Of a stretch of 64,000 nt of DNA, positions 1 through 64,000 are shown piece by piece. The DNA is from Polaromonas sp. A23. Its GTDB lineage: Bacteria > Pseudomonadota > Gammaproteobacteria > Burkholderiales > Burkholderiaceae_C. The translations under genes and the position numbers were made by a program. Within the stretch, counting starts at the first letter, position 1, and each line of letters begins with the position of its first letter. Where the stretch lies: contig NZ_MUNO01000041.1 of NCBI RefSeq assembly GCF_002001015.1, positions 1 through 64,000 of the forward strand, written 5' to 3'. The notes under the pieces are model-generated. The model saw only the letters and a program-made list of their open reading frames with translations, was not told where the DNA came from and ran no database searches.

Positions 1-294
1 GCCACCACCGCCGCCGAAGCCGCCGCCAGTGCGTGGAGGACGTGCCTCCATCGGACGGGCTTCGTTCACGACAACGCTACGGCCGCCCAGAGGCTGGCCG
101 TTCATGCCGGCGATAGCTGCTTGAGCTTCGGCATCGCTACCCATTTCCACAAAGCCAAAGCCTTTGGAGCGACCGGTGTCGCGTTCCATCATGACTTTAG
201 CGCTGGTGACAGCGCCAAATTGGCCGAAAGATTGTTGCAAGTCTTCGTCGCGCACTGAGTAAGGCAGATTGCCGACGTATAGTTTGTTGCCCAT
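1..294 (-). CDS. RRM-domain RNA-binding protein (3' end outside window)
   Basis: The protein begins MGNKLYVGNLPYS and holds one RNA recognition motif over residues 3-80. RNP2 is LYVGNL and RNP1 is KGFGFVEM. A Gly/Arg-rich tail (GGGFGGGG) starts near residue 90 and is cut by the window edge. The layout matches the small glycine-rich bacterial RNA-binding proteins, which bind single-stranded RNA and are often cold-induced. The ATG at 294 follows a GAGGAG ribosome site. A promoter and a leader of over 100 bases lie upstream. The exact RNA targets cannot be told from sequence. Confidence 0.93.
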   Translation of the reverse strand, partial: MGNKLYVGNLPYSVRDEDLQQSFGQFGAVTSAKVMMERDTGRSKGFGFVEMGSDAEAQAAIAGMNGQPLGGRSVVVNEARPMEARPPRTGGGFGGGGG

Positions 295-425
295 GAAGGG
301 ACTCCTCTAAAACACAATAACAAAAGCGATGGGGTCCCGAAAGCACAACAAATCTAAACGTACCGCTGTAGCGCGCGAAACTGACCGATCACCTAACCTG
401 TGTGGATTTTGTACCCACACCCCGC

Positions 426-454
426 ATATTATGCGTCAGTTATATAGAAGACAA
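426..454 (-). promoter_or_regulatory. sigma-70 promoter for the RRM gene, long leader
   Basis: Read on the minus strand, TTGTCT (449-454) and TAATAT (426-431) are separated by exactly 17 bases, a good housekeeping promoter. It would give a leader of roughly 120 bases before the ATG at 294. The leader holds an inverted repeat GTGTGG/CCACAC (400-405 and 415-420). Long structured leaders are typical of cold-shock mRNAs; that link is inference. Confidence 0.55.
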
Positions 455-795
455 GCGGTTGCCGCCCTGCCCGGCTTGCGCAAACCCGCGTCAACACTGA
501 AGATTTGACCTGTTTTGCCCTTGAGCGCGTTGCCTGGCGCTAAAAGCGGCTTTTTGGGCAAGATATGAATTCTCGGCGGAAACCACCAACTTCTTGAGCA
601 CAAAAGGCAAATCAATAAGTTTGTACACACTTACAAATTAATGACGCAAGAGCACTGGTTGATTTGAAGAATGACGGGAATCGCGAACAGTTTTTTACGT
701 TTTTGTTGATCCGGCCGCGTTGTTTTTGCCAAAAGTTACGCCGCAGATGCAACCTGGACGGGCCCGTCGTCGTTGGGCAAGGCCCATTCCAGCCC
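455..795. other. gap without recognised gene
   Basis: This 340-base stretch lies between the anti-sigma gene and the promoter of the RRM gene. Short open frames on both strands (such as 436-630 minus and 664-888 plus) have no ribosome sites and no recognisable domains. I see no clear terminator or repeat in it. Confidence 0.4.
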
Positions 796-1038
796 TCATT
801 CCAGCTGCTTGGCCGGTGCGCCGGGCGCATCTTCCTCGTCGCCGGTGTAATTGCGCCACCGGTCCATGGCCAGCCGCATGGTGCGTAGCTGATTTTCAAA
901 CTGCGGACAGGCCTTGCACATCAGCAAATGCAGACGCAGCGCGACAGTATCGGCCAGACTGAGCGCCCGGTCTTCGCGTGCAACCAGCAATGCAGCTGCC
1001 TCTTTGCAGGTTCGATGGAGGGGAAGGTCTTTCATCAT
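796..1038 (-). CDS. zinc-finger anti-sigma factor (zf-HC2 type)
   Basis: The 80-residue protein starts MMKDLPLHRTCKEA and carries HLLMCKAC, the H-x3-C-x2-C core of zinc-binding anti-sigma domains, plus an upstream Cys in TCKEA. It has no membrane segment, so it is a soluble regulator. It sits 14 bases downstream of the ECF sigma gene on the same strand, the usual place for a cognate anti-sigma factor. It probably holds the sigma factor inactive until a metal or thiol signal arrives. The ATG pair at 1038/1035 was preferred to the upstream 1092 start, which overlaps the sigma gene. The role follows from motif and position; the signal is not visible. Confidence 0.78.
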   Translation of the reverse strand: MMKDLPLHRTCKEAAALLVAREDRALSLADTVALRLHLLMCKACPQFENQLRTMRLAMDRWRNYTGDEEDAPGAPAKQLE

Positions 1039-1052
1039 TTCGTGCGCTTCAT

Positions 1053-1619
1053 TCAGCCGGGGTGCTGGCCAAACCAGTGAATGCTGAGGCATTCACGCAA
1101 ACGCAAGCGGGCTCGGTGCAGCTGGACATAAAGATTGGTCGGCGTGAGCGAGAGTTCCTTACAGACTTCTTCACAAGACAACTCCAGCCATTCACGCATC
1201 AGGAACAATCGCCCCAACGCGGGCGGCAACCGCTCGACACATGCATCGAGCACCTGAAAGAACTGGCTTTGCTGCAAGGTCTGTTGCGGGTCACCCCAAT
1301 TCCCGGGTGGATTGGCAAAGTGGCCGTCGGCTTTGAAGGCCAGCTTGTCCAACTCATCGGCTTCTTCATCGGCACCGTGATCCGGGGCGGCCATTTCGCG
1401 CGCATTACTGCGGATCTGGTCAATGACCTTGTGTTTGAGGATGCCGACCAGCCAGGTCTTGAGCTGAGACCGGTTTCCGAAGGACTGGGGTTTCGACAAA
1501 GCGGCCAGCATGGTTTCCGACACAGCGTCTTCCGCCCACGCGTCGCTGCGCAGCTGCAACCTCGCAAAACGCATGAGGTAGACGCGGTGCTCAACCAGTT
1601 GCTCTTCGAAGGTGGCCAT
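1053..1619 (-). CDS. ECF-type RNA polymerase sigma factor
   Basis: The 188-residue protein has sigma region 2 at residues 10-70 (LMRFARLQLRSDAW, FGNRSQLKTWLVGILKHKV) and region 4 at residues 120-180 (ERLPPALGRLFLMREW, then a helix-turn-helix SLTPTNLYVQLHRARLRL). It resembles the small sigma-70 group that pairs with a zinc-finger anti-sigma gene. The ATG at 1619 gives MATFEEQ; a GTG at 1640 is an alternative, and neither has a strong ribosome site. It is transcribed away from the TlpA-like gene at 1743. The likely targets are the GTAAG-N17-GACTAA promoters at 1674 and 2391. No copy of that motif faces the sigma gene itself, so autoregulation is not indicated. Confidence 0.9.
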   Translation of the reverse strand: MATFEEQLVEHRVYLMRFARLQLRSDAWAEDAVSETMLAALSKPQSFGNRSQLKTWLVGILKHKVIDQIRSNAREMAAPDHGADEEADELDKLAFKADGHFANPPGNWGDPQQTLQQSQFFQVLDACVERLPPALGRLFLMREWLELSCEEVCKELSLTPTNLYVQLHRARLRLRECLSIHWFGQHPG

Positions 1620-1673
1620 GGATGGCAAGTCTAGCCGCACCGCAGCGCGGCATGGAAAAAAACGGATAGCAGC

Positions 1674-1701
1674 GTAAGGATCCCGGCTCCACGGCGACTA
1701 A
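1674..1701 (+). promoter_or_regulatory. candidate ECF promoter, copy 1 (TlpA-like gene)
   Basis: GTAAG at 1674-1678 and GACTAA at 1696-1701 are separated by 17 bases, 41 bases before the ATG at 1743. The same two boxes with the same 17-base spacer occur before the bufferin operon (2391-2418), while the spacers differ. A GTAA-type -35 box is known for some ECF factors that control bufferin genes (Caulobacter SigF). Assignment to the adjacent sigma factor is inference. Confidence 0.6.
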
Positions 1702-1742
1702 TCCGTTTGCACTGTCGCTGCAGGCTATCAAAGGACACCATC

Positions 1743-2345
1743 ATGGGCTTCACCCACCAACTATCAGTCTCCGCTGCCTCGCATCGCGTTTACCGTTCTG
1801 TCCGGGCGTTACTTTGCCTGGCAGTGCCCGCCCTAGCCGCGCTGGGGATGGCCGCACCCACGCTGGCACAAACACCGCCGTCCTCCCCCAAGGCCGAAAA
1901 TGTTGCTGCCGCGCCGGCTACCACCGCCGCACCGCATATCGAAGGCAAGACGATTGCGGGCCTTCCGTTCAAGCTGTCCTCCCTCAAGGGCAAGGTGGTG
2001 CTGGTGCTGTACTGGTCCACCAACTGCGCGGTGTGCCGCGACAAGATGCCGGAACTGCGGACCAACTACGAAGGCTGGGCAGGCAAGCCGTTCGAGCTGG
2101 TGGCCGTCAGCACCGACAAGCGCATGCAGGAAGTGGTGGAATACGAACGCATCATCGCTCGCACCGTGCCCATGAAGCAACGCTTTGTGCAACTCTGGAC
2201 GGGTGACGACAGTTACCGCGACAACCTGGGTCAGCATGCCCAGCTACCCGCGGGCTACTTGATTGACAAGTCTGGCAAAGTGGTTGAACGTTACGTGGGC
2301 CGCATCCCTGCAGAGGCTTGGGACCGCATTGCAGATCTGCTTTGA
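1743..2345 (+). CDS. TlpA-like thioredoxin-fold protein, exported
   Basis: The 200-residue protein has an N-terminal signal sequence with a hydrophobic stretch at residues 22-40 and a likely cleavage after LAQ (residue 43). A TlpA/ResA-type thioredoxin domain follows, with the redox motif CAVC (Cys95 and Cys98) after WSTN. Such proteins reduce or exchange disulfides in the periplasm. The ATG at 1743 follows an AAAGGA ribosome site; the longer frame from 1707 runs into the promoter. It is divergent from the ECF sigma gene and shares a promoter motif with the bufferin operon. It may keep bufferin cysteines or other periplasmic thiols reduced during metal stress; this is inference. Confidence 0.88.
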   Translation: MGFTHQLSVSAASHRVYRSVRALLCLAVPALAALGMAAPTLAQTPPSSPKAENVAAAPATTAAPHIEGKTIAGLPFKLSSLKGKVVLVLYWSTNCAVCRDKMPELRTNYEGWAGKPFELVAVSTDKRMQEVVEYERIIARTVPMKQRFVQLWTGDDSYRDNLGQHAQLPAGYLIDKSGKVVERYVGRIPAEAWDRIADLL

Positions 2346-2390
2346 ATAACAGCCGGGCGCAATTTTTTTTTGGCGGATCGAAAATTCCCT

Positions 2391-2418
2391 GTAAGAAAAC
2401 GCCAGCGTGCCGGACTAA
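2391..2418 (+). promoter_or_regulatory. candidate ECF promoter, copy 2 (bufferin operon)
   Basis: GTAAG at 2391-2395 and GACTAA at 2413-2418 are 17 bases apart and lie about 75 bases before the precursor gene at 2495. Boxes and spacing match the copy at 1674-1701. It is the only good promoter candidate I see in the 149-base gap between the TlpA-like gene and the bufferin operon. Confidence 0.6.
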
Positions 2419-2494
2419 GCTTTAACCAGTCAGGAATTTCACTGCACTGGTTAATTTCTAACTTTAATTTGTGCAAACTCACTGGAGATTTCAA

Positions 2495-2785
2495 ATGAAC
2501 CAACGCGCCCTTATCGCTGCAGCAGCAGCTTCCCTGCTGTCCACCATGCTGGTTGCAACGCCTGCTGCTGCCCAGGACAAAGAAAAATGCTACGGCATCG
2601 CCAAGGCCGGCCAGAACGATTGCGCCAACCTCAGCGGCTCCCACTCCTGCGCAGGCCAGTCCAAGGTCAGCGACGATGCGAACGAGTGGAAATATGTGGC
2701 CAAAGGCACTTGCACCGGCATGAAGGGCATGACGGCCGACCAGGCCAAGATGAAGGCCAAGCCAATGATGGACAAAAAGAGCTGA
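2495..2785 (+). CDS. bufA1: bufferin-type RiPP precursor (DUF2282)
   Basis: The 96-residue protein has a signal peptide ending near TPAAAQ (residue 27), then a short core with four cysteines at 32, 43, 52 and 73 in the contexts EKCYG, NDCAN, HSCAG and GTCTG. These are hallmarks of DUF2282 bufferin precursors. Described bufferins are exported peptides whose cysteines are modified by an MNIO enzyme and which bind copper. The ATG at 2495 follows GGAGA. The gene is immediately followed by the DUF692 enzyme, the DUF2063 partner and a DoxX gene, as in known buf operons. The Lys/Met-rich tail (residues 77-96) has no recognised function. The metal specificity here is inferred from the family. Confidence 0.88.
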
Positions 2786-2792
2786 TCGCTTT

Positions 2793-3740
2793 TTGCCTCA
2801 ACTGACGTCATCTGAGCGGAGCGGCAAACTCTTGGCACCCGAGCGCTTTGCCCAGATGGCGCATCCTGCAGGAATGTCCACCGGCATAGGCTGGCGGCAT
2901 CCGCATTACGCGCAGGTGCTCGAAAGCAAGCCTGCGCTAGACTTTCTTGAAGTCCACTCCGAGAATTTTTTTGGTCAGGGCGGCGCCGCCCTCGCCGTGT
3001 TGCAGCAGGCGCGGCAGACCTACCCGATCAGCTTGCATGGTGTGGGTCTGGCACTGGGGTCTGTTGCCGGTGTGGACCCGTGGCATCTGGACCAGCTGTC
3101 GCAACTGGTAGAGCGAATCGATCCGGTCCGGGTCTCAGACCATGCATCGTTTGCGCGCGGACAAGTGAACGGTTTGAACCTTCACGCAGCGGACTTGCTG
3201 CCCATCGCCTTTCACCGGCGCTCATTGGATGTCCTGTGTGCCAATGTGCAGCAGGTCCAAGACCGGCTCAAGCGCGTTTTGCTGGTTGAAAACCTCTCTG
3301 CCTACGTCAGCTTCAACAGCTCCGACATGGACGAAGCTACCTTTCTGGGCGAGCTGGCCAGTCGCACCGGTTGTGGCCTGCTGGTCGATGTAAACAATAT
3401 TTACGTCAATGCGCTCAATGCGCGTCTTGCAGGCAGCACCGCTGATCCGGTGCGCGCCTGCATGGACTGGCTGGACCAACTGCCGTCCCGCGCCGTGGCC
3501 GAAGTGCATGTCGCCGGCCACAAAGACTGCGGCGACATCGTGATCGACGACCACGGCAGCCTGGTGTGCGACCCGGTGTGGGAGATCTACCGCCACGCAC
3601 TGGCCCGCTTTGGCGGCTCGCCGGAGGGTCTGGCGAGCCTGGTGGAGTGGGATACAGACATCCCGCCGCTGCAGGTGTTGCTGGATGAAGCCGCACGCGC
3701 ACGCGTTTTTCAGACGCATGCCCAAGAGGTGCCCGCGTGA
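2793..3740 (+). CDS. bufB1: MNIO-family (DUF692) bufferin-modifying oxygenase
   Basis: This is a 315-residue DUF692 TIM-barrel protein. Conserved metal-site segments are visible in order: [42 protein letters not shown] and VEWDTDIP. The family uses a multinuclear non-haem iron centre to convert peptide cysteines to heterocycles; here the substrate should be the DUF2282 peptide encoded 7 bases upstream. The start is uncertain: TTG at 2793 is used here, TTG at 2832 has a GGAG site 10 bases before it, and ATG at 2856 leaves a 294-residue protein that keeps the whole domain. The 3' end overlaps the GTG of the next gene by 4 bases, implying translational coupling. Confidence 0.9.
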
Positions 3741-4543
3741 AGTGCGACGATTTCCCGGAGCAACAGGCTTTGCTGCAGGCCGTGCTTGGTGCGGGCGATG
3801 TGAGTGCACTGTTGCGGTGGCTGCCACAAGGCCAGTCGGCCCGACGATTGAGCGAACGCGGCCTGCTGGCCTATCGCGCCAATGGTCAGGCGCTGGCGGA
3901 ACGCGCCCTCGCGGCGGCCTACCCGGTGCTGTTTCAGCTCATGGGAGAAGAAAATTTTGCAATGCTTGCGCGCCATTTCTGGTCCGTGCATCCGCCTTTA
4001 CGCGGTGACATGGCTTGTTGGGGCGAGGATCTGGCAGGCTTCATCGACGCCGCACCTCAGCTGGCTGCCGAACCCTACTTGGGCGATGTTGCACGGCTCG
4101 AGTGGTTGATGCACGAGGCCAGCAGTGCAGCAGATGTAGAGGCCGACCCGGCCTCGTTTGCCTTGCTGGCATCAGGTGACGCGGAGCCGGTCACTCTCAG
4201 CCTGGGAGCCGGCGTGGCGACGCTAGCAAGTTCTTATCCAGTGGCCAGCATTGTCAACGCGCACCTGTTGGGTGACCCCTCCCTGCAGCAAGCCGGGCAA
4301 CGGCTTGCCGATGGCTGCGCCGAGCATGTGCTGGTCTGGCGCCAGGGCTTCAACCCGTGTGTGCGACTGAGCAGTCCAGCAGAACACAAGCTGATCGAAG
4401 AACTTCTGGCTGGACATGCGCTTGCAGATGCACTGGATGCCGTGGACAGTCTGGGCGATGCAGCCTCAGTGTTTGATTTCAACATCTGGCTGGCAAACGC
4501 CGTACAGACCGGCCTGGTCTGCGGTGCGCATCCGTGCCAATAA
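3737..4543 (+). CDS. bufC1: DUF2063-family partner protein of the MNIO enzyme
   Basis: The 268-residue protein starts with GTG overlapping the stop of the MNIO gene. The N-terminal half (residues 1-95) matches the DUF2063/HvfC-BufC domain, with [28 protein letters not shown] and [11 protein letters not shown]. In characterised systems this protein binds the precursor and presents it to the MNIO enzyme. The C-terminal half is less conserved. Gene order precursor-MNIO-DUF2063-DoxX is that of bufferin operons. I see no catalytic motif, consistent with a recognition subunit. Confidence 0.86.
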
Positions 4544-4557
4544 CCAAGAGGAGAGAA

Positions 4558-5052
4558 ATGATGACAACCACTGGCACGAGCACAACCACAAGCAGCCAAC
4601 CGGCATGGGTCATTCGCGGGCTCAACGCCTGGTGTCTGTTGACCCGGTCGCTGGATGCATTGCAGCCGCTGGCCGCGCTCCTGGCGCGCCTGTACATTGC
4701 GCAGGTGTTTTTTCTGTCGGGGTTGACCAAGCTGCGTGACTGGGACACCACGGTGGCGCTGTTCACCGATGAATACAAGGTGCCGTTGCTGCCGCCTGCG
4801 GCCGCGGCGTTCATGGGAACAGCGGGCGAACTGGTGCTTCCGGTTTTGCTGGTGCTCGGTCTGGGCGGGCGTTTCTCAGCGCTGGGGCTGTTTGTTGTTA
4901 ACGCTGTGGCGGTGATCTCGCTGAGCGAAATTGCCCCGGCAGCGCTGCAACAGCACGTCTTCTGGGGTTCGCTGCTTGCAGGGCTGGCGATTTATGGCCT
5001 GGGCCCGTGGTCGCTGGACCGCTGGCTGGCACCCCGATTCGGCCGGAATTGA
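4558..5052 (+). CDS. DoxX-family membrane protein
   Basis: The 164-residue protein has about four hydrophobic segments and the DoxX signature near residues 40-60 (LYIAQVFFLSGLTKLRDW). The ATG at 4558 follows a strong AAGAGGAG ribosome site, so the upstream ATG at 4534 is rejected. It lies 14 bases after bufC and ends the operon. DoxX proteins accompany many bufferin operons; a redox or membrane role in handling the modified peptide is assumed but not established. Confidence 0.85.
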   Translation: MMTTTGTSTTTSSQPAWVIRGLNAWCLLTRSLDALQPLAALLARLYIAQVFFLSGLTKLRDWDTTVALFTDEYKVPLLPPAAAAFMGTAGELVLPVLLVLGLGGRFSALGLFVVNAVAVISLSEIAPAALQQHVFWGSLLAGLAIYGLGPWSLDRWLAPRFGRN

Positions 5053-5427
5053 AAATTCATATGCCAAATCGGGCATTTGTCCTTGATTGACGGGCATGAG
5101 TAGCTATCAATTCAGGAGTAAGTCGATAACTGTTGCGTCAGCTGATAGAAAACAATAGGGTCTGTCGGCGGCTGCAACCTAACCCGTTGTTTTTACTGGC
5201 ATAAGAAATTGGCGAAACCGTAGCAAAAGCTGTCGGGCCTGCCAGTGCCAGCTGGCGGGATCGGATGCCTTGAAATGTAGTCTGTCGAAGCTGCGCAATT
5301 CATACCGGGCTTGCCATGGGCGTCTGAAAGTCCGCTGCCTGTGCCCACGATTGGCTTGATCACAAGGTCTTCCCAAAGAAGACGGGCGACCGGATCAGCC
5401 TCCCATTCAAGGTATTGACGGCGTTCT
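5053..5427. other. gap between bufferin operon and catabolic island
   Basis: No convincing gene is present. Bases 5096-5158 resemble the short palindromic intergenic repeats seen elsewhere in the window (GAGTAGCTATCAATTC to AACAATAGG). A minus-strand open frame of 94 codons (5193-5477) has no recognisable domain and runs into the promoter duplication. The stretch could hold decayed DNA from the junction of the inserted catabolic genes, but nothing identifies it. Confidence 0.35.
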
Positions 5428-5532
5428 GCTGACTGTCCGAACGGGAACTGCGAATTGATCCAGAGCGCACTTTGCACGGTTTGCGTGGGCGGAGCGCGGT
5501 AGTCGCACGACCATCACTTCCGATTAAAACAA
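5428..5532 (+). promoter_or_regulatory. duplicated promoter/operator segment, copy 1
   Basis: Bases 5428-5532 align without gaps to 9246-9350. I count 72 matches in 102 compared positions, with the core CGAATTGATC fully conserved and followed by AGCGCACTTnGCnCGGTTTG. This copy precedes the esterase gene and the other precedes the GMC oxidoreductase gene, the first genes of the two plus-strand transcription units. A shared activator site is likely, probably for the AraC-type regulator encoded at 20338-21315. Confidence 0.6.
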
Positions 5533-5617
5533 GAATGGGGACGGCCGCGCCTCAGCGTCATGAAGATGCCGCGTGGGGGGTCTAGATCTTCCTTCCATTC
5601 TCAACCGGAAGACCACA

Positions 5618-7414
5618 ATGAAAACCTCTCGCCAGAAGCTCGACCCTGAGTCGCGCCGTCGCGTGACTGCCGGCGAACTCATCGGCACGTGCGAACGTGG
5701 TGACATCCACGCTTGGCGCGGTATCCCGTACGCTAGTTCCCCGTCGGGCTCCTTGCGCTGGCGTGCGCCACGACCCGCCGCACCGTGGGACGGTGTTCTT
5801 GAGGCACGCACGCACGGCTCGATGGCACCCCAATACGCAGACCCGCTGGCCGGTGTGCCGGCACAACAGCGCGGTCAGATCGCAGGTGACGAAGGCTGCC
5901 TGACGCTCAACGTCTTCGCGCCAGCGTTCAAGCCCGATGCCGTACCCGGCGCCGGCAAACGCCGGCCGGTCATGGTGTGGATCCACGGCGGCGGAAACTC
6001 GGTAGGAACTTCGGCGACCTATGATGCGGCGCGCAACTATGCAATTCACGACGGCCTGGTGGTTGTCACCGTCAATTACCGCCTGGGTGTGCTGGGCTGG
6101 TTCACGCACCCCGCATTGCACGAGGCCGATGATGCCACCCCCGAGGAACGCTCCGGCAATTTCGGTACCCTCGACCTGGTTGCTGCGCTTCGATGGGTGC
6201 AGGAGAACATCGCGGTCTTTGGAGGCGATCCCGATTGCGTGACGATTTTCGGCGAATCTGCCGGCGCGCAGAATGTGTTGACGCTGCTGGCGAGCCCGTT
6301 GGCTCAAGGCTTGTTCCACCGTGCGATCGCGCAGTCGCCGGTGACCGAGACCTTCAGCGTCGAGCAGGCGGTCAACTGGAGCGACGACGTGCAGCAGGGC
6401 CATCGCGACAGTGCGTTCGAGGTCACGGCACGGCTGTGGGTCGCCGAAGGTCGGTCCCCCGACCGCGCGGAAGCGAAGAAGCAACTCGCGATATTGCCTG
6501 CGGTGGACGTTGCGGCGTTTTTGCGCTCGCTCAGCCCGGCCCGGTTGCTGGGCGCATTCACGCCGGGCAGCGTCGGTATCTATCGCGCGCCTCGTCCTGT
6601 GCGCGACGGCGTGGTGTTGCCGCGCGAGCCGCTGGCTGAAGTTTTCGCCCGCGGCCAATGGAACCGCGTGCCGGTGATCCTCGGGAGCAATCGCGACGAG
6701 TTCAAGACGTTTTGTGCCGACAAGCCCGAGCATTCTCGCCTGCTGCTGGGGAAGTTGCCAATGTTGCGCGACCGCCGCGCCTATCAGGTCGAAATGAAGT
6801 ACCAGTCGTGGGCCTGGAAGGCGCTGCATGTCGATACGCCGGCCGATGCGATGCTGGCGGGGGGGCACACCGACGTTTGGACCTATCGTTTCGATTGGGA
6901 CGAGGCACCCGCCGTGCCCTTGGTGCGCCCGGACCTGCTTCTCGGCGCAGCACACGCCATGGAGATGGCCTTCGTCTTCCGCGACACGGCCGGTGAACTC
7001 GACATCTTTGGCGTCAACACGCCGTTCAATCGTTCGGGCAGGATCGTTCTCGCCCAGGCGATGGGCGATGCCTGGACCAGTTTCGCACGCAATGGCGTAC
7101 CAACCGTGCCAAGCCGCGAGTGGTCGCGCCGCAGGATCGAGAAGGGCCGTTTCGATTGTCTGCTTTTCGACACTGCGCGTGATGGCGGCATCCGCATGGC
7201 ACGACTCAGCACGGACATGGCGGCGGTCAAGCAGGCGTTGAGAATTGATTCAGCGGCCGAGCCCGCCACCCTTCGCTGCCGCATCTACGCTCGCCTCTTC
7301 GTATGGAATCCCTTGTTCGCAGGTCATGGCGACGCAGCCGAGTACGAGCTTTGGTGCCGCGAGTTTGGCTGTGCCGTTCCAGCCGCCCAGTTCCGGCCAC
7401 GGCTTGAAGTTTGA
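5618..7414 (+). CDS. type B carboxylesterase family hydrolase
   Basis: The 598-residue protein has the type-B esterase layout: RGIPYASSPSGSLRW near residue 35, the oxyanion-hole segment WIHGGGNS near residue 125, the nucleophile elbow GESAG near residue 213, an acidic segment GSNRDEF near 355 and GAAHAMEM near 447 as the catalytic His region. It hydrolyses carboxylic esters; the natural ester is unknown. No clear signal peptide is seen. The ATG at 5618 follows GGAAGA. It opens a unit with the cupin dioxygenase (13 bases downstream) and the dehydrogenase, suggesting it releases an alcohol or acid that those enzymes then oxidise. Confidence 0.88.
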   Translation: MKTSRQKLDPESRRRVTAGELIGTCERGDIHAWRGIPYASSPSGSLRWRAPRPAAPWDGVLEARTHGSMAPQYADPLAGVPAQQRGQIAGDEGCLTLNVFAPAFKPDAVPGAGKRRPVMVWIHGGGNSVGTSATYDAARNYAIHDGLVVVTVNYRLGVLGWFTHPALHEADDATPEERSGNFGTLDLVAALRWVQENIAVFGGDPDCVTIFGESAGAQNVLTLLASPLAQGLFHRAIAQSPVTETFSVEQAVNWSDDVQQGHRDSAFEVTARLWVAEGRSPDRAEAKKQLAILPAVDVAAFLRSLSPARLLGAFTPGSVGIYRAPRPVRDGVVLPREPLAEVFARGQWNRVPVILGSNRDEFKTFCADKPEHSRLLLGKLPMLRDRRAYQVEMKYQSWAWKALHVDTPADAMLAGGHTDVWTYRFDWDEAPAVPLVRPDLLLGAAHAMEMAFVFRDTAGELDIFGVNTPFNRSGRIVLAQAMGDAWTSFARNGVPTVPSREWSRRRIEKGRFDCLLFDTARDGGIRMARLSTDMAAVKQALRIDSAAEPATLRCRIYARLFVWNPLFAGHGDAAEYELWCREFGCAVPAAQFRPRLEV

Positions 7415-7427
7415 GAAGGAGGCAAAG

Positions 7428-7955
7428 ATGACAACCAAAGCCGAGTTCTGGCGGGGCATCGCGCCGCTTGCAGATGTTTTCAAGCCAGACGCCAAGCCGG
7501 AGGTTCACATCGCCAATGCGGCGACCGACGATCTGCGCTACTACGTGCCCTTCAGCGAAACAGTGTCCTCGCGACCGCTGTGGATCTCTCCCAGCGAGAA
7601 CAGATGGGCCGATGTACTCCGCGCCGACCAGCCGGGCCTCGTGAACCGCCACTACCACCCGCACGAGGTCTTCGCGTACACGATTTCCGGCAAGTGGGGC
7701 TATCTCGAACACGACTGGATCGCGACGGCGGGCGATTTCGTGTACGAAACACCCGGTGAGGGGCACACGCTGGTGTCGTACGAACACCCCGATCCGATGC
7801 GCGTATTCTTCATCGTCAAAGGGCCGCTGATCTGGCTCGACGAAAAAGGTGGATCCGTCGGCCACTTCGACGTGCATGACTACATCAAGCTCTGCCGCGA
7901 GCACTACGAGAAGGTCGGCATCGGCGCAGGCTACGTCGACACGCTGTTCCGTTAA
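7428..7955 (+). CDS. 2,4'-dihydroxyacetophenone dioxygenase-like cupin
   Basis: The 175-residue single-cupin protein resembles 2,4'-dihydroxyacetophenone dioxygenase. Visible features are RHYHPHEVFAYTISG near residues 67-82 with candidate iron ligands, a later GEGHTLVSYEH, and the family tail VGHFDVHDYIKLCREHYEK. The known enzyme cleaves the C-C bond of an aryl alpha-hydroxyketone with O2, giving an aryl carboxylate and formate. The ATG at 7428 follows AGAAGGAGG. Placed between an esterase and a diol-type dehydrogenase, it probably cleaves the ketone made by the latter. The exact aryl substrate is not known; related ChrR-like cupins are an alternative. Confidence 0.8.
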   Translation: MTTKAEFWRGIAPLADVFKPDAKPEVHIANAATDDLRYYVPFSETVSSRPLWISPSENRWADVLRADQPGLVNRHYHPHEVFAYTISGKWGYLEHDWIATAGDFVYETPGEGHTLVSYEHPDPMRVFFIVKGPLIWLDEKGGSVGHFDVHDYIKLCREHYEKVGIGAGYVDTLFR

Positions 7956-7960
7956 GCGCA

Positions 7961-9019
7961 ATGAAGGCTCTGCGTTGGCATGGGCCACGGGACTTGCGGC
8001 TTGTGGACCTCCCGGAGCCCGCATTGCAGTCAGGCGAGGTGCGAATTCGAGTTGCCTATTGCGGTATTTGCGGCAGCGATTTGCACGAATACGTTGATGG
8101 GCCTCATGCTATTCCCGTCAATTGCCCACATCCAATTTCGGGTCAGCGCGCGCCGTTGACGCTGGGTCACGAGTTCTGTGGCACGGTGGTCGAGTCCGCT
8201 GACCGGGAGGTCGCGATCGGTGCGCGTGTCGCGGTCGAGCCCGAATACCGTTGCGGCAAGTGCGATTACTGCCGACAAGGTCAGTACAACCGCTGCGTTG
8301 CGATGGGTTTTATAGGCCTCATGGGCGATGGAGCGCTCGCGGAAACGGTGGTGGTGCCGTCCTACACGGTACACCCGCTTCCTGATGAAGTGCGTTTCGA
8401 CCAGGCTGCGGCACTTGAGCCTGCAGCTGTAGCCTTGCACGCCGTGCGCACGAGCGGGCTGCGGGCGGGCGATGCTTGCGCGGTATTTGGCATGGGCCCG
8501 GTCGGTCTCCTCATTGTGGCCATGCTGCGCCAGTGCGGCGCCGGAGAGATCATCGCCGTGGATGTTCATGCCCGTCGCCTGGCGCTTGCTGGCGTGATGG
8601 GCGCCAGCAGGGTCGTGGATGCGGCTCGCGAGGACAGCGCAAGCGCAGTTTTTGCGGCGACCTCGGGTCGCGGTGCCGCTATCGCATTCGAAGTGGCGGG
8701 CTTGCAAGCCACGCTAGACGGGGCGCTCGCCTGTGTCCGCAAAGGTGGCGAGGCAGTGCTCGTCGGGCTGATGGGGAAGGCCCAGGTGGACATCTTCGAC
8801 ATCGTCAACCGTGAATTGCGGTTGACGGCAAGTGTCGGATACAGAGATGTCTTCCCTACGCTGATTGCATGGACTTCCAGAGGCCTGATTGACCCGTCGG
8901 CCATCGTTACTCGCGAGGTATCGCTCGCGCTGGCTGTACCGCAGGGATTTGACGCTCTGCTGGCCGACAAGGATCAAGTAAAGGTTCTTGTCGCGCCCAA
9001 TCTGGAGGATGTGAAATGA
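7961..9019 (+). CDS. zinc-dependent diol/alcohol dehydrogenase (butanediol DH-like)
   Basis: The 352-residue medium-chain dehydrogenase has the catalytic-zinc segment YCGICGSDLHEY (Cys near 37) with GHEFCG near residue 69, the structural-zinc cysteines in CGKCDYCRQGQYNRC near 100, and a Rossmann segment AVFGMGPVGLL near residue 175. The pattern is closest to (R,R)-butanediol dehydrogenase-like enzymes, which oxidise vicinal diols to alpha-hydroxyketones using NAD. It starts 5 bases after the cupin gene. The inferred pairing is diol to hydroxyketone here, then cleavage by the cupin. Confidence 0.88.
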   Translation: MKALRWHGPRDLRLVDLPEPALQSGEVRIRVAYCGICGSDLHEYVDGPHAIPVNCPHPISGQRAPLTLGHEFCGTVVESADREVAIGARVAVEPEYRCGKCDYCRQGQYNRCVAMGFIGLMGDGALAETVVVPSYTVHPLPDEVRFDQAAALEPAAVALHAVRTSGLRAGDACAVFGMGPVGLLIVAMLRQCGAGEIIAVDVHARRLALAGVMGASRVVDAAREDSASAVFAATSGRGAAIAFEVAGLQATLDGALACVRKGGEAVLVGLMGKAQVDIFDIVNRELRLTASVGYRDVFPTLIAWTSRGLIDPSAIVTREVSLALAVPQGFDALLADKDQVKVLVAPNLEDVK

Positions 9020-9245
9020 CTTTTGTATTAACACTTTACGCTGGGCGTCGTGTGCGCGTTTTGGGCGGAACGGTTATCTGACAGTCTGAATCTGGGCCAT
9101 CCGCGTCCGCTTAAAACCAGCGACACAAGATGACGCTATTTGCACACAACCAGCACCTCGGTCTCCAAGACGGACGAACTCGCACGACCCAGTGAATGTC
9201 GGAATAGCCCTAACCCAACGGTTCGCGGCCTCTCATAGCCAGTTG

Positions 9246-9350
9246 CTTGACTGCCTCAACGGGCACTACGAATTGATCTACAGCGCACTTGGCGCGGTTT
9301 GTCTTGAAACAGGCCGTTTGCTCGCCGACCATCCAGTCTGAGTAAAACAA
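9246..9350 (+). promoter_or_regulatory. duplicated promoter/operator segment, copy 2
   Basis: This is the second copy of the segment at 5428-5532, ungapped, offset 3818 bases. It contains CGAATTGATC at 9269-9278 and ends AGTAAAACAA just before the ribosome site of the GMC gene. It lies in the 346-base gap 9020-9365; I see nothing else in the first 225 bases of that gap. Confidence 0.6.
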
Positions 9351-9365
9351 TACAGGAGACAAACG

Positions 9366-10955
9366 GTGGAAACTCAAGTCGTCGACTACATCGTGGTCGG
9401 AGCCGGCTCGGCCGGATGTGTGATCGCGTACCGTCTTGTCAAGGCAGGGCACTCGGTGCTGCTGCTCGAGGCCGGCCCGACTGATGCAAGCAAGTTTGTA
9501 AAGATGCCGGCGACATTCGTTCGTGTCATCGGAACCGAGCGTTCGTGGATTTACGAAACAGTCGCCCAGCCGCACGCCAACGGCCGCAAGATGTACGTGC
9601 CGCAGGGGCGCATGACCGGCGGTGGGAGCTCTCTCAACGCGATGGTCTACATCCGCGGCACGGCCGCCGACTATGACGCATGGGCTGACGCGGGCTGCGA
9701 CGGCTGGGGCTGGAACGATGTGCTGCCCGCGTTCAAGCGTGCCGAGAGCAACATGCGCTTCTCCGGCGAGATGCATGGCACCGACGGACCGTTGCATGTC
9801 AGTGACACCAAGTATCGGCATCCATTGAGTCTGGCGTTCCTGAAGGCCGCTCAGGAGGCAGGCCTTCCGTATAACGACGACTTCAACAGCGGCACCCAGG
9901 AAGGCGTAGGTTTCTACCAGACCACGACGATCAACGGCTCGCGTGGCAGCACCGCCGCCACCTACCTTGCTGCGGTTCTTGGCGACCCGAAGCTCACCGT
10001 GGTGAATGGGGCCCATGTGCTGCGCGTTACGCTTGAGGGCGGTAATGCGACCGGCGTCGAGTACCGCCGTAACGATGGCAGCAGCGTGAAGGCGCTTGCC
10101 AATCGCGAGGTTGTGCTGAGCGCGGGCGCGCTCGCGTCGCCGAAGCTGCTGCAGGTGTCGGGCATAGGTCCCGGCGAACTGCTCAGCAAACTTGGCGTTC
10201 CGGTGCATCGCAACCTCCCTGGGGTGGGTGAAAACTTCCAGGACCATCTCGAGATCATTGCGCATGGTCGCTGCAAGGAGCCGATCAGCCTGCTCGGCCA
10301 GGACAAGGGCCTGACTGCGTTGAAGCACGGCGTGCAATGGGAGCTGTTCAAGACAGGCCTTCTCACCTCCAACGTGGTGGAGAGCGGTGGTTTCGTTGAT
10401 ACTGCCGGGACGGGCCGTCCCGATGTGCAGTTCCACGTACTGCCGGTGCTGGTGGGCGACGTGGATCGTCCGATGCCAGAGGTGCACGGTATCTCGATCG
10501 ACCCCTGCTTCCTGCGCCCGAAGTCACGGGGGCGTGTGCAAGCCGTCAGTGCGAATGCGATGGACAAGGCGCAGTTCGATGGCGGTTTCCTGTCGGTTCA
10601 GGAAGACGTGGATACGCTCGTGCGCGGCCTCAAGCTGGCCCGACGCATCATGCGCATGCCCTCGCTACGCAAGGTCGTCGCCGAAGAGCTTTACCCCGGG
10701 CCTCAAGAGCACATGCCTGACAGCGAGCTCGAGCAGTTCGTGCGTCAGTACGCCAAGACTGTTTATCACCCCGTGGGTACCTGCCGCATGGGGAACGATC
10801 CGCTGGCTGTCGTCGATTCCCAATTGCGCGTGCACGGCGTCGGTCGCCTGCGTGTGTGCGATGCGTCGGTGATGCCCACGATCTGCAGCGGTAACACCAA
10901 TGCACCCACCATCATGATCGCCGAGCGCGGCGCCGAGTTCATGCTCGGCCGCTGA
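9366..10955 (+). CDS. GMC-family FAD alcohol oxidoreductase
   Basis: The 529-residue protein has the N-terminal FAD-binding motif VVGAGSAGCVIAYRL, the second GMC signature GGGSSLNAMVYIRG near residue 90, a third region LSAGALASPKLLQVSGIGP near 255, and the C-terminal active-site segments YHPVGTCRMG and GNTNAPT. It belongs with choline-dehydrogenase-like enzymes that oxidise primary alcohols to aldehydes. The start is GTG at 9366 after CAGGAGAC. The aldehyde dehydrogenase gene follows within 40 bases, supporting an alcohol-aldehyde-acid sequence. The substrate is unknown; an aromatic alcohol fits the context. Confidence 0.9.
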   Translation: METQVVDYIVVGAGSAGCVIAYRLVKAGHSVLLLEAGPTDASKFVKMPATFVRVIGTERSWIYETVAQPHANGRKMYVPQGRMTGGGSSLNAMVYIRGTAADYDAWADAGCDGWGWNDVLPAFKRAESNMRFSGEMHGTDGPLHVSDTKYRHPLSLAFLKAAQEAGLPYNDDFNSGTQEGVGFYQTTTINGSRGSTAATYLAAVLGDPKLTVVNGAHVLRVTLEGGNATGVEYRRNDGSSVKALANREVVLSAGALASPKLLQVSGIGPGELLSKLGVPVHRNLPGVGENFQDHLEIIAHGRCKEPISLLGQDKGLTALKHGVQWELFKTGLLTSNVVESGGFVDTAGTGRPDVQFHVLPVLVGDVDRPMPEVHGISIDPCFLRPKSRGRVQAVSANAMDKAQFDGGFLSVQEDVDTLVRGLKLARRIMRMPSLRKVVAEELYPGPQEHMPDSELEQFVRQYAKTVYHPVGTCRMGNDPLAVVDSQLRVHGVGRLRVCDASVMPTICSGNTNAPTIMIAERGAEFMLGR

Positions 10956-10991
10956 GCCAGGCGATTTTTCTTCCCCAAACCATCCTGCACC

Positions 10992-12494
10992 ATGAACCCA
11001 AAAGACCTTTCCCAACAGGAGCTGGCACGTATCGGCTTCCTCTCGCAGCACAGTTTCGGCAATTTCATAGACGGTGAATTCCGCGAATCCCGCAGCGGCA
11101 AGCGCGTCAATGTGGTTGATCCTGCTTCGGAAATGACCGTGGCCGATACGCCCGACAGTGACCAGGGCGATGTGGATGCCGCTGTTGCTGCGGCGCGCAG
11201 GGCACTGGAGGACTCGGTCTGGTCCCGCATGCGGCCGGCCGACCGCGAGCGTGCACTGTTCCGCCTTTCCCAGTTGATCGAAGAGCATGGGGACGAACTG
11301 AGCGCGATGGAGACACTGCAGAGCGGCAAGCTGCAGGGTGTCGCGCGCATGATCGACGTGGGCTTTTCGGCCGAGTTCGTGCGCTACATGGCTGGCTGGG
11401 CCACCAAGCTTGAAGGCAGCACGCTGCAGCCTTCGATTCCGTTTCCACCGGGTGCCCGTTACCACACCTACACACAACGCGAACCCGTGGGCGTGGTCGG
11501 CGCGGTGGTGCCGTGGAACTTCCCGCTGGCTATCGCGCTCTGGAAGATCGCCCCGGCCCTCGCAGCCGGTTGCACGGTGGTGCTCAAGCCCTCACCCGAA
11601 ACGCCGTTGACAGCGTTGCGCCTGGCCGTGCTCGCTCTGGAGGCGGGCATCCCCGCCGGTGTGCTCAACGTGGTATGCGGTGGCGGGACAGCTGGCGCTG
11701 CGCTGTGCGCGCACCCAGGTGTCGACAAGATCAGCTTTACCGGCAGTACGCAGACCGGGCGTGCCATTGGCCACACCGCGGTCGACCGCATGGCTCGTTT
11801 CACACTGGAGTTGGGCGGCAAGTCCCCCATGATTGTGTTGCCGGATGCCGACCCTGTCGCCGCGGCCGCGGGCGCGGCCATGGGTATCTTTTTTAACCAA
11901 GGCCAGGTCTGCGCCGCGAGTTCGCGCCTGTATGTTCATCGGACCCTGTTCGACCAGGTCGTGAACGAGGTGGCCCGCCAGGCTGAGGGAATGCGTATTG
12001 GATCTGGGTTCGATGCCACCGCGCAACTGGGGCCCGTTGTGTCGCGTCGGCATTTCGAACGGGTTATGGGGTTCATCGACGGCGCCCGCCGCGAAGGAGC
12101 CACGGCCCTGACCGGTGGGGAGCGCGCACGCGATGCTGGTTGTTTCATCAAGCCTACAGTTTTCGTGGACGTCAATCCCGGCATGCAGGTCGTGCGCGAA
12201 GAGGTTTTCGGCCCGGTGCTCGTCGCCATGCCCTTTGACGACGTGGAGGACGCCATTCGCCAGGCTAACGACTCGCCCTTCGGACTGACAGCCAGCGTCT
12301 GGTCGAACAACCTGTCGGCCGTGCATCGGATCATCCCCCGCATCAAAGCCGGAACGGTCTGGGTCAATACCCACAACCTGCTTGACGCCAACCTGCCATT
12401 CGGAGGCTACAAGCAAAGCGGTTTTGGCCGGGATCTCGGTCGTGCTGCGGTCGAGTCTTATACAGAACAGAAGAGCGTCTGCATGTCGGTTTGA
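10992..12494 (+). CDS. NAD(P)-dependent aldehyde dehydrogenase
   Basis: The 500-residue protein is a full-length ALDH. It has the cofactor segment VVPWNFPLAIALWKIAP near residue 175, FTGSTQTG near 250, the general-base motif ELGGKSP near 273 and the catalytic cysteine in NQGQVCAASSR near 306. The C-terminal NLPFGGYKQSGFGRDLG is typical of the betaine/aromatic aldehyde subgroups. It should oxidise the aldehyde made by the neighbouring GMC enzyme to an acid. The substrate range cannot be read from the motifs. Confidence 0.93.
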   Translation: MNPKDLSQQELARIGFLSQHSFGNFIDGEFRESRSGKRVNVVDPASEMTVADTPDSDQGDVDAAVAAARRALEDSVWSRMRPADRERALFRLSQLIEEHGDELSAMETLQSGKLQGVARMIDVGFSAEFVRYMAGWATKLEGSTLQPSIPFPPGARYHTYTQREPVGVVGAVVPWNFPLAIALWKIAPALAAGCTVVLKPSPETPLTALRLAVLALEAGIPAGVLNVVCGGGTAGAALCAHPGVDKISFTGSTQTGRAIGHTAVDRMARFTLELGGKSPMIVLPDADPVAAAAGAAMGIFFNQGQVCAASSRLYVHRTLFDQVVNEVARQAEGMRIGSGFDATAQLGPVVSRRHFERVMGFIDGARREGATALTGGERARDAGCFIKPTVFVDVNPGMQVVREEVFGPVLVAMPFDDVEDAIRQANDSPFGLTASVWSNNLSAVHRIIPRIKAGTVWVNTHNLLDANLPFGGYKQSGFGRDLGRAAVESYTEQKSVCMSV

Positions 12495-12526
12495 CGCACC
12501 GACACAACCACAACTGAGGAGACAGT

Positions 12527-13423
12527 ATGAGAAAAATGGGAACGCCTACCGCGGTCGCGGTGTTGGCGCTAGCTTGTATCGCGACTGCGGCCGAGGCCGG
12601 CGAAGGCGGCGGCTCCAGCTACAACGGCGGAGTCGAAAACTTTCTGGTAGGTGCCGCGCCGCCGCCAGGCTTTTATGTACTGGAGTACGGCAACGTTTAC
12701 CGTGCGAACAAGCTTAAAGACAACGCGGGCAACGACGTGCCCCTGCCGACCTTCAAGGTCGGGGCCACAGCCGCCGCCACCCGATTCGTATGGTCGACAC
12801 CTACCACCTTCGCCGGTGGCAACTTGGTGTTGCATGCGATCGTGCCGCTGGTTGACCTGGAAGTAAAGGTCCCGGGCGCATCGCAGAAAAAGACGGGGTT
12901 GGGCGACATCACCTTCGGCCCGGGGTTGGCATTTCACCATTCCCCCAATTTGCACAGCGTCGCTGCGGTCGACTTCGTCGCACCGACCGGGAGCTATAAC
13001 AGGGGTGATCTCGCCAACATTGGTCGCAATTATTGGTCGCTCCAGCCGCTCTATACGATGAGCTACATCGATGCGAAGGGTTTCAATGGCGACTTCAAGC
13101 TCACCTTTAACCTGAACCGCCGTAACACCGACACGAACTATCGCTCCGGCGCCGAGGCCTATCTGGACTATTCGGCCGGCTGGGGACTGGGCAACGGCTG
13201 GGTGCTCGGAGTGGGTGGCTACGCGATGCAACAGCTGACCAATGACAAAAGGGCTGGCGTTTCCCTGCCGGGTACCAAGGGCGAAGCCTTCGCCATCGGG
13301 CCGTCTGTGAAGTACGACAACGGCAAGGGCTGGTTCATCACAGCCAAATGGCAGCGTGAGATGTCTGTGCGCAACCGCCCTGAAGGCAGTGCGCTGTGGA
13401 TCAAGACCATCATTCCTTTCTAA
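12527..13423 (+). CDS. outer-membrane MetA-pathway (phenol degradation) family protein
   Basis: The 298-residue protein has a signal peptide (to about residue 25, ATAAEAGEGG) and a body of alternating hydrophobic strands ending in a terminal aromatic residue (IIPF), as in outer-membrane barrels. It matches the family linked to meta-pathway phenol degradation (SphA/MetA type), with GLGDITFGPGLAFHHSP and ATRFVWSTPTTFAGG. These proteins are thought to be hydrophobic-substrate channels. It lies between the ALDH and the ABC transporter genes and probably passes the aromatic substrate through the outer membrane. Confidence 0.82.
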   Translation: MRKMGTPTAVAVLALACIATAAEAGEGGGSSYNGGVENFLVGAAPPPGFYVLEYGNVYRANKLKDNAGNDVPLPTFKVGATAAATRFVWSTPTTFAGGNLVLHAIVPLVDLEVKVPGASQKKTGLGDITFGPGLAFHHSPNLHSVAAVDFVAPTGSYNRGDLANIGRNYWSLQPLYTMSYIDAKGFNGDFKLTFNLNRRNTDTNYRSGAEAYLDYSAGWGLGNGWVLGVGGYAMQQLTNDKRAGVSLPGTKGEAFAIGPSVKYDNGKGWFITAKWQREMSVRNRPEGSALWIKTIIPF

Positions 13424-13437
13424 ACCGGAAGATCACC

Positions 13438-14688
13438 ATGAAACAAACTTTCAAAACAGTTCTCATTGCCGCGGCCCTGCTGGCAGGTGGCAGCGCGCTG
13501 GCGCAAGGCAAGCCCGTTTGCGGGCTGAACAACGGCAAGGCGGCGACGGGCGAGCCCATCGCGCTGGGTGCAGTTGTCGGCAAGACCGGGCCTGACGACT
13601 TCAGCGCCTCGGCACTGGCGGCCCAAGCGTACTTCAAGTGTGTCAATGCCAATGGCGGTATCAATGGCCGGCCAGTTGATTTCATGATCGCAGATGACCA
13701 ATGGAACCCCGAGGTTGCCGCCCAGGTGGCCGCCAAGCTCGTGAAGGACCGCAAGGTCGTCGCGATGGTGGGCAGTTCCAGCTTCGTCGAATGCGGCGTC
13801 AACGGCAAGATGTATGCCCAGGAAGATGTCATGGTGATTGCCGGCGTCGGCGTGCCGCGCGAATGTTTTTTTGCGAAAAACTACGTGCCGGTGAATACCG
13901 GACCACGCGTGTCCGCCACAGTCGTCGCGATGTATGCGGCCCAGCAGTACAAAGCCAAGCGGATGGTCTGTGTCATCCCGAACATTCCGAGTCTGGGAAA
14001 CTGGGCCTGCGATGGTGCGAAGGATTGGGGGAAGGTCAATGGTGTTGAAGTCGACGTGATCACCGTTGATCCTGGATCTCCGGATGCCACTTCCACGATG
14101 CTGCAGGCCGCGGCGAAGAAGCCGGACGTCATCATCCTGAATCTGCCTAAGGGCATCATGGTGCCGATGCTTGCAGCCGCTGAGCAGCAGGGTCTTGCCA
14201 AGAAGATCCGTTTCGTCAGCAGCACACCCGCCTACAACTTCGATGTACCCAAGACGATTGGCTCGGCGTGGAACGGCAACTTCGACATCCACCTGGAGTT
14301 CATGCCCGTTGAGTCCGCTGGCAAGGACAACATGAACTGGAAGGCAACCATGGAGGCCTTCGCTGGCAAAAGTGACCCGCGCGACTCCTTCGCGCAGGCG
14401 GGCTATCTGGCCGCTCGCATCGCAACCGAAGCTCTGCTCAAGCTCGATCCTAAAAAGATTGACCGCGCCACTGTCAGTACCGCGCTGCGCAATGTGAAGG
14501 GCTTTCAGAGCGACATTCTGTGCCGACCGTTCTACGTAGGTGCCGGCGCACGCCACAACGCCAACAGCAGCGGCCCCATCGCGCAGGTGAGCGGCAACGG
14601 CTTCAAGCAAGTAAGCAGCGGCTGCGTGATGGCTGCGGACCCCGAACTGGCCGACCTGCGCGCGCAGGAAAAGCAGCTGGGCCTTTGA
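13438..14688 (+). CDS. ABC transporter substrate-binding protein, Liv type (1)
   Basis: The 416-residue protein has a signal peptide ending SALAQG (about residue 24) and a periplasmic-binding fold of the branched-chain amino-acid type: GAVVGKTGPDDFSASALAA, YFKCVNANGGINGRPV, DDQWNPEVAAQVAAKLV. In aromatic-degradation clusters such proteins often bind aromatic acids rather than amino acids. The ATG at 13438 sits after CCGGAAGATCACC, a leader almost the same as that of the esterase gene. It begins the transporter block and is one of two such binding proteins here. Confidence 0.9.
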   Translation: MKQTFKTVLIAAALLAGGSALAQGKPVCGLNNGKAATGEPIALGAVVGKTGPDDFSASALAAQAYFKCVNANGGINGRPVDFMIADDQWNPEVAAQVAAKLVKDRKVVAMVGSSSFVECGVNGKMYAQEDVMVIAGVGVPRECFFAKNYVPVNTGPRVSATVVAMYAAQQYKAKRMVCVIPNIPSLGNWACDGAKDWGKVNGVEVDVITVDPGSPDATSTMLQAAAKKPDVIILNLPKGIMVPMLAAAEQQGLAKKIRFVSSTPAYNFDVPKTIGSAWNGNFDIHLEFMPVESAGKDNMNWKATMEAFAGKSDPRDSFAQAGYLAARIATEALLKLDPKKIDRATVSTALRNVKGFQSDILCRPFYVGAGARHNANSSGPIAQVSGNGFKQVSSGCVMAADPELADLRAQEKQLGL

Positions 14689-14715
14689 TTTCAATCCGAA
14701 GCCGCCACCTCTGCC

Positions 14716-15573
14716 ATGTCTGAAATACTGCCATTCCTGGTCTCCGGCCTCGGTGTGGGCGCGGTATACGCCATGTCAGGCGTGGGCCTGGTCGTCCTGT
14801 ACCGGTCGTCGGGCGTGCTGAACTTTGCGTTTGGCGCGCTCGGCGCAATCGCTGCCTATGTGGCCTGGTCGGCGCTGGACCGCGAGTGGCCCCTGCTGCT
14901 TGCCGCATTCGCCGCGGTTTCTACCGCCGTTGTGATCTCTTTTGCATACGGGCGACTGCTGGCTCCCCGGCTTGCTGCCAGCGACCCGACGGTGCGCTCG
15001 ATCGGCACACTGGGCCTCGCGCTCGTGCTGCTCGGTTTCACCGAATGGTTTTGGGGTGAGCAGCCACGCAGGCTGGTACTCCCGACCGACAGCGAGGCAA
15101 TCGAGCTGGCCGAAGTGCGTCTCACCTACACGCGCGTGGTCGGCCTGGCACTGGCCGTTTCGATGATGGCCGCCGTCGGCCTGCTGCTCGCGCGGACCCG
15201 CATCGGGCTGGCAATGCGTGCGTTGGCGGATCAGCGCGAGCTGAGCGCCATCCTCGGAATTCGGGTGCTTCAGGTTGATACCGCCGCCTGGGTGATCTCT
15301 GGCGCCTTCGCCGGCGTCTGTGGTCTGCTGCTGGCCAACATCGTCCGGCTACAGGCCACGGTGCTGACCTTTCTTGTCATCCCTGCCTTCGCCGCCGCCA
15401 TCATCGGCCGCCTTTCTTCCCTACCCGCCACGGCCGCTGCGGGCCTGGCCATCGGAATCCTGGAGGCAGTCGCCGTGCTGGTGCCCGGGTTCTCGCCATT
15501 CAGGGCCGCCACTCCCTTTCTCATTGCGCTCGCCGCCATCGTGCTCTGGCGTGACGCATCCCGCAAAGCATGA
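14716..15573 (+). CDS. ABC transporter permease, LivH type
   Basis: The 285-residue integral membrane protein starts MSEILPFLVSGLGVGAVYAM and has about eight hydrophobic segments. The cytoplasmic coupling segment lies near residues 155-180 (RTRIGLAMRALADQRELSAILGI as the typical permease loop). It overlaps the next permease gene by 4 bases. It forms the inner-membrane channel with the LivM-type subunit for the ligand bound by the flanking periplasmic proteins. Confidence 0.9.
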   Translation: MSEILPFLVSGLGVGAVYAMSGVGLVVLYRSSGVLNFAFGALGAIAAYVAWSALDREWPLLLAAFAAVSTAVVISFAYGRLLAPRLAASDPTVRSIGTLGLALVLLGFTEWFWGEQPRRLVLPTDSEAIELAEVRLTYTRVVGLALAVSMMAAVGLLLARTRIGLAMRALADQRELSAILGIRVLQVDTAAWVISGAFAGVCGLLLANIVRLQATVLTFLVIPAFAAAIIGRLSSLPATAAAGLAIGILEAVAVLVPGFSPFRAATPFLIALAAIVLWRDASRKA

Positions 15574-16577
15574 CTCCTGATTCTGTCCGACATGAGCGGC
15601 GTGCCGCCCACCTTGCCCTTGCACGCATGGTGCTGCTTGTCCTGGTCCTCGGTGCGATGCTCCCGTGGATCGCGAACGCCTACTGGATCAAGACGCTGAC
15701 TTCATCCTTGGCGCTGGCCATCGCGGCTGCGGGCGTGTCCCTGCTCTACGGGCAGCTGGGACTGGTGAGCCTGTGCCAATACGCCCTACTGGGTGCAGGG
15801 GGTTGGGTCGCCCTGCGTGTCGGCCACGGGTTGCAATGGCCATTCGAGGCCTGCGTGATCGCGGGCGGACTGTCCGCCGGAGTGCTGGGAATGCTCGCCG
15901 GATTGCCGGCGCTGCGCTTGAAAGGCCTCTACTTGGCCTTGGTGACGCTCATGCTTGCCGGGGGCTTTCAAGTGGTGGTCAGCGCGACGGGATTCCCCGA
16001 TGGTGGGCCTGGTTGGCTCGGGCGCATCACCGGTAGCGAACGACTGGTGATGCCCCGGCCCGCAATCGCGCAGGACGAGGGCGCTTACCTGGCCTACGTC
16101 GCTGCCTGGCTGGCGGCCATGCTCGCTGTCATTGAACTGCACCGCCGCACGCGCGCCGGTCGATCATGGGCGTTGATCCGGCGGGGTGAGGCGGTGGCCG
16201 AGGGTGCGGGAGTCAATGTACTGCTTTACCAGACCTGGGCCTTTGGTCTTGCGGGTGTGTGCGCCGGTGTGGCGGGCGCGTTACTTGCGGGCGCGGTGGG
16301 CCAGCTGGACGGCCGCGCGTTCGCGGCCAGCGAGTCGGTGATGCTCTTTGCACTCACACTGATCGGGGGCGCTTATCACTGGGCCGGTGCGCTTGTGGCC
16401 GGGCTGCTCCTGCGGGCGGTGCCGTCGTTGCTCGTCGACCTGGGCGTGAACGGCTACCTGGCCATGATCTTCTTTGGCGCCGCTCTCTTGCACGCCCTCA
16501 TCACGGCGCCGCGCGGACTTGTCGGTCAATGGATGGCAGCAATTTCCCGCATACGTGCGAAAAGGACGGCATCATGA
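15570..16577 (+). CDS. ABC transporter permease, LivM type
   Basis: The 335-residue membrane protein has about eight hydrophobic segments and the LivM features LYGQLGLVSLCQYALLGAGG near residue 50 and a coupling loop RSWALIRRGEAVAEGAGVN near residue 200. It starts by ATGA overlap with the LivH-type gene and ends by ATGA overlap with the ATPase gene, so the three are translationally coupled. Confidence 0.9.
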   Translation: MTPDSVRHERRAAHLALARMVLLVLVLGAMLPWIANAYWIKTLTSSLALAIAAAGVSLLYGQLGLVSLCQYALLGAGGWVALRVGHGLQWPFEACVIAGGLSAGVLGMLAGLPALRLKGLYLALVTLMLAGGFQVVVSATGFPDGGPGWLGRITGSERLVMPRPAIAQDEGAYLAYVAAWLAAMLAVIELHRRTRAGRSWALIRRGEAVAEGAGVNVLLYQTWAFGLAGVCAGVAGALLAGAVGQLDGRAFAASESVMLFALTLIGGAYHWAGALVAGLLLRAVPSLLVDLGVNGYLAMIFFGAALLHALITAPRGLVGQWMAAISRIRAKRTAS

Positions 16578-17278
16578 TCGACATTCGCGGCCTGACGGTC
16601 GCGTTCGGCGCTGTCACCGTTATCGACGGGCTGGACGCCGTGTTGAACGCGCCGGTGTGCGGATTGATCGGTCCCAACGGCGCAGGCAAAACAACGCTGG
16701 TCAATGTTCTCAGCGGCTTTGTCCGTGCGAAGGCGGGGGAGGTGCGCATCAACGGCACACCTCTTTTGGGTATGAACACCGCGCGCCGAGTCCGGTTGGG
16801 CCTACGCCGATCGTTCCAGACCGAACAGGTTGTCGAAGACCTGAGCACCTGGGACAACGTGCAGGCCATGCTTGATCACGTACCGCACGCGCTGGGGGAT
16901 GCCCAACGGCAGGTTCATAGCGCTTTGGAGCACACGGGACTGTTGGACTGCGCGGCCACGCGCGGCGGTGAGCTGAACTTGTTCCGACGCCGCATGGTTG
17001 AAGTGGCGAAAGCGCTTGTCGGCAAGCCCCGGCTTATCCTGTTCGACGAGCCAGGTGCGGGACTGGACGAGCGTGAGTCGCGCGTGCTTCGCGACGCGAT
17101 CGCCGCCATCCCCGAACAGTTCGGCGCTCAGGTCCTGCTGATCGATCACGACGTGGATCTGATCGCGAACCTGTGCACGCAGACGCTGGTGCTCGACTTC
17201 GGCAAGAAGCTTGCGCTGGGGCCGACCCGCGCCGTGCTCGACGATCCCGTCGTGCGGCAAGCCTATCTCGGAAGCTGA
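16574..17278 (+). CDS. ABC transporter ATPase, LivG type, with degenerate signature motif
   Basis: The 234-residue protein has Walker A GPNGAGKTT near residue 38, a Q-loop RRSFQTE near 80, Walker B LILFDEPGAGLD near 155 and an H-loop LIDHD near 193. The ABC signature is abnormal: where LivG proteins have LSYGQQRR, this one has LNLFRRRMVEVAKAL, lacking both the Ser and the Gly. Its partner LivF (next gene) has a normal signature. Asymmetric ABC pairs with one weak site exist, so it may still work. The start ATG at 16574 overlaps the permease stop. Confidence 0.88.
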   Translation: MIDIRGLTVAFGAVTVIDGLDAVLNAPVCGLIGPNGAGKTTLVNVLSGFVRAKAGEVRINGTPLLGMNTARRVRLGLRRSFQTEQVVEDLSTWDNVQAMLDHVPHALGDAQRQVHSALEHTGLLDCAATRGGELNLFRRRMVEVAKALVGKPRLILFDEPGAGLDERESRVLRDAIAAIPEQFGAQVLLIDHDVDLIANLCTQTLVLDFGKKLALGPTRAVLDDPVVRQAYLGS

Positions 17279-17282
17279 CCCC

Positions 17283-17984
17283 ATGCTCGAAGTCCGGCAA
17301 CTCCATATTTCCCGCGGCGGCAAACCCGTTGTCCACGGTGTCGATTTCGACGTCGCGCCCGGCGAGATCGTCGCCATGCTCGGTCCCAACGGCGCAGGGA
17401 AGTCGAGCATCGTGCTCGCACTGGCGGGCGCCATCCCGCGGTCGCAAGGTCAAGTCCGCATGGGCGGTGTGACACTGGATGGCCTTGCGCCCGATGCGGT
17501 GCGCCGGGCGGGGCTCGCGATCGTGCCCGAAGGCCACCATGTGCTCGGCAGCCTCTCGGTCCACGACAACCTGCGCGCCGCGGCCATGGTGCTGCCCGCC
17601 CATGAGGTCGAGCCTGCGATCAAACGCGTGCTGAGAACTTTTCCCGAACTGGATTCCAGGCTCGAACACCTCGGGCGTTCCCTTTCCGGGGGGCAAAAAC
17701 AGATGGTCTGTATGGCGCAGGCGCTGCTGGCGCGGCCCCGCATCCTGGTTGTCGACGAACTATCGCTCGGGCTGGCTCCGCTGATTGTGAAGCGACTGGC
17801 CGACGTGCTCCAGAGCGTCGGAGCGGACGGTGTCGGCGTTTTGCTGATCGAGCAGTTCACCACACTGGCGTTGAGCCTCGCCCAACGCGCTGTCGTCCTA
17901 CAACGTGGACGGACCGCCTGGTGCGGCCCGGCGCAGACGCTGCGTGACGAGCCCGATATCCTGCAAAAAAGCTATTTGGCTTGA
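17283..17984 (+). CDS. ABC transporter ATPase, LivF type
   Basis: The 233-residue ATPase has Walker A GPNGAGKSS near residue 37, the signature LSGGQKQM near residue 137, Walker B ILVVDELSLGLAP near 155, and EQFTT where the H-loop lies. It is the second nucleotide-binding subunit of the transporter and follows LivG by 4 bases. The start ATG at 17283 was chosen over an in-frame upstream ATG at 17211 that lies inside LivG. Confidence 0.9.
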   Translation: MLEVRQLHISRGGKPVVHGVDFDVAPGEIVAMLGPNGAGKSSIVLALAGAIPRSQGQVRMGGVTLDGLAPDAVRRAGLAIVPEGHHVLGSLSVHDNLRAAAMVLPAHEVEPAIKRVLRTFPELDSRLEHLGRSLSGGQKQMVCMAQALLARPRILVVDELSLGLAPLIVKRLADVLQSVGADGVGVLLIEQFTTLALSLAQRAVVLQRGRTAWCGPAQTLRDEPDILQKSYLA

Positions 17985-17997
17985 AGGCGATGTTCAA

Positions 17998-19188
17998 ATG
18001 ATTCGATTTCATCTGTCTGTTGGGCGAGGCTTGGTGTGGAGCGTGATGGGGTGTGCCGTGGTATCGGCGCTCACCGCACTACCCTGCGCAGCGGCGGTCG
18101 ATCCGGAGCGCAACGCGCCGATTCGTATCGGCTCGGTGAGCAGCCTGACCGGCCCGGCGCGATTCCCTGAGTCGAGTGCCGCGGTCCGGGCATACTTCGA
18201 CTCCGTGAATGCCGGCGGAGGTATCCGGGGGCGACGGCTGGAATTGATCGTCGAGGACGACAAAGGTGACGCAGCGGAAGCACGGAACGCGGCCCGGCGC
18301 TTGGTCGATGATCAACGCGTGCTGGCTATGGTCGGCAGCGCGAGCATCGTCGACTGCGCCAGCAATGCAGCTTACTATCAGCGATCGAACCTGATGTCGA
18401 TCCAGGGCACGGGCATTGAGCCCGAGTGCTTTGCCGCGGGCCATGTCGTTCCGGTCAACGCGGGGCCGTATCTGTCGGTGCGCAATGCCCTGCAGTTCTC
18501 GCGCGAGACACTGAAGGCCACGCGGCCCTGCGCCATCATTCTTGACTTGCCTGGGACTCGTGCGGCCTTCGATGATGTTATAGGAGTTTGGACTCGCGAG
18601 GGCGGCGTCGCAATGGCGCATGTGGCGCGGTTCGGACCGGGAGCGGACATTGAAGCCCTGGTCAAGCAAGCCGCGGCCAAACGTTGCGATGCAGTCGTGC
18701 ATACCGGGGTAGAGCCCATGGTTCTCGAATGGATACGCTCGGTACAGCAGCTCGGCGTGCTGACCGGGGTGCCGACAATCTTCCTCACGCCGGCCTACAC
18801 AGAACGCGTGGCCGCGGAACTGCGCGAAACCGCGCTACCGATCTACTGCATGGCGGAGTTCGAGCCTTGGTCGAGCCGCTCTCTCACGCTGACAGACTGG
18901 CGCGGCATGATGCAGCGTGCGAAGGTGCCCCCTTCGTCTTTCGCACAGGGCGGTTATGTTGCTGCCCAGGTGCTGGTGCGAGCACTGCGCGGGATCGACG
19001 GCGAGCTTTCTCGCCAAGCCGTCAGCGGCGCATTGCGCGCTGTCGCTAACGTCGATCTGGCCATGGTGGGCACGCGCTTCAGCATCGGGCCCGGCACGAG
19101 GCACAACCCGAACCGGGCCACCTTGCCGATGAAGCTGGATCACGGCACTTGGCGCATCGCCAGCCCCGTCTGGGTGGTCGCGCCTTGA
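17998..19188 (+). CDS. ABC transporter substrate-binding protein, Liv type (2)
   Basis: The 396-residue protein has a signal sequence (MIRFHLSVGRGLVWSVMG, cleavage near CAAAVDP) and the same periplasmic-binding fold as the protein at 13438: IGSVSSLTGPARFPESS, YFDSVNAGGGIRGRRL, ARRLVDDQRVLAMVGSASI. The two share motifs but are clearly diverged. It is 13 bases behind LivF and should use the same permease. Two receptors for one transporter would widen its substrate range; this is inference. Confidence 0.87.
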   Translation: MIRFHLSVGRGLVWSVMGCAVVSALTALPCAAAVDPERNAPIRIGSVSSLTGPARFPESSAAVRAYFDSVNAGGGIRGRRLELIVEDDKGDAAEARNAARRLVDDQRVLAMVGSASIVDCASNAAYYQRSNLMSIQGTGIEPECFAAGHVVPVNAGPYLSVRNALQFSRETLKATRPCAIILDLPGTRAAFDDVIGVWTREGGVAMAHVARFGPGADIEALVKQAAAKRCDAVVHTGVEPMVLEWIRSVQQLGVLTGVPTIFLTPAYTERVAAELRETALPIYCMAEFEPWSSRSLTLTDWRGMMQRAKVPPSSFAQGGYVAAQVLVRALRGIDGELSRQAVSGALRAVANVDLAMVGTRFSIGPGTRHNPNRATLPMKLDHGTWRIASPVWVVAP

Positions 19189-19273
19189 CGCGGCCCATCC
19201 AGACCGCCTGCTGAAGACGGGGTCCGACGCCAGGAATCGCAAACAAGAGCCAACCAACCACCAGGAGATAGAG

Positions 19274-20257
19274 ATGCCTACACGACGCCAATTCACAAGC
19301 CAGCTCGCCGGGGTCGCAGCCTTGACCGCTCTTCCGTTGCGCTACGCGTATTCGCAGAGCAGCATTCAACTTGCCAGGATACTGGTCGGATTTCCGCCTG
19401 GCGGAGCCACGGACACGGTTGCCCGGCGACTGGCCGAGAAGATGCGGGGCGGCTATGCGAATACTGTCGTGGTGGAGAACAAGCCAGGTGCAGCAATGCA
19501 GATATCCATATCGACGCTCAAGGACAGTGCGCCGGATGGGAACACCTTGCTGTTGTCACCCACCGCGCCGTTCTCGATCTATCCCTTTACCTACCGCAAG
19601 CTCCCCTACGCCATGGAGGATGTGGCGCCAGTCTCATCGGTCTGTTCGTTCGCATTCGGGTTCGCGGTGGGTCCGGCCGTGCCTGCCAGCGTGCGGGGGA
19701 TCAAGGACTACATCGCTTGGTGCAAAGCAAATCCGGGCAAAGCCAACTTTGGCTCTCCTGCCGCTGGCTCCACGCCCCATCTGCTGGGCATCTTGTTGTC
19801 CAAGCTTTCTGGTACGGAGTTGACGCATGTGGGGTATCGCGGAGATGCGCCCGGGCTGCAGGACCTGATGGGTGGACAGGTGTCCGCCTATTCATCTACG
19901 GTGGGAAGCTTCCTGCCGCATCTCAAAAGCGGCAGGCTTCGCCTCATCGCAGTCTCAGGAAAGAGTCGAAACACATTTGTCCCTGATGTGCCTACGTTCC
20001 GCGAGCAGGGCTATCCGATCAACGCAACGGAATCGTTTGGCCTGTTCCTTCCGGGAAGGACCCCGCAAAATATCGTGCGTCGCGCAGCTGCCTACCTTCA
20101 GCCAGTCCTGGCGCAAGCAGACGTAGTCAGTGCGTTGGGCGACGTTGGTATGACCGCGAAATCGAGCACCCCGCAGGAGTTGGCTGATCTCATCAAGGCG
20201 GACACTGAGGAGTGGCGCCGATTGATCAAAACTGTCGGCTTTACGGCGGACTCCTGA
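19274..20257 (+). CDS. Bug/TctC-family solute-binding protein
   Basis: The 327-residue protein begins MPTRRQFTSQLAGVAALTAL, a twin-arginine-like signal, followed by the Bug fold: LVGFPPGGATDTVARRLAEKM, VVENKPGAAMQIS, and [17 protein letters not shown]. Bug proteins are periplasmic binding proteins for carboxylates and small aromatics and are very numerous in Burkholderiales; many lack their own TctAB channel, as here. The ribosome site AGGAGAT precedes the ATG. It closes the plus-strand module. Confidence 0.9.
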   Translation: MPTRRQFTSQLAGVAALTALPLRYAYSQSSIQLARILVGFPPGGATDTVARRLAEKMRGGYANTVVVENKPGAAMQISISTLKDSAPDGNTLLLSPTAPFSIYPFTYRKLPYAMEDVAPVSSVCSFAFGFAVGPAVPASVRGIKDYIAWCKANPGKANFGSPAAGSTPHLLGILLSKLSGTELTHVGYRGDAPGLQDLMGGQVSAYSSTVGSFLPHLKSGRLRLIAVSGKSRNTFVPDVPTFREQGYPINATESFGLFLPGRTPQNIVRRAAAYLQPVLAQADVVSALGDVGMTAKSSTPQELADLIKADTEEWRRLIKTVGFTADS

Positions 20258-20267
20258 TCCGTCTGTC

Positions 20268-20312
20268 CAAATACGCAAGACGTCCGCTCACGAATGAGAG
20301 CGGGCGTATTTG
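20268..20312. terminator. large hairpin between convergent units
   Basis: CAAATACGC (20268-20276) pairs with GCGTATTTG (20304-20312) and, inside it, CCGCTC (20284-20289) pairs with GAGCGG (20298-20303). It sits between the ends of the convergent Bug gene and the AraC gene. There is no T tract, so it may be a bidirectional processing or stopping hairpin rather than a classic intrinsic terminator. Confidence 0.55.
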
Positions 20313-20337
20313 ACGAGACGAGGCGTGTGAGGCTCGC

Positions 20338-21315
20338 CTACTGAAGGATCGTAGTGCGGCGGGAAGCAGCGGCGGTGCGTTGGCACTCGCCTGGTGTTAT
20401 GCCGTATTGCTGCTTGAAGAGGCGGCAGAAGTGGGCACTGCTTTTGAACCCCCACGCATAGGCGATCTGCGCAGCGGATCGGGCCCCATTGGCCTCCTGA
20501 ATGAGTGCGGCATGACAGCGCTCAAGTCTCACCTTCCAGATCTGCCGCTCGAGGCCGATGGTGTCATCTTCAAATACCTTGTGCAGGTAGCGCTTGGAAC
20601 ATCGCAGAGCATCGGCAATGCCCTGGATGCTCAGATCTGGCTCGCAAAGGTGCGCCTGCATGTATTGGTGCACGCGCAGTTTCAGGACAGACGGAAGAGG
20701 AACGGGCTCGCCACTGCGCCTGAAACTCTCCGCCAGCGCTGAGGTCAGCAGGCCCATGACTGATTCGCTGATCGCCTGGCCCGCACCGTCCGGCAGACCG
20801 GGCAATTGCTCACTGAGCGCGCGCAGGTAGGTGCCGAAGACACTGTGCAGGCCGGCGACGTTGCTGTGCCCGGTTTGCCCGGCAAGTGGGCCGGAAAGTC
20901 TGAGTCCCGAGAGGAGCGCGCGCGGCACTTGAGTCACAAGTAAGGCGCAACGCTCGGAGTTGGTGATTGCGTAGGGGTCGCGAGGATCGTAAAGAATCCA
21001 TTGACCCGGCGAAAGCTCCACGCGCCGGTGCTGTTGCTCCACGATACCGTGCCCTGAGACCTGCAGAACCAATTTGTAGAAATCATCGGTCGGGAGGTCG
21101 CCGCAAGAGGTATCGCGCGCAACATGATGCGCAGGCGCGGTGATTCTGAACATGCGCAGAGAGCCGACGTCGTAGACGTCGAGGGATGCGTCGAGCGGTT
21201 CATCGCACAGACTCGACACTCTCAGTCGGCCAAAATATCGTGTGTTGATGCTGCTCCATGCAGCGGCACGTTCGCCGACGAACACGCGATTTGTGGACAA
21301 GTGGTGATTGAGCAT
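20338..21315 (-). CDS. AraC-family transcriptional regulator
   Basis: The 325-residue protein has an N-terminal AraC-type ligand-binding domain (residues 20-180, including VELSPGQWILYDPRDPY) and a C-terminal double helix-turn-helix (residues 215-315: LSIQGIADALRCSKRYLHKVF, then SAAQIAYAWGFKSSAHFCRLF and YGITPGE). Regulators of this type usually activate catabolic operons with an aromatic or organic acid as inducer. It is 30 bases downstream of the IclR gene on the same strand. The duplicated segments at 5428 and 9246 are its best candidate sites. Confidence 0.9.
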   Translation of the reverse strand: MLNHHLSTNRVFVGERAAAWSSINTRYFGRLRVSSLCDEPLDASLDVYDVGSLRMFRITAPAHHVARDTSCGDLPTDDFYKLVLQVSGHGIVEQQHRRVELSPGQWILYDPRDPYAITNSERCALLVTQVPRALLSGLRLSGPLAGQTGHSNVAGLHSVFGTYLRALSEQLPGLPDGAGQAISESVMGLLTSALAESFRRSGEPVPLPSVLKLRVHQYMQAHLCEPDLSIQGIADALRCSKRYLHKVFEDDTIGLERQIWKVRLERCHAALIQEANGARSAAQIAYAWGFKSSAHFCRLFKQQYGITPGECQRTAAASRRTTILQ

Positions 21316-21345
21316 GGTGACCTCCTGAGTTCGAGGACAGGTTTA

Positions 21346-22155
21346 CTAAGTCAGTGGGCGATAACCCAATTGCGCGGAAATCTCCGCTGCGGCACGCTTG
21401 ACGGCGGCCGCCATTGGCGAGGACCAGGCGGAGGGCACGTGGTCCTGATGACCGAGCAGGGTGATGACCAGTGCGGGTTCACCGTCGTGGCCGAAAGCCG
21501 GCGCGCTGAATGCGTTGACGCCGGGAATCGGGCGACCGACGGCACGCGCACAACCATGACTGGCTAATTCGTCGCGCGCCGGCTGCAATTTTGTCCGGAG
21601 ACTGGTTGCGCTCAAACGGGCAGCAGAGCCGCTCCCGCCGAGCGAATCACCGGCCAATGCATCGGCGATACGTTCTGTACGCAAAACGCCCGCGAACGCG
21701 CGGCCGGTAGCTGTGTCGAAGAGCGACATCACGGTTCCGGCACGCATGGTCACGTGAAGCGGCTGTCGTGCGTCAATCATCCGTATCACCGTGGGCCCGA
21801 AGTTGCCCCAGACCGCCAGCGCGACGGCTTGCCCTGTGTCGGTAGCGAGGGCCTCGGCCACCGGGCCGGCGGCCCGCACCGGGTCGTATTGGTGAAGGGC
21901 GGTGAGCCCTAGCTGTAGGGCCGCCGGTCCAAGCGCATACCGGCCGGTGGCGTTGTCCTGGCTCACCAGGCCCAAGCGCCCATAACTCACGAGATAGGGG
22001 TGCGCGCGCGAGGGAGGTAACGCCGCGCTTGCAGCCAGGTCCTTCAGGGACATCGGCTCCAACCGGTGGGCCAACGCCAGCAGCAGACGCCCGCCCACTT
22101 CCACCGACTGAACTGCCCGCTGGGTCTTGTCTCCACCATCTTCTTGTGTATCCAT
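21346..22155 (-). CDS. IclR-family transcriptional regulator
   Basis: The protein of about 269 residues has an N-terminal winged helix (residues 15-75: GGRLLLALAHRLEPMSLKDLA, then PPSRAHPYLVSYGRLGLV) and a C-terminal IclR effector domain (residues 90-255). The start is ATG at 22155 or the adjacent GTG at 22158, just after GGAG. It lies downstream of fahA and before the AraC gene. IclR proteins commonly control homogentisate and other aromatic pathways. A palindrome CAAATCGATTTG lies in its own promoter, and a related site in the promoter of the minus-strand operon. Confidence 0.9.
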   Translation of the reverse strand: MDTQEDGGDKTQRAVQSVEVGGRLLLALAHRLEPMSLKDLAASAALPPSRAHPYLVSYGRLGLVSQDNATGRYALGPAALQLGLTALHQYDPVRAAGPVAEALATDTGQAVALAVWGNFGPTVIRMIDARQPLHVTMRAGTVMSLFDTATGRAFAGVLRTERIADALAGDSLGGSGSAARLSATSLRTKLQPARDELASHGCARAVGRPIPGVNAFSAPAFGHDGEPALVITLLGHQDHVPSAWSSPMAAAVKRAAAEISAQLGYRPLT

Positions 22156-22169
22156 CACTCCAATTTTAA

Positions 22170-22221
22170 CAAATCGATTTGACTATGGCGAATTATTAAG
22201 CCTTGGTCATGTACACGTAAA
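22170..22221 (-). promoter_or_regulatory. IclR gene promoter with CAAATCGATTTG palindrome
   Basis: Read on the minus strand, TTTACG (22216-22221) and TAATAA (22193-22198) are 17 bases apart. The perfect 12-base palindrome CAAATCGATTTG (22170-22181) lies just downstream of the -10 box, where a bound repressor would block transcription. Sites of form CAAA-N4-TTTG recur at 28842. Autoregulation by IclR is inference. Confidence 0.5.
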
Positions 22222-22285
22222 CCCTAGCCAGTTACGCCCCCAGCGGGTGAAGTCGTACACGGCATGGTTGAGGTAGCCATCCAGG

Positions 22286-23563
22286 TCAGCAATGCGTGCG
22301 CGCCGGCAGGACGGTGCCGCGGCATTCGCCAAAGCCGATGCGGCGTAGACCTTCGCGCTCGCAGTAGCCACGAAGGATGATGCAGTCGCCGTCCTCCAGG
22401 AATGTGCGCGTCTCGCCGTTAGCCAGACGGATCGGTTTTCTCCCGCCCTCGGAAAGTTCGAGTAGCGATCCAGCCTGATGGGCTTCGGGTCCCGACAGGG
22501 TGCCGGTACCGAGCAGGTCGCCTGACTGCAGGTTGCAACCATTGACGGTGTGGTGCGCAACCATCTGCGCGGCGGTCCAGTACGCGCCGTTGAAGTTGGA
22601 ACTGACAAGACGTTCGCCGGAATGGCCGGTTTCGCGCATCTTCGGTGTTTGCAGCCACACTTCAAGCTGGATGTCGAATGCGCCAGCCTCTCGGTTCGCG
22701 GCCGAATCAAGATACGGCAGAGGTGGCGGGTCGCCCGCTGGCCGAACAAAGGCGGTGCGGAACGGCGCGAGCGCTTCGGTGGTAACTATCCAGGGCGACA
22801 AGGTGCTGGCGAAGTTCTTCGAAAGAAAGGGCCCGAGTGGCTGGTACTCCCAGGGTTGGATGTCACGCGCGGTCCAGTCGTTGAACAGGGCCATGCCGAA
22901 AATGTGCGCCTGGGCGTTCTCCATCGACACCGCCTCACCCCGCTCATTTGGTGTGCCGATGAACACGCCAAGCTCGAGTTCGTAGTCGAGTCGGCGGGTT
23001 GGCCCCACTTTGGGCGTGTCGGTGTCCGCTGGCTTGATCTGTCCGTTAGGGCGCGGAAACGATTCGCCGCTCACACCGATCGATGAGGCGCGACCGTGGT
23101 AACCGATCGGCACCCACTTGTAATTAGGCAGCAGTGGGTTTTCGGGGCGGAACTGTTTGCCCACGGTGGTCGCATGATGGATGCTTGTGTAGAAGTCGGT
23201 GTAGTCCCCGATACGGCACGGCAGCGTCATTTCGACGTCCGACTGGGCAACGAGGCAGGCATGCGCTTTCACATTCGCGCCGTTGCCGCGCAGGAAGGTC
23301 GAGATAGACAGCCGAAGCCTTCGGCGCTCGTCTGGACTCGCTGCCATCAGCGTATTCATGTCATCGGTATCTATCAGCCCCGCGGCGGCAAGATCGAGAA
23401 TCTGATTGCCGATGGCCACCCCAATACGGATCGATCCGGGCGCATCTTTCGTGCGAAACCGACCGAAAGGAAGGTTCTGGATAGGGAATTCCGTAACGGG
23501 GTCGTTGCCGGACTCGACCCAAGTCTTTAATGCCGGGTCGTGCGTATCGTCGAGTGGGTTCAT
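22286..23563 (-). CDS. fahA: fumarylacetoacetase
   Basis: The 425-residue enzyme hydrolyses fumarylacetoacetate to fumarate and acetoacetate, the last step of the homogentisate route. It has the N-terminal FAH domain ([12 protein letters not shown]) and the catalytic FAH fold with [13 protein letters not shown], the metal-binding ELELGVFIG and the stretch [20 protein letters not shown], all typical of bacterial FahA. The ATG at 23563 overlaps the stop of hmgA (ATGA); the longer frame from 23662 is inside hmgA. No maleylacetoacetate isomerase gene is present in the cluster, so the isomerase must lie elsewhere. Confidence 0.95.
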
Positions 23564-24864
23564 GGTTGATTCGGATTGAAGTGTTTGACGAGGCCCTGCC
23601 AGCACCGGTAGTACTCGTGCTGCAGCTCCGCTGATCCGACGGCGTGCGCGGTCGGGCGCCACACCAGGCGCGTCTCGAACATGAAGGCCATCGTGTTCTT
23701 GATGACGTCGGGCTTGGAGAGATCGGCGCGGCTCGCCTTCTCGAAGGTCTCGGCATCCGGTCCATGACCACTCATGCTGTTATGCAGGCTCGCGCCGCCG
23801 GGCAGGAAGCCCTCGGCCTTCGCGTCGTAGGCGCCATGCACCAGACCCATGAATTCGCTCGCGACATTGCGGTGGAACCAGGGCGGACGGAAGGTGTCCT
23901 GCATGGCCAGCGTGCGTGGCGGAAAGATCACGAAATCGATGTTGCTCACACCCGGGGTGTCGGATGCACTGTGCAGCACCAGGAAGATGGACGGGTCGGG
24001 ATGGTCATAGGAAATGGAACCGATCGCGTTGAAGCGCCGCAGATCGTATTTGTATGGCGCGCAATTGCCGTGCCATGCGACGACGTCGATCGGCGAATGG
24101 TCCATCTGCGCCGACCACAGCTTGCCCATGAACTTGCCGACGAGCTCGTGAGGGCCGTCGATGTCTTCGTAGGCCGCAACCGGCGTCAAAAAGTCGCGCG
24201 GATTGGCCAGTCCATTGGAGCCGATCGGCCCGAGATCGGGGAGCTTGAAGTTGGCACCGTAGTTCTCGCAGATGTATCCGCGGGCGCTGCCATCGGGCAA
24301 CTCGAGCCGAAAGCGCATGCCGCGGGGAATGACGACGATCTCCTGCGGCTCGGCGTCAAGGATTCCCAATTCGGTGATAAACCGATGGCGACCGACCTGA
24401 GGTACGAACAGCATCTCGCCGTCGGCGTTGTAGAAACTACGGTCCTTCATAGAGCGGTTCGCGGCATACAGATGCGCCGCGCCGCCGGTCTGGGCACTCG
24501 GGTGGCCGTTGCCTGCCATTGTCACGATGCCCTCGACCAGGTCGGTCGGCGCTTGAGGCATCGGCAGTGGGTTCCAGCGCATCTGGTTCGGCGTCGAAGC
24601 CAGCCCCGAGAAGTCGCTGACGATGCGCCCTGCATGCATAGGCTCGAACGGCCTGTGCATCGCTGCTGGTCGGATACGATACAGCCATGATCTGCGGTTG
24701 TCGGCGCGCGGAGCGGTGAATGCAGTACCGCTGAACTGCTCCGCGTAGAGACCGTAAGGAGCGCGTTGCGGCGAGTTGCGCCCGACCGGCAACGCGTCCG
24801 CGAGCGCCTCGGTCTCAAAGGAGTTTCCGAAGCCGCTCTGGTAGGTCAATCGTTCGATGGCCAC
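23560..24864 (-). CDS. hmgA: homogentisate 1,2-dioxygenase
   Basis: The 434-residue enzyme opens the ring of homogentisate to maleylacetoacetate using Fe(II). Family segments are visible in order: [19 protein letters not shown] at the N terminus, [31 protein letters not shown], and the iron-ligand segments [14 protein letters not shown] and [11 protein letters not shown]. Length is normal for bacterial HmgA. It is 4 bases after the Bug gene and overlaps fahA, so they form one operon. Confidence 0.97.
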
Positions 24865-24868
24865 GTCC

Positions 24869-25849
24869 TCAGTCCAGGTTGATGTTGTTGGCGCGGATCA
24901 GCTTGCCCCAGCGCTCGCGTTCGGTGCGGGTGTACAGGGCCATCTGTGTCGGCGTGCCAGGGAGCGCCTCTAGCGCCAAGGTCTGGAAACGAGCTTTGAC
25001 TGCCGTCGAGTTCAGCGCATCGACAAGTGCCTTGTTCAGCCGCGCCACGGTTTCCTTCGTTGCGCTGGCAGGCACAACGAGGCCCTGCCACGCGTAGGCT
25101 TCGAATCCCGTCAATCCTTGCTCGGCAAGCGTCGGTATGTCGCCGAGCGTTGTCAGGCGCTTGGGGCTGGCAACGCCTATCGCGCGTAGTTTGCCAGCGG
25201 CGATGTATTGCTGGACGCTCGCGCTGTCCATAAGGCCGAAGGGAACCTGCCCACCCATCAGATCCTGGACGGCAGGTGCCGCACCGCGGTACGGCACGTG
25301 CGTCAGTTTCAGGCCCGTGCGTTCGCGCAGCATTTCGGTGGCGAGGTGGTGAGGGCTGCCCGCGCCCGCGGACGCATAGGTGACGCCGTCCGGGGCCGCC
25401 TTGACCCATTCGAGGAACTCCTTGAAGTTCTTGACAGGCACGTTGGGGGCAACGACGAGGATCATCGGGAAACGCGCCAACATGCCAACCGGCGCGAAAT
25501 CCTTCTCCGAGTTGTATGGCAGCTTTGCGAACAGCGACGGATTTGCAGCCAATGTCGCGAAGTCGGCTGTGAACAGCATATGGCTGGGGTCCTTGGACCT
25601 TGCGACGTAGTCCGCAGCAATATTGGTCGCCGCGCCCGGCTTGTTGTTGACCAGGATGGGTTGTCCAAGGGTCTTGCTCATCGCCTCTGCGACCGAGCGT
25701 GCGACCGCGTCGGATCCACCGCCCGCGGCGTAACCCACGACCCATTCGAAGGGTTTTCCGTCCTGGGCCGAGGCAGTGAAGGAAATGGTGGAGGACAGAA
25801 TCGAAAAGATGCCGATGGCAGCACGACGCATGAATTTAGATGTGAACAT
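24869..25849 (-). CDS. Bug/TctC-family solute-binding protein
   Basis: The 326-residue protein has a signal peptide ([18 protein letters not shown], cleavage near TASAQDG) and a Bug fold: [38 protein letters not shown] and [20 protein letters not shown]. It is the periplasmic binding protein of the homogentisate operon and may capture its aromatic precursor. No TctA/TctB membrane genes are nearby. The ATG at 25849 was chosen because the signal peptide begins there. Confidence 0.9.
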
Positions 25850-25874
25850 GATGGTCTCCGTTAAATGAGTGGGT

Positions 25875-26075
25875 TCAGGTTTGCTCGGCGCCCGCCCGGG
25901 CGACGACGAGGGCTCTCTGCAACACGCCCAGCGAGCCGATGTGGTTGGCAAGCAGCAGCACAAGGCGTGCGTTCAGTGCGTGACTGGTTGCACTGTCGAG
26001 GTCGCGGTGCGCTTCGATGAGCGCTTCATAGAAATCGTCCGGCGCGTCGAGATGCGGTGTGGTTATCAGTTCCAT
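25875..26075 (-). CDS. DUF2783 small protein
   Basis: The 66-residue protein (MELITTPHLDAPDDFYEAL, then LNARLVLLLANHIGSLGVLQ) matches DUF2783, a family usually found beside MhpA-like FAD hydroxylases. It begins 9 bases after the hydroxylase stop, behind an AAGGAGA site. It is likely a helical accessory protein of the hydroxylase; its function is not established. It has no signal peptide and no cysteines. Confidence 0.8.
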   Translation of the reverse strand: MELITTPHLDAPDDFYEALIEAHRDLDSATSHALNARLVLLLANHIGSLGVLQRALVVARAGAEQT

Positions 26076-26084
26076 GGGGTCTCC

Positions 26085-27788
26085 TTAGCTGATGGCCAGA
26101 GCGCGGTTGATCGCGTCTTTGATCTGCGCGGCGGTAGGTTTGCGCCAGCGGGCGCAGACGTGTTGATCTGGACGGAACAGGTAGACAGTGCCGGGCCGCA
26201 GGTCGTACCGCTGCGTGAGCGCGCCGTCCTCGTCGATCAGGGACCGGCCGAACGGATCGGCTCCGGTTGCCGCGCGCAGCACCTTCAAGGTGGTGCCGCC
26301 TGCGTTCAGATCCTGGATTGAACGAACCAAGGCATCGCCTTCTTCGCCCGCAGCGATCAGCGCCGTGAAGTCGGGGCCTAGCTCGTGTAACAACCAGCTG
26401 TTGCTGCCATCTGGGCGCTTGACGGGGGCGTCTGCAGCTGCGGCTCCCGGCACCATGCGACCAGCGAAGGCTTCGGCGTCGGGCGTGTTCAAGGCCGAGC
26501 CATGCAAGGTCGCCGGAACCGACAATCGGCCGCTGTTGACCAGCGTGCGCGCAAACGGCTGCGTCTTCGACAACGCCAGCACCGCGTCGCGAAACAGGCG
26601 GCTGACTTCACTCTTGGGCGTGATGAAGTCGGTAGCGCGCGTCGAATTGCGGATGTTCTCGTCGGCTGCATATTCACGCTCGTCGGCGTACGTGGTCAGC
26701 AATGCGTCGGGTGCCTGGCCTTTGATTATCGCGGCGAGTTTCCATGCCAGGTTCTCCGCATCCTGCACGCCGGAATTTGCACCGCGGGCGCCGAACGGTG
26801 AAACCCCGTGCGCCGAATCGCCGGCGAAGATCACGCGTCCATGGCGGAAACGGTCCATCCGCAGGCAGGCGAACGTGTAGACGCTGGCCCATTCGAGCTC
26901 GAACTGCGCGTCCTTCATCGTTGGTGAGTGCGCGAGCAGTGCCTTCACGCGGGGGATGATGTTTTCGGGTTTCTTCTCTTCATCAGGATTTGCGTCCCAG
27001 CCGAGCTGGAAGTCAATGCGCCAGACGCCATCGGGTTGGCGGTGCAGCAGCACACTCTGATTTGGATGGAAGGATGGATCGAACCAGAACCAACGCTCCG
27101 CCGGCGCCTCGATGTTCATCTTGACGTCGGCAATCAGGAAGCGGTCGCGAAAGATGCGGCCCTTGCTTTCCTGGCCAATCAACTGCCGCATCGCCGATCG
27201 GCCGCCGTCGCAGGCGGCCACATAATCTGCTTCGATCCGGTAAGGGCCGTCCGGCGTCTCAACGGTCAGAGTTACATGATCGTCGTTTTGCTCGACGCCC
27301 GTGACCTTGTTTTGCCAGCGCAGATCGATCAGCGGCAACTGTGCGGCGCGTTCGGCCAGGTAGCCCTCGACGTAGTATTGCTGAAGGTTGATGAAGGCCG
27401 GGCGCGCGTGGCCGGTCTCGGGCAGCAGATCGAAGCTGTAGATCTGCTCCTGCTTGAAGAACACCTTGCCGACATTCCACGAGACGCCTTTGTCGACCAT
27501 GCGCCCGCCGCAGCCGAGTCGGTCGAATATCTCCAGTGTGCGCTTGGCAAAGCAGATGGCCCGCGAACCGGTGGACAGCGTGTTGTCGTTGTCAAGCAAA
27601 ACCACCGGGATCTGGCGTTGAGCGAGATCAATGGCCAGTGCCAGACCAACTGGCCCCGCGCCGACCACGACGACTGGCCGCCGCGCAGGCTGGGGAGTCT
27701 CCTGATCCGGGTGGCGGGTGTAGTCGAAAACCAGCTTCTGGTAATTAATGTCATCCGTCTTGCGCGTGGCAAGTTCCTTGAGTTGCAT
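26085..27788 (-). CDS. FAD-dependent aromatic hydroxylase (MhpA-like)
   Basis: The 567-residue class A flavoprotein hydroxylase has the FAD motif VVGAGPVGLALAIDLA near residue 40, the second FAD/NADPH segment VAACDGGRSAMRQLIG near 188 and the third motif VIFAGDSAHGVSPFGARGAN near 318, with the C-terminal thioredoxin-like tail seen in phenol-type hydroxylases. It most resembles 3-(3-hydroxyphenyl)propionate hydroxylase-like proteins. With hmgA and fahA downstream, it probably makes homogentisate from a hydroxyphenylacetate; the substrate is inferred from context only. Confidence 0.88.
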   Translation of the reverse strand: MQLKELATRKTDDINYQKLVFDYTRHPDQETPQPARRPVVVVGAGPVGLALAIDLAQRQIPVVLLDNDNTLSTGSRAICFAKRTLEIFDRLGCGGRMVDKGVSWNVGKVFFKQEQIYSFDLLPETGHARPAFINLQQYYVEGYLAERAAQLPLIDLRWQNKVTGVEQNDDHVTLTVETPDGPYRIEADYVAACDGGRSAMRQLIGQESKGRIFRDRFLIADVKMNIEAPAERWFWFDPSFHPNQSVLLHRQPDGVWRIDFQLGWDANPDEEKKPENIIPRVKALLAHSPTMKDAQFELEWASVYTFACLRMDRFRHGRVIFAGDSAHGVSPFGARGANSGVQDAENLAWKLAAIIKGQAPDALLTTYADEREYAADENIRNSTRATDFITPKSEVSRLFRDAVLALSKTQPFARTLVNSGRLSVPATLHGSALNTPDAEAFAGRMVPGAAAADAPVKRPDGSNSWLLHELGPDFTALIAAGEEGDALVRSIQDLNAGGTTLKVLRAATGADPFGRSLIDEDGALTQRYDLRPGTVYLFRPDQHVCARWRKPTAAQIKDAINRALAIS

Positions 27789-27812
27789 AACTTTGTCTCC
27801 TGGTCGCGCCGC

Positions 27813-28772
27813 TTAGCCTTCGAGCGTTTCCCACATCTGGCGATCGCGATCAGCTGTCCAGATGCGGGGATCGGGGTACTGCGTGGCTTCGTCGTAGCAG
27901 CGCGTCACGTCGAAGGGCATGCAGTGGTCGAAGATGACCCAGTGACCGTATTTCGGTTTGAGCTTGGCAAATGTTTCCTTGTAGACCGCGTTCAGGTCCT
28001 TGCCAGCAGCCACGCCGGCTTCAACACTGGAGCGCACGTCGGCGATAAACCCCCCAGTGGCCTCGAGACCAGCCGCGACCTGCTTTTCGCCGACCAAAGC
28101 GGGACCACGGCCAGGAACCAGCGCGGCCGGCTTCAAGGCGGCGACTTTTTCCAGCGTCTTCGGCCAATCTTTGAAGTAGGCGTCGCCTGCATACGGCGTG
28201 GCATCGAACTCGACCAGGTCGCCGCTGAGCAGCACGCGATCCTTCGGCAGCCAGACGACCGTGTCGCCTTTGGTGTGGCCGCGACCGAGCTGGAGCAATT
28301 GCACTTCGAGCTTGCCCAGCCACAGGGTCATCTTGCCGGTGAACGTCATGGTCGGCCACGTCATTCCCGGCGGCACCGATTCGACGTTGCTGAACAGGCG
28401 CGGGAAGCGGCCAATCTCGCTGGCCTTGTCCTGCTCGCCACGCTCCACGATCAAGTCATAGGTGTCCTGGCTGGCCAGGATCTGCTCGGGCTGATAGGCC
28501 GAGGCCCCCAGGACGCGAACCGCGTGATAGTGGGTCAGTACGACGTACTTGATCGGCTTGTCGGTGACCTCGCGAATACGTCTGATCACGTCCTGAGCCA
28601 TCGCGGGCGTAGCTTGCGTATCGGCTACCAGCACGGCGTCGTCACCAATGATGATGCCGGTGTTCGGGTCGCCCTCTGCGGTGTACGCATAGGCGTGGTC
28701 CGAAAGCCTGGTGAAGGTGACCTTTTTTTCTTCGAGGTCGGCTTGGGAGGCGAATTTCTTGGGCGTTGTCAC
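27813..28772 (-). CDS. MBL-fold metallo-hydrolase with altered metal motif
   Basis: The 319-residue protein starts with GTG at 28772 after AGGAG (V-T-T-P-K-K-F). It has the MBL strand order: TGIIIGDDAVLVADT, VVLTHYHAVRVLGA, LQLGRGHTKGDT and LLSGDLVEFDATPYAG. The usual HxHxDH metal motif reads HYHAVR, so the Asp and third His are absent; later ligands GRGHT, GD and DHC remain. This suggests a one-metal or otherwise altered centre. It opens the minus-strand homogentisate operon. It may hydrolyse an ester or lactone of the aromatic substrate; the role is unknown. Confidence 0.82.
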   Translation of the reverse strand: MTTPKKFASQADLEEKKVTFTRLSDHAYAYTAEGDPNTGIIIGDDAVLVADTQATPAMAQDVIRRIREVTDKPIKYVVLTHYHAVRVLGASAYQPEQILASQDTYDLIVERGEQDKASEIGRFPRLFSNVESVPPGMTWPTMTFTGKMTLWLGKLEVQLLQLGRGHTKGDTVVWLPKDRVLLSGDLVEFDATPYAGDAYFKDWPKTLEKVAALKPAALVPGRGPALVGEKQVAAGLEATGGFIADVRSSVEAGVAAGKDLNAVYKETFAKLKPKYGHWVIFDHCMPFDVTRCYDEATQYPDPRIWTADRDRQMWETLEG

Positions 28773-28816
28773 GGGGACTCCTGTTCTGGGTTTGTCTAAA
28801 ACAAATAAGTTCGCAA

Positions 28817-28853
28817 TTATTAAACTCAAATTTGTCTATGTCAAACTAATTTG
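28817..28853 (-). promoter_or_regulatory. promoter of the homogentisate operon with two palindromes
   Basis: On the minus strand, TTGACA (28839-28844) and TAATAA (28817-28822) are 16 bases apart. CAAACTAATTTG (28842-28853) overlaps the -35 box and CAAATTTG (28827-28834) lies in the spacer. The CAAA-N4-TTTG form matches the palindrome at the IclR promoter, so this is a likely IclR operator. Confidence 0.6.
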
Positions 28854-28859
28854 CAGGAA

Positions 28860-29308
28860 TCGGATGTAAGTAGTTCCACGCAATACCGATGGTTCAGTCT
28901 GCAGACTGGTGGACTTGAGGATTGCGAGTCGCCTTTCCAACGCGCAGCAGCGCCAACGGGGCCGGCGTATACAGCGCCCTATCGGACTAGCAGATGCAAA
29001 TGAGATGCGCTGGCTCGAGGCTGAACTAGCCGAGCGACCCAGGGCGCCATACGCCGAAAGGCTTCCTGGACGGAAAGGAGCAAAAAAGTTTCCTGCTCAT
29101 CAGGGCCGAGCGGGTCGAAAAGGAGAGGCTGAAATGCTCTCAAAGCTGCGGCGGCCTACTAACTTACCAAAGAGCCGCAGTCGCTTAATGAAAGCTGGAG
29201 AAAGAAGGCTTTTGGCAGCTTGGCCGTCGAGGACAGACAGCGCGACGCGATTGAAAAAGCCGCAATCATCCGACGGGCCGTACTCTCGTCCGAAAGACTT
29301 TATTAGTC
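28860..29308. other. gap without recognised gene
   Basis: About 450 bases separate the catabolic island from the ammonium transporter. A plus-strand open frame of 136 codons (28909-29319) is rich in Arg/Lys, lacks a ribosome site and any known domain, and overlaps the transporter's 3' end. It may be decayed DNA at the edge of the island. I see no clear repeat. Confidence 0.35.
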
Positions 29309-30511
29309 TTACCAGTTGACCTCGCGGTCGGGCGTAGAGCCGATGCGGTGGATCGACAGGTCGGCGCCTTCGTACTCTTCTTCCTGGCTCATGCGCAGGC
29401 CCATGGTCGCCTTGATCAAGCCGTAGACCGCAAAACCAGCCAGCAACGCCCAGCCGATACCCATCGCGGTGCCTATCAGTTGGGCACCTAGGCTCACGCC
29501 GCCCAGCCCACCCAGCGCCTTGCTGCCGAAAATGCCGGCGGCAAGGCCACCCCAGGCACCGCACAGGCCGTGCAAGGGCCAGACGCCCAGCACGTCGTCG
29601 ATCTTCCAGCGGTTTTGCGTCAGTGTGAACATCAACACAAACACCGCACCCGCGACACCGCCGGTGACCAGCGCGCCCAGCGGATGCATAAGGTCCGAGC
29701 CCGCACACACGGCCACCAGGCCGGCCAGCGGGCCGTTGTGCACAAAGCCGGGGTCATTTTTACCGAGGGCCAGCGCAACCAGCGTACCGCCCACCATGGC
29801 CATCAATGAGTTGACGGCGACGAGGCCGGAGATCTTGTCGATGGTCTGCGCGCTCATGACGTTGAAACCGAACCAGCCCACGGTCAGGATCCATGCGCCC
29901 AGCGCGAGGAAGGGAATGTTGGACGGCGGGTGCGCTGAAATCGCGCCGTCCTTGCGGTAGCGGTTGCTGCGCGCGCCAAGAAGAATTACCGCCGGCAAGG
30001 CCAGCCAGCCGCCGATGGCGTGAACCACGATGGAGCCGGCAAAATCATGAAACTCGGCGCCGGTCAGTGCCTTGATCCAGGCCTGCACGCCGAAGTGCTG
30101 GTTCCAGACGATGCCCTCAAAAAACGGATAGACAAAACCGACAATCACGGCGGTGGCCAGCAATTGAGGATAGAAGCGAGCCCGCTCGGCGATGCCACCG
30201 GAGATGATGGCCGGGATGGCCGCGGCAAAGGTCAGCAAAAAGAAGAACTTGACGAGTTCGTAGCCGTTTTTGGCAGCGAGCTCTTCAGCGCCGACAAAAA
30301 AACTGGTGCCGTAAGCCACACCGTAACCGACCACAAAATAAACCACGGTGGACACCGAAAAGTCCACCAGGATCTTCACCAGCGCATTGACCTGATTTTT
30401 CTTGCGGACGGTGCCAAGCTCCAGAAATGCGAAACCGGCATGCATGGCCAAGACCATGATGCCGCCCAACAGGATGAACAAAGCATCCGAGCCCTGTTTT
30501 AGTGCGTCCAT
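29309..30511 (-). CDS. amtB: ammonium transporter, Amt family
   Basis: The 400-residue membrane protein has about eleven hydrophobic segments and Amt signatures: ALFILLGGIMVLAMHAGFAF at the N terminus, SGGIAERARF, DFAGSIVVHAIGG with the pore His, and GAWILTVGWFGFN. It conducts ammonium or ammonia into the cell. It has no cleavable leader, unlike E. coli AmtB. A glnK gene is not adjacent. Transcription is probably nitrogen-controlled through the sigma-54 promoter 72 bases upstream. Confidence 0.93.
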   Translation of the reverse strand: MDALKQGSDALFILLGGIMVLAMHAGFAFLELGTVRKKNQVNALVKILVDFSVSTVVYFVVGYGVAYGTSFFVGAEELAAKNGYELVKFFFLLTFAAAIPAIISGGIAERARFYPQLLATAVIVGFVYPFFEGIVWNQHFGVQAWIKALTGAEFHDFAGSIVVHAIGGWLALPAVILLGARSNRYRKDGAISAHPPSNIPFLALGAWILTVGWFGFNVMSAQTIDKISGLVAVNSLMAMVGGTLVALALGKNDPGFVHNGPLAGLVAVCAGSDLMHPLGALVTGGVAGAVFVLMFTLTQNRWKIDDVLGVWPLHGLCGAWGGLAAGIFGSKALGGLGGVSLGAQLIGTAMGIGWALLAGFAVYGLIKATMGLRMSQEEEYEGADLSIHRIGSTPDREVNW

Positions 30512-30582
30512 AAGCTCCCCCCGGCTAATTTGATCGTTTTTAGTGCGAACTTAGGTGGCTTTTCGCAACAGCACCAAAATCA

Positions 30583-30612
30583 AGCAAAAATTGCGCCAGA
30601 TGGGTGCGCACC
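30583..30612 (-). promoter_or_regulatory. sigma-54 promoter for amtB, with palindrome
   Basis: On the minus strand, TGGCGC-AATTT-TTGCT (30583-30598) fits the sigma-54 consensus TGGCAC-N5-TTGCW with the invariant GG and GC 10 bases apart. A palindrome GGTGCGCACC (30603-30612) lies just upstream and resembles half of an NtrC site. Both are about 70-100 bases before the amtB start. Confidence 0.7.
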
Positions 30613-30675
30613 AATCTGGGCGTTGGAAGAGGCTTTGGAGCGAGTTCGGCGGGTGGGCAAACTACAATGGCATCT

Positions 30676-30840
30676 TGTCATTGGGGAGTAGCCACCCTGC
30701 ACTTTTGCAAGGGGCTTGCGTCAACAGACTTGTCCGGCCGAACGGCTGGACATGGCGCAAGCGGTTCCAGGTAACGGAACTCAGCGAGACCTTTGACTGC
30801 ACAGCCTCCGCTTCAGGCCGGGGATGCCGTGCAGTCATGG
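30676..30840 (+). promoter_or_regulatory. yybP-ykoY manganese riboswitch
   Basis: The leader carries the two conserved loops of the yybP-ykoY aptamer: GGGGAGTAGCC at 30683-30693 and CAGCGAGACC at 30782-30791. GTCA (30677-30680) can close the aptamer with TGAC (30794-30797). The same TGAC lies in an alternative hairpin TGACTGCAC/GTGCAGTCA (30794-30802 with 30829-30837) just before the ribosome site. Mn2+ binding would therefore free the start. The downstream gene is a known Mn-exporter family. Confidence 0.85.
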
Positions 30841-30860
30841 TTGTCCGGCCGGAGTTCCTC

Positions 30861-31427
30861 ATGCAAGCTTTCCTCGTTTCTACCGGCATTGTTGCCCTCG
30901 CCGAAATGGGCGACAAAACCCAGCTTCTCGCGCTGGTGCTGGCCGCGCGTTTTCGCAAACCCTGGCCCATCGTGCTTGGCATTCTTGTGGCCACACTGGC
31001 CAACCACGCCATGGCAGGCGCGCTGGGTGCCTGGATCACCACCGTGATCAGCCCTCAAACCTTGCGCTGGATCCTGGCCGCCTCTTTTATGGCGATGGCG
31101 GTCTGGATGCTGATTCCCGACAAGCTCGATGAAGACGCGGTCGATGGCAGGTTGCCGCGCTTCGGCGTTTTTGGCACCACTGCGCTGCTCTTTTTTCTCG
31201 CTGAAATGGGCGACAAAACCCAGATTGCCACGGTGATGCTGGCCGCTCGCTACGACGCCTGGGCTTGGGTGGTGGCCGGCACCACGCTGGGCATGATGCT
31301 GGCCAACGCCCCCGTGGTGTGGCTGGGTGCGCGCATCACGCGCCTGGTGCCGTTGCGGGTGGTGCATATTGTTTCGGCCCTCATTTTTGCCGGCCTGGGG
31401 CTGCTGGCGCTGCTGATACCTGCTTGA
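30861..31427 (+). CDS. TMEM165/GDT1-family (UPF0016) manganese exporter
   Basis: The 188-residue membrane protein has two homologous halves, each with the family motif EMGDKTQ (AEMGDKTQLLALVLAARF near residue 14, AEMGDKTQIATVMLAARY near 127) and six predicted helices. Bacterial members export Mn2+. The ATG at 30861 follows GGAG; the longer in-frame start at 30555 lies upstream of the riboswitch and is rejected. Control by the Mn riboswitch supports the assigned ion. Confidence 0.93.
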   Translation: MQAFLVSTGIVALAEMGDKTQLLALVLAARFRKPWPIVLGILVATLANHAMAGALGAWITTVISPQTLRWILAASFMAMAVWMLIPDKLDEDAVDGRLPRFGVFGTTALLFFLAEMGDKTQIATVMLAARYDAWAWVVAGTTLGMMLANAPVVWLGARITRLVPLRVVHIVSALIFAGLGLLALLIPA

Positions 31428-31437
31428 TATACTTGCC

Positions 31438-31490
31438 ACAGCGCCGATTTGCTCAGCTTGCGGGCGCTTAAAAAGTACCGCTAAAGACGA
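31438..31490 (+). promoter_or_regulatory. SAM-II riboswitch before metX
   Basis: The leader fits the SAM-II layout: stem strand GCGCC (31441-31445), GATTTG, CTTGC (31457-31461), the return strand GGCGC (31463-31467), an A-rich link, and the conserved GCTAAAG (31480-31486) that forms the pseudoknot. SAM-II elements control methionine genes such as metX, which is the next gene. CGCTA (31479-31483) can also pair with TAGCG (31516-31520) in the terminator that follows, giving an on/off choice. Confidence 0.78.
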
Positions 31491-31499
31491 ACATCCATG

Positions 31500-31538
31500 A
31501 ACCCGGACTCGCTTTTAGCGATGCCGGGTTTTCTTTTG
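31500..31538 (+). terminator. intrinsic terminator in the metX leader
   Basis: AACCCGG (31500-31506) pairs with CCGGGTT (31524-31530), with an inner pair CGCT/AGCG, followed by TTCTTTTGTT. It lies directly behind the SAM-II element and before the metX coding region, so it is the likely expression platform of the riboswitch. Confidence 0.78.
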
Positions 31539-31589
31539 TTCGCTGTTTTGTCCAGGCTTTTCATTTTGCTAGTTGCCAAACCACAGTCC

Positions 31590-32714
31590 ATGCATTTCGC
31601 CGACGCGCTGCCGCTGCAAAGCGGCGCGTCCATCCGCGCCTATGACCTCACCTATGAAACCTACGGCACGCTCAATGCCGACAAGTCCAACGCCGTGCTG
31701 ATTTGCCATGCGCTGAACGCCTCGCACCATGTGGCCGGCGTTTACGTGGATGAGCGGGGTGTCGAGCTGCCGAAGTCGGAAGGCTGGTGGGACACCATGA
31801 TTGGCCCCGGCAAGCCGGTGGACACCAACGTATTTTTTGTCATTGGTGTGAACAACCTGGGTTCGTGTTTCGGCTCCACCGGGCCGATGCAGCGCCATCC
31901 GGACAGCGGCGAAATCTATGGCGCTGACTTCCCGGTCGTGACCGTGCAGGACTGGGTCGATGCGCAGGCCAGGTTGCTCGACGCGCTGGGCATCCAGACG
32001 CTGGCAGCAGTCATGGGTGGCAGCCTGGGCGGCATGCAGGCAATGAGCTGGACGCTGCAGTACCCGGACCGTGTACGCCACGCGGTGGTGGTGGCCAGCG
32101 CGCCCAACCTGACGGCCGAGAACATTGCCTTCAACGAGGTGGCGCGCCGTGCCATCGTGACTGACCCCGACTTCCACGGAGGCCACTACGGCCGCTATGG
32201 CGTGCTGCCGCAGCGCGGCCTGCGCATCGCCCGCATGATCGGTCACATCACCTACCTCAGTGATGACGTGATGAACGAAAAATTTGGAAGGCAGCTCCGC
32301 GAAGCGGTCGTGGGCCACGCCAGCGGCTACCGATTCTCCACGCAGGATGTCGAGTTCCAGATCGAAAGTTATCTGCGTTACCAGGGCGACAAGTTCAGCG
32401 AGTACTTCGACGCAAACACCTACTTGCTGATCACGCGAGCACTCGATTATTTCGACCCGGCCGCCGCCCATGGCGGCAACCTCACGCGCGCGCTGGCGCA
32501 GGCGAGTGCCAAATTTTTGCTCGTCAGCTTCACCACCGACTGGCGCTTCTCGCCCGCGCGCAGCCGCGAAATTGTCAAGGCGCTGCTGGACAACCAGCGC
32601 GATGTCAGCTACGCCGAGATCGACGCGCCGCACGGGCATGATGCCTTTTTGCTTGATGATCCAAGGTATATGGGCGTTGTACGCTCTTATTTTGAGAGCA
32701 AGGTGGCGCCATGA
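31590..32714 (+). CDS. metX: homoserine O-acetyltransferase (MetX family)
   Basis: The protein of about 374 residues is an alpha/beta-hydrolase-fold acyltransferase that activates homoserine for methionine synthesis. It has [26 protein letters not shown], the nucleophile elbow [10 protein letters not shown] and a C-terminal [13 protein letters not shown] with the catalytic His. Acetyl or succinyl specificity cannot be settled here. The ATG at 31590 is used; TTG at 31566 is possible, and the ATG at 31497 is rejected because it falls in the terminator hairpin. It overlaps metW by 4 bases. Confidence 0.93.
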
Positions 32715-33310
32715 CGAAAACTGCCCCCGTGCTTTCGGCAGACCAATTGTTGATTGCCCGCCTTGTGCCGCAAGGTTCACGCGTGCTCGACCTTGGCTGC
32801 GGCGACGGCGCCATGCTCGACTACCTGATCCGCGAACGTGGCTGCACCGGCTATGGCGTGGAGATTGCCGATGCCAACATCCAGGCCTGCGTGGCGCGCG
32901 GTGTCAACGTGATCCAGCTCAACCTCGATGAAGGCCTCGCCATGTTCGGCGACGCGAGTTTTGACGTGGTGTTGCAGATCGATACCCTGCAGCACCTGCG
33001 CAATGCAGAAGTCATGTTGCGCGAGACAGCGCGCGTTGGCCGTACTGGTATCGTTGCCTTCCCCAATTTCGGCCACTGGCCAAACCGGCTGGCCGTTCTG
33101 CGCGGGCGCATGCCCGTTACCAAGGTGCTGCCCTACCAGTGGTACGACACGCCGAACATCCGGGTCGGTACCCTGCAGGATTTCGCCGCGCTGGCGCAGA
33201 AAAACCGCCTGAACATACTGGACAGTTTTGGTCTGCAGGACGGCCGGGAAATCCGCTTTTGGCCCAATGCGCGCGCCAGCCGGGCGGTGTTCAAGTTCCA
33301 GCACGGTTAG
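32711..33310 (+). CDS. metW: methionine biosynthesis protein MetW
   Basis: The 199-residue protein has a methyltransferase-like fold with the SAM motif [15 protein letters not shown] near residue 24, then [17 protein letters not shown] and [14 protein letters not shown], typical of MetW. MetW partners MetX in many proteobacteria and is needed for its full acyltransferase activity. The ATG overlaps the metX stop, so the pair is coupled and shares the SAM-II control. Confidence 0.95.
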
Positions 33311-33429
33311 GGCGGGCTGGCGGCAGCGCGAAACCGATGTTAATATTTGCCCATCGGGATTTCAGCCTCCCGAATCTTCACAGATAGACGGTGTCCCGTC
33401 CAAGCGCTGGCAACTCATTGGAGTATTCC

Positions 33430-34332
33430 GTGGACACCTCTATCCTTTCCGTTCCTTCTGTTTCCCCGCAAGAACTCGCGTCCCGCATGGGCCGCGCTGA
33501 CATGCCTTTGTTGCTCGATGTTCGGCGCGAAGGCAAGTTTCTTGAAAGCCCGCGCATGCTCGCGGGCGCCCGCCGCTGCGCACCGGAAGATGTCGCTGCC
33601 TTGGCCGCGTCCGAACCGGCACGCGAAGTGGTGGCCTATTGCGTGTACGGCCACAACGTCAGCGCCGATGCCGTCACCGCGCTGCGTGCCGCCGGCTGGG
33701 ATGCCTACGCGTTGGCCGGCGGCATCGAAGGGGGTGAAGACGGGGTCGACACCGTCTCCAACATCGCCCAATGGCGCGCGACGCCGCTGCCCACCATGCG
33801 CAAGCGCCCCGCCTGGGGCGTGACCGGGCAGCAGGCGTCGCGCTGGATCACCCGTGAACGGCCGAAGATAGACCGCGTCGCCTGCCCCTGGCTGATTCGA
33901 CGTTTTATCGATCCGCGCGCCGAATTTTTCTACGTGCCCACCGCGCAGGTTTTCAGTGAAGCGGCGCGGCTGCACGCTGTGGCCTATGACATTCCGGGCG
34001 CACCGGTGTCGCACGAAGGCGAGTGGTGCAGTTTTGATGGCTTGCTTCGCGCGTTTGAAATTGAAGACCCGGCCGTAGACCGCCTGGCCCGCATCGTGCG
34101 CGGGGCCGACACGGACCACCTGGCGCTGGAGCCGCAGTGCGCCGGCTTGCTGGCCTTCTCGCTGGGTTTGTCCTGTCTGCACGCCGACGACCACAGGATG
34201 CTGGAAGCCGCCATGCCGCTGTACGACGCCCTTTACGCCTGGTGCGCCAGCGAAGCCAGAGCCGTGTGGCAAGGACAACTGCCCGAGACACACAACTGGA
34301 AGCCGGAAACCATGAAAGGTGCTGGCGCATGA
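33430..34332 (+). CDS. chrB: rhodanese-ChrB fusion, chromate resistance protein
   Basis: The 300-residue protein has an N-terminal rhodanese domain (residues 12-110: [17 protein letters not shown], active-site loop YCVYGHNVS with its Cys) and a C-terminal ChrB-type domain (residues 130-285: [37 protein letters not shown]). ChrB domains regulate or support chromate efflux. The GTG at 33430 follows GGAG; the frame opens upstream at 33391. It overlaps chrA by 4 bases. The rhodanese may handle sulfur affected by chromate; this is inference. Confidence 0.85.
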
Positions 34333-35696
34333 CGCAGACCACCGATAGGCCGAAAGCGGTCAGTTTTCGCGAAGCCTTCCGGTTCTGGCTCAAGCTCGGC
34401 TTCATCAGCTTCGGCGGGCCGGCCGGGCAGATTGCCATCATGCACCGGGAGCTGGTCGAGCAGAAACGCTGGATCTCCGAGAAGCGGTTTCTGCACGCGC
34501 TGAACTACTGCATGATGCTGCCCGGGCCGGAGGCCCAGCAGCTGGCCACCTACATCGGCTGGCTGATGCACCGCACCTGGGGCGGCGTGGTGGCCGGCGC
34601 GCTTTTCGTCTTGCCTTCGCTGTTCATCCTGGTCGCCTTGAGCTGGATCTATGTTGCCTTTGGTGATGTGCCGCTGGTGGCCGGGCTGTTCTACGGCATC
34701 AAGCCCGCGGTGGCCGCCATCGTGTTGCAGGCGGTGCACCGCATCGGCAGCAAATCATTGAAGAATCCGGTCAAAGCCCCCATTCCCTGGGCGGTAGCGG
34801 CTATCAGTTTCATAGCGATTGCAGTCCTGCACGTGCCCTTTCCCTGGGTGGTGCTGGGTGCGGCACTGACTGGGTGGCTGAGCGCCCGGTTTTCGCCTGG
34901 ACAATTTGCCGCCGGCGGTGCGCACGGGAGCACGGCGGGGCCGCATGCGCCTGCACTGATTGATGACGACACACCCACGCCCGAGCACGCGCGCTTCAGC
35001 CCCGCGCGGCTGGCCAAGGTGCTGGTCGCCGCTGCGGTGCTCTGGTTCCTGCCGATGGGCGCGCTGATGGCCTGGCAGGGCTGGAATGGGGCGCTGACGC
35101 AGATGAGCTGGTTTTTCACCAAGGCGGCGCTCCTGACTTTTGGCGGCGCCTATGCCGTGCTGCCTTATGTGTACCAGGGCGCCGTCGAGCAGTTTGGCTG
35201 GCTCACCGGGCCGCAGATGATTGACGGCCTGGCGCTCGGCGAAACCACGCCGGGGCCCTTGATCATGGTCGTGGCCTTTGTGGCGTTTGTCGGCGGCTGG
35301 ACGAAAGAAGTGCTGGGGCCGGATGCCCTGTTCCAGGGTGCAGCGCTGGCGGCATTGCTGGTGACCTGGTTCACCTTTTTGCCGTCCTTCATCTTCATCC
35401 TGGCCGGCGGACCGCTGGTGGAGTCCACGCACGGCAAGCTCCACTTCACTGCACCACTGGCGGCCATCACGGCCGCGGTGGTTGGTGTGATTGCCAGTCT
35501 CGCTCTGTTTTTCATAGCGCATGTTCTTTTTCCGACGGGGATTTCAACCGGTTTTTCTTCAAGAATGGAATGGCCGGCGCTGCTCATCATGGTTGCGGCC
35601 GGGGTTGCACTGCTGCGTTTCAAGGTGGGTGTGATTCCGGTGATTGGCGCCTGCGCGCTGGCCGGCTTGTTGCTGCGCTTGTCCGGCCTGGCCTGA
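34329..35696 (+). CDS. chrA: chromate efflux transporter ChrA
   Basis: The 455-residue membrane protein is a full-length two-domain ChrA. Each half carries the CHR motifs: [21 protein letters not shown] and [14 protein letters not shown] in the first, [19 protein letters not shown] and [20 protein letters not shown] in the second, with a linker around residues 200-235. It exports chromate. Its ATG at 34329 overlaps the chrB stop. Confidence 0.95.
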
Positions 35697-35727
35697 GGGC
35701 CGCGCGGCGCCGCGTTATGCTCCAGCC

Positions 35728-37539
35728 ATGCAAGGTTCTCTGGAAACAACACCCGCCAACCCTGCGCTGAAACTGCTGGAGCGCCTGTTTGGCAACTGGG
35801 TGCATCAGGTCTCTGCGGCCACGCTGCGTGCAGACGCGACGGCCGCGGTACTTGGTGCGGTACTGGTGTTGCCGCAGGGCATTGCCTTTGCCATGCTGGC
35901 CGGGCTGCCGCCCGAATACGGGCTGTACACCGCCATCGTGCCATGCATCATTGCGGCCTTGTTTGGTTCGAGCTGGCATGTGATGTCCGGGCCGACCAAT
36001 GCCAACTCGCTGGCGCTCTTCGCCATGCTCTCGCCGCTGGCACTGGCCTTCAGCCCGGTCTATATCCAGATGGCGCTGGCTGTCACGGTGATGGTGGGCA
36101 TCATGCAATGGCTGATCGGCGCCCTCCGTCTGGGCACGCTGGCCAATTTCATTTCACCGGCGGCCTTGTTCGGCTTCACTTCCGGCGCAGCCGTGCTGAT
36201 CGGCGTCTATGCCCTGCCCGATCTGTTGGGGTTACCGGCGGCAGCTGAACACGGCGCCGCTGCCGTACTGCTGCATGTGGCCGCCATGTGGCGCGCGGTG
36301 CAGCCCGAAGCGCTGGCTGTGGCGGGCGCGACCCTTGCCACAGCTCTGCTGGTGCGGCGCCTGCGGCCAGGCTTGCCCTACATGCTGGCCGGCCTGGCCG
36401 TGGCCACTGCGCTGGCGTGGGCCTGGGTGCGTTATTCCGGCGCCGGGCCCTTGCCGCTGCGCATCATTGGCCAGATCGCCACACCCTGGCCAAAGTTTGG
36501 CATTCCCAGTGTCAGCTGGTCTGCGGTATCCGAGCTGCTGGGCCTGGCATTTGCACTGACCATCGTGGCGCTGGGGCAATCGATCTCGATTGCCAAGGCG
36601 ATGGCCGCGCGATCCGGCCAGCGTATTGATGCGAACCGCGAATTCCGCGGCCAGGGCCTGTCCAACATCGTCGGCGGTTTCTTTTCGTCCTACGTGTCCT
36701 GCGGCTCGCTGAACCGGTCCATGCCGAACCTGGAAGCCGGTGCCCGCACGCCGCTGGCGGCGGTGTTTTCTGCCATGTTGCTGCTGGTCCTGGTGGCGGT
36801 CAGCGCGGGCTTGCTGGCGCAGATTCCGATGGCCGCGCTGGCCGCCCTGCTGGTGCTGGTGGCGGTTTCGTTGCTGGACCTCAAGCGCTGGAAACAGCTG
36901 TACACCCTGAGTCGCACCGAGTTTGGTGTGGCGTTCGCCACCTTGGTGGCAACCGTCAGCATCCGGCTGGAAATTGCCATCTTGCTGGGCACACTGCTGT
37001 CGCTGATGTCTTTTCTCCACCGCACCTCCAAGCCGGCGATGCGCACCATGGGTTTTGACAGCTGGGCGCCGGACCGGCAATTCGTGGTGCTGGCGGACAG
37101 CAAAACACCGCTCCAGGAATGTCCACAACTTAAGCTGCTGCGGATGGAAGGCGAGGTGTACTTTGGCGCGACCCAGCACGTGGCCGACACGCTGCACGCG
37201 CTGCGCCACAGCCTGCAACCGCAGAAACACCTGCTGGTGATGGGCAAAAGCATGAATTTCATCGACCTGGCGGGCGCGCAGCTCTGGGAGGCCGAGCTCA
37301 ACGCGCGCCGTGCAATGGGGGGCGATCTGTACTTTCACCGCCCGCGCCCGGAAGTGATCCAGATGTGGCAGACCACGGGCTTCACCCGTTTACTCGGTCC
37401 CGAACATCAATTCCCCGACAAGCGCAGCGCGATCGCCACGATTTTCACGCGGCTGGATCCGGCCATCTGCCAGCAGTGCACCGCGCGCATTTTTGAGGAA
37501 TGCAAGACGGTGCCAGGCCCTAATCAACCGGCGGTTTGA
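35728..37539 (+). CDS. SulP-family anion (sulfate) transporter
   Basis: The 603-residue protein has about ten to twelve hydrophobic segments in residues 30-430 and a cytoplasmic STAS domain from about residue 465 (KLLRMEGEVYFGATQHV, KHLLVMGKSMNFIDLAGA). SulP motifs include VLPQGIAFAMLAGLPPEYGL and GQGLSNIVGGFF. It probably takes up sulfate or another anion. Position after chrA is of note, since chromate enters through sulfate carriers. The last 20 bases overlap the convergent DUF72 gene. Confidence 0.9.
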   Translation: MQGSLETTPANPALKLLERLFGNWVHQVSAATLRADATAAVLGAVLVLPQGIAFAMLAGLPPEYGLYTAIVPCIIAALFGSSWHVMSGPTNANSLALFAMLSPLALAFSPVYIQMALAVTVMVGIMQWLIGALRLGTLANFISPAALFGFTSGAAVLIGVYALPDLLGLPAAAEHGAAAVLLHVAAMWRAVQPEALAVAGATLATALLVRRLRPGLPYMLAGLAVATALAWAWVRYSGAGPLPLRIIGQIATPWPKFGIPSVSWSAVSELLGLAFALTIVALGQSISIAKAMAARSGQRIDANREFRGQGLSNIVGGFFSSYVSCGSLNRSMPNLEAGARTPLAAVFSAMLLLVLVAVSAGLLAQIPMAALAALLVLVAVSLLDLKRWKQLYTLSRTEFGVAFATLVATVSIRLEIAILLGTLLSLMSFLHRTSKPAMRTMGFDSWAPDRQFVVLADSKTPLQECPQLKLLRMEGEVYFGATQHVADTLHALRHSLQPQKHLLVMGKSMNFIDLAGAQLWEAELNARRAMGGDLYFHRPRPEVIQMWQTTGFTRLLGPEHQFPDKRSAIATIFTRLDPAICQQCTARIFEECKTVPGPNQPAV

Positions 37540-38386
37540 AACCCAGCCGCTGCAGCAAACCCATCGCGGCGGCAGGTGCCCGTTCCTTGGCGCCGTTGAT
37601 GAAAAACATGAAAACATCGCGTGGCGGGCCTGCCTTGGCTTTTGTTTCCACGCGCGGCAAATCGGCGAACTCGCCGCCTTCGGCCCAGGTCCGGGCTGCC
37701 TGCGCCCAGGTGTCCAGCGCTTTGGGCGCATAACCGCTGCTAACCTTGGTTTGGCTGCGCATCAGGCGGGCGTAGACAAAGTCTGCGGTCAGGTCGGCAA
37801 ACGAAGGGTAGTCGTCCGAGTCGCAGAACACGGTGGCACACCGGTACTTGCGCGCCAGCTTCAGGTAGTCCGCCGACATGAAGCTGGTATGGCGCACGTC
37901 CAGCACATGGCGCAGGGCAAGGCCGTCCACCTTGCGGGGCAGCAGCGCCAGGAAAGCTTCGAAATCTTCCGCATCGAATACCTTGGTTGGCATGAACTGC
38001 CAGACGATGGGCCCGAGCTTTCCGCCTAGTTCGCTGATGCCGCTGCCGACAAAACGCTCAATCGATTCGCCCGCTTCGGCGAGCACACGGCGGTTGGTCG
38101 TGAAGCGGCTGGCCTTGAGCGAGAACACAAAACCGCCAGGTGTTTCGTCGCGCCACTTGGCAAAAGTCGGCGGCTTGAAAGTGCTGTAGTAGGTGCCGTT
38201 GACCTCGATGGCGTTCAACTGCCGGCTGGCATAGCCCAGCTCCCTACTGTGCGGCAAGCCCGGGGGATAGAAACTCTTTCGCCAAGGCTCATAAGTCCAT
38301 CCACCGATGCCGGCACGAATTGCTGGGGTTTGGGAGGGTGTTTTTATCACAGGTTTTTTGACCATAAACAAGTGGACTGTCGCCAT
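37520..38386 (-). CDS. DUF72 (YecE-like) family protein
   Basis: The 288-residue protein is a TIM-barrel DUF72 member with IRAGIGGWTYEPWRKSFYP, LNAIEVNGTYYSTFKPPTF, FVFSLKASRFTTN and LRHVLDVRHTSF. The family's enzymatic role is not established. It is convergent with and overlaps the SulP gene by 20 bases, a compact arrangement that may impose mutual termination. Confidence 0.9.
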   Translation of the reverse strand: MATVHLFMVKKPVIKTPSQTPAIRAGIGGWTYEPWRKSFYPPGLPHSRELGYASRQLNAIEVNGTYYSTFKPPTFAKWRDETPGGFVFSLKASRFTTNRRVLAEAGESIERFVGSGISELGGKLGPIVWQFMPTKVFDAEDFEAFLALLPRKVDGLALRHVLDVRHTSFMSADYLKLARKYRCATVFCDSDDYPSFADLTADFVYARLMRSQTKVSSGYAPKALDTWAQAARTWAEGGEFADLPRVETKAKAGPPRDVFMFFINGAKERAPAAAMGLLQRLGFKPPVD

Positions 38387-38495
38387 CGTTGCAGAAAATA
38401 GCCCATCTTGCAGCTAGCCGCACTTAAACCGGCTGGCAGGACGGCACGGTCACGGGTACAGTAGCTCTTTTCGCCTCATTCCCTCCGGAGTTGTC

Positions 38496-39968
38496 ATGAA
38501 CGCCCCTCTGCATCGCGAAATTCCCCCCGGCCTGCTCGACACTGCACAGGCCTTGTCTCAGGTCAGCGCCCAGTGGGACGGCGACATCGTCAAACAGATC
38601 AGCGACTACATCACCATTCCCGCCAAGTCGCCGTCGTTCGATGCGGACTGGGCCGGGCACGGGCATATCGACACCGTGATGCGCAACGCCGCCACCTGGG
38701 TCGAGGCACAAAAAGTCGAAGGGCTCACGCTGGAGATCGTCCGGCTTGAAGGGCGCACGCCCGTGTTGTTTTTTGAAGTGCCGGCGACCAAAACCGGCGC
38801 CACAGAAACCGTCTTGATGTACGGCCATCTCGACAAGCAGCCCGAGTTCACCGGCTGGCGCAATGACCTCGGCCCGTGGACGCCCAAATACGAAGACGGC
38901 AAATTGTTCGGCCGTGGCGGCGCCGACGATGGTTATGCGGTGTATGCCAGCATCGCGGCCATCCAGGCCCTGAAAGCGCAGGGCGTGCCGCATCCGCGTA
39001 TCGTCGGCCTGGTGGAGACCTGCGAGGAGAGCGGCTCCTACGACCTGCTCCCTTATGTTGACGCGCTGCGCTCACGGTTGGGCGATGTGGGCCTGGTGAT
39101 CTGCCTGGATTCAGGTGCCGGCAACTACGATCAGCTCTGGCTCACCACCTCCCTGCGCGGCATGGCCAGTGGCGTGTTGAAGGTTGAAATTCTCACCGAA
39201 GGCGTGCATTCGGGCGATGCCAGTGGGCTGGTGCCGTCGAGCTTTCGCATCATGCGCCAGGTGTTGGACCGGCTCGAGGACAGCAAGACCGGACGCTTGC
39301 TGCCGCAAAGTTTTCACTGCGAAATTCCCGCTGAACGGCTGGTGCAGGCCAAAGCCACGGCACAAATCCTGGGCGAGGAAATTTACAAGCGCTTTCCCTG
39401 GGCGCATTACGACTGCGGCGGGGCGACCACCTTTGCCTTGCCGACCACGACCGACCCGGTCGAGGCCCTGCTCAACCGCACCTGGAAACCGACCTTGAGC
39501 GTGACCGGCGCCGACGGATTTCCCGAGATGGGCAATGCCGGAAACGTGCTGCGACCTTACACCGCCTTCAAGCTGTCCTTGCGCCTGCCTCCGCTGGTTG
39601 ATGCTGGCAGCGCGGTGCAGGAACTCAAAACGCTGCTGGAAGACAACGCGCCCTACCAGGCAAGGGTAACGTTTGAAAGTGCCGGCGGCGCCACCGGATG
39701 GAACGCACCGACCACCTCGCCCTGGTTTGAAAAGGCGCTCAACGATGCGTCACAGGCGTTTTATGGCGCACCCTGCGGCACCATTGGGCAAGGCGGCACG
39801 ATTCCCTTGATGAACATGCTGAGCCAGGGTTTTCCAAAAGCCCAGATGATGGTCTGCGGTGTGCTTGGCCCGCGCAGCAACGCGCATGGACCGAACGAGT
39901 TCCTGCATGTGCCCTACGCCAAAAAGATCACTGCGGCTGTTGCGCAGGTCATTTCCCGCATGCCCTGA
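38496..39968 (+). CDS. M20-family metallopeptidase (dipeptidase-like)
   Basis: The 490-residue protein has M20 zinc ligands in MYGHLDKQPEF (His near 110), GRGGADDGYAVYASIAA (Asp) and VETCEESGSYDL (Glu), then the lid domain and a C-terminal GTIGQGGTIPLMNML with MMVCGVLGP. It resembles acetylornithine deacetylase/dipeptidase-type enzymes. It probably cleaves small peptides or N-acyl amino acids in the cytoplasm. CCTCCGGAG precedes the ATG. Confidence 0.92.
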   Translation: MNAPLHREIPPGLLDTAQALSQVSAQWDGDIVKQISDYITIPAKSPSFDADWAGHGHIDTVMRNAATWVEAQKVEGLTLEIVRLEGRTPVLFFEVPATKTGATETVLMYGHLDKQPEFTGWRNDLGPWTPKYEDGKLFGRGGADDGYAVYASIAAIQALKAQGVPHPRIVGLVETCEESGSYDLLPYVDALRSRLGDVGLVICLDSGAGNYDQLWLTTSLRGMASGVLKVEILTEGVHSGDASGLVPSSFRIMRQVLDRLEDSKTGRLLPQSFHCEIPAERLVQAKATAQILGEEIYKRFPWAHYDCGGATTFALPTTTDPVEALLNRTWKPTLSVTGADGFPEMGNAGNVLRPYTAFKLSLRLPPLVDAGSAVQELKTLLEDNAPYQARVTFESAGGATGWNAPTTSPWFEKALNDASQAFYGAPCGTIGQGGTIPLMNMLSQGFPKAQMMVCGVLGPRSNAHGPNEFLHVPYAKKITAAVAQVISRMP

Positions 39969-39976
39969 GCTGGCGC

Positions 39977-40885
39977 ATGGACAGCAAACCGATCCTGGCG
40001 CCGTTCACGGCCCGCGATGGTGAGAACCTCGCGCTGTATGAGTGGCCCATGGAGGCCTGGCAGGCAGACGACGCCCTGCCGCCGCGCGCAGTGGTGCTGA
40101 TTGTTCACGGCCTGGGTGAACACGCGAGCCGTTATGACCATGTGGCGCGTCAGCTTCTGCACTGGGGTTTTGCGGTGCGCGCCTATGACCAGCGTGGTCA
40201 TGGCGAGTCGGGTGGCGTCCGTGGAGGGTTGACCAGCGATTCCCTGCTGCTGGAAGACCTGGCCGAAGTGGTGGACGACACGCGTCTGCGATCGGTGCGC
40301 CTGCCGCGCGCCGAGGGTGCCGGTGAAGAAGCGGCCAGCCCGCTACCGCTGGTTTTGCTGGGCCATAGCCTGGGCGGCCTGTTGGTGGGTCGTTTTGTCT
40401 CGCTCGAAATTCGTCCGGTTGATGGTCTGGTGATGTCTTCTCCGGCGCTGGACCCTGGTCTCAATGCGATTCAAAAATTCCTGTTGGCCACCCTGCCGGC
40501 GATTGCACCCAACCTTCGGGTCCACAACGGTCTCAACCCCGAGTTCATTTCACATGACCCTTTAGTGGTGCGCAAGTACCGGGCTGATCCGCTGGTGCAT
40601 GCCAAGATTTCTGCGCGGCTGGCCAAATTCATTGCGACGGCGGGGCCGGCGACCGTGGCTGCCGCATCAAGCTGGACCACGCCCACCCTGCTGATGTATG
40701 CCGGCGCGGACAAGCTGGTCAACCCGGCCGGCAGCCGCGCCTTTGCCGAAGCAGCGGCGGGCAACGGCGCCGCCCAGGTTGTGACGGTGCGCTGCTTTGA
40801 CGATCTGTACCACGAGATCTTCAACGAAACGGATGCGGCACCGGTGTTTGCCAGCCTGAAATCCTGGTTGGATGCCAGATTTTAA
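39977..40885 (+). CDS. alpha/beta hydrolase, lysophospholipase-like
   Basis: The 302-residue protein has VVLIVHGLGEHASRYDHVAR near residue 38, the nucleophile elbow LGHSLGGLLVGRF near 133, an acidic residue in MYAGADKLVNPAG near 240 and the His in DLYHEIFNE near 275. This is the layout of monoacylglycerol lipase/lysophospholipase L2 enzymes. It follows the M20 gene by 8 bases. The lipid substrate is unknown. Confidence 0.88.
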   Translation: MDSKPILAPFTARDGENLALYEWPMEAWQADDALPPRAVVLIVHGLGEHASRYDHVARQLLHWGFAVRAYDQRGHGESGGVRGGLTSDSLLLEDLAEVVDDTRLRSVRLPRAEGAGEEAASPLPLVLLGHSLGGLLVGRFVSLEIRPVDGLVMSSPALDPGLNAIQKFLLATLPAIAPNLRVHNGLNPEFISHDPLVVRKYRADPLVHAKISARLAKFIATAGPATVAAASSWTTPTLLMYAGADKLVNPAGSRAFAEAAAGNGAAQVVTVRCFDDLYHEIFNETDAAPVFASLKSWLDARF

Positions 40886-40893
40886 GAAAAATA

Positions 40894-40945
40894 CGCCACA
40901 CCCCCTTATTTGGCGGATGCTAGCAGCTATTAAATTTGTAGCAAA
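40894..40945. repeat. short palindromic intergenic repeat
   Basis: CGCCA (40894-40898) pairs with TGGCG (40911-40915), followed by GCTAGCAGCTATTAAATTTG. It resembles copies at 42880-42937 and 53055-53100, and a weaker one at 5096-5158. It lies between convergent genes and may act as a terminator. Confidence 0.5.
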
Positions 40946-42115
40946 TCAGGTGGCCTGAGGCCGGCGCTGTCGCAGCCCCAGCCAGGCCAGCGCCACGCCT
41001 GTGAGCCCCAGCGGCAGCAGGCTGCCCAGGTTCAGCAGTGTCCAGCCCTGTGTGGTGACCAGCACACCGGAGGCCAGCGAAGACAGGGCCAGCACCGCGA
41101 ACACGCAGAAATTCAATGCGCCCTGGGCCTTGTCTTTTTCTTCGGGCCGGTAGGCCGTCAGGGCCAGGGTGGTCGCACCGGTGAACAGGAAATTCCAGCC
41201 CAGCCCCAGCAGAAACAGGGCGATCAGGAACTGGTGAAGTTCGACGCCGGTCAGGGCCACCAGTACACACGCTACGTTGAGCATCAGGCCCACCGCCATG
41301 ATGGGCAGTGTGCCGAAACGCTTGATCAGGTGACCGGTGAAAAAACCTGGCGCGAACATGCCGATGACATGCCATTCGAGAACCAGGGCAGCGTCGGAAA
41401 ATGGCAGGCCGCAGACTTGCATGGCAATCGGCGTGGCCGCCATCAGCAGGTTCATCACACCAAAACCCAGGGCACTGGCCGCCGCTGCAACAATGAACAC
41501 CGGCTGGCGCATGATCTCGCTCAGTGGTCGACCACCGCTGACGGACTCCTTGGCCGGCAAAGGTGGGAACTGAATAAAAAACAGCAACCCCATGGCCAGC
41601 AGCGCCACAGCAGCCAGGGCCAGGTAGGCGCCGGCAAACGGTACGGTTGTCAGCGTGCGTGTGCCCGCTGCAAGATTGGGGCCGGCAATCGCACCGATCA
41701 AACCTCCGGCCATCACCAGCGAAATAGCTTTCTCGCGAAAGGCCGGCAAGGCCAGTTCGGCGGCGGCAAAGCGGTAAAGCTGAGCATTGGCGTTGTAGTA
41801 ACCGGCCACCACGGTGGCTGTGACCAGCAGCCAGAAGTTGCGGCTGTAGGCCGCATAGCAGCACAGCAGCGCCGAGGCGACGGCGACTGCCAAGCCGAGC
41901 TGGAACGACGTCTTGCGGCCGAAGCGCTTCTGGGTTCGCGCCACGATGCCCGTGGAGAGCGCGCCACCGACGACATAGCCCATCACGGGCAGGGTGGCCA
42001 TCCATCCCAGCGGCGCCAGATTCAGCCCCACCAGTCCGTTGATGGCGATGAAGGTGACGTTGTTGGTGAGAAACAGGCCTTGGCAGATGGCCAGCAGCCA
42101 GAGATTGCGGTTCAT
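40946..42115 (-). CDS. MFS transporter
   Basis: The 389-residue protein has about twelve hydrophobic segments starting LWLLAICQGLFLTNNVTFIA, with the loop 2-3 segment RTQKRFGRKTSFQLGLAV near residues 60-80, a major-facilitator hallmark. The substrate is unknown. It overlaps rsmE by 4 bases and so probably shares a transcript with it, though a functional link is not evident. Confidence 0.87.
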   Translation of the reverse strand: MNRNLWLLAICQGLFLTNNVTFIAINGLVGLNLAPLGWMATLPVMGYVVGGALSTGIVARTQKRFGRKTSFQLGLAVAVASALLCCYAAYSRNFWLLVTATVVAGYYNANAQLYRFAAAELALPAFREKAISLVMAGGLIGAIAGPNLAAGTRTLTTVPFAGAYLALAAVALLAMGLLFFIQFPPLPAKESVSGGRPLSEIMRQPVFIVAAAASALGFGVMNLLMAATPIAMQVCGLPFSDAALVLEWHVIGMFAPGFFTGHLIKRFGTLPIMAVGLMLNVACVLVALTGVELHQFLIALFLLGLGWNFLFTGATTLALTAYRPEEKDKAQGALNFCVFAVLALSSLASGVLVTTQGWTLLNLGSLLPLGLTGVALAWLGLRQRRPQAT

Positions 42116-42852
42116 GGTTGACTCAGTGTGAGCAGGGCCAGGCAGGCGAGCGGCGCTGTTTCGGCGCGCAGGACGCGCGGCCCCAAGTTGACAGGAACAA
42201 AGCCTTGGGCCATCGCAGCGTCTTCTTCGGCTGCGCTCAGTCCGCCTTCCGGGCCGCTAAGCAGCGTCATGGGGGTTGTGTCGCTCCATGACGCCATGGC
42301 TTGCGCCAGCGGCTGCGTACCCGCCCGCAGTGACAACAACAGCCGGGGTGCCTCTGCCGTGGCCGCGGGCAACGCGCGGAGCCAGTCGCCGAAACTAGCG
42401 ACTTCATGCAGTAGCGGCAAACGGTTACGGCCGCACTGCTCGCAGGCGGCAATCGCCACACCCTGCCAGTGGGCGAGTTTTTTTTCGGCGCGTTCGCCTT
42501 TGAGGCGGAGCACCGAACGCTCGGCCATCAGCGGGGTGATGCTGGCGGCGCCGAGCTCGCTGGCTTTTTCGACCAGCCAGTCCATGCGCTCGTTGGCTGG
42601 CATGCCCAGAACAAGGTGAACGGCGCGGTCTGTTTCGCACTCCATGGCGCGGTGCGCACCGATGGTGACTTCGACCTCGCTGCGACCCATGCGCTCAATC
42701 GCCGCTTCAAACTCTCCGCCCTGGCCATTAAAAAGCGTGATCATGTCGCCCGGTTGCAGCCGCAACACCTGAACATGGCGTGCGGCACGGTCCGGCAGGG
42801 CCAGCGTTTCCCCGCTGCGCAGCGGCAGGTCGGTGTAGAAGCGGGCGGTCAT
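42112..42852 (-). CDS. rsmE: 16S rRNA m3U1498 methyltransferase
   Basis: The 246-residue SPOUT-class enzyme methylates U1498 of 16S rRNA. It has an N-terminal PUA-like domain (RAARHVQVLRLQPGDMITLFNG) and a C-terminal trefoil-knot domain with ELGAASITPLMAERSVL, AIAACEQCGRNRLPLL, LLSGPEGGLSAAEEDAA and NLGPRVLRAETA. All match RsmE and the length is normal. Confidence 0.95.
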   Translation of the reverse strand: MTARFYTDLPLRSGETLALPDRAARHVQVLRLQPGDMITLFNGQGGEFEAAIERMGRSEVEVTIGAHRAMECETDRAVHLVLGMPANERMDWLVEKASELGAASITPLMAERSVLRLKGERAEKKLAHWQGVAIAACEQCGRNRLPLLHEVASFGDWLRALPAATAEAPRLLLSLRAGTQPLAQAMASWSDTTPMTLLSGPEGGLSAAEEDAAMAQGFVPVNLGPRVLRAETAPLACLALLTLSQP

Positions 42853-42879
42853 GGCTGTAGATCTTTCGCGAAGCAGAGG

Positions 42880-42937
42880 CCGCTATTAAAAATATAGCTA
42901 TTGACGCCCGTAAACAAAGGGCAAACGGCCAATTTAA
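42880..42937. repeat. short palindromic intergenic repeat
   Basis: CGCTATTAAAAATATAGCTA followed by TTGACGCCCGTAAACAAAGG shows the GCTAT-A/T-ATAGC element of the repeat family, in the gap between amgK and rsmE. It is related to copies at 40894 and 53055. Confidence 0.45.
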
Positions 42938-42952
42938 TGCATAAAAACAGCA

Positions 42953-44128
42953 TCAAAACGTGTAACCCACGCGGGTTTCGTTGCCCTCGATTTCGTCGAG
43001 CAGCACCATCAACGGGCCGAGTTGGCGGTAACGGGCGCAGGTGTTTCGTGCGTAGCTGATAAATCGCGGCGTGTCGGCGAGGTATTTCGGCTTGCCGTCG
43101 CGCAGCGTCAGGCGCGCGAAGATGCCGAGGATTTTCAGGTGGCGCTGCAGCCCCATCCATTCCACTGCGCGATAAAACTCGCCAAAATCATCGCCCACGG
43201 GCAGGCCGGCCTTGCGCGCCTGTTCCCAGTAACGCACGGTGATTTCAAGTACAAAGTCTTCGGGCCAGCTGACGAAGGCATCGCGCATCAGGCTGGCAAT
43301 GTCATAGGTGATGGGGCCGTAAACGGCGTCCTGGAAATCCAGTACCCCTAAAGATGGAGCCCCCACGCTTGTCACTGCGTGAGCCTTCGGCGTTGCGCTG
43401 CCCCTTTCATCTTGCATGGGGGCTAATTTTCCTAGGGGCAGCCCGTCGGAAAATTGGTTTGCCACCATCAAGTTCCTGGGCATGAAGTCGCGGTGCACAT
43501 AGACGCGCGCTCCGCCCAGCGACTGCAGGTTGCTGGCCTTGATCTGCGCGAACAGGCCATCAAGCTTGTCCTGCAGGGTGCTGTCGATCACGATGCCGCG
43601 GTGTTTTTGCATGTACCAGTCGGGAAACAGGGCCAGTTCCCGCGACAGCAGGGCTTCGTCGTAGGGCGGGAGAACATCGGCCCGCGAGGCGAGTTGCCAG
43701 CGAATCAGCGTTTCGACGGCTTCCCGATAAAGTGGGTAGGCGCATTGTTCCCGCTCGGCATCCGGCTGTGCGTCAATCAACTCCAGCATGGTTCTGGCGC
43801 CCAGGTCGCTCAGCAACATAAAGCCCTGCGCCTGGTCCCAGGCGAGTACGCGGGGTGCGTTCAGCCCGGCGTTGGCCATGAGCTCCGCGACCTTTACAAA
43901 AGGTTGGCAGTCTTCCTGCGCGGGCGGCGCATCCATGATGATGCAGCTGGCCCCCGCTTCTGTACGGACCCTGAAATAACGGCGGAAACTCGCGTCAGCC
44001 GAGGCTGGGTGCAAGGTTTGCGGCAGCAGGCCATGGGAGGGGATGCAAGCCTGCAGCCAGGCGGCAAAGGCTTGGGCGCGGGCGGCGTCCTGCCAGACAA
44101 TAGGGGAATCAATAGGGGAATCGGTCAT
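42953..44128 (-). CDS. amgK: phosphotransferase-family sugar kinase (AmgK-like) with repeat insertion
   Basis: The 391-residue aminoglycoside-phosphotransferase-fold kinase resembles AmgK, which phosphorylates MurNAc/GlcNAc at the anomeric position for cell-wall recycling. It has RRYFRVRTEAGASCIIMDAP, the catalytic loop VYVHRDFMPRNLM and the metal motif VLDFQDAVYGP. Between these two motifs lies about 36 extra residues (NQFSDGLPLGKLAPMQDERG and onward) encoded by a palindromic repeat, where homologues normally run straight on. The frame stays open. The murU partner is not adjacent. It is divergent from lptD. Confidence 0.82.
   Translation of the reverse strand: MTDSPIDSPIVWQDAARAQAFAAWLQACIPSHGLLPQTLHPASADASFRRYFRVRTEAGASCIIMDAPPAQEDCQPFVKVAELMANAGLNAPRVLAWDQAQGFMLLSDLGARTMLELIDAQPDAEREQCAYPLYREAVETLIRWQLASRADVLPPYDEALLSRELALFPDWYMQKHRGIVIDSTLQDKLDGLFAQIKASNLQSLGGARVYVHRDFMPRNLMVANQFSDGLPLGKLAPMQDERGSATPKAHAVTSVGAPSLGVLDFQDAVYGPITYDIASLMRDAFVSWPEDFVLEITVRYWEQARKAGLPVGDDFGEFYRAVEWMGLQRHLKILGIFARLTLRDGKPKYLADTPRFISYARNTCARYRQLGPLMVLLDEIEGNETRVGYTF
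43345..43438. repeat. REP-like palindromic element inside amgK
   Basis: This 94-base element has nested inverted repeats: CCCCTA (43345-43350) with TAGGGG (43433-43438), and AGCCCCCA (43358-43365) with TGGGGGCT (43417-43424). Its arm (GCCCCCACGCTTGTCACTGC) is nearly the same as one at 48080-48103, which is intergenic. It is therefore a mobile or dispersed repeat that has landed in a coding region. Confidence 0.75.
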
Positions 44129-44237
44129 GCGCTCTCTCGGCCTGCCCTGAATGGATACATCAAAAGGTGGAAAAACGGGCAGGTCGGCATAGGATAATCG
44201 GGCCTGCTGTCATAAACGGGTTTATCTCATACTTCCG

Positions 44238-46685
44238 ATGCATCGCGCATCCCGCTCTCTTTTTATTCCCTCTCCGGTCGCGTATGCCGTCCTCAGCCTT
44301 GTGTCCTGCACCGTGCTGGGCTTGGGGCATGCCGGCTCGGCCCACGCGCAGAGCAAGCTGCCGTCGCCGGGCAAACCGCAGGAGCAGGAAGTGGTGCAGG
44401 GTTTGCAGACAAGTGACGGCTCGCCGGTACTCAGGGGCTCTTCCATGCTGGCCGAGGAGCCGCCTGGCGGGCCCGACATCAAGCTGCCAACGTTTATTTT
44501 TGGCGATCGCCTGTCAGGACGTCCCGACCTGGAAACCATCATCGACGGCAACGCCGAGCTGCGTCGTGGTGGATCGGCGATACGCGCTGACAGGCTTGAG
44601 TACGATCAGCCGACCGACGTTGTCAAGGCGCGCGGGAACGTGCGGATCAACAGCTCGGGTAATCTGTTCAACGGGCCAACGCTCGACCTCAAGCTAGATA
44701 CCTTTGAGGGATTTTTCCTTCTCCCTGACTATAAATTTCTGCAGAACAGCGGCCATGGCGCGGCCGATCGGGTGGACTTCATTGATGACAAGCGCTTGGT
44801 CGCGCACAACGCAACTTTCACGACCTGCGAGCGTGGCGAAGGGCCAAGCTGGATGCCCGCCTGGATCGTCAAGGCAAGCACCATCAAGTTTGACAAGGAA
44901 GACGATATTGGCGAGGCCTCAGGCGGCGTATTGCGTTTCATGGGCGTGCCCATCCTGACGGGGCCGACCTTCAGCTTCCCGCTCAGTGACAAGCGCAAGT
45001 CCGGCATGTTGCCGCCCACTATCGGCATAGACAGTGTCAGCGGCATGGCCCTCACTGTTCCTTACTACTTTGACATCGCACCCAATCGTGATGCCACTCT
45101 CACTCCGACGTTCATGAGCAAGCGCGGGGTGGATCTGGGCGGTGAGTACCGCTACCTGGAACGCAACTACAAAGGCGAGTTGCGTGCCAACCTGATGCCC
45201 GGTGATCGCTTGCGCAACAGGGATCGCTGGTCCTACAACTATCTGCACAGCGGGCAGTACAGCACAGGCCTGCAGGCTGTTGGCAGCGTGGGGCTTAATC
45301 TGAACCTGAACCGGGTCAGTGACGACAACTACTGGCGCGATTTTTCACGTTCGGGCGTGCTGACGCAACGGTTGCTACCCAGCGACGCGAGCCTGAACTG
45401 GGGTCGGGGTCCCTTCTCGGTCACCTTGCGCAGCCTGACCTACCAGACCTTGCAGGACGTGAGTGCGCCTATCGTGCCGCCTTATGATCGAGCGCCGCAA
45501 CTGACTGCCAGTTATGTCCGCAGCAACGTGCCCCTGGGCGGCCTCGGGGGGTTTGACTATTCGGTCACCACCGACGCAACCCGTTTTGAGTCCGACCGCA
45601 CATTGACCCGGCAGCCCAACGCCAACCGGGCTTTCGCGTTGGCGCAGATCAGCCGGCCCTGGATCCGTCCTGCGGGCTACATCACCCCCAAACTGATGGT
45701 CAATACCACCACTTACCAGTTTGATGCTCCCATCGCCAATGGTTTACGCTCGGCTTCTCGCACCGTGCCAACGTTCAGCCTGGACAGTGGTCTGACCTTT
45801 GAACGCGATGCCAATTTTTTCGGCCGGGCTTATACGCAGACCCTGGAGCCTCGCGCTTTTTACGTGCACACGCCTTACCGCGACCAGAGCTATTTGCCCA
45901 ATTACGACTCAGGGTCGAACGATTTCAATTTCGCGACGGTGTTTACTGAAAATGCCTTTGTTGGCAACGACCGCATTTCCGATTCCAATCTGTTGACCCT
46001 GGGTGCCACCTCCCGGCTGCTGGACCCCGAGACCGGCGCTGAAGCTCTCCGGGTGGGTGTTGCCCAACGCCTGCGTTTCAAGGAACAGCGGGTGACCTTG
46101 CCTGGCGTGGCGCCGGTAAATGACCGCTTCAGCGACATGCTTTTCGGCGCAACGGTGAATTTGACAAAGGCTTGGGCTCTGGACACTACCGTTCAGTACA
46201 ACCCCAAAACGAACATCTCCGAACGTTCAACCATAGGCGGGCGTTACAACCCCAGCAATTACCGCGTGATCAGTGCTGCCTATCGTCGCCAGCGCAATGT
46301 CAGCGAGCAGTACGATATCGGCTGGCAGTGGCCGATCAACGACTTGTGGGGTGACAAGGGCAAAGATTTGGGCGCCGGGCGCGGCCAGGGTGCGGGCCGA
46401 TGGTACAGCGTGGGGCGCCTGAACTACAGTGTGCCGGACAAAAAATTTGTTGACATGGTGCTGGGCCTCGAATACGACGGTTGTTGCTGGATCGGACGCG
46501 TGGTATTGGAACGCAGCCAGCAAAGCACGGTAGCCAACAGCACACGCCTGCTGTTCCAGCTGGAGTTTGTCGGTTTCTCGCGCATTGGTTCCAACCCCCT
46601 GAAAACCTTGAAGGCCAATATTCCGCGTTATCAGTACCTGCGTGAGCAGAGTGTGACGCCCAGCCGCTTTACCAACTATGACTAA
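44238..46685 (+). CDS. lptD: LPS-assembly protein LptD
   Basis: The 815-residue outer-membrane protein inserts lipopolysaccharide into the outer leaflet with LptE. It has a signal region (to about residue 38, GSAHAQSK), an N-terminal OstA-like domain (AELRRGGSAIRADRLEYDQP) and the large barrel domain (from about residue 200). The late motif LGLEYDGCCWIGRVVLERSQ contains the adjacent Cys pair expected in LptD. Length is normal. It overlaps surA by 8 bases. Confidence 0.96.
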   Translation: MHRASRSLFIPSPVAYAVLSLVSCTVLGLGHAGSAHAQSKLPSPGKPQEQEVVQGLQTSDGSPVLRGSSMLAEEPPGGPDIKLPTFIFGDRLSGRPDLETIIDGNAELRRGGSAIRADRLEYDQPTDVVKARGNVRINSSGNLFNGPTLDLKLDTFEGFFLLPDYKFLQNSGHGAADRVDFIDDKRLVAHNATFTTCERGEGPSWMPAWIVKASTIKFDKEDDIGEASGGVLRFMGVPILTGPTFSFPLSDKRKSGMLPPTIGIDSVSGMALTVPYYFDIAPNRDATLTPTFMSKRGVDLGGEYRYLERNYKGELRANLMPGDRLRNRDRWSYNYLHSGQYSTGLQAVGSVGLNLNLNRVSDDNYWRDFSRSGVLTQRLLPSDASLNWGRGPFSVTLRSLTYQTLQDVSAPIVPPYDRAPQLTASYVRSNVPLGGLGGFDYSVTTDATRFESDRTLTRQPNANRAFALAQISRPWIRPAGYITPKLMVNTTTYQFDAPIANGLRSASRTVPTFSLDSGLTFERDANFFGRAYTQTLEPRAFYVHTPYRDQSYLPNYDSGSNDFNFATVFTENAFVGNDRISDSNLLTLGATSRLLDPETGAEALRVGVAQRLRFKEQRVTLPGVAPVNDRFSDMLFGATVNLTKAWALDTTVQYNPKTNISERSTIGGRYNPSNYRVISAAYRRQRNVSEQYDIGWQWPINDLWGDKGKDLGAGRGQGAGRWYSVGRLNYSVPDKKFVDMVLGLEYDGCCWIGRVVLERSQQSTVANSTRLLFQLEFVGFSRIGSNPLKTLKANIPRYQYLREQSVTPSRFTNYD

Positions 46686-48075
46686 AACCAGCCTTACTCC
46701 ACACCGTTGCTTTCGTCTCACCGCTGCCGCGTCACTTGTGATGGCGCTGATCATGCCTGTTGCGCAGGCTCAGACCCTCAGGCTGCCCGGCCAGCAGCGC
46801 GGCCCCGGTCTGGGTGCATTTGCGCCACCCGTTGCAAGTGTGCAGCGGCAGGCGGACTACATCGTCGCTGTGGTCAACTCCGAACCCATCACCAACAATG
46901 AGGTGCGTGCGCGAATGGTCCGCACTGAACAGCAGATGGCGCAGCAGGGAGCGCCTTTGCCTCCCAAAAACGAAATGGCCCGGCTTCTGCTGGAACGCAT
47001 GATTGTCGAACGCGCGCAGCTGCAAACGGCGAAGGAGCAAGGAGTCGTGGTCAGTGACAGCGCAGTGGATGACGCGGTGCTTAATGTGGCCAAGCAAAAC
47101 CAGTTGTCGGTCGAAGAGCTGCGCCGGCGGATGACTGCCGAGGGGCTGATGTTTGATCAGTTCCGTACCGACCTGCGCAATGAGCTGGTCCTAAATCGCA
47201 TGCGAGACCGCGAACTGGAATCCAAGTCAAAGGTTAGTGAACTGGAAATTGACGACTACCTGCGCGAGCAAACACGAGGCACCAGCGCCGCTGCACAGGA
47301 GCTCAACCTGGCCCAGATTCTCGTGGCTGTTCCCGAAAATGCAACCCCGGAGCAGGTTGTCGCTCTGCAAGCAAGGGCGCAGACGGCAGCTGATCGTGCC
47401 CGCAGCGGGACGGACTTTGCTGCCCTGGTGAAGGAGTTCTCCAGCGCACCGGGAGGGGCTGCCGATGGCCAGATGGGCTTGCGGCCGGCTGAGCGTTATC
47501 CCCAACTTTTCGTTGATGCTACGCAAAACGTGAATGTTGGCGGTATCGCTGGCCCTATTCGAAGCGGCGCAGGCTTTCACATCCTGAAGGTCATTGAGAA
47601 GAAACGTGCGGGCATGCCCGGTAGCACGGTTACGCAGACCCGCGCACGTCACATCCTGCTGCGGCCTTCAGGGCAACTCACCGAGGCTGCGGCCGTGGCG
47701 CAATTGCAGGACTTCAAGAGACGAATTGTTTCCGGGCAGGCCGATTTTGCAGCGTTGGCTCGCCAGCATAGCCAGGACGGCTCAGGAAAGGACGGAGGCG
47801 AGCTCGGCTGGGCGGCGCAAGGGCAGTTTGTCCCCGAATTTGAAGAGCGCATGAACCTCCTTGCAACTGGCCAGGTGGGCGATCCTGTGGTGTCGAGGTT
47901 TGGTGTCCATCTGATCCAGGTGCTCGAGCGGCGCACCACCGTCCTGTCTCCAAAGGAGCAGCGTGAGGCCGTGCGTGCCATGTTGCGCGAGAAAAAGCTT
48001 GAAGAAGCTTATGTCGTCTGGGCGCAGGAAATACGCGGCCGGGCCTATGTGGAATACCGGGAACCGCCGCAGTGA
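46678..48075 (+). CDS. surA: periplasmic chaperone/peptidyl-prolyl isomerase SurA
   Basis: The 465-residue protein has a signal peptide (cleaved near AQAQTL, about residue 32), a SurA N-terminal chaperone domain (residues 55-170) and two PpiC rotamase domains (about 200-300 and 315-420, with LNLAQILVAVPENATPEQV and TRARHILLRPSGQ). It helps outer-membrane proteins fold, LptD among them, matching its place in the operon. Confidence 0.96.
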   Translation: MTKTSLTPHRCFRLTAAASLVMALIMPVAQAQTLRLPGQQRGPGLGAFAPPVASVQRQADYIVAVVNSEPITNNEVRARMVRTEQQMAQQGAPLPPKNEMARLLLERMIVERAQLQTAKEQGVVVSDSAVDDAVLNVAKQNQLSVEELRRRMTAEGLMFDQFRTDLRNELVLNRMRDRELESKSKVSELEIDDYLREQTRGTSAAAQELNLAQILVAVPENATPEQVVALQARAQTAADRARSGTDFAALVKEFSSAPGGAADGQMGLRPAERYPQLFVDATQNVNVGGIAGPIRSGAGFHILKVIEKKRAGMPGSTVTQTRARHILLRPSGQLTEAAAVAQLQDFKRRIVSGQADFAALARQHSQDGSGKDGGELGWAAQGQFVPEFEERMNLLATGQVGDPVVSRFGVHLIQVLERRTTVLSPKEQREAVRAMLREKKLEEAYVVWAQEIRGRAYVEYREPPQ

Positions 48076-48078
48076 TGT

Positions 48079-48170
48079 GGCCCCCACGGTTGCTCACTGC
48101 GTGTAGCGCCCTGCCCCCCCGAGGGGGCCGCTGCGCCTGCGGGCCGGCGGAGCCGGACCCGCGGCCCCTG
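48079..48170. repeat. REP-like palindromic element between surA and rsmA
   Basis: The segment contains GCCCCCACGGTTGCTCACTG, close to the arm of the element in amgK, then a hairpin GCCCCCCCGAGGGGGC and GC-rich inverted sequence. It fills most of the 142-base gap between surA and rsmA. Confidence 0.6.
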
Positions 48171-48217
48171 CTTGAACGAGAAGTTCGGGACCGTCCAATT
48201 TACGCCTCCAGACTAGC

Positions 48218-49018
48218 GTGAAACATATCCCGCGCAAGCGGTTTGGACAGCATTTCCTCACTGACCAAACCATTATCGAAGACATCGTGCAGGCCATCGC
48301 GCCTCGGCCGGGGCAAGCCATGGTGGAAATTGGGCCTGGTCTTGCAGCCCTGACCCAGCCGCTGGCCGAACGGCTGGGGCATTTGACGGTGATTGAGCTG
48401 GACCGCGATCTGGCGCAGCAGCTTCGAGCTCACCCACAACTCACGGTGGTCGAGTCCGATGTATTGCGAGTGGATTTCCGGCAGCTGGCTTCACAGGTTC
48501 ATGCAGGTCCCCCAGACGCGGCCTCAGGGAAAACCGGCAAGCTCAGGGTGGTCGGCAATCTGCCCTACAACATCTCTACGCCCATCCTGTTTCATTTGCT
48601 GGACGCGGTGGATGTCATTGAGGACCAGCACTTCATGCTTCAGAAAGAAGTCATTGACCGCATGGTGGCCAACCCTGCGACCGGTGACTATGGCCGGCTC
48701 AGCGTGATGCTGCAGTGGCGTTATGCGATGGAGAACGTCCTGGCCGTGCCGCCGCAAAGTTTTGAACCTCCGCCCCGGGTAGACAGTGCAGTGGTACGCA
48801 TGGTGCCGCGAGAGACACCGGAAAAGCTGGATGTGGGGCTTTTGAGCGAGGTTGTGCGGGTGGCGTTCAGCCAGCGGCGAAAGTTGTTGCGTCATTCGCT
48901 TGGAAAATGGCTCGAGCAGCGGGAGAGTCATCCATCATTTGATTTGCAGCGCCGGGCCGAAGAAGTGCCTGTGGCGGAGTATGTGACGCTGACCCAGGCG
49001 CTGATGAGTCGTGTGTAG
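48218..49018 (+). CDS. rsmA: 16S rRNA dimethyladenosine transferase
   Basis: The 266-residue enzyme (KsgA) dimethylates A1518 and A1519 of 16S rRNA. It has [18 protein letters not shown], the SAM motif [47 protein letters not shown] and a C-terminal [14 protein letters not shown]. The start is GTG at 48218. The pdxA gene that often sits between surA and rsmA in other proteobacteria is absent here. Confidence 0.95.
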
Positions 49019-49042
49019 CGGCCCAGCGCGCCGACCTGGCGA

Positions 49043-49075
49043 ATAAAAAAGCCCGCTATTAGCGGGCTTTTTTAT
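49043..49075. terminator. intrinsic terminator after rsmA
   Basis: GCCCGCT (49051-49057) pairs with AGCGGGC (49061-49067), flanked by six As before and a T tract after. It works on both strands and would also end the minus-strand RNase/barstar unit. Confidence 0.9.
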
Positions 49076-49094
49076 TTAGCAAGTTTGTCAATGA

Positions 49095-49283
49095 TCAGGC
49101 AGCGGCCAACCAGTACCCCGCGTTAAACGGGCTGCTCATGCGCAGCGCCAAAGGCGACACGTCTAGCAGTTTGTCGGTAGGCATCGGCTCTTCACCGTCT
49201 GCGCTGTTTGCTTGCTGGGCCTCATTCGCCCGATCCCCTTGGCCGATGTCTGGGGAGCGGGCTACAGAAAAGAATAGAAACAT
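49095..49283 (-). CDS. hypothetical protein, doubtful
   Basis: A 62-codon open frame overlaps the 3' end of the barstar gene by 22 bases. The product (ending SPFNAGYWLAAA) has no recognised domain and I see no good ribosome site. An in-frame ATG would give a 29-residue peptide (MPTDKLLDVSP). It may be a small downstream gene or a chance frame before the terminator. Confidence 0.3.
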   Translation of the reverse strand: MFLFFSVARSPDIGQGDRANEAQQANSADGEEPMPTDKLLDVSPLALRMSSPFNAGYWLAAA

Positions 49284-49663
49284 CTGAACGGAATCTTTCG
49301 ATCCGCCCAGTAATCTGCGGCATCCCTGAAGATGTCCAGCAGCTGTTCGCGCGCCTCTTTGTCGAATTTGGCGTTGGCAGGAATCTGCTCAAGCAAGACG
49401 ATAAAACCTGGCTGCGGGCCGGATTTGTGAACCAGGTCCGTCATGCAGTCGTAAAGCGCATCAAAGTTTTTACCAAAGTGCGCAGGGAATGTGTACTGGG
49501 CCGCAATCATGTCCAGCACATCCTGTTTGCTCTGGGCATTGCCCAGGTTTGCATACAGGAAATGATGGCCAAGTTGTGTGGCGGCATCCTGCAGATCCTG
49601 CACGCGGAACGCGCGTATGGATTGCACGATGTTGGGTCTAACAGTACGAAGTGGCATGTCCAT
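49262..49663 (-). CDS. barstar-family ribonuclease inhibitor
   Basis: The protein of about 133 residues has the barstar hallmark TFPAHFGKNFDALYDCMTDL near residues 62-82 and the inhibitor fold's helical start (VQDLQDAATQLGHHFLYANL). It binds and blocks the catalytic cleft of the RNase encoded 54 bases upstream, protecting the cytoplasm. The start is ATG at 49663 or 49657. Confidence 0.88.
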   Translation of the reverse strand: MDMPLRTVRPNIVQSIRAFRVQDLQDAATQLGHHFLYANLGNAQSKQDVLDMIAAQYTFPAHFGKNFDALYDCMTDLVHKSGPQPGFIVLLEQIPANAKFDKEAREQLLDIFRDAADYWADRKIPFRCFYSFL

Positions 49664-49717
49664 CTCCGCGTCTCTTTCTTAAGTCAATAACTCAAATTTG
49701 ATGGTCACTGGTGAATC

Positions 49718-50125
49718 CTATTGGGCAATTCTGCGAAAACTCGCGTAGTGATCATCGGTGTAATAACAAGCATCGGGCGTGGTGGGTACAAAACCACCAC
49801 AAACGATGCGCCGGGCACCCCGGCTGCGTTCACCTGGAGTTTTGACGGTGTACTCGCGGTAATAACCGCGATTTTTGGCGGGAAGTATCCTTTCCCTGTT
49901 GCCAAACACCGAGCCGTCCTTGTCGTACTTGAACGGCCCCCCCTGGTAAATCAACCTGACCATGTGGCGTCCCTGCTCCGGCAGGGTAGCAACGGAAATC
50001 GTGCCGACTTCGGCCTCGGGAACCGGCCCTTTGGCATGCACGCTGATGGGGCTGAACCCCGTGCTCAAAGCAGCCAGAACGACTGCTGCAGCTAGCTGCC
50101 ACCCAGCCCGACCTTTTCGCAACAT
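49718..50125 (-). CDS. secreted barnase-like guanyl ribonuclease
   Basis: The 135-residue protein has a signal peptide (MLRKGRAGWQLAAAVVLA, cleavage near SVHAKG) and a microbial RNase (N1/T1, Sa-like) domain: RLIYQGGPFKYDKDGSVFGN, the catalytic Glu in RGYYREYTVKTPGERSRGA and the catalytic His in YYTDDHYASFRRI. It cuts RNA at guanine outside the cytoplasm. The ATG at 50125 was chosen over 50164 because the signal peptide begins there. It pairs with the barstar gene. Confidence 0.9.
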   Translation of the reverse strand: MLRKGRAGWQLAAAVVLAALSTGFSPISVHAKGPVPEAEVGTISVATLPEQGRHMVRLIYQGGPFKYDKDGSVFGNRERILPAKNRGYYREYTVKTPGERSRGARRIVCGGFVPTTPDACYYTDDHYASFRRIAQ

Positions 50126-50313
50126 GGAAAAAACTGTCTTTCTTGAACCGGGGTCAGCCGCCAATTCTCTAGCAGTTGCCGGGTTAACCCTTAAATTTCA
50201 AGAGACAGAGTTTGACGCATCCTGCAGAAAAACGCAAGTGCCTGCTTAAAATTCAGGCAATCTTTGGCCCGAAAAAGAAAATTATAAGTTAGTACTAACT
50301 GTCTAATAAAGGG

Positions 50314-52623
50314 TTATCTGGAGGCGTTGACATCCGCCACGGTTAGTGCAGTCATATTGACGATCCGGCGCACGGTTGTGCTTGCCGTGAGAATGTGCAT
50401 GGGCTTGGCGGCACCGAGCAACACCGGGCCAATGGCGATGTTTCCGCCCGCTGCGGTCTTGAGCAGGTTGTAGGTGATATTCGCCGCGTCAATGTTGGGC
50501 AGGACCAGCAGGTTGGCCTCGCCGGCGAGGGTGCTGTTGGGCATGACTGTTGCCCGGGCCGCGGCGTCAAGTGCTACATCACCGTGCATCTCACCATCCA
50601 CTTCCAGCCACGGTGCCTCGTCACGCAGCAGCTGCAGCGTATGCCGCATCTTGAGGGCGCTCGGCAGATTGGAAGACCCAAAGTTCGAATGCGACAGCAG
50701 TGCAGCTTTGGGCTTGATGCCAAACCGCATCATCTCCTCTGCCGCCAGGGTGGTGATCTCTGCCAGTTGCTCGGCGGTGGGATCGTAGTTCACATGGGTG
50801 TCCACCAGGAAAACCTGCCGGTCCGGCAACACCAGGCCGTTCATGCAGGCGTAGGTACAAACACCGGGGCGCTTGCCGATGACCTGATCCAGGTAATTCA
50901 GGTGGTGAGCGGTGGTACCCCATGTGCCGCAGATCAAGCCGTCAACGTCGCCTTTGTGCAGCAGCATGCCTGCAATCAATGTCAGGCGGCGCCGCATCTC
51001 GATTTTGGCCATTTGCGCGGTTACGCCCTGACGTTCCGTGAGCCGATGATAGGTCTGCCAGAAGTCGCGATAGCGGTGGTCCTGTTCAACGTTGACGATG
51101 TCGTAATCCAACTCCTCTTTCAGGCGCAGGCCGAATTTTTCGATGCGCTGGGCGATGATGGCCGGTCGGCCAATCAGTGTGGGGCGTGCCAGACCTTCAT
51201 CAACAACGATCTGGCAGGCGCGCAATACGCGTTCTTCCTCACCCTCGGCATAGGCGACGCGCTTTTTGGTGGCTTTTTTTGCAGCCGCAAAAATCGGCTT
51301 CATGGTGGTGCCGGAAGCGTAGACAAAGCTTTGCAGCTTTTCGCGGTACGCGTCCATGTCGGTGATCGGCCTGAGGGCCACTCCGCTGTCTGCCGCTGCT
51401 TTCGCCACGGCGGGCGCGATTTTTATCATCAAGCGCGGATCAAAAGGCTTGGGGATCAGGTATTCCGGACCGAATGCAAGCTTTTCGCCGGTGTACGCGG
51501 CTGCGACTACTTCGCTTTGCTCGGCCTGCGCCAGCTCGGCAATGGCGTGCACGGCAGCAATTTCCATTTCCATGGTGATGGTGGAGGCGCCCGCGTCAAG
51601 AGCGCCGCGGAAGATATAGGGAAAACACAGGACGTTGTTGACCTGGTTCGGGTAGTCGGTTCGGCCCGTGGCCATGATGGCGTCATCCCGCACGGTCTTC
51701 ACGTCTTCCGGCGTGATCTCGGGGTTCGGGTTGGCGAGTGCAAAAATGATGGGCTTGGCTGCCATCCTTTTGACCATGTCTTTTTTGAGCACCCCGCCGG
51801 CCGACAGTCCCAGAAAGATGTCCGCGCCTTCGATGATGTCGCTCAGCGTACGGGCTGAAGTCTTTTGCGCAAACTGGATTTTGTCCTCATCCATCAGCTC
51901 GGTGCGCCCCTCATAGACCACGCCGGCCAAATCGGTCACGTAAATGTTTTCACGGGGAATGCCGAGCTTGAGAAGCAGGCCCAGGCAGGCCAGCGCTGCC
52001 GCGCCCGCACCCGAGGTCACCAGTTTGACTTGTGTCGGATGCTTGCCGACGACCTTGAGTGCGTTCAGCATCGCGGCGCCCACGGTGATGGCAGTGCCAT
52101 GCTGGTCATCGTGAAATACCGGAACCTTCATGCGTTTGCGCAATTCGCGTTCTATATAGAAGCAATCGGGTGCCTTGATGTCTTCCAGATTGATCGCGCC
52201 GAAGGTCGGCTCCAGCGAGGCAATGATGTCCACAAGCTTGACCGGATCCTTCTCGTCAATCTCAATGTCAAAGACATCAATGCCGGCAAACTTCTTGAAC
52301 AGGACGCCCTTGCCTTCCATGACCGGTTTGGAGGCCAGCGGGCCAATGTCACCCAAGCCCAGTACGGCAGTGCCGTTGGTGATCACCGCGACGAGGTTGC
52401 CGCGGCTGGTGTATTTGAAGGCAGCGTTCGGGTCCTTGACAATTTCTTCGCAAGGCGCCGCCACGCCGGGCGAATAGGCCAGCGCCAGGTCACGCTGGTT
52501 GATCAGTTGCTTGGTGGCCGCAATCGCGATCTTTCCGGGGGTTGGAAACTCGTGGTACTCCAGCGCAGCGCGGCGCAATTCTTCACGTTTTTCCTGGCTG
52601 TCGGGGGCGGCTGGCACTGGCAT
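50314..52623 (-). CDS. maeB: NADP-dependent malic enzyme (with phosphotransacetylase-like domain)
   Basis: The 769-residue enzyme decarboxylates malate to pyruvate and makes NADPH. The N-terminal malic domain ([35 protein letters not shown]) and NAD(P)-binding domain ([18 protein letters not shown]) cover residues 1-425; a C-terminal PTA-like domain (from about 430, with [19 protein letters not shown]) is regulatory in this family. The ATG at 52623 follows AGGAGACAA; the track of the frame upstream to 52662 adds no homologous sequence. A fumarate-producing pathway (fahA) may feed it malate, which is inference. Confidence 0.95.
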
Positions 52624-53380
52624 TAAGTTGTCTCCTGAGCGGCGGCCCGGCAGGGCCGTCAAGTTCTTGTAAGGTCAGCGATTGTAGGCCGTCCAAGGGG
52701 AAAACCCTAGTAAGGGAATCTACGCAAAACAGTGCGGCGGCTTTGACTTTTTTGCACAGATGCAGAAGCTTGATGTCGCGTATAAGGGTTTTGCACAAAA
52801 TTTGCGCAAATAGCCGGTTGTTAACAACGATTGGAGCCGCGGTGGCGAGTGTGGCATCGAAAGCTTGCTGACCTGATTCGTCCGGTTCCCTTCGCCCTTG
52901 TCCGGCAATCCGGTCGTTGTCCAGAGAGATCGAGTGAATCAGGGGGACTAACTGCTGAATTCGCTGGCCGTGAATTCCATGTTTTTTCCGGAAAGACAGG
53001 TCGCTTGACCGCGTTGCGGAGGCTGCAATACATCGGAAAGTAGCGAAAAGTGCCGCCAGCCCTTATTTAACAGGCGCTGGCAGCTATAAATAACATAGCA
53101 TCTGGTGTTTGCATGCGGCGCATGGTTAGGGCGGGCGGTTTTTCCTGGCAAATTCCCGGAAAGGGTCTACCGCCTTATGCGTTTGCGGCCTCTATCCAGC
53201 TACTGGGGGCATTCGCCACACCTCATTTTCAGAGTGATGAATCACAAAATTCTTGTGAGAAAACACACACCTTGTCTGTTTGTTACGACGCAATATAAGT
53301 ATTTGGACCAGCATCGGGCTTGAGGCTGTTGACTAAAGACTCAATAATGATTAATACAATTTGTTGCGATTTAGAAATTT
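52624..53380. other. 750-base gap before the two-partner secretion operon
   Basis: I find no convincing gene. Short frames on both strands lack ribosome sites. It contains a palindromic repeat at 53055-53100 and an AT-rich last 150 bases (53220-53380) that should hold the promoter of the secretion operon. The length and low GC of that end differ from the rest of the window. Confidence 0.45.
53055..53100. repeat. short palindromic intergenic repeat
   Basis: GCCAGC (53055-53060) pairs with GCTGGC (53076-53081), followed by AGCTATAAATAACATAGC. It belongs with the repeats at 40894 and 42880. Confidence 0.5.
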
Positions 53381-55132
53381 TTGAATATCGGATACTTGGT
53401 GAAACGTGTCGTCTGTTCTCTTTCCATCCTGACTTGTTGCGCGGGGCTTCTTGGCTTGGCGGGTGCTCCCGCGGCCGCCCAACCCGTTCGGCGGCCAGAC
53501 GCGGGAACGCTGCAGGAGCCGCAGCGGCAGATTCCCTTGTTGCCCCAAACCGGGGCGCCGCAAATCAACTTGCCACTTGCCAGGCAGGGCCCGCCGGCAA
53601 CTGCGACGGTGCGCATGACCCCGGCGGCCTTCCGATTCGAAGGCAACAGCATTTTCTCGGATGGCGTCCTGGCGGCCCTGGTCGCGGACCGCCTCAACCA
53701 GCCGACCGATCTTTCAGGCCTGATTGAAACGGCGGGCCGCATCAGCCGGTATTACCGTGCCCAAGGTTATCTCCTCACCGAAGCGTATGTGCCCGAGCAG
53801 GTGTTTCAGGCCGCGGGAGGAACGATCACCATCGCGGTCGTCGAAGCCCGCATCGGCAAGGTCCAGGTGCAGGTGGACGGCCAGAACGGGTCGGCTTCCT
53901 ACGTGCGCCGCGTTGTGGCGGCCAATCTCCAGCCGGGCGCGCTGATCAGCGAATACCTGCTCGACAAACCAGTGCTGCTTTTGCGCGACCTTGCAGGCAT
54001 CGAGGCCAGCGCCACGGTCCAACCTGGCCAGCAGTCCGGACAGGCTGACGTGATGGTTTCAGTGCAATCCCGGGGCTTGATGGTGGACGGCTCGGTCGGC
54101 ATGGACAACTTCGGTGCGCGGGCAGCGGGTGCTTGGCATCTGTCGGGCAATGTCAACGTGAGCAACCTGCTGGGGCGAGGTGACGTGTTCAGCGCGCGCG
54201 CACAACTCAGCGAAGCATCACGCAGCCACCTTTACCGCCTTGCCTACGCCCTGCCTGTGGATGCAGGCGGAACCCGCTTGACCTTGAGCGCCGCGCGGAC
54301 CGACTATGCCCTCGGCGAGCCCTTCACCGCGCTTGGCGCCACCGGCAAGGCCGACGTCCTGGGCCTGGCGTTGACGCGGCCGCTGACCCGCTCGCGCGAG
54401 ACCAATCTGTACGGCCTGCTCGGCCTGGAACACAAGAAATTCAGCGACCAGCTCACCACGCCGGTCAATGAAAGCGAGCGCCGCATCCTCACCGCGCGCG
54501 CCGGCGTGCTCGGCAATTTCACGGATGAACTCGTCGGTACCGGGGCAGCAAGCAGCTATGCGCTGACAGGAACACTGGGCCGTGCCCGGATGGATGCCCT
54601 GAGCCTGGGTTTTGACCAGGGTCCTGGCGGGCTTCGCACGGCTGGAGGCTTCAGCAAACTCAACCTGGAATTCCAGCGTGCGCAGTTCTTCAACAATCCT
54701 TCCAGCGTTCATATAAACCTTCAGGCGCAAATGGCGTCCAAAAACCTGGCGTCTGCGGAAAAAATGGCGCTTGGTGGGCCCACCGGTGTTCGGAGTTACC
54801 CCGTTGGTGAGGGCATAGGCGATGCGGGACTGCTCCTCAATCTTGAATACCGATATCAGCTTCCGGCGCCCGTTGCTTTGGCGGGCGAGCCGGTCAGCCT
54901 GGCTGCCTTTTACGACTACGGAACCGTCCGGGTGAACCACGACGATACGGCGGTGCCCGGTGCCACCAACCGGGTCTCCCTGGGCGCCGTGGGCATAGGC
55001 GCGCTGGCGGGCCGGGTCAACAATTTCCTGATCACCACCTACCTGGCCTGGCGGACCACCAAGTCCGCCCCCTCCACCGGCGAACCCGACCGTTCGCCCC
55101 GCGCGTGGGTTTCTGCCCAGAAATGGTTCTAG
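53381..55132 (+). CDS. TpsB outer-membrane transporter (ShlB/FhaC/HecB family)
   Basis: The 583-residue protein starts with TTG at 53381, has a signal peptide (cleavage near GAPAAAQP, about residue 34), POTRA domains (residues 75-225: FRFEGNSIFSDGVLAALVAD, RYYRAQGYLLTEAYVPEQV) and a barrel domain (from about 230; SVGMDNFGARAAG, GPTGVRSYPVGEGIGDAGL). It exports the TpsA protein encoded 4 bases downstream. The final residues (SAQKWF) end in an aromatic, as usual for barrels. An alternative ATG is absent nearby. Confidence 0.93.
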   Translation: MNIGYLVKRVVCSLSILTCCAGLLGLAGAPAAAQPVRRPDAGTLQEPQRQIPLLPQTGAPQINLPLARQGPPATATVRMTPAAFRFEGNSIFSDGVLAALVADRLNQPTDLSGLIETAGRISRYYRAQGYLLTEAYVPEQVFQAAGGTITIAVVEARIGKVQVQVDGQNGSASYVRRVVAANLQPGALISEYLLDKPVLLLRDLAGIEASATVQPGQQSGQADVMVSVQSRGLMVDGSVGMDNFGARAAGAWHLSGNVNVSNLLGRGDVFSARAQLSEASRSHLYRLAYALPVDAGGTRLTLSAARTDYALGEPFTALGATGKADVLGLALTRPLTRSRETNLYGLLGLEHKKFSDQLTTPVNESERRILTARAGVLGNFTDELVGTGAASSYALTGTLGRARMDALSLGFDQGPGGLRTAGGFSKLNLEFQRAQFFNNPSSVHINLQAQMASKNLASAEKMALGGPTGVRSYPVGEGIGDAGLLLNLEYRYQLPAPVALAGEPVSLAAFYDYGTVRVNHDDTAVPGATNRVSLGAVGIGALAGRVNNFLITTYLAWRTTKSAPSTGEPDRSPRAWVSAQKWF

Positions 55133-55136
55133 CAGC

Positions 55137-58100
55137 ATGACACAGCCAAGCTCACTGAAAAGCTCTACCAGCCGGAAGGGAAGCTACCGGGCCTGGGCTG
55201 TGCGCACGGTGGTGGTTCGCCTGTCACGCAAGTTGACTGCCACCTACCGCCTGCGCGTCGGGCGGCTGTTGTCGCGCTTGCTGGCCACCATGCTGGCGGG
55301 TTTCTCGACGCTGGCAACTGCACTGCCCGAGGGTGCCAATGTGGTCGCGGGGCAGGCAACCGTCAGCACGCCCGGCGCAAATTCCATGGTGGTCACGCAG
55401 GGGAGCGAGAAGGCCATACTGAACTGGCAAAGCTTCAATATCGGCGCCGGCCAGTCCATGCAGTTTGTGCAGCCCAGTGCGGCCTCCGTCGCACTCAACC
55501 GGGTGATTGGCGCCAATCCGTCGTCCATCTACGGCTCACTCAGTGCCAACGGCCAGGTATTCCTGATCAACCCTGCCGGGGTGATGTTCGCGCCGGGCGC
55601 CCAAGTCAATGTGGGTAGCCTGGTTGCCACAACGCTGGGCATCAGCAACGAGGATTTTGTTGCGGGCCGGTATACCTTCAGCGGCAATGGCAACACGGGC
55701 AGCGTGACCAATGGCGGGACCATCAACGCCGCGCGCGGCGGCTACGTCCTGTTGGCTGCGCCTTTGGTGAGCAATACCGGTGCGATTAACGCCGACGCGG
55801 GTTCGGTTGGGCTGGTGGCGGGCTCGCGCGTTTCGATTGATTCCAGCGGTGCCGGGCTGGTTCGCTTTTCCGTGGATGCGGCAGCGGCCAACGCTGTTGC
55901 GGCCAACAGCGGGGTGATCACGGCGCAGGGTGGTCAAGTGGCCGTGCTGGCCAGCGCATTGGGCGACGCCATGGCCACGGTCATCAACCAGTCCGGCGTG
56001 ATACGCGCGACTTCCGCAACGGAGCGCAACGGCATGATTGTGCTCAGCGGTGGTCGCAGTGGCGTGGTGCATGTTGCAGGTACGCTGGACGCCAGCGGCA
56101 CCGCAGCGGGTCAGAGCGGCGGCACAGTGCAGGTGCTGGGCGACAAGGTGTTGGTCGGCACGGGTGCGCATATTGACGTGTCTGGTCAGGCGGGCGGCGG
56201 CACCGTGCTGGTAGGCGGCGACTACCAGGGCGGAAACAGCGCGGTTCAAAACGCCGCACGCACATACGTGGCCGCGGGCACCACAATCCGTGCCGATGCG
56301 CTTGACAAGGGCAACGGCGGCAAGGTGGTCGTTTGGGCTGACGGCGACACGCGCAGCGCCGGCAGCATCAGCGCGCGCGGCGGCAGCAACAGCGGCAACG
56401 GCGGCTTCGTAGAAGTCTCCGGTAAGCAATACCTGGATACGCGGGGCAACATCGACGTTACCGCGCCTCAGGGTGTGGGCGGCAACGTTCTGTTTGATCC
56501 GCAGGACATTATTCTCAGCACAGCCGCATCAAGCCCGTCGGTGGTGACCAACCAGGCGGTCAACACGCCGGATCTGGCTTTTGCGACTGCGCCTGATCCC
56601 GGCACTTACACGGTCCAGATATCGACGGTCACCGGGTTCAACGAGCTGTTTTTGCAGGCAACGCGCGATATTGCCATCAACAACCCCCTGACCATGGCCG
56701 CCAATGGCAGCGTGCGGCTGGAAGCCAACAACAATATCACCGTCGGCGCCCTTGCAACCATCGGTGTCACTGGGACGGGCGCCATCAATCTCAAGGCCGA
56801 TGCCGACAGCAGCGGCGCAGGTACTCTGTCACTGGCTGCGGCGCTCAGTTCGCAGGCGGGTGGCATCACCCTCTCCGGTGCCAGTGTGACCAGCACGGCG
56901 GCGGGTACCCTCACCACGACAGGCGCAGCTAACGGCAATGCAGGGGCGGTGAGCATCACGGGCACGGGGGTGGTCAATCTTGGGGGCGCGATCACGGCCA
57001 ACGGCGGTACGGCCGGGGCGGGTCTTACCGGGCGCAACGGCGGAGCGGTGAGCGTCACGGGTGCAGGCGGCGTCACCACGGCGGCCATCACGGCCAGCGG
57101 GAGCAACGGCGGCACGGGTAACACCAACGGCGGCAACGCCGGCACGATCAGCGTGAACAACAGCGGCGCAGGCAACATACAGACCACAACACTGACGGCG
57201 AGCACCGGCAACGCGGTCGGCACAGGTGCGGGCGGCACGGCCGGCTCCATCAGCGTGAGCAACACGGCGGCCACAGGAAACGTCACCACAACGGCGCTGT
57301 CAACAGCAGGCGGCGCGGGCGGCAATGGCGGCGCTGTGACACTGGCGTCTCAAGCGGGCGTCACGGTGACGGGCACACTAAACACCAGCGGCACCGTACT
57401 GGCGGCAGGCACACGCGCGGGCAGCAACGCGGGCAACATCACGATCACCGGTGTGAACCGAAGCATCACCGGCGCCATCACCGCCAGCGGCAGCGCGGCC
57501 AACGGCACCAACCAGGCGGGCGGCGCGGCAGGGGTGGTGTCCATCACCGGCGCGGGCACACTGGGCACGAGCACCATCACTGCATCGACGGGTGGGGCGA
57601 CCGGCACAGGAGCCGGCGGTGCAGTCGGCAGCATTGCACTGACCGGCAGCAACCTCAGCACAGGCGCACTCAGCACCAGCGGCGGCGTCAACGGGGATGC
57701 CGGCAACATCAGCGCCAGCGCCACCGGCACGGCAAGCGTCGGCGCGATCACGGCCACCGGCGGCGCCGGTGCAGCGGCCCAGGCCGGCAGAAACGCAGGC
57801 ACAGTGAGCGTCACAGGCGTGGGCGGCGTGACGACCGCCGCCATCACCGCCTCGGGAGGCGCGGGAGGCACGGGCAACACCAACGGCGGCAACGCCGGCA
57901 CGATCTCGGTGACCAACAGCACCGCGGGCAACCTCGTGACGGGCGCCCTGACAGCGAGCACCGGCAACGCAGTCGGCACAGGTGTGGGCGGCACGGCCGG
58001 CTCCATCAGCGTGAGCAATAGCTTTGCCACAGGAAACGTCACCACAGCGGCGCTAACCACGACCGGCGGCATCAAAGGCGCAGGCGGCAGCATCAACGTC

Positions 58101-61100
58101 AGCGCAGCCGGCACAGGCGTGCTCAGCACAGGCGGGGCGGCCATCACTGCGACGGGTGGAGCAGGCACCACCAGCGCGGGAGCGAACGCAGGCAACATCA
58201 CCTTAAGCGGCGGCACCGTCACCCTGGGAGCCAGTGTGCTGAGCGCTACAGGCGGGGCAGGCAACGGCGCCAACTTTGCAGGCGGCAGCGGCGGCGCCAT
58301 CAGCGTGACCAGTACCGCAGGCGGCATGAGCAGCAGTGGCGTCGGCGTCATGACGGCCAACGGCGGCGCAGGCGGCACCGGCAACGCCGCAGGCGGCGCG
58401 GCAGGCACCATCAGCGTGACCAATAGCGCAGCCAGCACGGGGGCCATCAACCTGATAGGCAGCGGCGGGCTCAACGCCCGCACGGGCGCGTCAGTGGGCA
58501 CCGCGGCAGCGGGAGCCGCTGGCAGCATCACCGTCAACAACAACGCCACAGGCATAGCCACGACATTGGGCACCCTCACCACAACGGGTGGCGCCAGCGG
58601 CCATGGCGGCGCCATCAGCGTGACCACGGCGGGTGCGCAAACCGTGGGGGCCATCAACAGCTCAGGCGGCACGGCCAATGCGGGCACAACCGGGCGCAAC
58701 GCGGGCGCTGTGACCCTGCAGGCGACGGGCGGGTTGCTGACCGGCACAACGATTACCGCCAGTGGCAGCAACGGCGTGACCACCGGAGTCCAGGCCGGCG
58801 GCAACGGCGCAGCGATCTCGGTCACCGGCAACAGCGGCGTTACCGTGACGGCCCTGGCGGCCAGCGGCGGGGCGGGTGTCAACAACGGCGCGGGCGGCAA
58901 CGCCGGCACGATCAGCGTGAACAACAGCGGCGCAGGCAACATACAGACCACAACACTGACGGCGAGCACCGGCAACGCGGTCGGCACAGGTGCGGGCGGC
59001 ACGGCCGGCTCCATCAGCGTGAGCAACACGGCGGCCACAGGAAACGTCACCACAACGGCGCTGTCAACAGCAGGCGGCGCGGGCGGCAATGGCGGCGCTG
59101 TGACACTGGCGTCTCAAGCGGGCGTCACGGTGACGGGCACACTAAACACCAGCGGCACCGTACTGGCGGCAGGCACACGCGCGGGCAGCAACGCGGGCAA
59201 CATCACGATCACCGGTGTGAACCGAAGCATCACCGGCGCCATCACCGCCAGCGGCAGCGCGGCCAACGGCACCAACCAGGCGGGCGGCGCGGCAGGGGTG
59301 GTGTCCATCACCGGCGCGGGCACACTGGGCACGAGCACCATCACTGCATCGACGGGTGGGGCGACCGGCACAGGAGCCGGCGGTGCAGTCGGCAGCATTG
59401 CACTGACCGGCAGCAACCTCAGCACAGGCGCACTCAGCACCAGCGGCGGCGTCAACGGGGATGCCGGCAACATCAGCGCCAGCGCCACCGGCACGGCAAG
59501 CGTCGGCGCGATCACGGCCACCGGCGGCGCCGGTGCAGCGGCCCAGGCCGGCAGAAACGCAGGCACAGTGAGCGTCACAGGCGTGGGCGGCGTGACGACC
59601 GCCGCCATCACCGCCTCGGGAGGCGCGGGAGGCACGGGCAACACCAACGGCGGCAACGCCGGCACGATCTCGGTGACCAACAGCACCGCGGGCAACCTCG
59701 TGACGGGCGCCCTGACAGCGAGCACCGGCAACGCAGTCGGCACAGGTGTGGGCGGCACGGCCGGCTCCATCAGCGTGAGCAATAGCTTTGCCACAGGAAA
59801 CGTCACCACAGCGGCGCTAACCACGACCGGCGGCATCAAAGGCGCAGGCGGCAGCATCAACGTCAGCGCAGCCGGCACAGGCGTGCTCAGCACAGGCGGG
59901 GCGGCCATCACTGCGACGGGTGGAGCAGGCACCACCAGCGCGGGAGCGAACGCAGGCAACATCACCTTAAGCGGCGGCACCGTCACCCTGGGAGCCAGTG
60001 TGCTGAGCGCTACAGGCGGGGCAGGCAACGGCGCCAACTTTGCAGGCGGCAGCGGCGGCGCCATCAGCGTGACCAGTACCGCAGGCGGCATGAGCAGCAG
60101 TGGCGTCGGCGTCATGACGGCCAACGGCGGCGCAGGCGGCACCGGCAACGCCGCAGGCGGCGCGGCAGGCACCATCAGCGTGACCAATAGCGCAGCCAGC
60201 ACGGGGGCCATCAACCTGATAGGCAGCGGCGGGCTCAACGCCCGCACGGGCGCGTCAGTGGGCACCGCGGCAGCGGGAGCCGCTGGCAGCATCACCGTCA
60301 ACAACAACGCCACAGCAGCGACGGCGACCACCCTGGCCGCACTGAACACCAGCGGTCAGGCCAACGGCAACGGCGGGCTGGTCAGCATCAGCACGACAGG
60401 CACACTGAGTGCGAGCACCATCGGCACAGGCGGCGGCACGGTTAATGCCCTCAGCACCCTGGACGGGCGCGATGCAGGCAACGTCACGATCAACACGGGC
60501 GCAGCCATCACAGCCCTTGGCGCCATCACCGCGAGTGGCACAGCAGGCGTGGGCACCAACCAAAACGGCGGCGCAGGTGGGCAAGTCAACGTCACGGCAG
60601 TCGGCGGCATAGCAGGCGCGGCCATGACGGCCAGTGGTGGTGCGGCGGTCGGCACGGGCAACGGAGGCAACGCCGGGCGCGTGGTGGTGGCCAACAGCGG
60701 CACAGGCAACCTCACCACGGGCGCACTGACGGTACAAACCGGCAATGCGCCGGGCGCGGGCGCAGCGGGCAGCTTCAACGCCACCAGCAGCGTCAACGTG
60801 ACCAACAGCGCAGCAGGTGGCAACCTCACCACGGCAGCGATTACCACCACGGGCGGCACCAAAGCGGCTGGCGGCAACGTGGTGCTCAGCGCCAACGGCT
60901 CTGTGGCTACTGGAAACGTCGCTTCCAGCGGCGGTACCGCGGTTGGCACGTCAAGCGGACTCAACGCTGGCACCATCAATATCAGCGGGGCGGCGCTGAC
61001 GCTCGGTGCCAGCACCATGACAGCCAACGGCACCAATGCCAGTACGCTCGGCATAGGCGGCAACGGTGGGGCCATCACTCTGGCAGCAAGCAGCGGGGCC

Positions 61101-63743
61101 GTAAGCGGGAGTGGAGCGATCAGCACCATTGGCGGCAACGGGGCAGGCTCTGGCCAGGCGGGAGGCAACGCCGGCGCGGTGAATGCCAGTTCCACAAGCA
61201 GCAGCGTGGCGTTGGGGACGGTCACAACGACAGGCGGCAATGGCGTGGCGGGTGTGGCCGCCGGCGGCAACGCCGGAGCCATCACGCTCAGCGGGGTGGG
61301 CGTTACCGTGGCAAGCAATCTGTCCGCAGTGGGCGGCACGGCTTCAGGCGGCGCTGCAGCAGGCAGCGGCGGCGCGGTCCAGATGGATGCCGGTACCGGC
61401 ACCTACACGCAGAACACCAATATCGATGTCAGCGCAGGTACCGGCGCGATCACGGTGACGGCGGACACGGTGGCCATAGGTACCAACACAGGTAACAACG
61501 CGCTGACGAGCAGTGGCACCTTGACTCTCAAAGCAAAGACGGCCAATCGCGCCATGTCGCTCGCAGGCGCTTCCGGTTTTGATATCTCAGCGGCTGAAAT
61601 AACTGCGATCACGACAGGCGCCACAGGCCCCATCGTGATCGGCGACACCGCCAGCACCGGTGTTTTGACGATAGGGGCAGCTGTTGGCCTGACGGGCAAA
61701 ACCGTGACGCTCAATGCGGGCTCCATGACCGACACCGGCGTACAAACCGTCACCGCCACCAACGTCACGCTCAATGCCAATGGCCAGATTGGGACGAGCA
61801 ACGCCAATGGCATTGACATCGCCGCAACCAACCTGAGCATCAACACCACAGGAAACGCCAATGCCTTTGTGCGTACCGGAGCAATTAATCTCGGTGTAGG
61901 GACAAGCGCGTCGAGCGTCGGAACCGGCACGCTGGACCTGACCGCCAGCGGCGCAGTGACTCAAACGGCGACCACCGGCAACATCACGGCGGGCACACTC
62001 AAGGTCCAGAACCTGACAGCCAACGCACCCATCACGCTGACCAACACCGGCAACAACGCCACCGCCGTCAACCTGCAGGCGACGGGCACCGGAGCGATTC
62101 AATACACCAGCGGCACGGGCTTTGACGTGGCCGCTGTCAGCACCAGCGGCAATGCCACGCTATCTTCCGGCGGCGCGGTGACCCAGTCCGGCGCGATTGC
62201 GGTAGCGGGCCTGGCGCTCACCGGTACGGGTGGGTCCCACACCTTGCGCCACGCAAGCAACGCCGTAACTACGCTGGCGGCCAACACTGGGAGCATTGAC
62301 TACAGCCAGACCGGTGCGTTGATTGTCGGCACCGTGGGTGTGGCGGGCGTCACCACCACCGGCACCGCGAAAATTGAAACCACGGGCGCGGCGTCCAACC
62401 TTACCCTGAACAACGCGGTGACATCCAGCGCCGGTGGCGACGCCATTGTTCTGAAGGCAGGTTCTTCCAACGCCGCCGGCACTTCCACCGGCGGGCAACT
62501 GATCAACAACGTCGGTGTCAGCGGCATCGTGGCTTCCGTCGGACGTTATCTGGTGTACAGCGGTGATCCGGGCTCCACGACGGAAGGTGTTACCGGTTAC
62601 AGCAAGCGTTACAACACCGCCGCCAGCTTCACCCCGGGCGGCAGTTCGAACATGTTTATGTACCGCATTGCACCCACACTGACCATCAGTGCCGACAACG
62701 CAACCCGCGTTTATGGGGACGCCAATCCCGTGTTCACCGGCAGCCCCACCACCGGCTTCATTGATGGCGATACGGATGCCAGCGTCGGCACTTACCGCAG
62801 TACGTCGGCGGTGTTCAACACGCCGGTGGCCGCCGGCCCGGTAACCATCACGCCCGGCGCCACCAACAATGAAAACTACACTTTGGTGCTGAACAGCGGC
62901 CTGCTGACCATCACGCGAAGAAGCATCCCCCGCGTGACCGGCATCACGGCCGATAACAAAGTCGTGGATGGCAACACCAGTGCCACGCTCAACACCGGCG
63001 GCGCCGGCTTTCCCAACATGGTCCCGGGGGATGCGCTCAATGTGACCACCGCGATCGGCAACTTTGATACCCCATCGGTAGGCACGAACAAGACCGTCTA
63101 CATCACCGGCATCACCCTGGGCGGCGCTGCTGCGGACAACTACATACTGGCCAGTGACACCGCCACCACAACGGCCAGCATTACCGATTTGTCCAGTCTG
63201 GCCGGTGCATTTTTCCCGGCACCGCCACCAAGCATCACGCCACGTCTGAGCACCGGCGGGCTGACGGTTGCGGGCATGAATGCCTTGCTTGAAAACGCAC
63301 CAACCGCGTCGGGCGCTTGCCAGGCGTCAAGCGCCGCGGAGGAGAGCGCAGGCGGAGAATGTGTTTCGGTGGCGACGGTGCGCGAGGCCACCGACCAGGA
63401 GCCCGGCATTGTCTCGGTGACGGTGGCTGGTGCGACTGCAAGTGCGGGCTTCCGGTTCTCCCTTCCCGCAGGCCTGCTGGCATGGGCTGCGGCAAGTGGG
63501 GCACCGATTCAAGCCAGCACCCTCACCGGCCGGCCGTTGCCGGCGTGGTTGCGTTATGACCCGGATACCCGGGCCTTTGTGGCCAAGGCCGTGCCGGCCG
63601 GCGCCTTGCCGCTGCAAGTGCTGGTGATTGCCGGCGAGCGTTCGGTGGTGTTGACGATTTCCGAGGCCCAGGGTGACGGGTCGCCGCCGCGCAGGGTCAT
63701 TGTCGATCGCTCACCAGCGGCGCGGTCAGACAAACCGGGCTGA
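55137..63743 (+). CDS. TpsA filamentous-haemagglutinin-family exoprotein
   Basis: The 2868-residue secreted protein begins with an extended Arg-rich signal region (to about residue 65) and a TPS secretion domain (residues 62-330: LPEGANVVAGQATVSTPGAN, GSEKAILNWQSFNIG, FLINPAGVMFAPGAQVNVGS). A long Gly/Ala/Thr/Ser-rich beta-helix repeat region (about 480-2450) follows. The C-terminal part has MBG and YDG-type domains (about 2510-2685) and a He_PIG-like Ig segment (LPAWLRYDPDTRAF). The repeat region holds a 1423-base direct duplication. The only two cysteines I can find are near the C terminus (CQASSAAEESAGGEC). It is likely an adhesin or surface fibre exported by the TpsB gene. Confidence 0.93.
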   Translation: MTQPSSLKSSTSRKGSYRAWAVRTVVVRLSRKLTATYRLRVGRLLSRLLATMLAGFSTLATALPEGANVVAGQATVSTPGANSMVVTQGSEKAILNWQSFNIGAGQSMQFVQPSAASVALNRVIGANPSSIYGSLSANGQVFLINPAGVMFAPGAQVNVGSLVATTLGISNEDFVAGRYTFSGNGNTGSVTNGGTINAARGGYVLLAAPLVSNTGAINADAGSVGLVAGSRVSIDSSGAGLVRFSVDAAAANAVAANSGVITAQGGQVAVLASALGDAMATVINQSGVIRATSATERNGMIVLSGGRSGVVHVAGTLDASGTAAGQSGGTVQVLGDKVLVGTGAHIDVSGQAGGGTVLVGGDYQGGNSAVQNAARTYVAAGTTIRADALDKGNGGKVVVWADGDTRSAGSISARGGSNSGNGGFVEVSGKQYLDTRGNIDVTAPQGVGGNVLFDPQDIILSTAASSPSVVTNQAVNTPDLAFATAPDPGTYTVQISTVTGFNELFLQATRDIAINNPLTMAANGSVRLEANNNITVGALATIGVTGTGAINLKADADSSGAGTLSLAAALSSQAGGITLSGASVTSTAAGTLTTTGAANGNAGAVSITGTGVVNLGGAITANGGTAGAGLTGRNGGAVSVTGAGGVTTAAITASGSNGGTGNTNGGNAGTISVNNSGAGNIQTTTLTASTGNAVGTGAGGTAGSISVSNTAATGNVTTTALSTAGGAGGNGGAVTLASQAGVTVTGTLNTSGTVLAAGTRAGSNAGNITITGVNRSITGAITASGSAANGTNQAGGAAGVVSITGAGTLGTSTITASTGGATGTGAGGAVGSIALTGSNLSTGALSTSGGVNGDAGNISASATGTASVGAITATGGAGAAAQAGRNAGTVSVTGVGGVTTAAITASGGAGGTGNTNGGNAGTISVTNSTAGNLVTGALTASTGNAVGTGVGGTAGSISVSNSFATGNVTTAALTTTGGIKGAGGSINVSAAGTGVLSTGGAAITATGGAGTTSAGANAGNITLSGGTVTLGASVLSATGGAGNGANFAGGSGGAISVTSTAGGMSSSGVGVMTANGGAGGTGNAAGGAAGTISVTNSAASTGAINLIGSGGLNARTGASVGTAAAGAAGSITVNNNATGIATTLGTLTTTGGASGHGGAISVTTAGAQTVGAINSSGGTANAGTTGRNAGAVTLQATGGLLTGTTITASGSNGVTTGVQAGGNGAAISVTGNSGVTVTALAASGGAGVNNGAGGNAGTISVNNSGAGNIQTTTLTASTGNAVGTGAGGTAGSISVSNTAATGNVTTTALSTAGGAGGNGGAVTLASQAGVTVTGTLNTSGTVLAAGTRAGSNAGNITITGVNRSITGAITASGSAANGTNQAGGAAGVVSITGAGTLGTSTITASTGGATGTGAGGAVGSIALTGSNLSTGALSTSGGVNGDAGNISASATGTASVGAITATGGAGAAAQAGRNAGTVSVTGVGGVTTAAITASGGAGGTGNTNGGNAGTISVTNSTAGNLVTGALTASTGNAVGTGVGGTAGSISVSNSFATGNVTTAALTTTGGIKGAGGSINVSAAGTGVLSTGGAAITATGGAGTTSAGANAGNITLSGGTVTLGASVLSATGGAGNGANFAGGSGGAISVTSTAGGMSSSGVGVMTANGGAGGTGNAAGGAAGTISVTNSAASTGAINLIGSGGLNARTGASVGTAAAGAAGSITVNNNATAATATTLAALNTSGQANGNGGLVSISTTGTLSASTIGTGGGTVNALSTLDGRDAGNVTINTGAAITALGAITASGTAGVGTNQNGGAGGQVNVTAVGGIAGAAMTASGGAAVGTGNGGNAGRVVVANSGTGNLTTGALTVQTGNAPGAGAAGSFNATSSVNVTNSAAGGNLTTAAITTTGGTKAAGGNVVLSANGSVATGNVASSGGTAVGTSSGLNAGTINISGAALTLGASTMTANGTNASTLGIGGNGGAITLAASSGAVSGSGAISTIGGNGAGSGQAGGNAGAVNASSTSSSVALGTVTTTGGNGVAGVAAGGNAGAITLSGVGVTVASNLSAVGGTASGGAAAGSGGAVQMDAGTGTYTQNTNIDVSAGTGAITVTADTVAIGTNTGNNALTSSGTLTLKAKTANRAMSLAGASGFDISAAEITAITTGATGPIVIGDTASTGVLTIGAAVGLTGKTVTLNAGSMTDTGVQTVTATNVTLNANGQIGTSNANGIDIAATNLSINTTGNANAFVRTGAINLGVGTSASSVGTGTLDLTASGAVTQTATTGNITAGTLKVQNLTANAPITLTNTGNNATAVNLQATGTGAIQYTSGTGFDVAAVSTSGNATLSSGGAVTQSGAIAVAGLALTGTGGSHTLRHASNAVTTLAANTGSIDYSQTGALIVGTVGVAGVTTTGTAKIETTGAASNLTLNNAVTSSAGGDAIVLKAGSSNAAGTSTGGQLINNVGVSGIVASVGRYLVYSGDPGSTTEGVTGYSKRYNTAASFTPGGSSNMFMYRIAPTLTISADNATRVYGDANPVFTGSPTTGFIDGDTDASVGTYRSTSAVFNTPVAAGPVTITPGATNNENYTLVLNSGLLTITRRSIPRVTGITADNKVVDGNTSATLNTGGAGFPNMVPGDALNVTTAIGNFDTPSVGTNKTVYITGITLGGAAADNYILASDTATTTASITDLSSLAGAFFPAPPPSITPRLSTGGLTVAGMNALLENAPTASGACQASSAAEESAGGECVSVATVREATDQEPGIVSVTVAGATASAGFRFSLPAGLLAWAAASGAPIQASTLTGRPLPAWLRYDPDTRAFVAKAVPAGALPLQVLVIAGERSVVLTISEAQGDGSPPRRVIVDRSPAARSDKPG
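57129..58551 (+). repeat. 1423-base direct repeat in tpsA, copy 1
   Basis: Copy 1 of a direct duplication. The second copy is offset by 1764 bases (588 codons), so frame is kept. The two ends I checked base by base match to 57129/58893 and 58551/60315. The encoded residues match throughout (NAGTISVNNSGAGNIQ to SITVNNNAT). Confidence 0.9.
58893..60315 (+). repeat. 1423-base direct repeat in tpsA, copy 2
   Basis: Copy 2 of the duplication at 57129-58551, separated from it by 341 unique bases (58552-58892). Diverged but related repeat units flank both copies. Confidence 0.9.
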
Positions 63744-63804
63744 GTTGGACCGGGCAACGCCTGGCTGCCGACGGGTCGGTTGTCATTTGCAAAAAGAGGC
63801 AAAA

Positions 63805-63821
63805 TGGCGCAAAATGCGCCA
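63805..63821. promoter_or_regulatory. palindrome before the antitoxin gene
   Basis: TGGCGCA-AAA-TGCGCCA is a perfect inverted repeat ending 14 bases before the ATG at 63836, between it and the ribosome site AAAGGAGT. Antitoxins of the ParD type commonly bind such sites to repress their own operon. The operator role is inference. Confidence 0.55.
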
Positions 63822-63835
63822 TAAAGGAGTCCATC

Positions 63836-64000
63836 ATGACTGCGCCCAGCAACTTTGCTTCCGTCAAACTCCCAGCCAGCCTGGTGCAACAAGCACGCGA
63901 GGCCGCCCAGCCCCTGCGTCGTTCGGCTGCCGGGCAAATCGAGTACTGGGCCACACTTGGCCGAGTGGTTGAGCATTCCGGCCTGACGGTGCAAGAGGCA
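63836..64000 (+). CDS. ParD-like antitoxin (3' end outside window)
   Basis: The visible 55 residues (MTAPSNFASVKLPASLVQQA, then AAGQIEYWATLGRVVEHSGL) match the ParD-like family: a ribbon-helix-helix-like DNA-binding start with KLPASLV and the IEYWATLGR segment. The ATG follows AAAGGAGT. The gene is cut by the window edge, so a toxin partner, if any, is not visible. Confidence 0.8.
   Translation, partial: MTAPSNFASVKLPASLVQQAREAAQPLRRSAAGQIEYWATLGRVVEHSGLTVQEA

What the first reader, a model, noticed from the sequence alone, without database searches (positions are those of the whole stretch)
796..5052. ECF sigma, anti-sigma, TlpA-like protein and bufferin operon form one stress module
Seen: a DUF2282 precursor with four conserved Cys, DUF692/MNIO enzyme, DUF2063 partner and DoxX gene, with an ECF sigma/zinc-finger anti-sigma pair 0.7 kb away and a TlpA-like thiol protein between. 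Known: bufferins are copper-binding RiPPs made by MNIO enzymes and controlled by ECF factors in Caulobacter. Inference: the TlpA-like gene is part of this regulon. Its linkage to the buf genes seems little described.
Basis: partly seen in the sequence, partly recalled or inferred. Interest (0 to 1): 0.75.

Follow-up and report, generated by a model that had tools for sequence, protein, structure and literature searches.

The report
Sigma-factor regulon linking bufferin and TlpA
In these environmental bacteria (Polaromonas and relatives) one stress-switch protein appears to turn on, together, a copper-binding peptide, a thioredoxin-like helper protein and a methionine-repair enzyme that work outside the inner membrane, and its own gene seems to hide a second switch that turns its brake protein back on.

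Summary
In detail: the window (Polaromonas-like, Comamonadaceae) carries zinc-finger anti-sigma and ECF sigma genes, divergent from a TlpA-like gene and a four-gene Buf1 bufferin operon. tlpA and bufA each have GTAAG-N17-GACTAA at identical spacing; the only other exact copy in the 4.58 Mb genome precedes msrP. A matrix trained only on relatives' bufA promoters finds the motif before msrP in 29/30 sigma-positive but 5/27 sigma-negative genomes, before tlpA in 53/66 buf-linked and 10/14 unlinked loci, and before DUF1223 in 12/13 sigma-positive genomes. tlpA also sits inside a buf operon run by a different (sigmaF/NrsF-like) system. Corrections: the system resembles Neisseria SigE / Haemophilus RpoE2 rather than Caulobacter SigF; the likeliest cue is oxidant/thiol damage, with copper possible but untested. 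New: a predicted promoter hidden inside the sigma gene, kept at synonymous positions (78/81 genes against at most 49 after codon shuffling), would transcribe the anti-sigma alone as negative feedback. TlpA's redox partner is inferred, not shown. New variant of a known kind.

The parts
796..1038 (-). anti-sigma factor, soluble zinc-binding (ZAS) type
   Evidence: zf-HC2 27.4 bits against 22.2 and antisigmaE 63 against 50; C13, H39, C43, C46 invariant in 87 relatives; start codon chosen by eye
1053..1619 (-). ECF sigma factor
   Evidence: PRK12520 302 bits against cut-off 255 and TIGR02943 217 against 162
1135..1162 (-). predicted intragenic sigma-dependent promoter for the anti-sigma gene, GTAAGGAACTCTCGCTCACGCCGACCAA, 96 bp before the anti-sigma start
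   Evidence: matrix score 22.0; conserved at synonymous positions
1674..1701 (+). predicted sigma-dependent promoter of tlpA, GTAAGGATCCCGGCTCCACGGCGACTAA
   Evidence: exact motif, one of three in the genome; scores 22.2, no shuffle of 1000 as high
1743..2345 (+). TlpA-like exported thiol-disulfide oxidoreductase, active site CAVC
   Evidence: PF00578 50.9 bits; AlphaFold2 pLDDT 94-98 over residues 61-200, ResA/TlpA fold
2391..2418 (+). predicted sigma-dependent promoter of the buf operon, GTAAGAAAACGCCAGCGTGCCGGACTAA
   Evidence: exact motif; present in nearly all relatives
2495..2785 (+). BufA, Buf1 (DUF2282) bufferin precursor with four Cys
   Evidence: PF10048 84.3 bits; four Cys invariant
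2793..3740 (+). BufB, MNIO maturase (exact start uncertain)
   Evidence: PF05114 305 bits; NF050167 308.4 bits against 310
3737..4543 (+). BufC, DUF2063 partner protein
   Evidence: PF09836 52.7 bits
4558..5052 (+). DoxX family membrane protein
   Evidence: PF07681 63.2 bits

Best explanation
The locus is the hub of one ECF sigma regulon for periplasmic thiol, methionine and copper stress. The soluble zinc-binding anti-sigma holds the sigma factor and lets go when its Cys/Zn site is oxidised or metallated (inferred from MseR, HrsE and RsrA). Free sigma then reads GTAAG-N17-GAC(T/C)AA promoters (supported by comparative evidence, not by transcription data) in front of tlpA, of bufABC-doxX, of msrP and of a DUF1223 thioredoxin-like gene elsewhere in the genome. 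It also reads a promoter hidden inside its own gene that transcribes only the anti-sigma, so the response limits itself (predicted). The bufferin sequesters periplasmic copper (known for Buf1), MsrP repairs oxidised methionines (known), and the TlpA-like protein most likely keeps periplasmic thiols reduced, with the bufferin's cysteines the best candidate partner (inferred).
For: Identical motif and spacing before tlpA and bufA, third exact genomic copy before msrP, one-mismatch copy before DUF1223. A matrix trained on bufA sites only predicts msrP promoters in 29/30 sigma-positive against 5/27 sigma-negative genomes, DUF1223 in 12/13 sigma-positive genomes and tlpA in 16/20 linked and 9/12 unlinked loci, 53/66 and 10/14 in a partly overlapping named survey. 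Off-spacing control sites precede none of these genes. TlpA and BufB co-occur in 26/28 against 39/123 genomes. tlpA inside a sigmaF/NrsF-like buf operon in G118. Intragenic site kept at synonymous positions. Experimental relatives: Neisseria SigE and Haemophilus RpoE2 regulons.
Against: No transcription data. Only about 18 of 65 BufB genomes have tlpA beside the operon. Three near-complete genomes keep buf and tlpA without a close sigma, and two of them keep the tlpA motif. Five genomes without a close sigma have the motif at msrP. Several Polaromonas loci lack a recognisable tlpA motif (L206, L209, L210, L211, L265). The redox partner of the TlpA-like protein is a guess.
Confidence: 0.75

Rival explanations
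1. tlpA is only a neighbour: it was inserted between sigma and bufA in an ancestor and stays there by vertical descent, with no shared control or function.
For: Most linked loci have the same gene order and come from related genera; the linked label is clustered on the TlpA tree.
Against: tlpA has its own motif in most linked loci and in 9/12 to 10/14 unlinked ones; it also occurs downstream of doxX (L051) and between bufA and bufB under a different sigma type (L060/L409); gene presence tracks BufB.
Confidence: 0.08
2. The shared promoter is real, but the regulon is primarily a copper response: copper displaces zinc in the anti-sigma, and the TlpA-like protein serves copper handling, for example by reducing copper-binding thiols.
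For: Buf1 bufferins bind copper and gig genes are copper-induced; the PDB holds a TlpA-ScoI copper-chaperone complex (4txo).
Against: The most constant target is msrP, a methionine-oxidation repair enzyme; the nearest tested relative, Haemophilus RpoE2, answers hypochlorite.
Confidence: 0.3
3. The TlpA-like protein is the recycling reductase of periplasmic methionine sulfoxide reductases, a stand-alone version of the TlpA-fold domain of Neisseria PilB/MsrAB.
For: The PilB N-terminal domain has a TlpA fold, reduces MsrA and MsrB and belongs to the SigE-controlled msrAB protein; some relatives have secreted MsrA with the motif (L142, L146).
Against: The window's genome has one MsrA match, without a signal peptide and without the motif, and MsrP is recycled by MsrQ from quinols (general knowledge); tlpA presence tracks BufB.
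Confidence: 0.2
4. The site inside the sigma gene is a coding coincidence: the conserved residues CKEL..TPTN force a motif-like sequence.
For: The amino acids alone give a passable motif: on average 39 of 81 codon-shuffled genes still score 14 or more.
Against: 78/81 real genes reach 14 and 61/81 reach 18 (shuffle maxima 49 and 22); TGT at Cys153 in 34/36 genera against 14/92 elsewhere; residue 160 varies (Pro, Ser, Ala) while its codon keeps ending in CG.
Confidence: 0.12

Closest known systems
Neisseria SigE-MseR regulon (NMB2140-2145 and msrA/msrB; PMC2893595, PMC3240639)
   Same: Soluble ZAS anti-sigma downstream of the sigma gene, DoxX cluster in the regulon, promoter GTMAGBWTT-N12/13-CGTCTAAH that overlays ours, a TlpA-fold domain in the regulon (fused to MsrAB)
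   Different: There sigma and anti-sigma lie in the same autoregulated operon; here they are divergent, no motif precedes sigma, the TlpA-like protein stands alone, and MsrP and DUF1223 are targets
Haemophilus influenzae RpoE2-HrsE regulon (PMC7907618)
   Same: Small cytoplasmic ZAS anti-sigma, periplasmic methionine sulfoxide repair (msrAB, mtsZ) plus the DoxX/MNIO/DUF2063 cluster
   Different: Genes dispersed; no TlpA-like gene in the cluster; no intragenic anti-sigma promoter reported in the passages I read
Caulobacter crescentus SigF-NrsF regulon (PMC3511200)
   Same: Same two kinds of target: DUF2282 bufferin operons and YedY (MsrP)
   Different: Membrane anti-sigma NrsF and promoter GTAACC-N16-CGAA
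Corynebacterium glutamicum SigH-RshA (PMC3489674)
   Same: Sigma-dependent promoter inside the sigma gene that transcribes only the anti-sigma gene
   Different: Unrelated phylum and promoter sequence; bufferins not involved
Cupriavidus metallidurans gigPABT / rpoQ-rsqA (PMC10304878)
   Same: Buf-type operon divergent from an ECF sigma and anti-sigma pair; copper-induced
   Different: Predicted membrane-bound anti-sigma; no TlpA gene; no evidence there for initiation from an RpoQ promoter

Membership tests
Buf1 bufferin gene cluster | DUF2282 precursor with signal peptide and four conserved Cys | tested here: met
   PF10048 84.3 bits against 22.4; four Cys invariant in 103 relatives; signal peptide judged by eye
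Buf1 bufferin gene cluster | MNIO enzyme with DUF2063 partner and DoxX in the operon | tested here: met
   PF05114, PF09836 and PF07681 above cut-off; NF050167 308.4 against 310, just below
Buf1 bufferin gene cluster | Thiooxazole-modified Cys and copper binding | not testable with these tools
   needs mass spectrometry
Neisseria SigE / Haemophilus RpoE2 type ECF system | Soluble ZAS anti-sigma downstream of sigma | tested here: met
   82 aa, no membrane span by eye; H-x3-C-x2-C and C13 invariant; antisigmaE 63 against 50
Neisseria SigE / Haemophilus RpoE2 type ECF system | Promoter of the GTMAG...CGTCTAA class | tested here: met
   GTAAG-N17-GAC(T/C)AA against the published consensus; the second -10 base differs (A against T)
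Neisseria SigE / Haemophilus RpoE2 type ECF system | Sigma factor in the same clade | not tested
   Neisseria and Haemophilus sequences were not fetched; no tree made
Caulobacter SigF-NrsF system | NrsF (DUF1109) membrane anti-sigma | tested here: not met
   the anti-sigma is zf-HC2, with no NrsF match
Caulobacter SigF-NrsF system | Promoter GTAACC-N16-CGAA | tested here: not met
   window promoters are GTAAG-N17-GACTAA
TlpA / ResA thiol-disulfide oxidoreductases | Thioredoxin/ResA fold with CxxC | tested here: met
   PF00578, CxxC invariant, Foldseek ResA/TlpA hits at E about 1e-10
TlpA / ResA thiol-disulfide oxidoreductases | Curated TlpA (NF047696) or ResA (NF002854) model cut-off | tested here: not met
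   49.8 of 230 and 50.2 of 170 bits: TlpA-like, not TlpA or ResA proper

The most novel reading that the evidence does not exclude
The TlpA-like protein is a dedicated extra component of the bufferin machinery in Comamonadaceae: a periplasmic reductase that keeps the modified bufferin's thiols, or its outer C32-C73 disulfide, in the copper-binding state, recruited to the same sigma regulon with its own promoter.
Probability: 0.33. Interest if true: 0.75.

Novelty: new variant of a known kind. Interest (0 to 1): 0.62.

Why it matters
It ties bufferins, whose regulation and physiology are poorly known, to a defined periplasmic repair regulon (MsrP, thioredoxin-like proteins) and gives testable promoters for each member. 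It adds a gene whose fold names (TlpA, thioredoxin, redoxin) do not occur in the main text of the published MNIO cluster survey. It also indicates, by synonymous-codon conservation, a promoter hidden in a sigma gene that would wire in negative feedback, a layout that among the papers I read is shown experimentally only for Corynebacterium SigH.

Tried and rejected
A first pattern search used the wrong spacing through a miscount (spacings 15-16); kept as a negative control, it gave no sites before redox or buf genes. A simple regular expression missed most relatives' sites and was replaced by a matrix. A first tlpA upstream scan used a contaminated background and cut off some promoters; it was replaced by per-region dinucleotide shuffles. 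msrA as a general target was not supported: 8/30 against 3/30 at score 11, p = 0.09. The recurring sites in rpsL (recognised from the codons, not checked further) and, at first sight, in the sigma gene looked like coding artefacts; the rpsL site stays one, while the sigma site passed the synonymous-shuffle test. Sigma autoregulation from upstream was rejected, 0/81. Literature searches joining DUF692 with TlpA, ECF and Msr with TlpA, or DUF1223 with sigma factor returned nothing.
Full report
What is there. The window is from a Polaromonas-like member of the Comamonadaceae: the closest named relatives of its TlpA-like gene are Polaromonas spp.. On the minus strand lie a small zinc-finger anti-sigma (about 796-1038) and an ECF sigma factor (1053-1619); divergent from them are a TlpA-like gene (1743-2345), a DUF2282 bufferin precursor (2495-2785), an MNIO enzyme (2793-3740), a DUF2063 protein (3737-4543) and DoxX (4558-5052).

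Is tlpA in the regulon? tlpA and bufA share GTAAG-N17-GACTAA at identical spacing, 41 and 76 bp before their start codons. In the whole 4.58 Mb genome the exact pattern occurs three times: these two, and one 32 bp before the start of msrP (YedY). Of the two sites with one mismatch, one lies 32 bp before a DUF1223 secreted thioredoxin-like gene and one inside the sigma gene. An 11-base pattern is expected roughly once or twice in such a genome, so the count alone proves little; the places matter. In Caulobacter the bufferin sigma factor also controls YedY (PMC3511200).

Control and generality. In 28 relatives the correctly spaced pattern repeatedly lies before bufA, tlpA, msrP, msrA, DUF1223 and periplasmic thioredoxins, whereas the off-spacing pattern (15-16) precedes none of these in the 30 sites read. 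I built a matrix only from relatives' bufA sites and applied it elsewhere. msrP: 29/30 genomes with the sigma against 5/27 genes from genomes without it, Fisher 4.6e-10. Because the motif's presence at msrP, away from the locus, depends on the presence of the sigma gene, the motif is most simply this sigma's promoter. DUF1223: the gene is in 13/16 sigma-positive and 1/16 sigma-negative genomes, and 12/13 sigma-positive copies carry the motif. tlpA: 16/20 buf-linked and 9/12 unlinked genes have the motif at p < 0.01 against dinucleotide shuffles. Three of the four linked exceptions have reasons: a truncated contig (L045), tlpA downstream of doxX (L051) and tlpA between bufA and bufB (L060), the last two probably co-transcribed. 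In 80 named loci 66 tlpA genes sit by buf genes, and 53/66 linked and 10/14 unlinked ones have a motif, in Polaromonas, Ramlibacter, Caenimonas, Hydrogenophaga, Variovorax, Rhizobacter and others. That survey used tlpA as bait, mostly from linked loci, and overlaps the family set in part, so the linkage rate is biased upward. The less biased figure comes from 151 family genomes: TlpA and BufB co-occur in 26/28 against 39/123 (p = 1.6e-9), TlpA and sigma in 22/28 against 43/123 (p = 2.8e-5); relatedness inflates these p values. Conversely only about 18 of 65 BufB genomes have tlpA next to the operon, so it is an accessory gene.

An independent case. In genome G118 (L409) a tlpA-like gene sits between bufA and bufB in an operon whose promoter matches Caulobacter's GTAACC-N16-CGAA and which lies near a sigmaF-like gene followed by an NrsF-like membrane protein (the two regulators were recognised by eye). 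The association with bufferin thus recurs under another sigma system.

A hidden promoter in the sigma gene. The site at 1135-1162 (-) lies in the codons for the region-4.2 helix-turn-helix. In 81 distinct sigma genes Cys153 is TGT in 76/80 although TGC outnumbers TGT 163:41 elsewhere in the same genes; Lys154 is always AAG; residue 160 is Pro, Ser or Ala but its codon nearly always ends in CG. Shuffling synonymous codons within each gene leaves at most 49/81 genes with a score of 14 or more against 78/81 observed, and at most 22 against 61 at a score of 18. With about one gene per genus the bias is the same: TGT 34/36 against 14/92 elsewhere. The site lies a median of 83 bp before the anti-sigma gene, and no motif precedes the sigma gene itself in any of 81. 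I infer a sigma-dependent promoter for the anti-sigma alone: negative feedback without positive autoregulation. Corynebacterium sigH-rshA has this wiring experimentally (PMC3489674).

Mechanism. Established for relatives: Neisseria SigE with the ZAS protein MseR controls the DoxX cluster and trx-msrAB (PMC2893595, PMC3240639); Haemophilus RpoE2 with HrsE controls msrAB, mtsZ and the DoxX/MNIO/DUF2063 cluster under hypochlorite (PMC7907618); the N-terminal domain of PilB/MsrAB has a TlpA fold and recycles the Msr domains with electrons from DsbD (PMC6210582). Our anti-sigma has the invariant Cys plus H-x3-C-x2-C set. The window's TlpA-like protein is confidently a ResA/TlpA fold with CAVC but scores far below the curated TlpA and ResA models. 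Its partner is inferred: the window's genome has a single MsrA match with no signal peptide, which weakens the Msr-recycling idea there, while tlpA tracks BufB. In Buf1 the central cysteines are modified and the outer pair forms a disulfide (PMC12452194), which would give such a reductase an obvious substrate.

Limits. Nothing here measures transcription, metal response or peptide modification. Three near-complete genomes (G036, G048, G111) have buf and tlpA but no close sigma; two of them keep the tlpA motif, so another sigma may read it or the loss is recent. 'Sigma-negative' means no match at E <= 1e-40. No tree with Neisseria or Haemophilus sigmas was made. tlpA, msrP, DUF1223 and the internal sigma site were not used to train the matrix; bufA sites were, so bufA counts are not independent.

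Verdict.

Noticed in passing
window 1135-1162 (-), and the sigma genes of 80 relatives: Promoter-like site inside the sigma gene, conserved at synonymous codon positions, about 83-96 bp before the anti-sigma gene.
   Followed up: yes
G000:C22:344644-345699 (L160, L277) and 29 further genomes: The sigma motif lies 52-91 bp before the msrP start in 29/30 sigma-positive genomes, including sigma-positive genomes in which no close BufB was found; msrP looks like the core target of this sigma.
   Followed up: yes
G000:C11:32994-33800 (L005, L161, L403): DUF1223 secreted thioredoxin-like protein of unknown function: present in 13/16 sigma-positive but 1/16 sigma-negative genomes, with the motif upstream in 12/13.
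   Followed up: partly
L037, L038, L044 (upstream of tlpA) compared with window 1-300: In G048, G036 and G131 the sigma/anti-sigma pair is missing between an RNA-binding-protein gene and tlpA, although the buf operon and its motif (no bufA found in G036) remain; in G131 the sigma lies on another contig.
   Followed up: partly
L146 (G040:C29), about positions 2000-2200: Two divergent sigma-motif sites, one before a secreted MsrA and one before a small exported Met/Lys-rich protein (repeats like MKK) with no Pfam match, perhaps a methionine sink.
   Followed up: no
L130 (G013:C71:21854 onward): A second Cys-rich exported peptide with the sigma motif and no Pfam match, a few kb downstream of the buf operon and near a second MNIO gene.
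   Followed up: no
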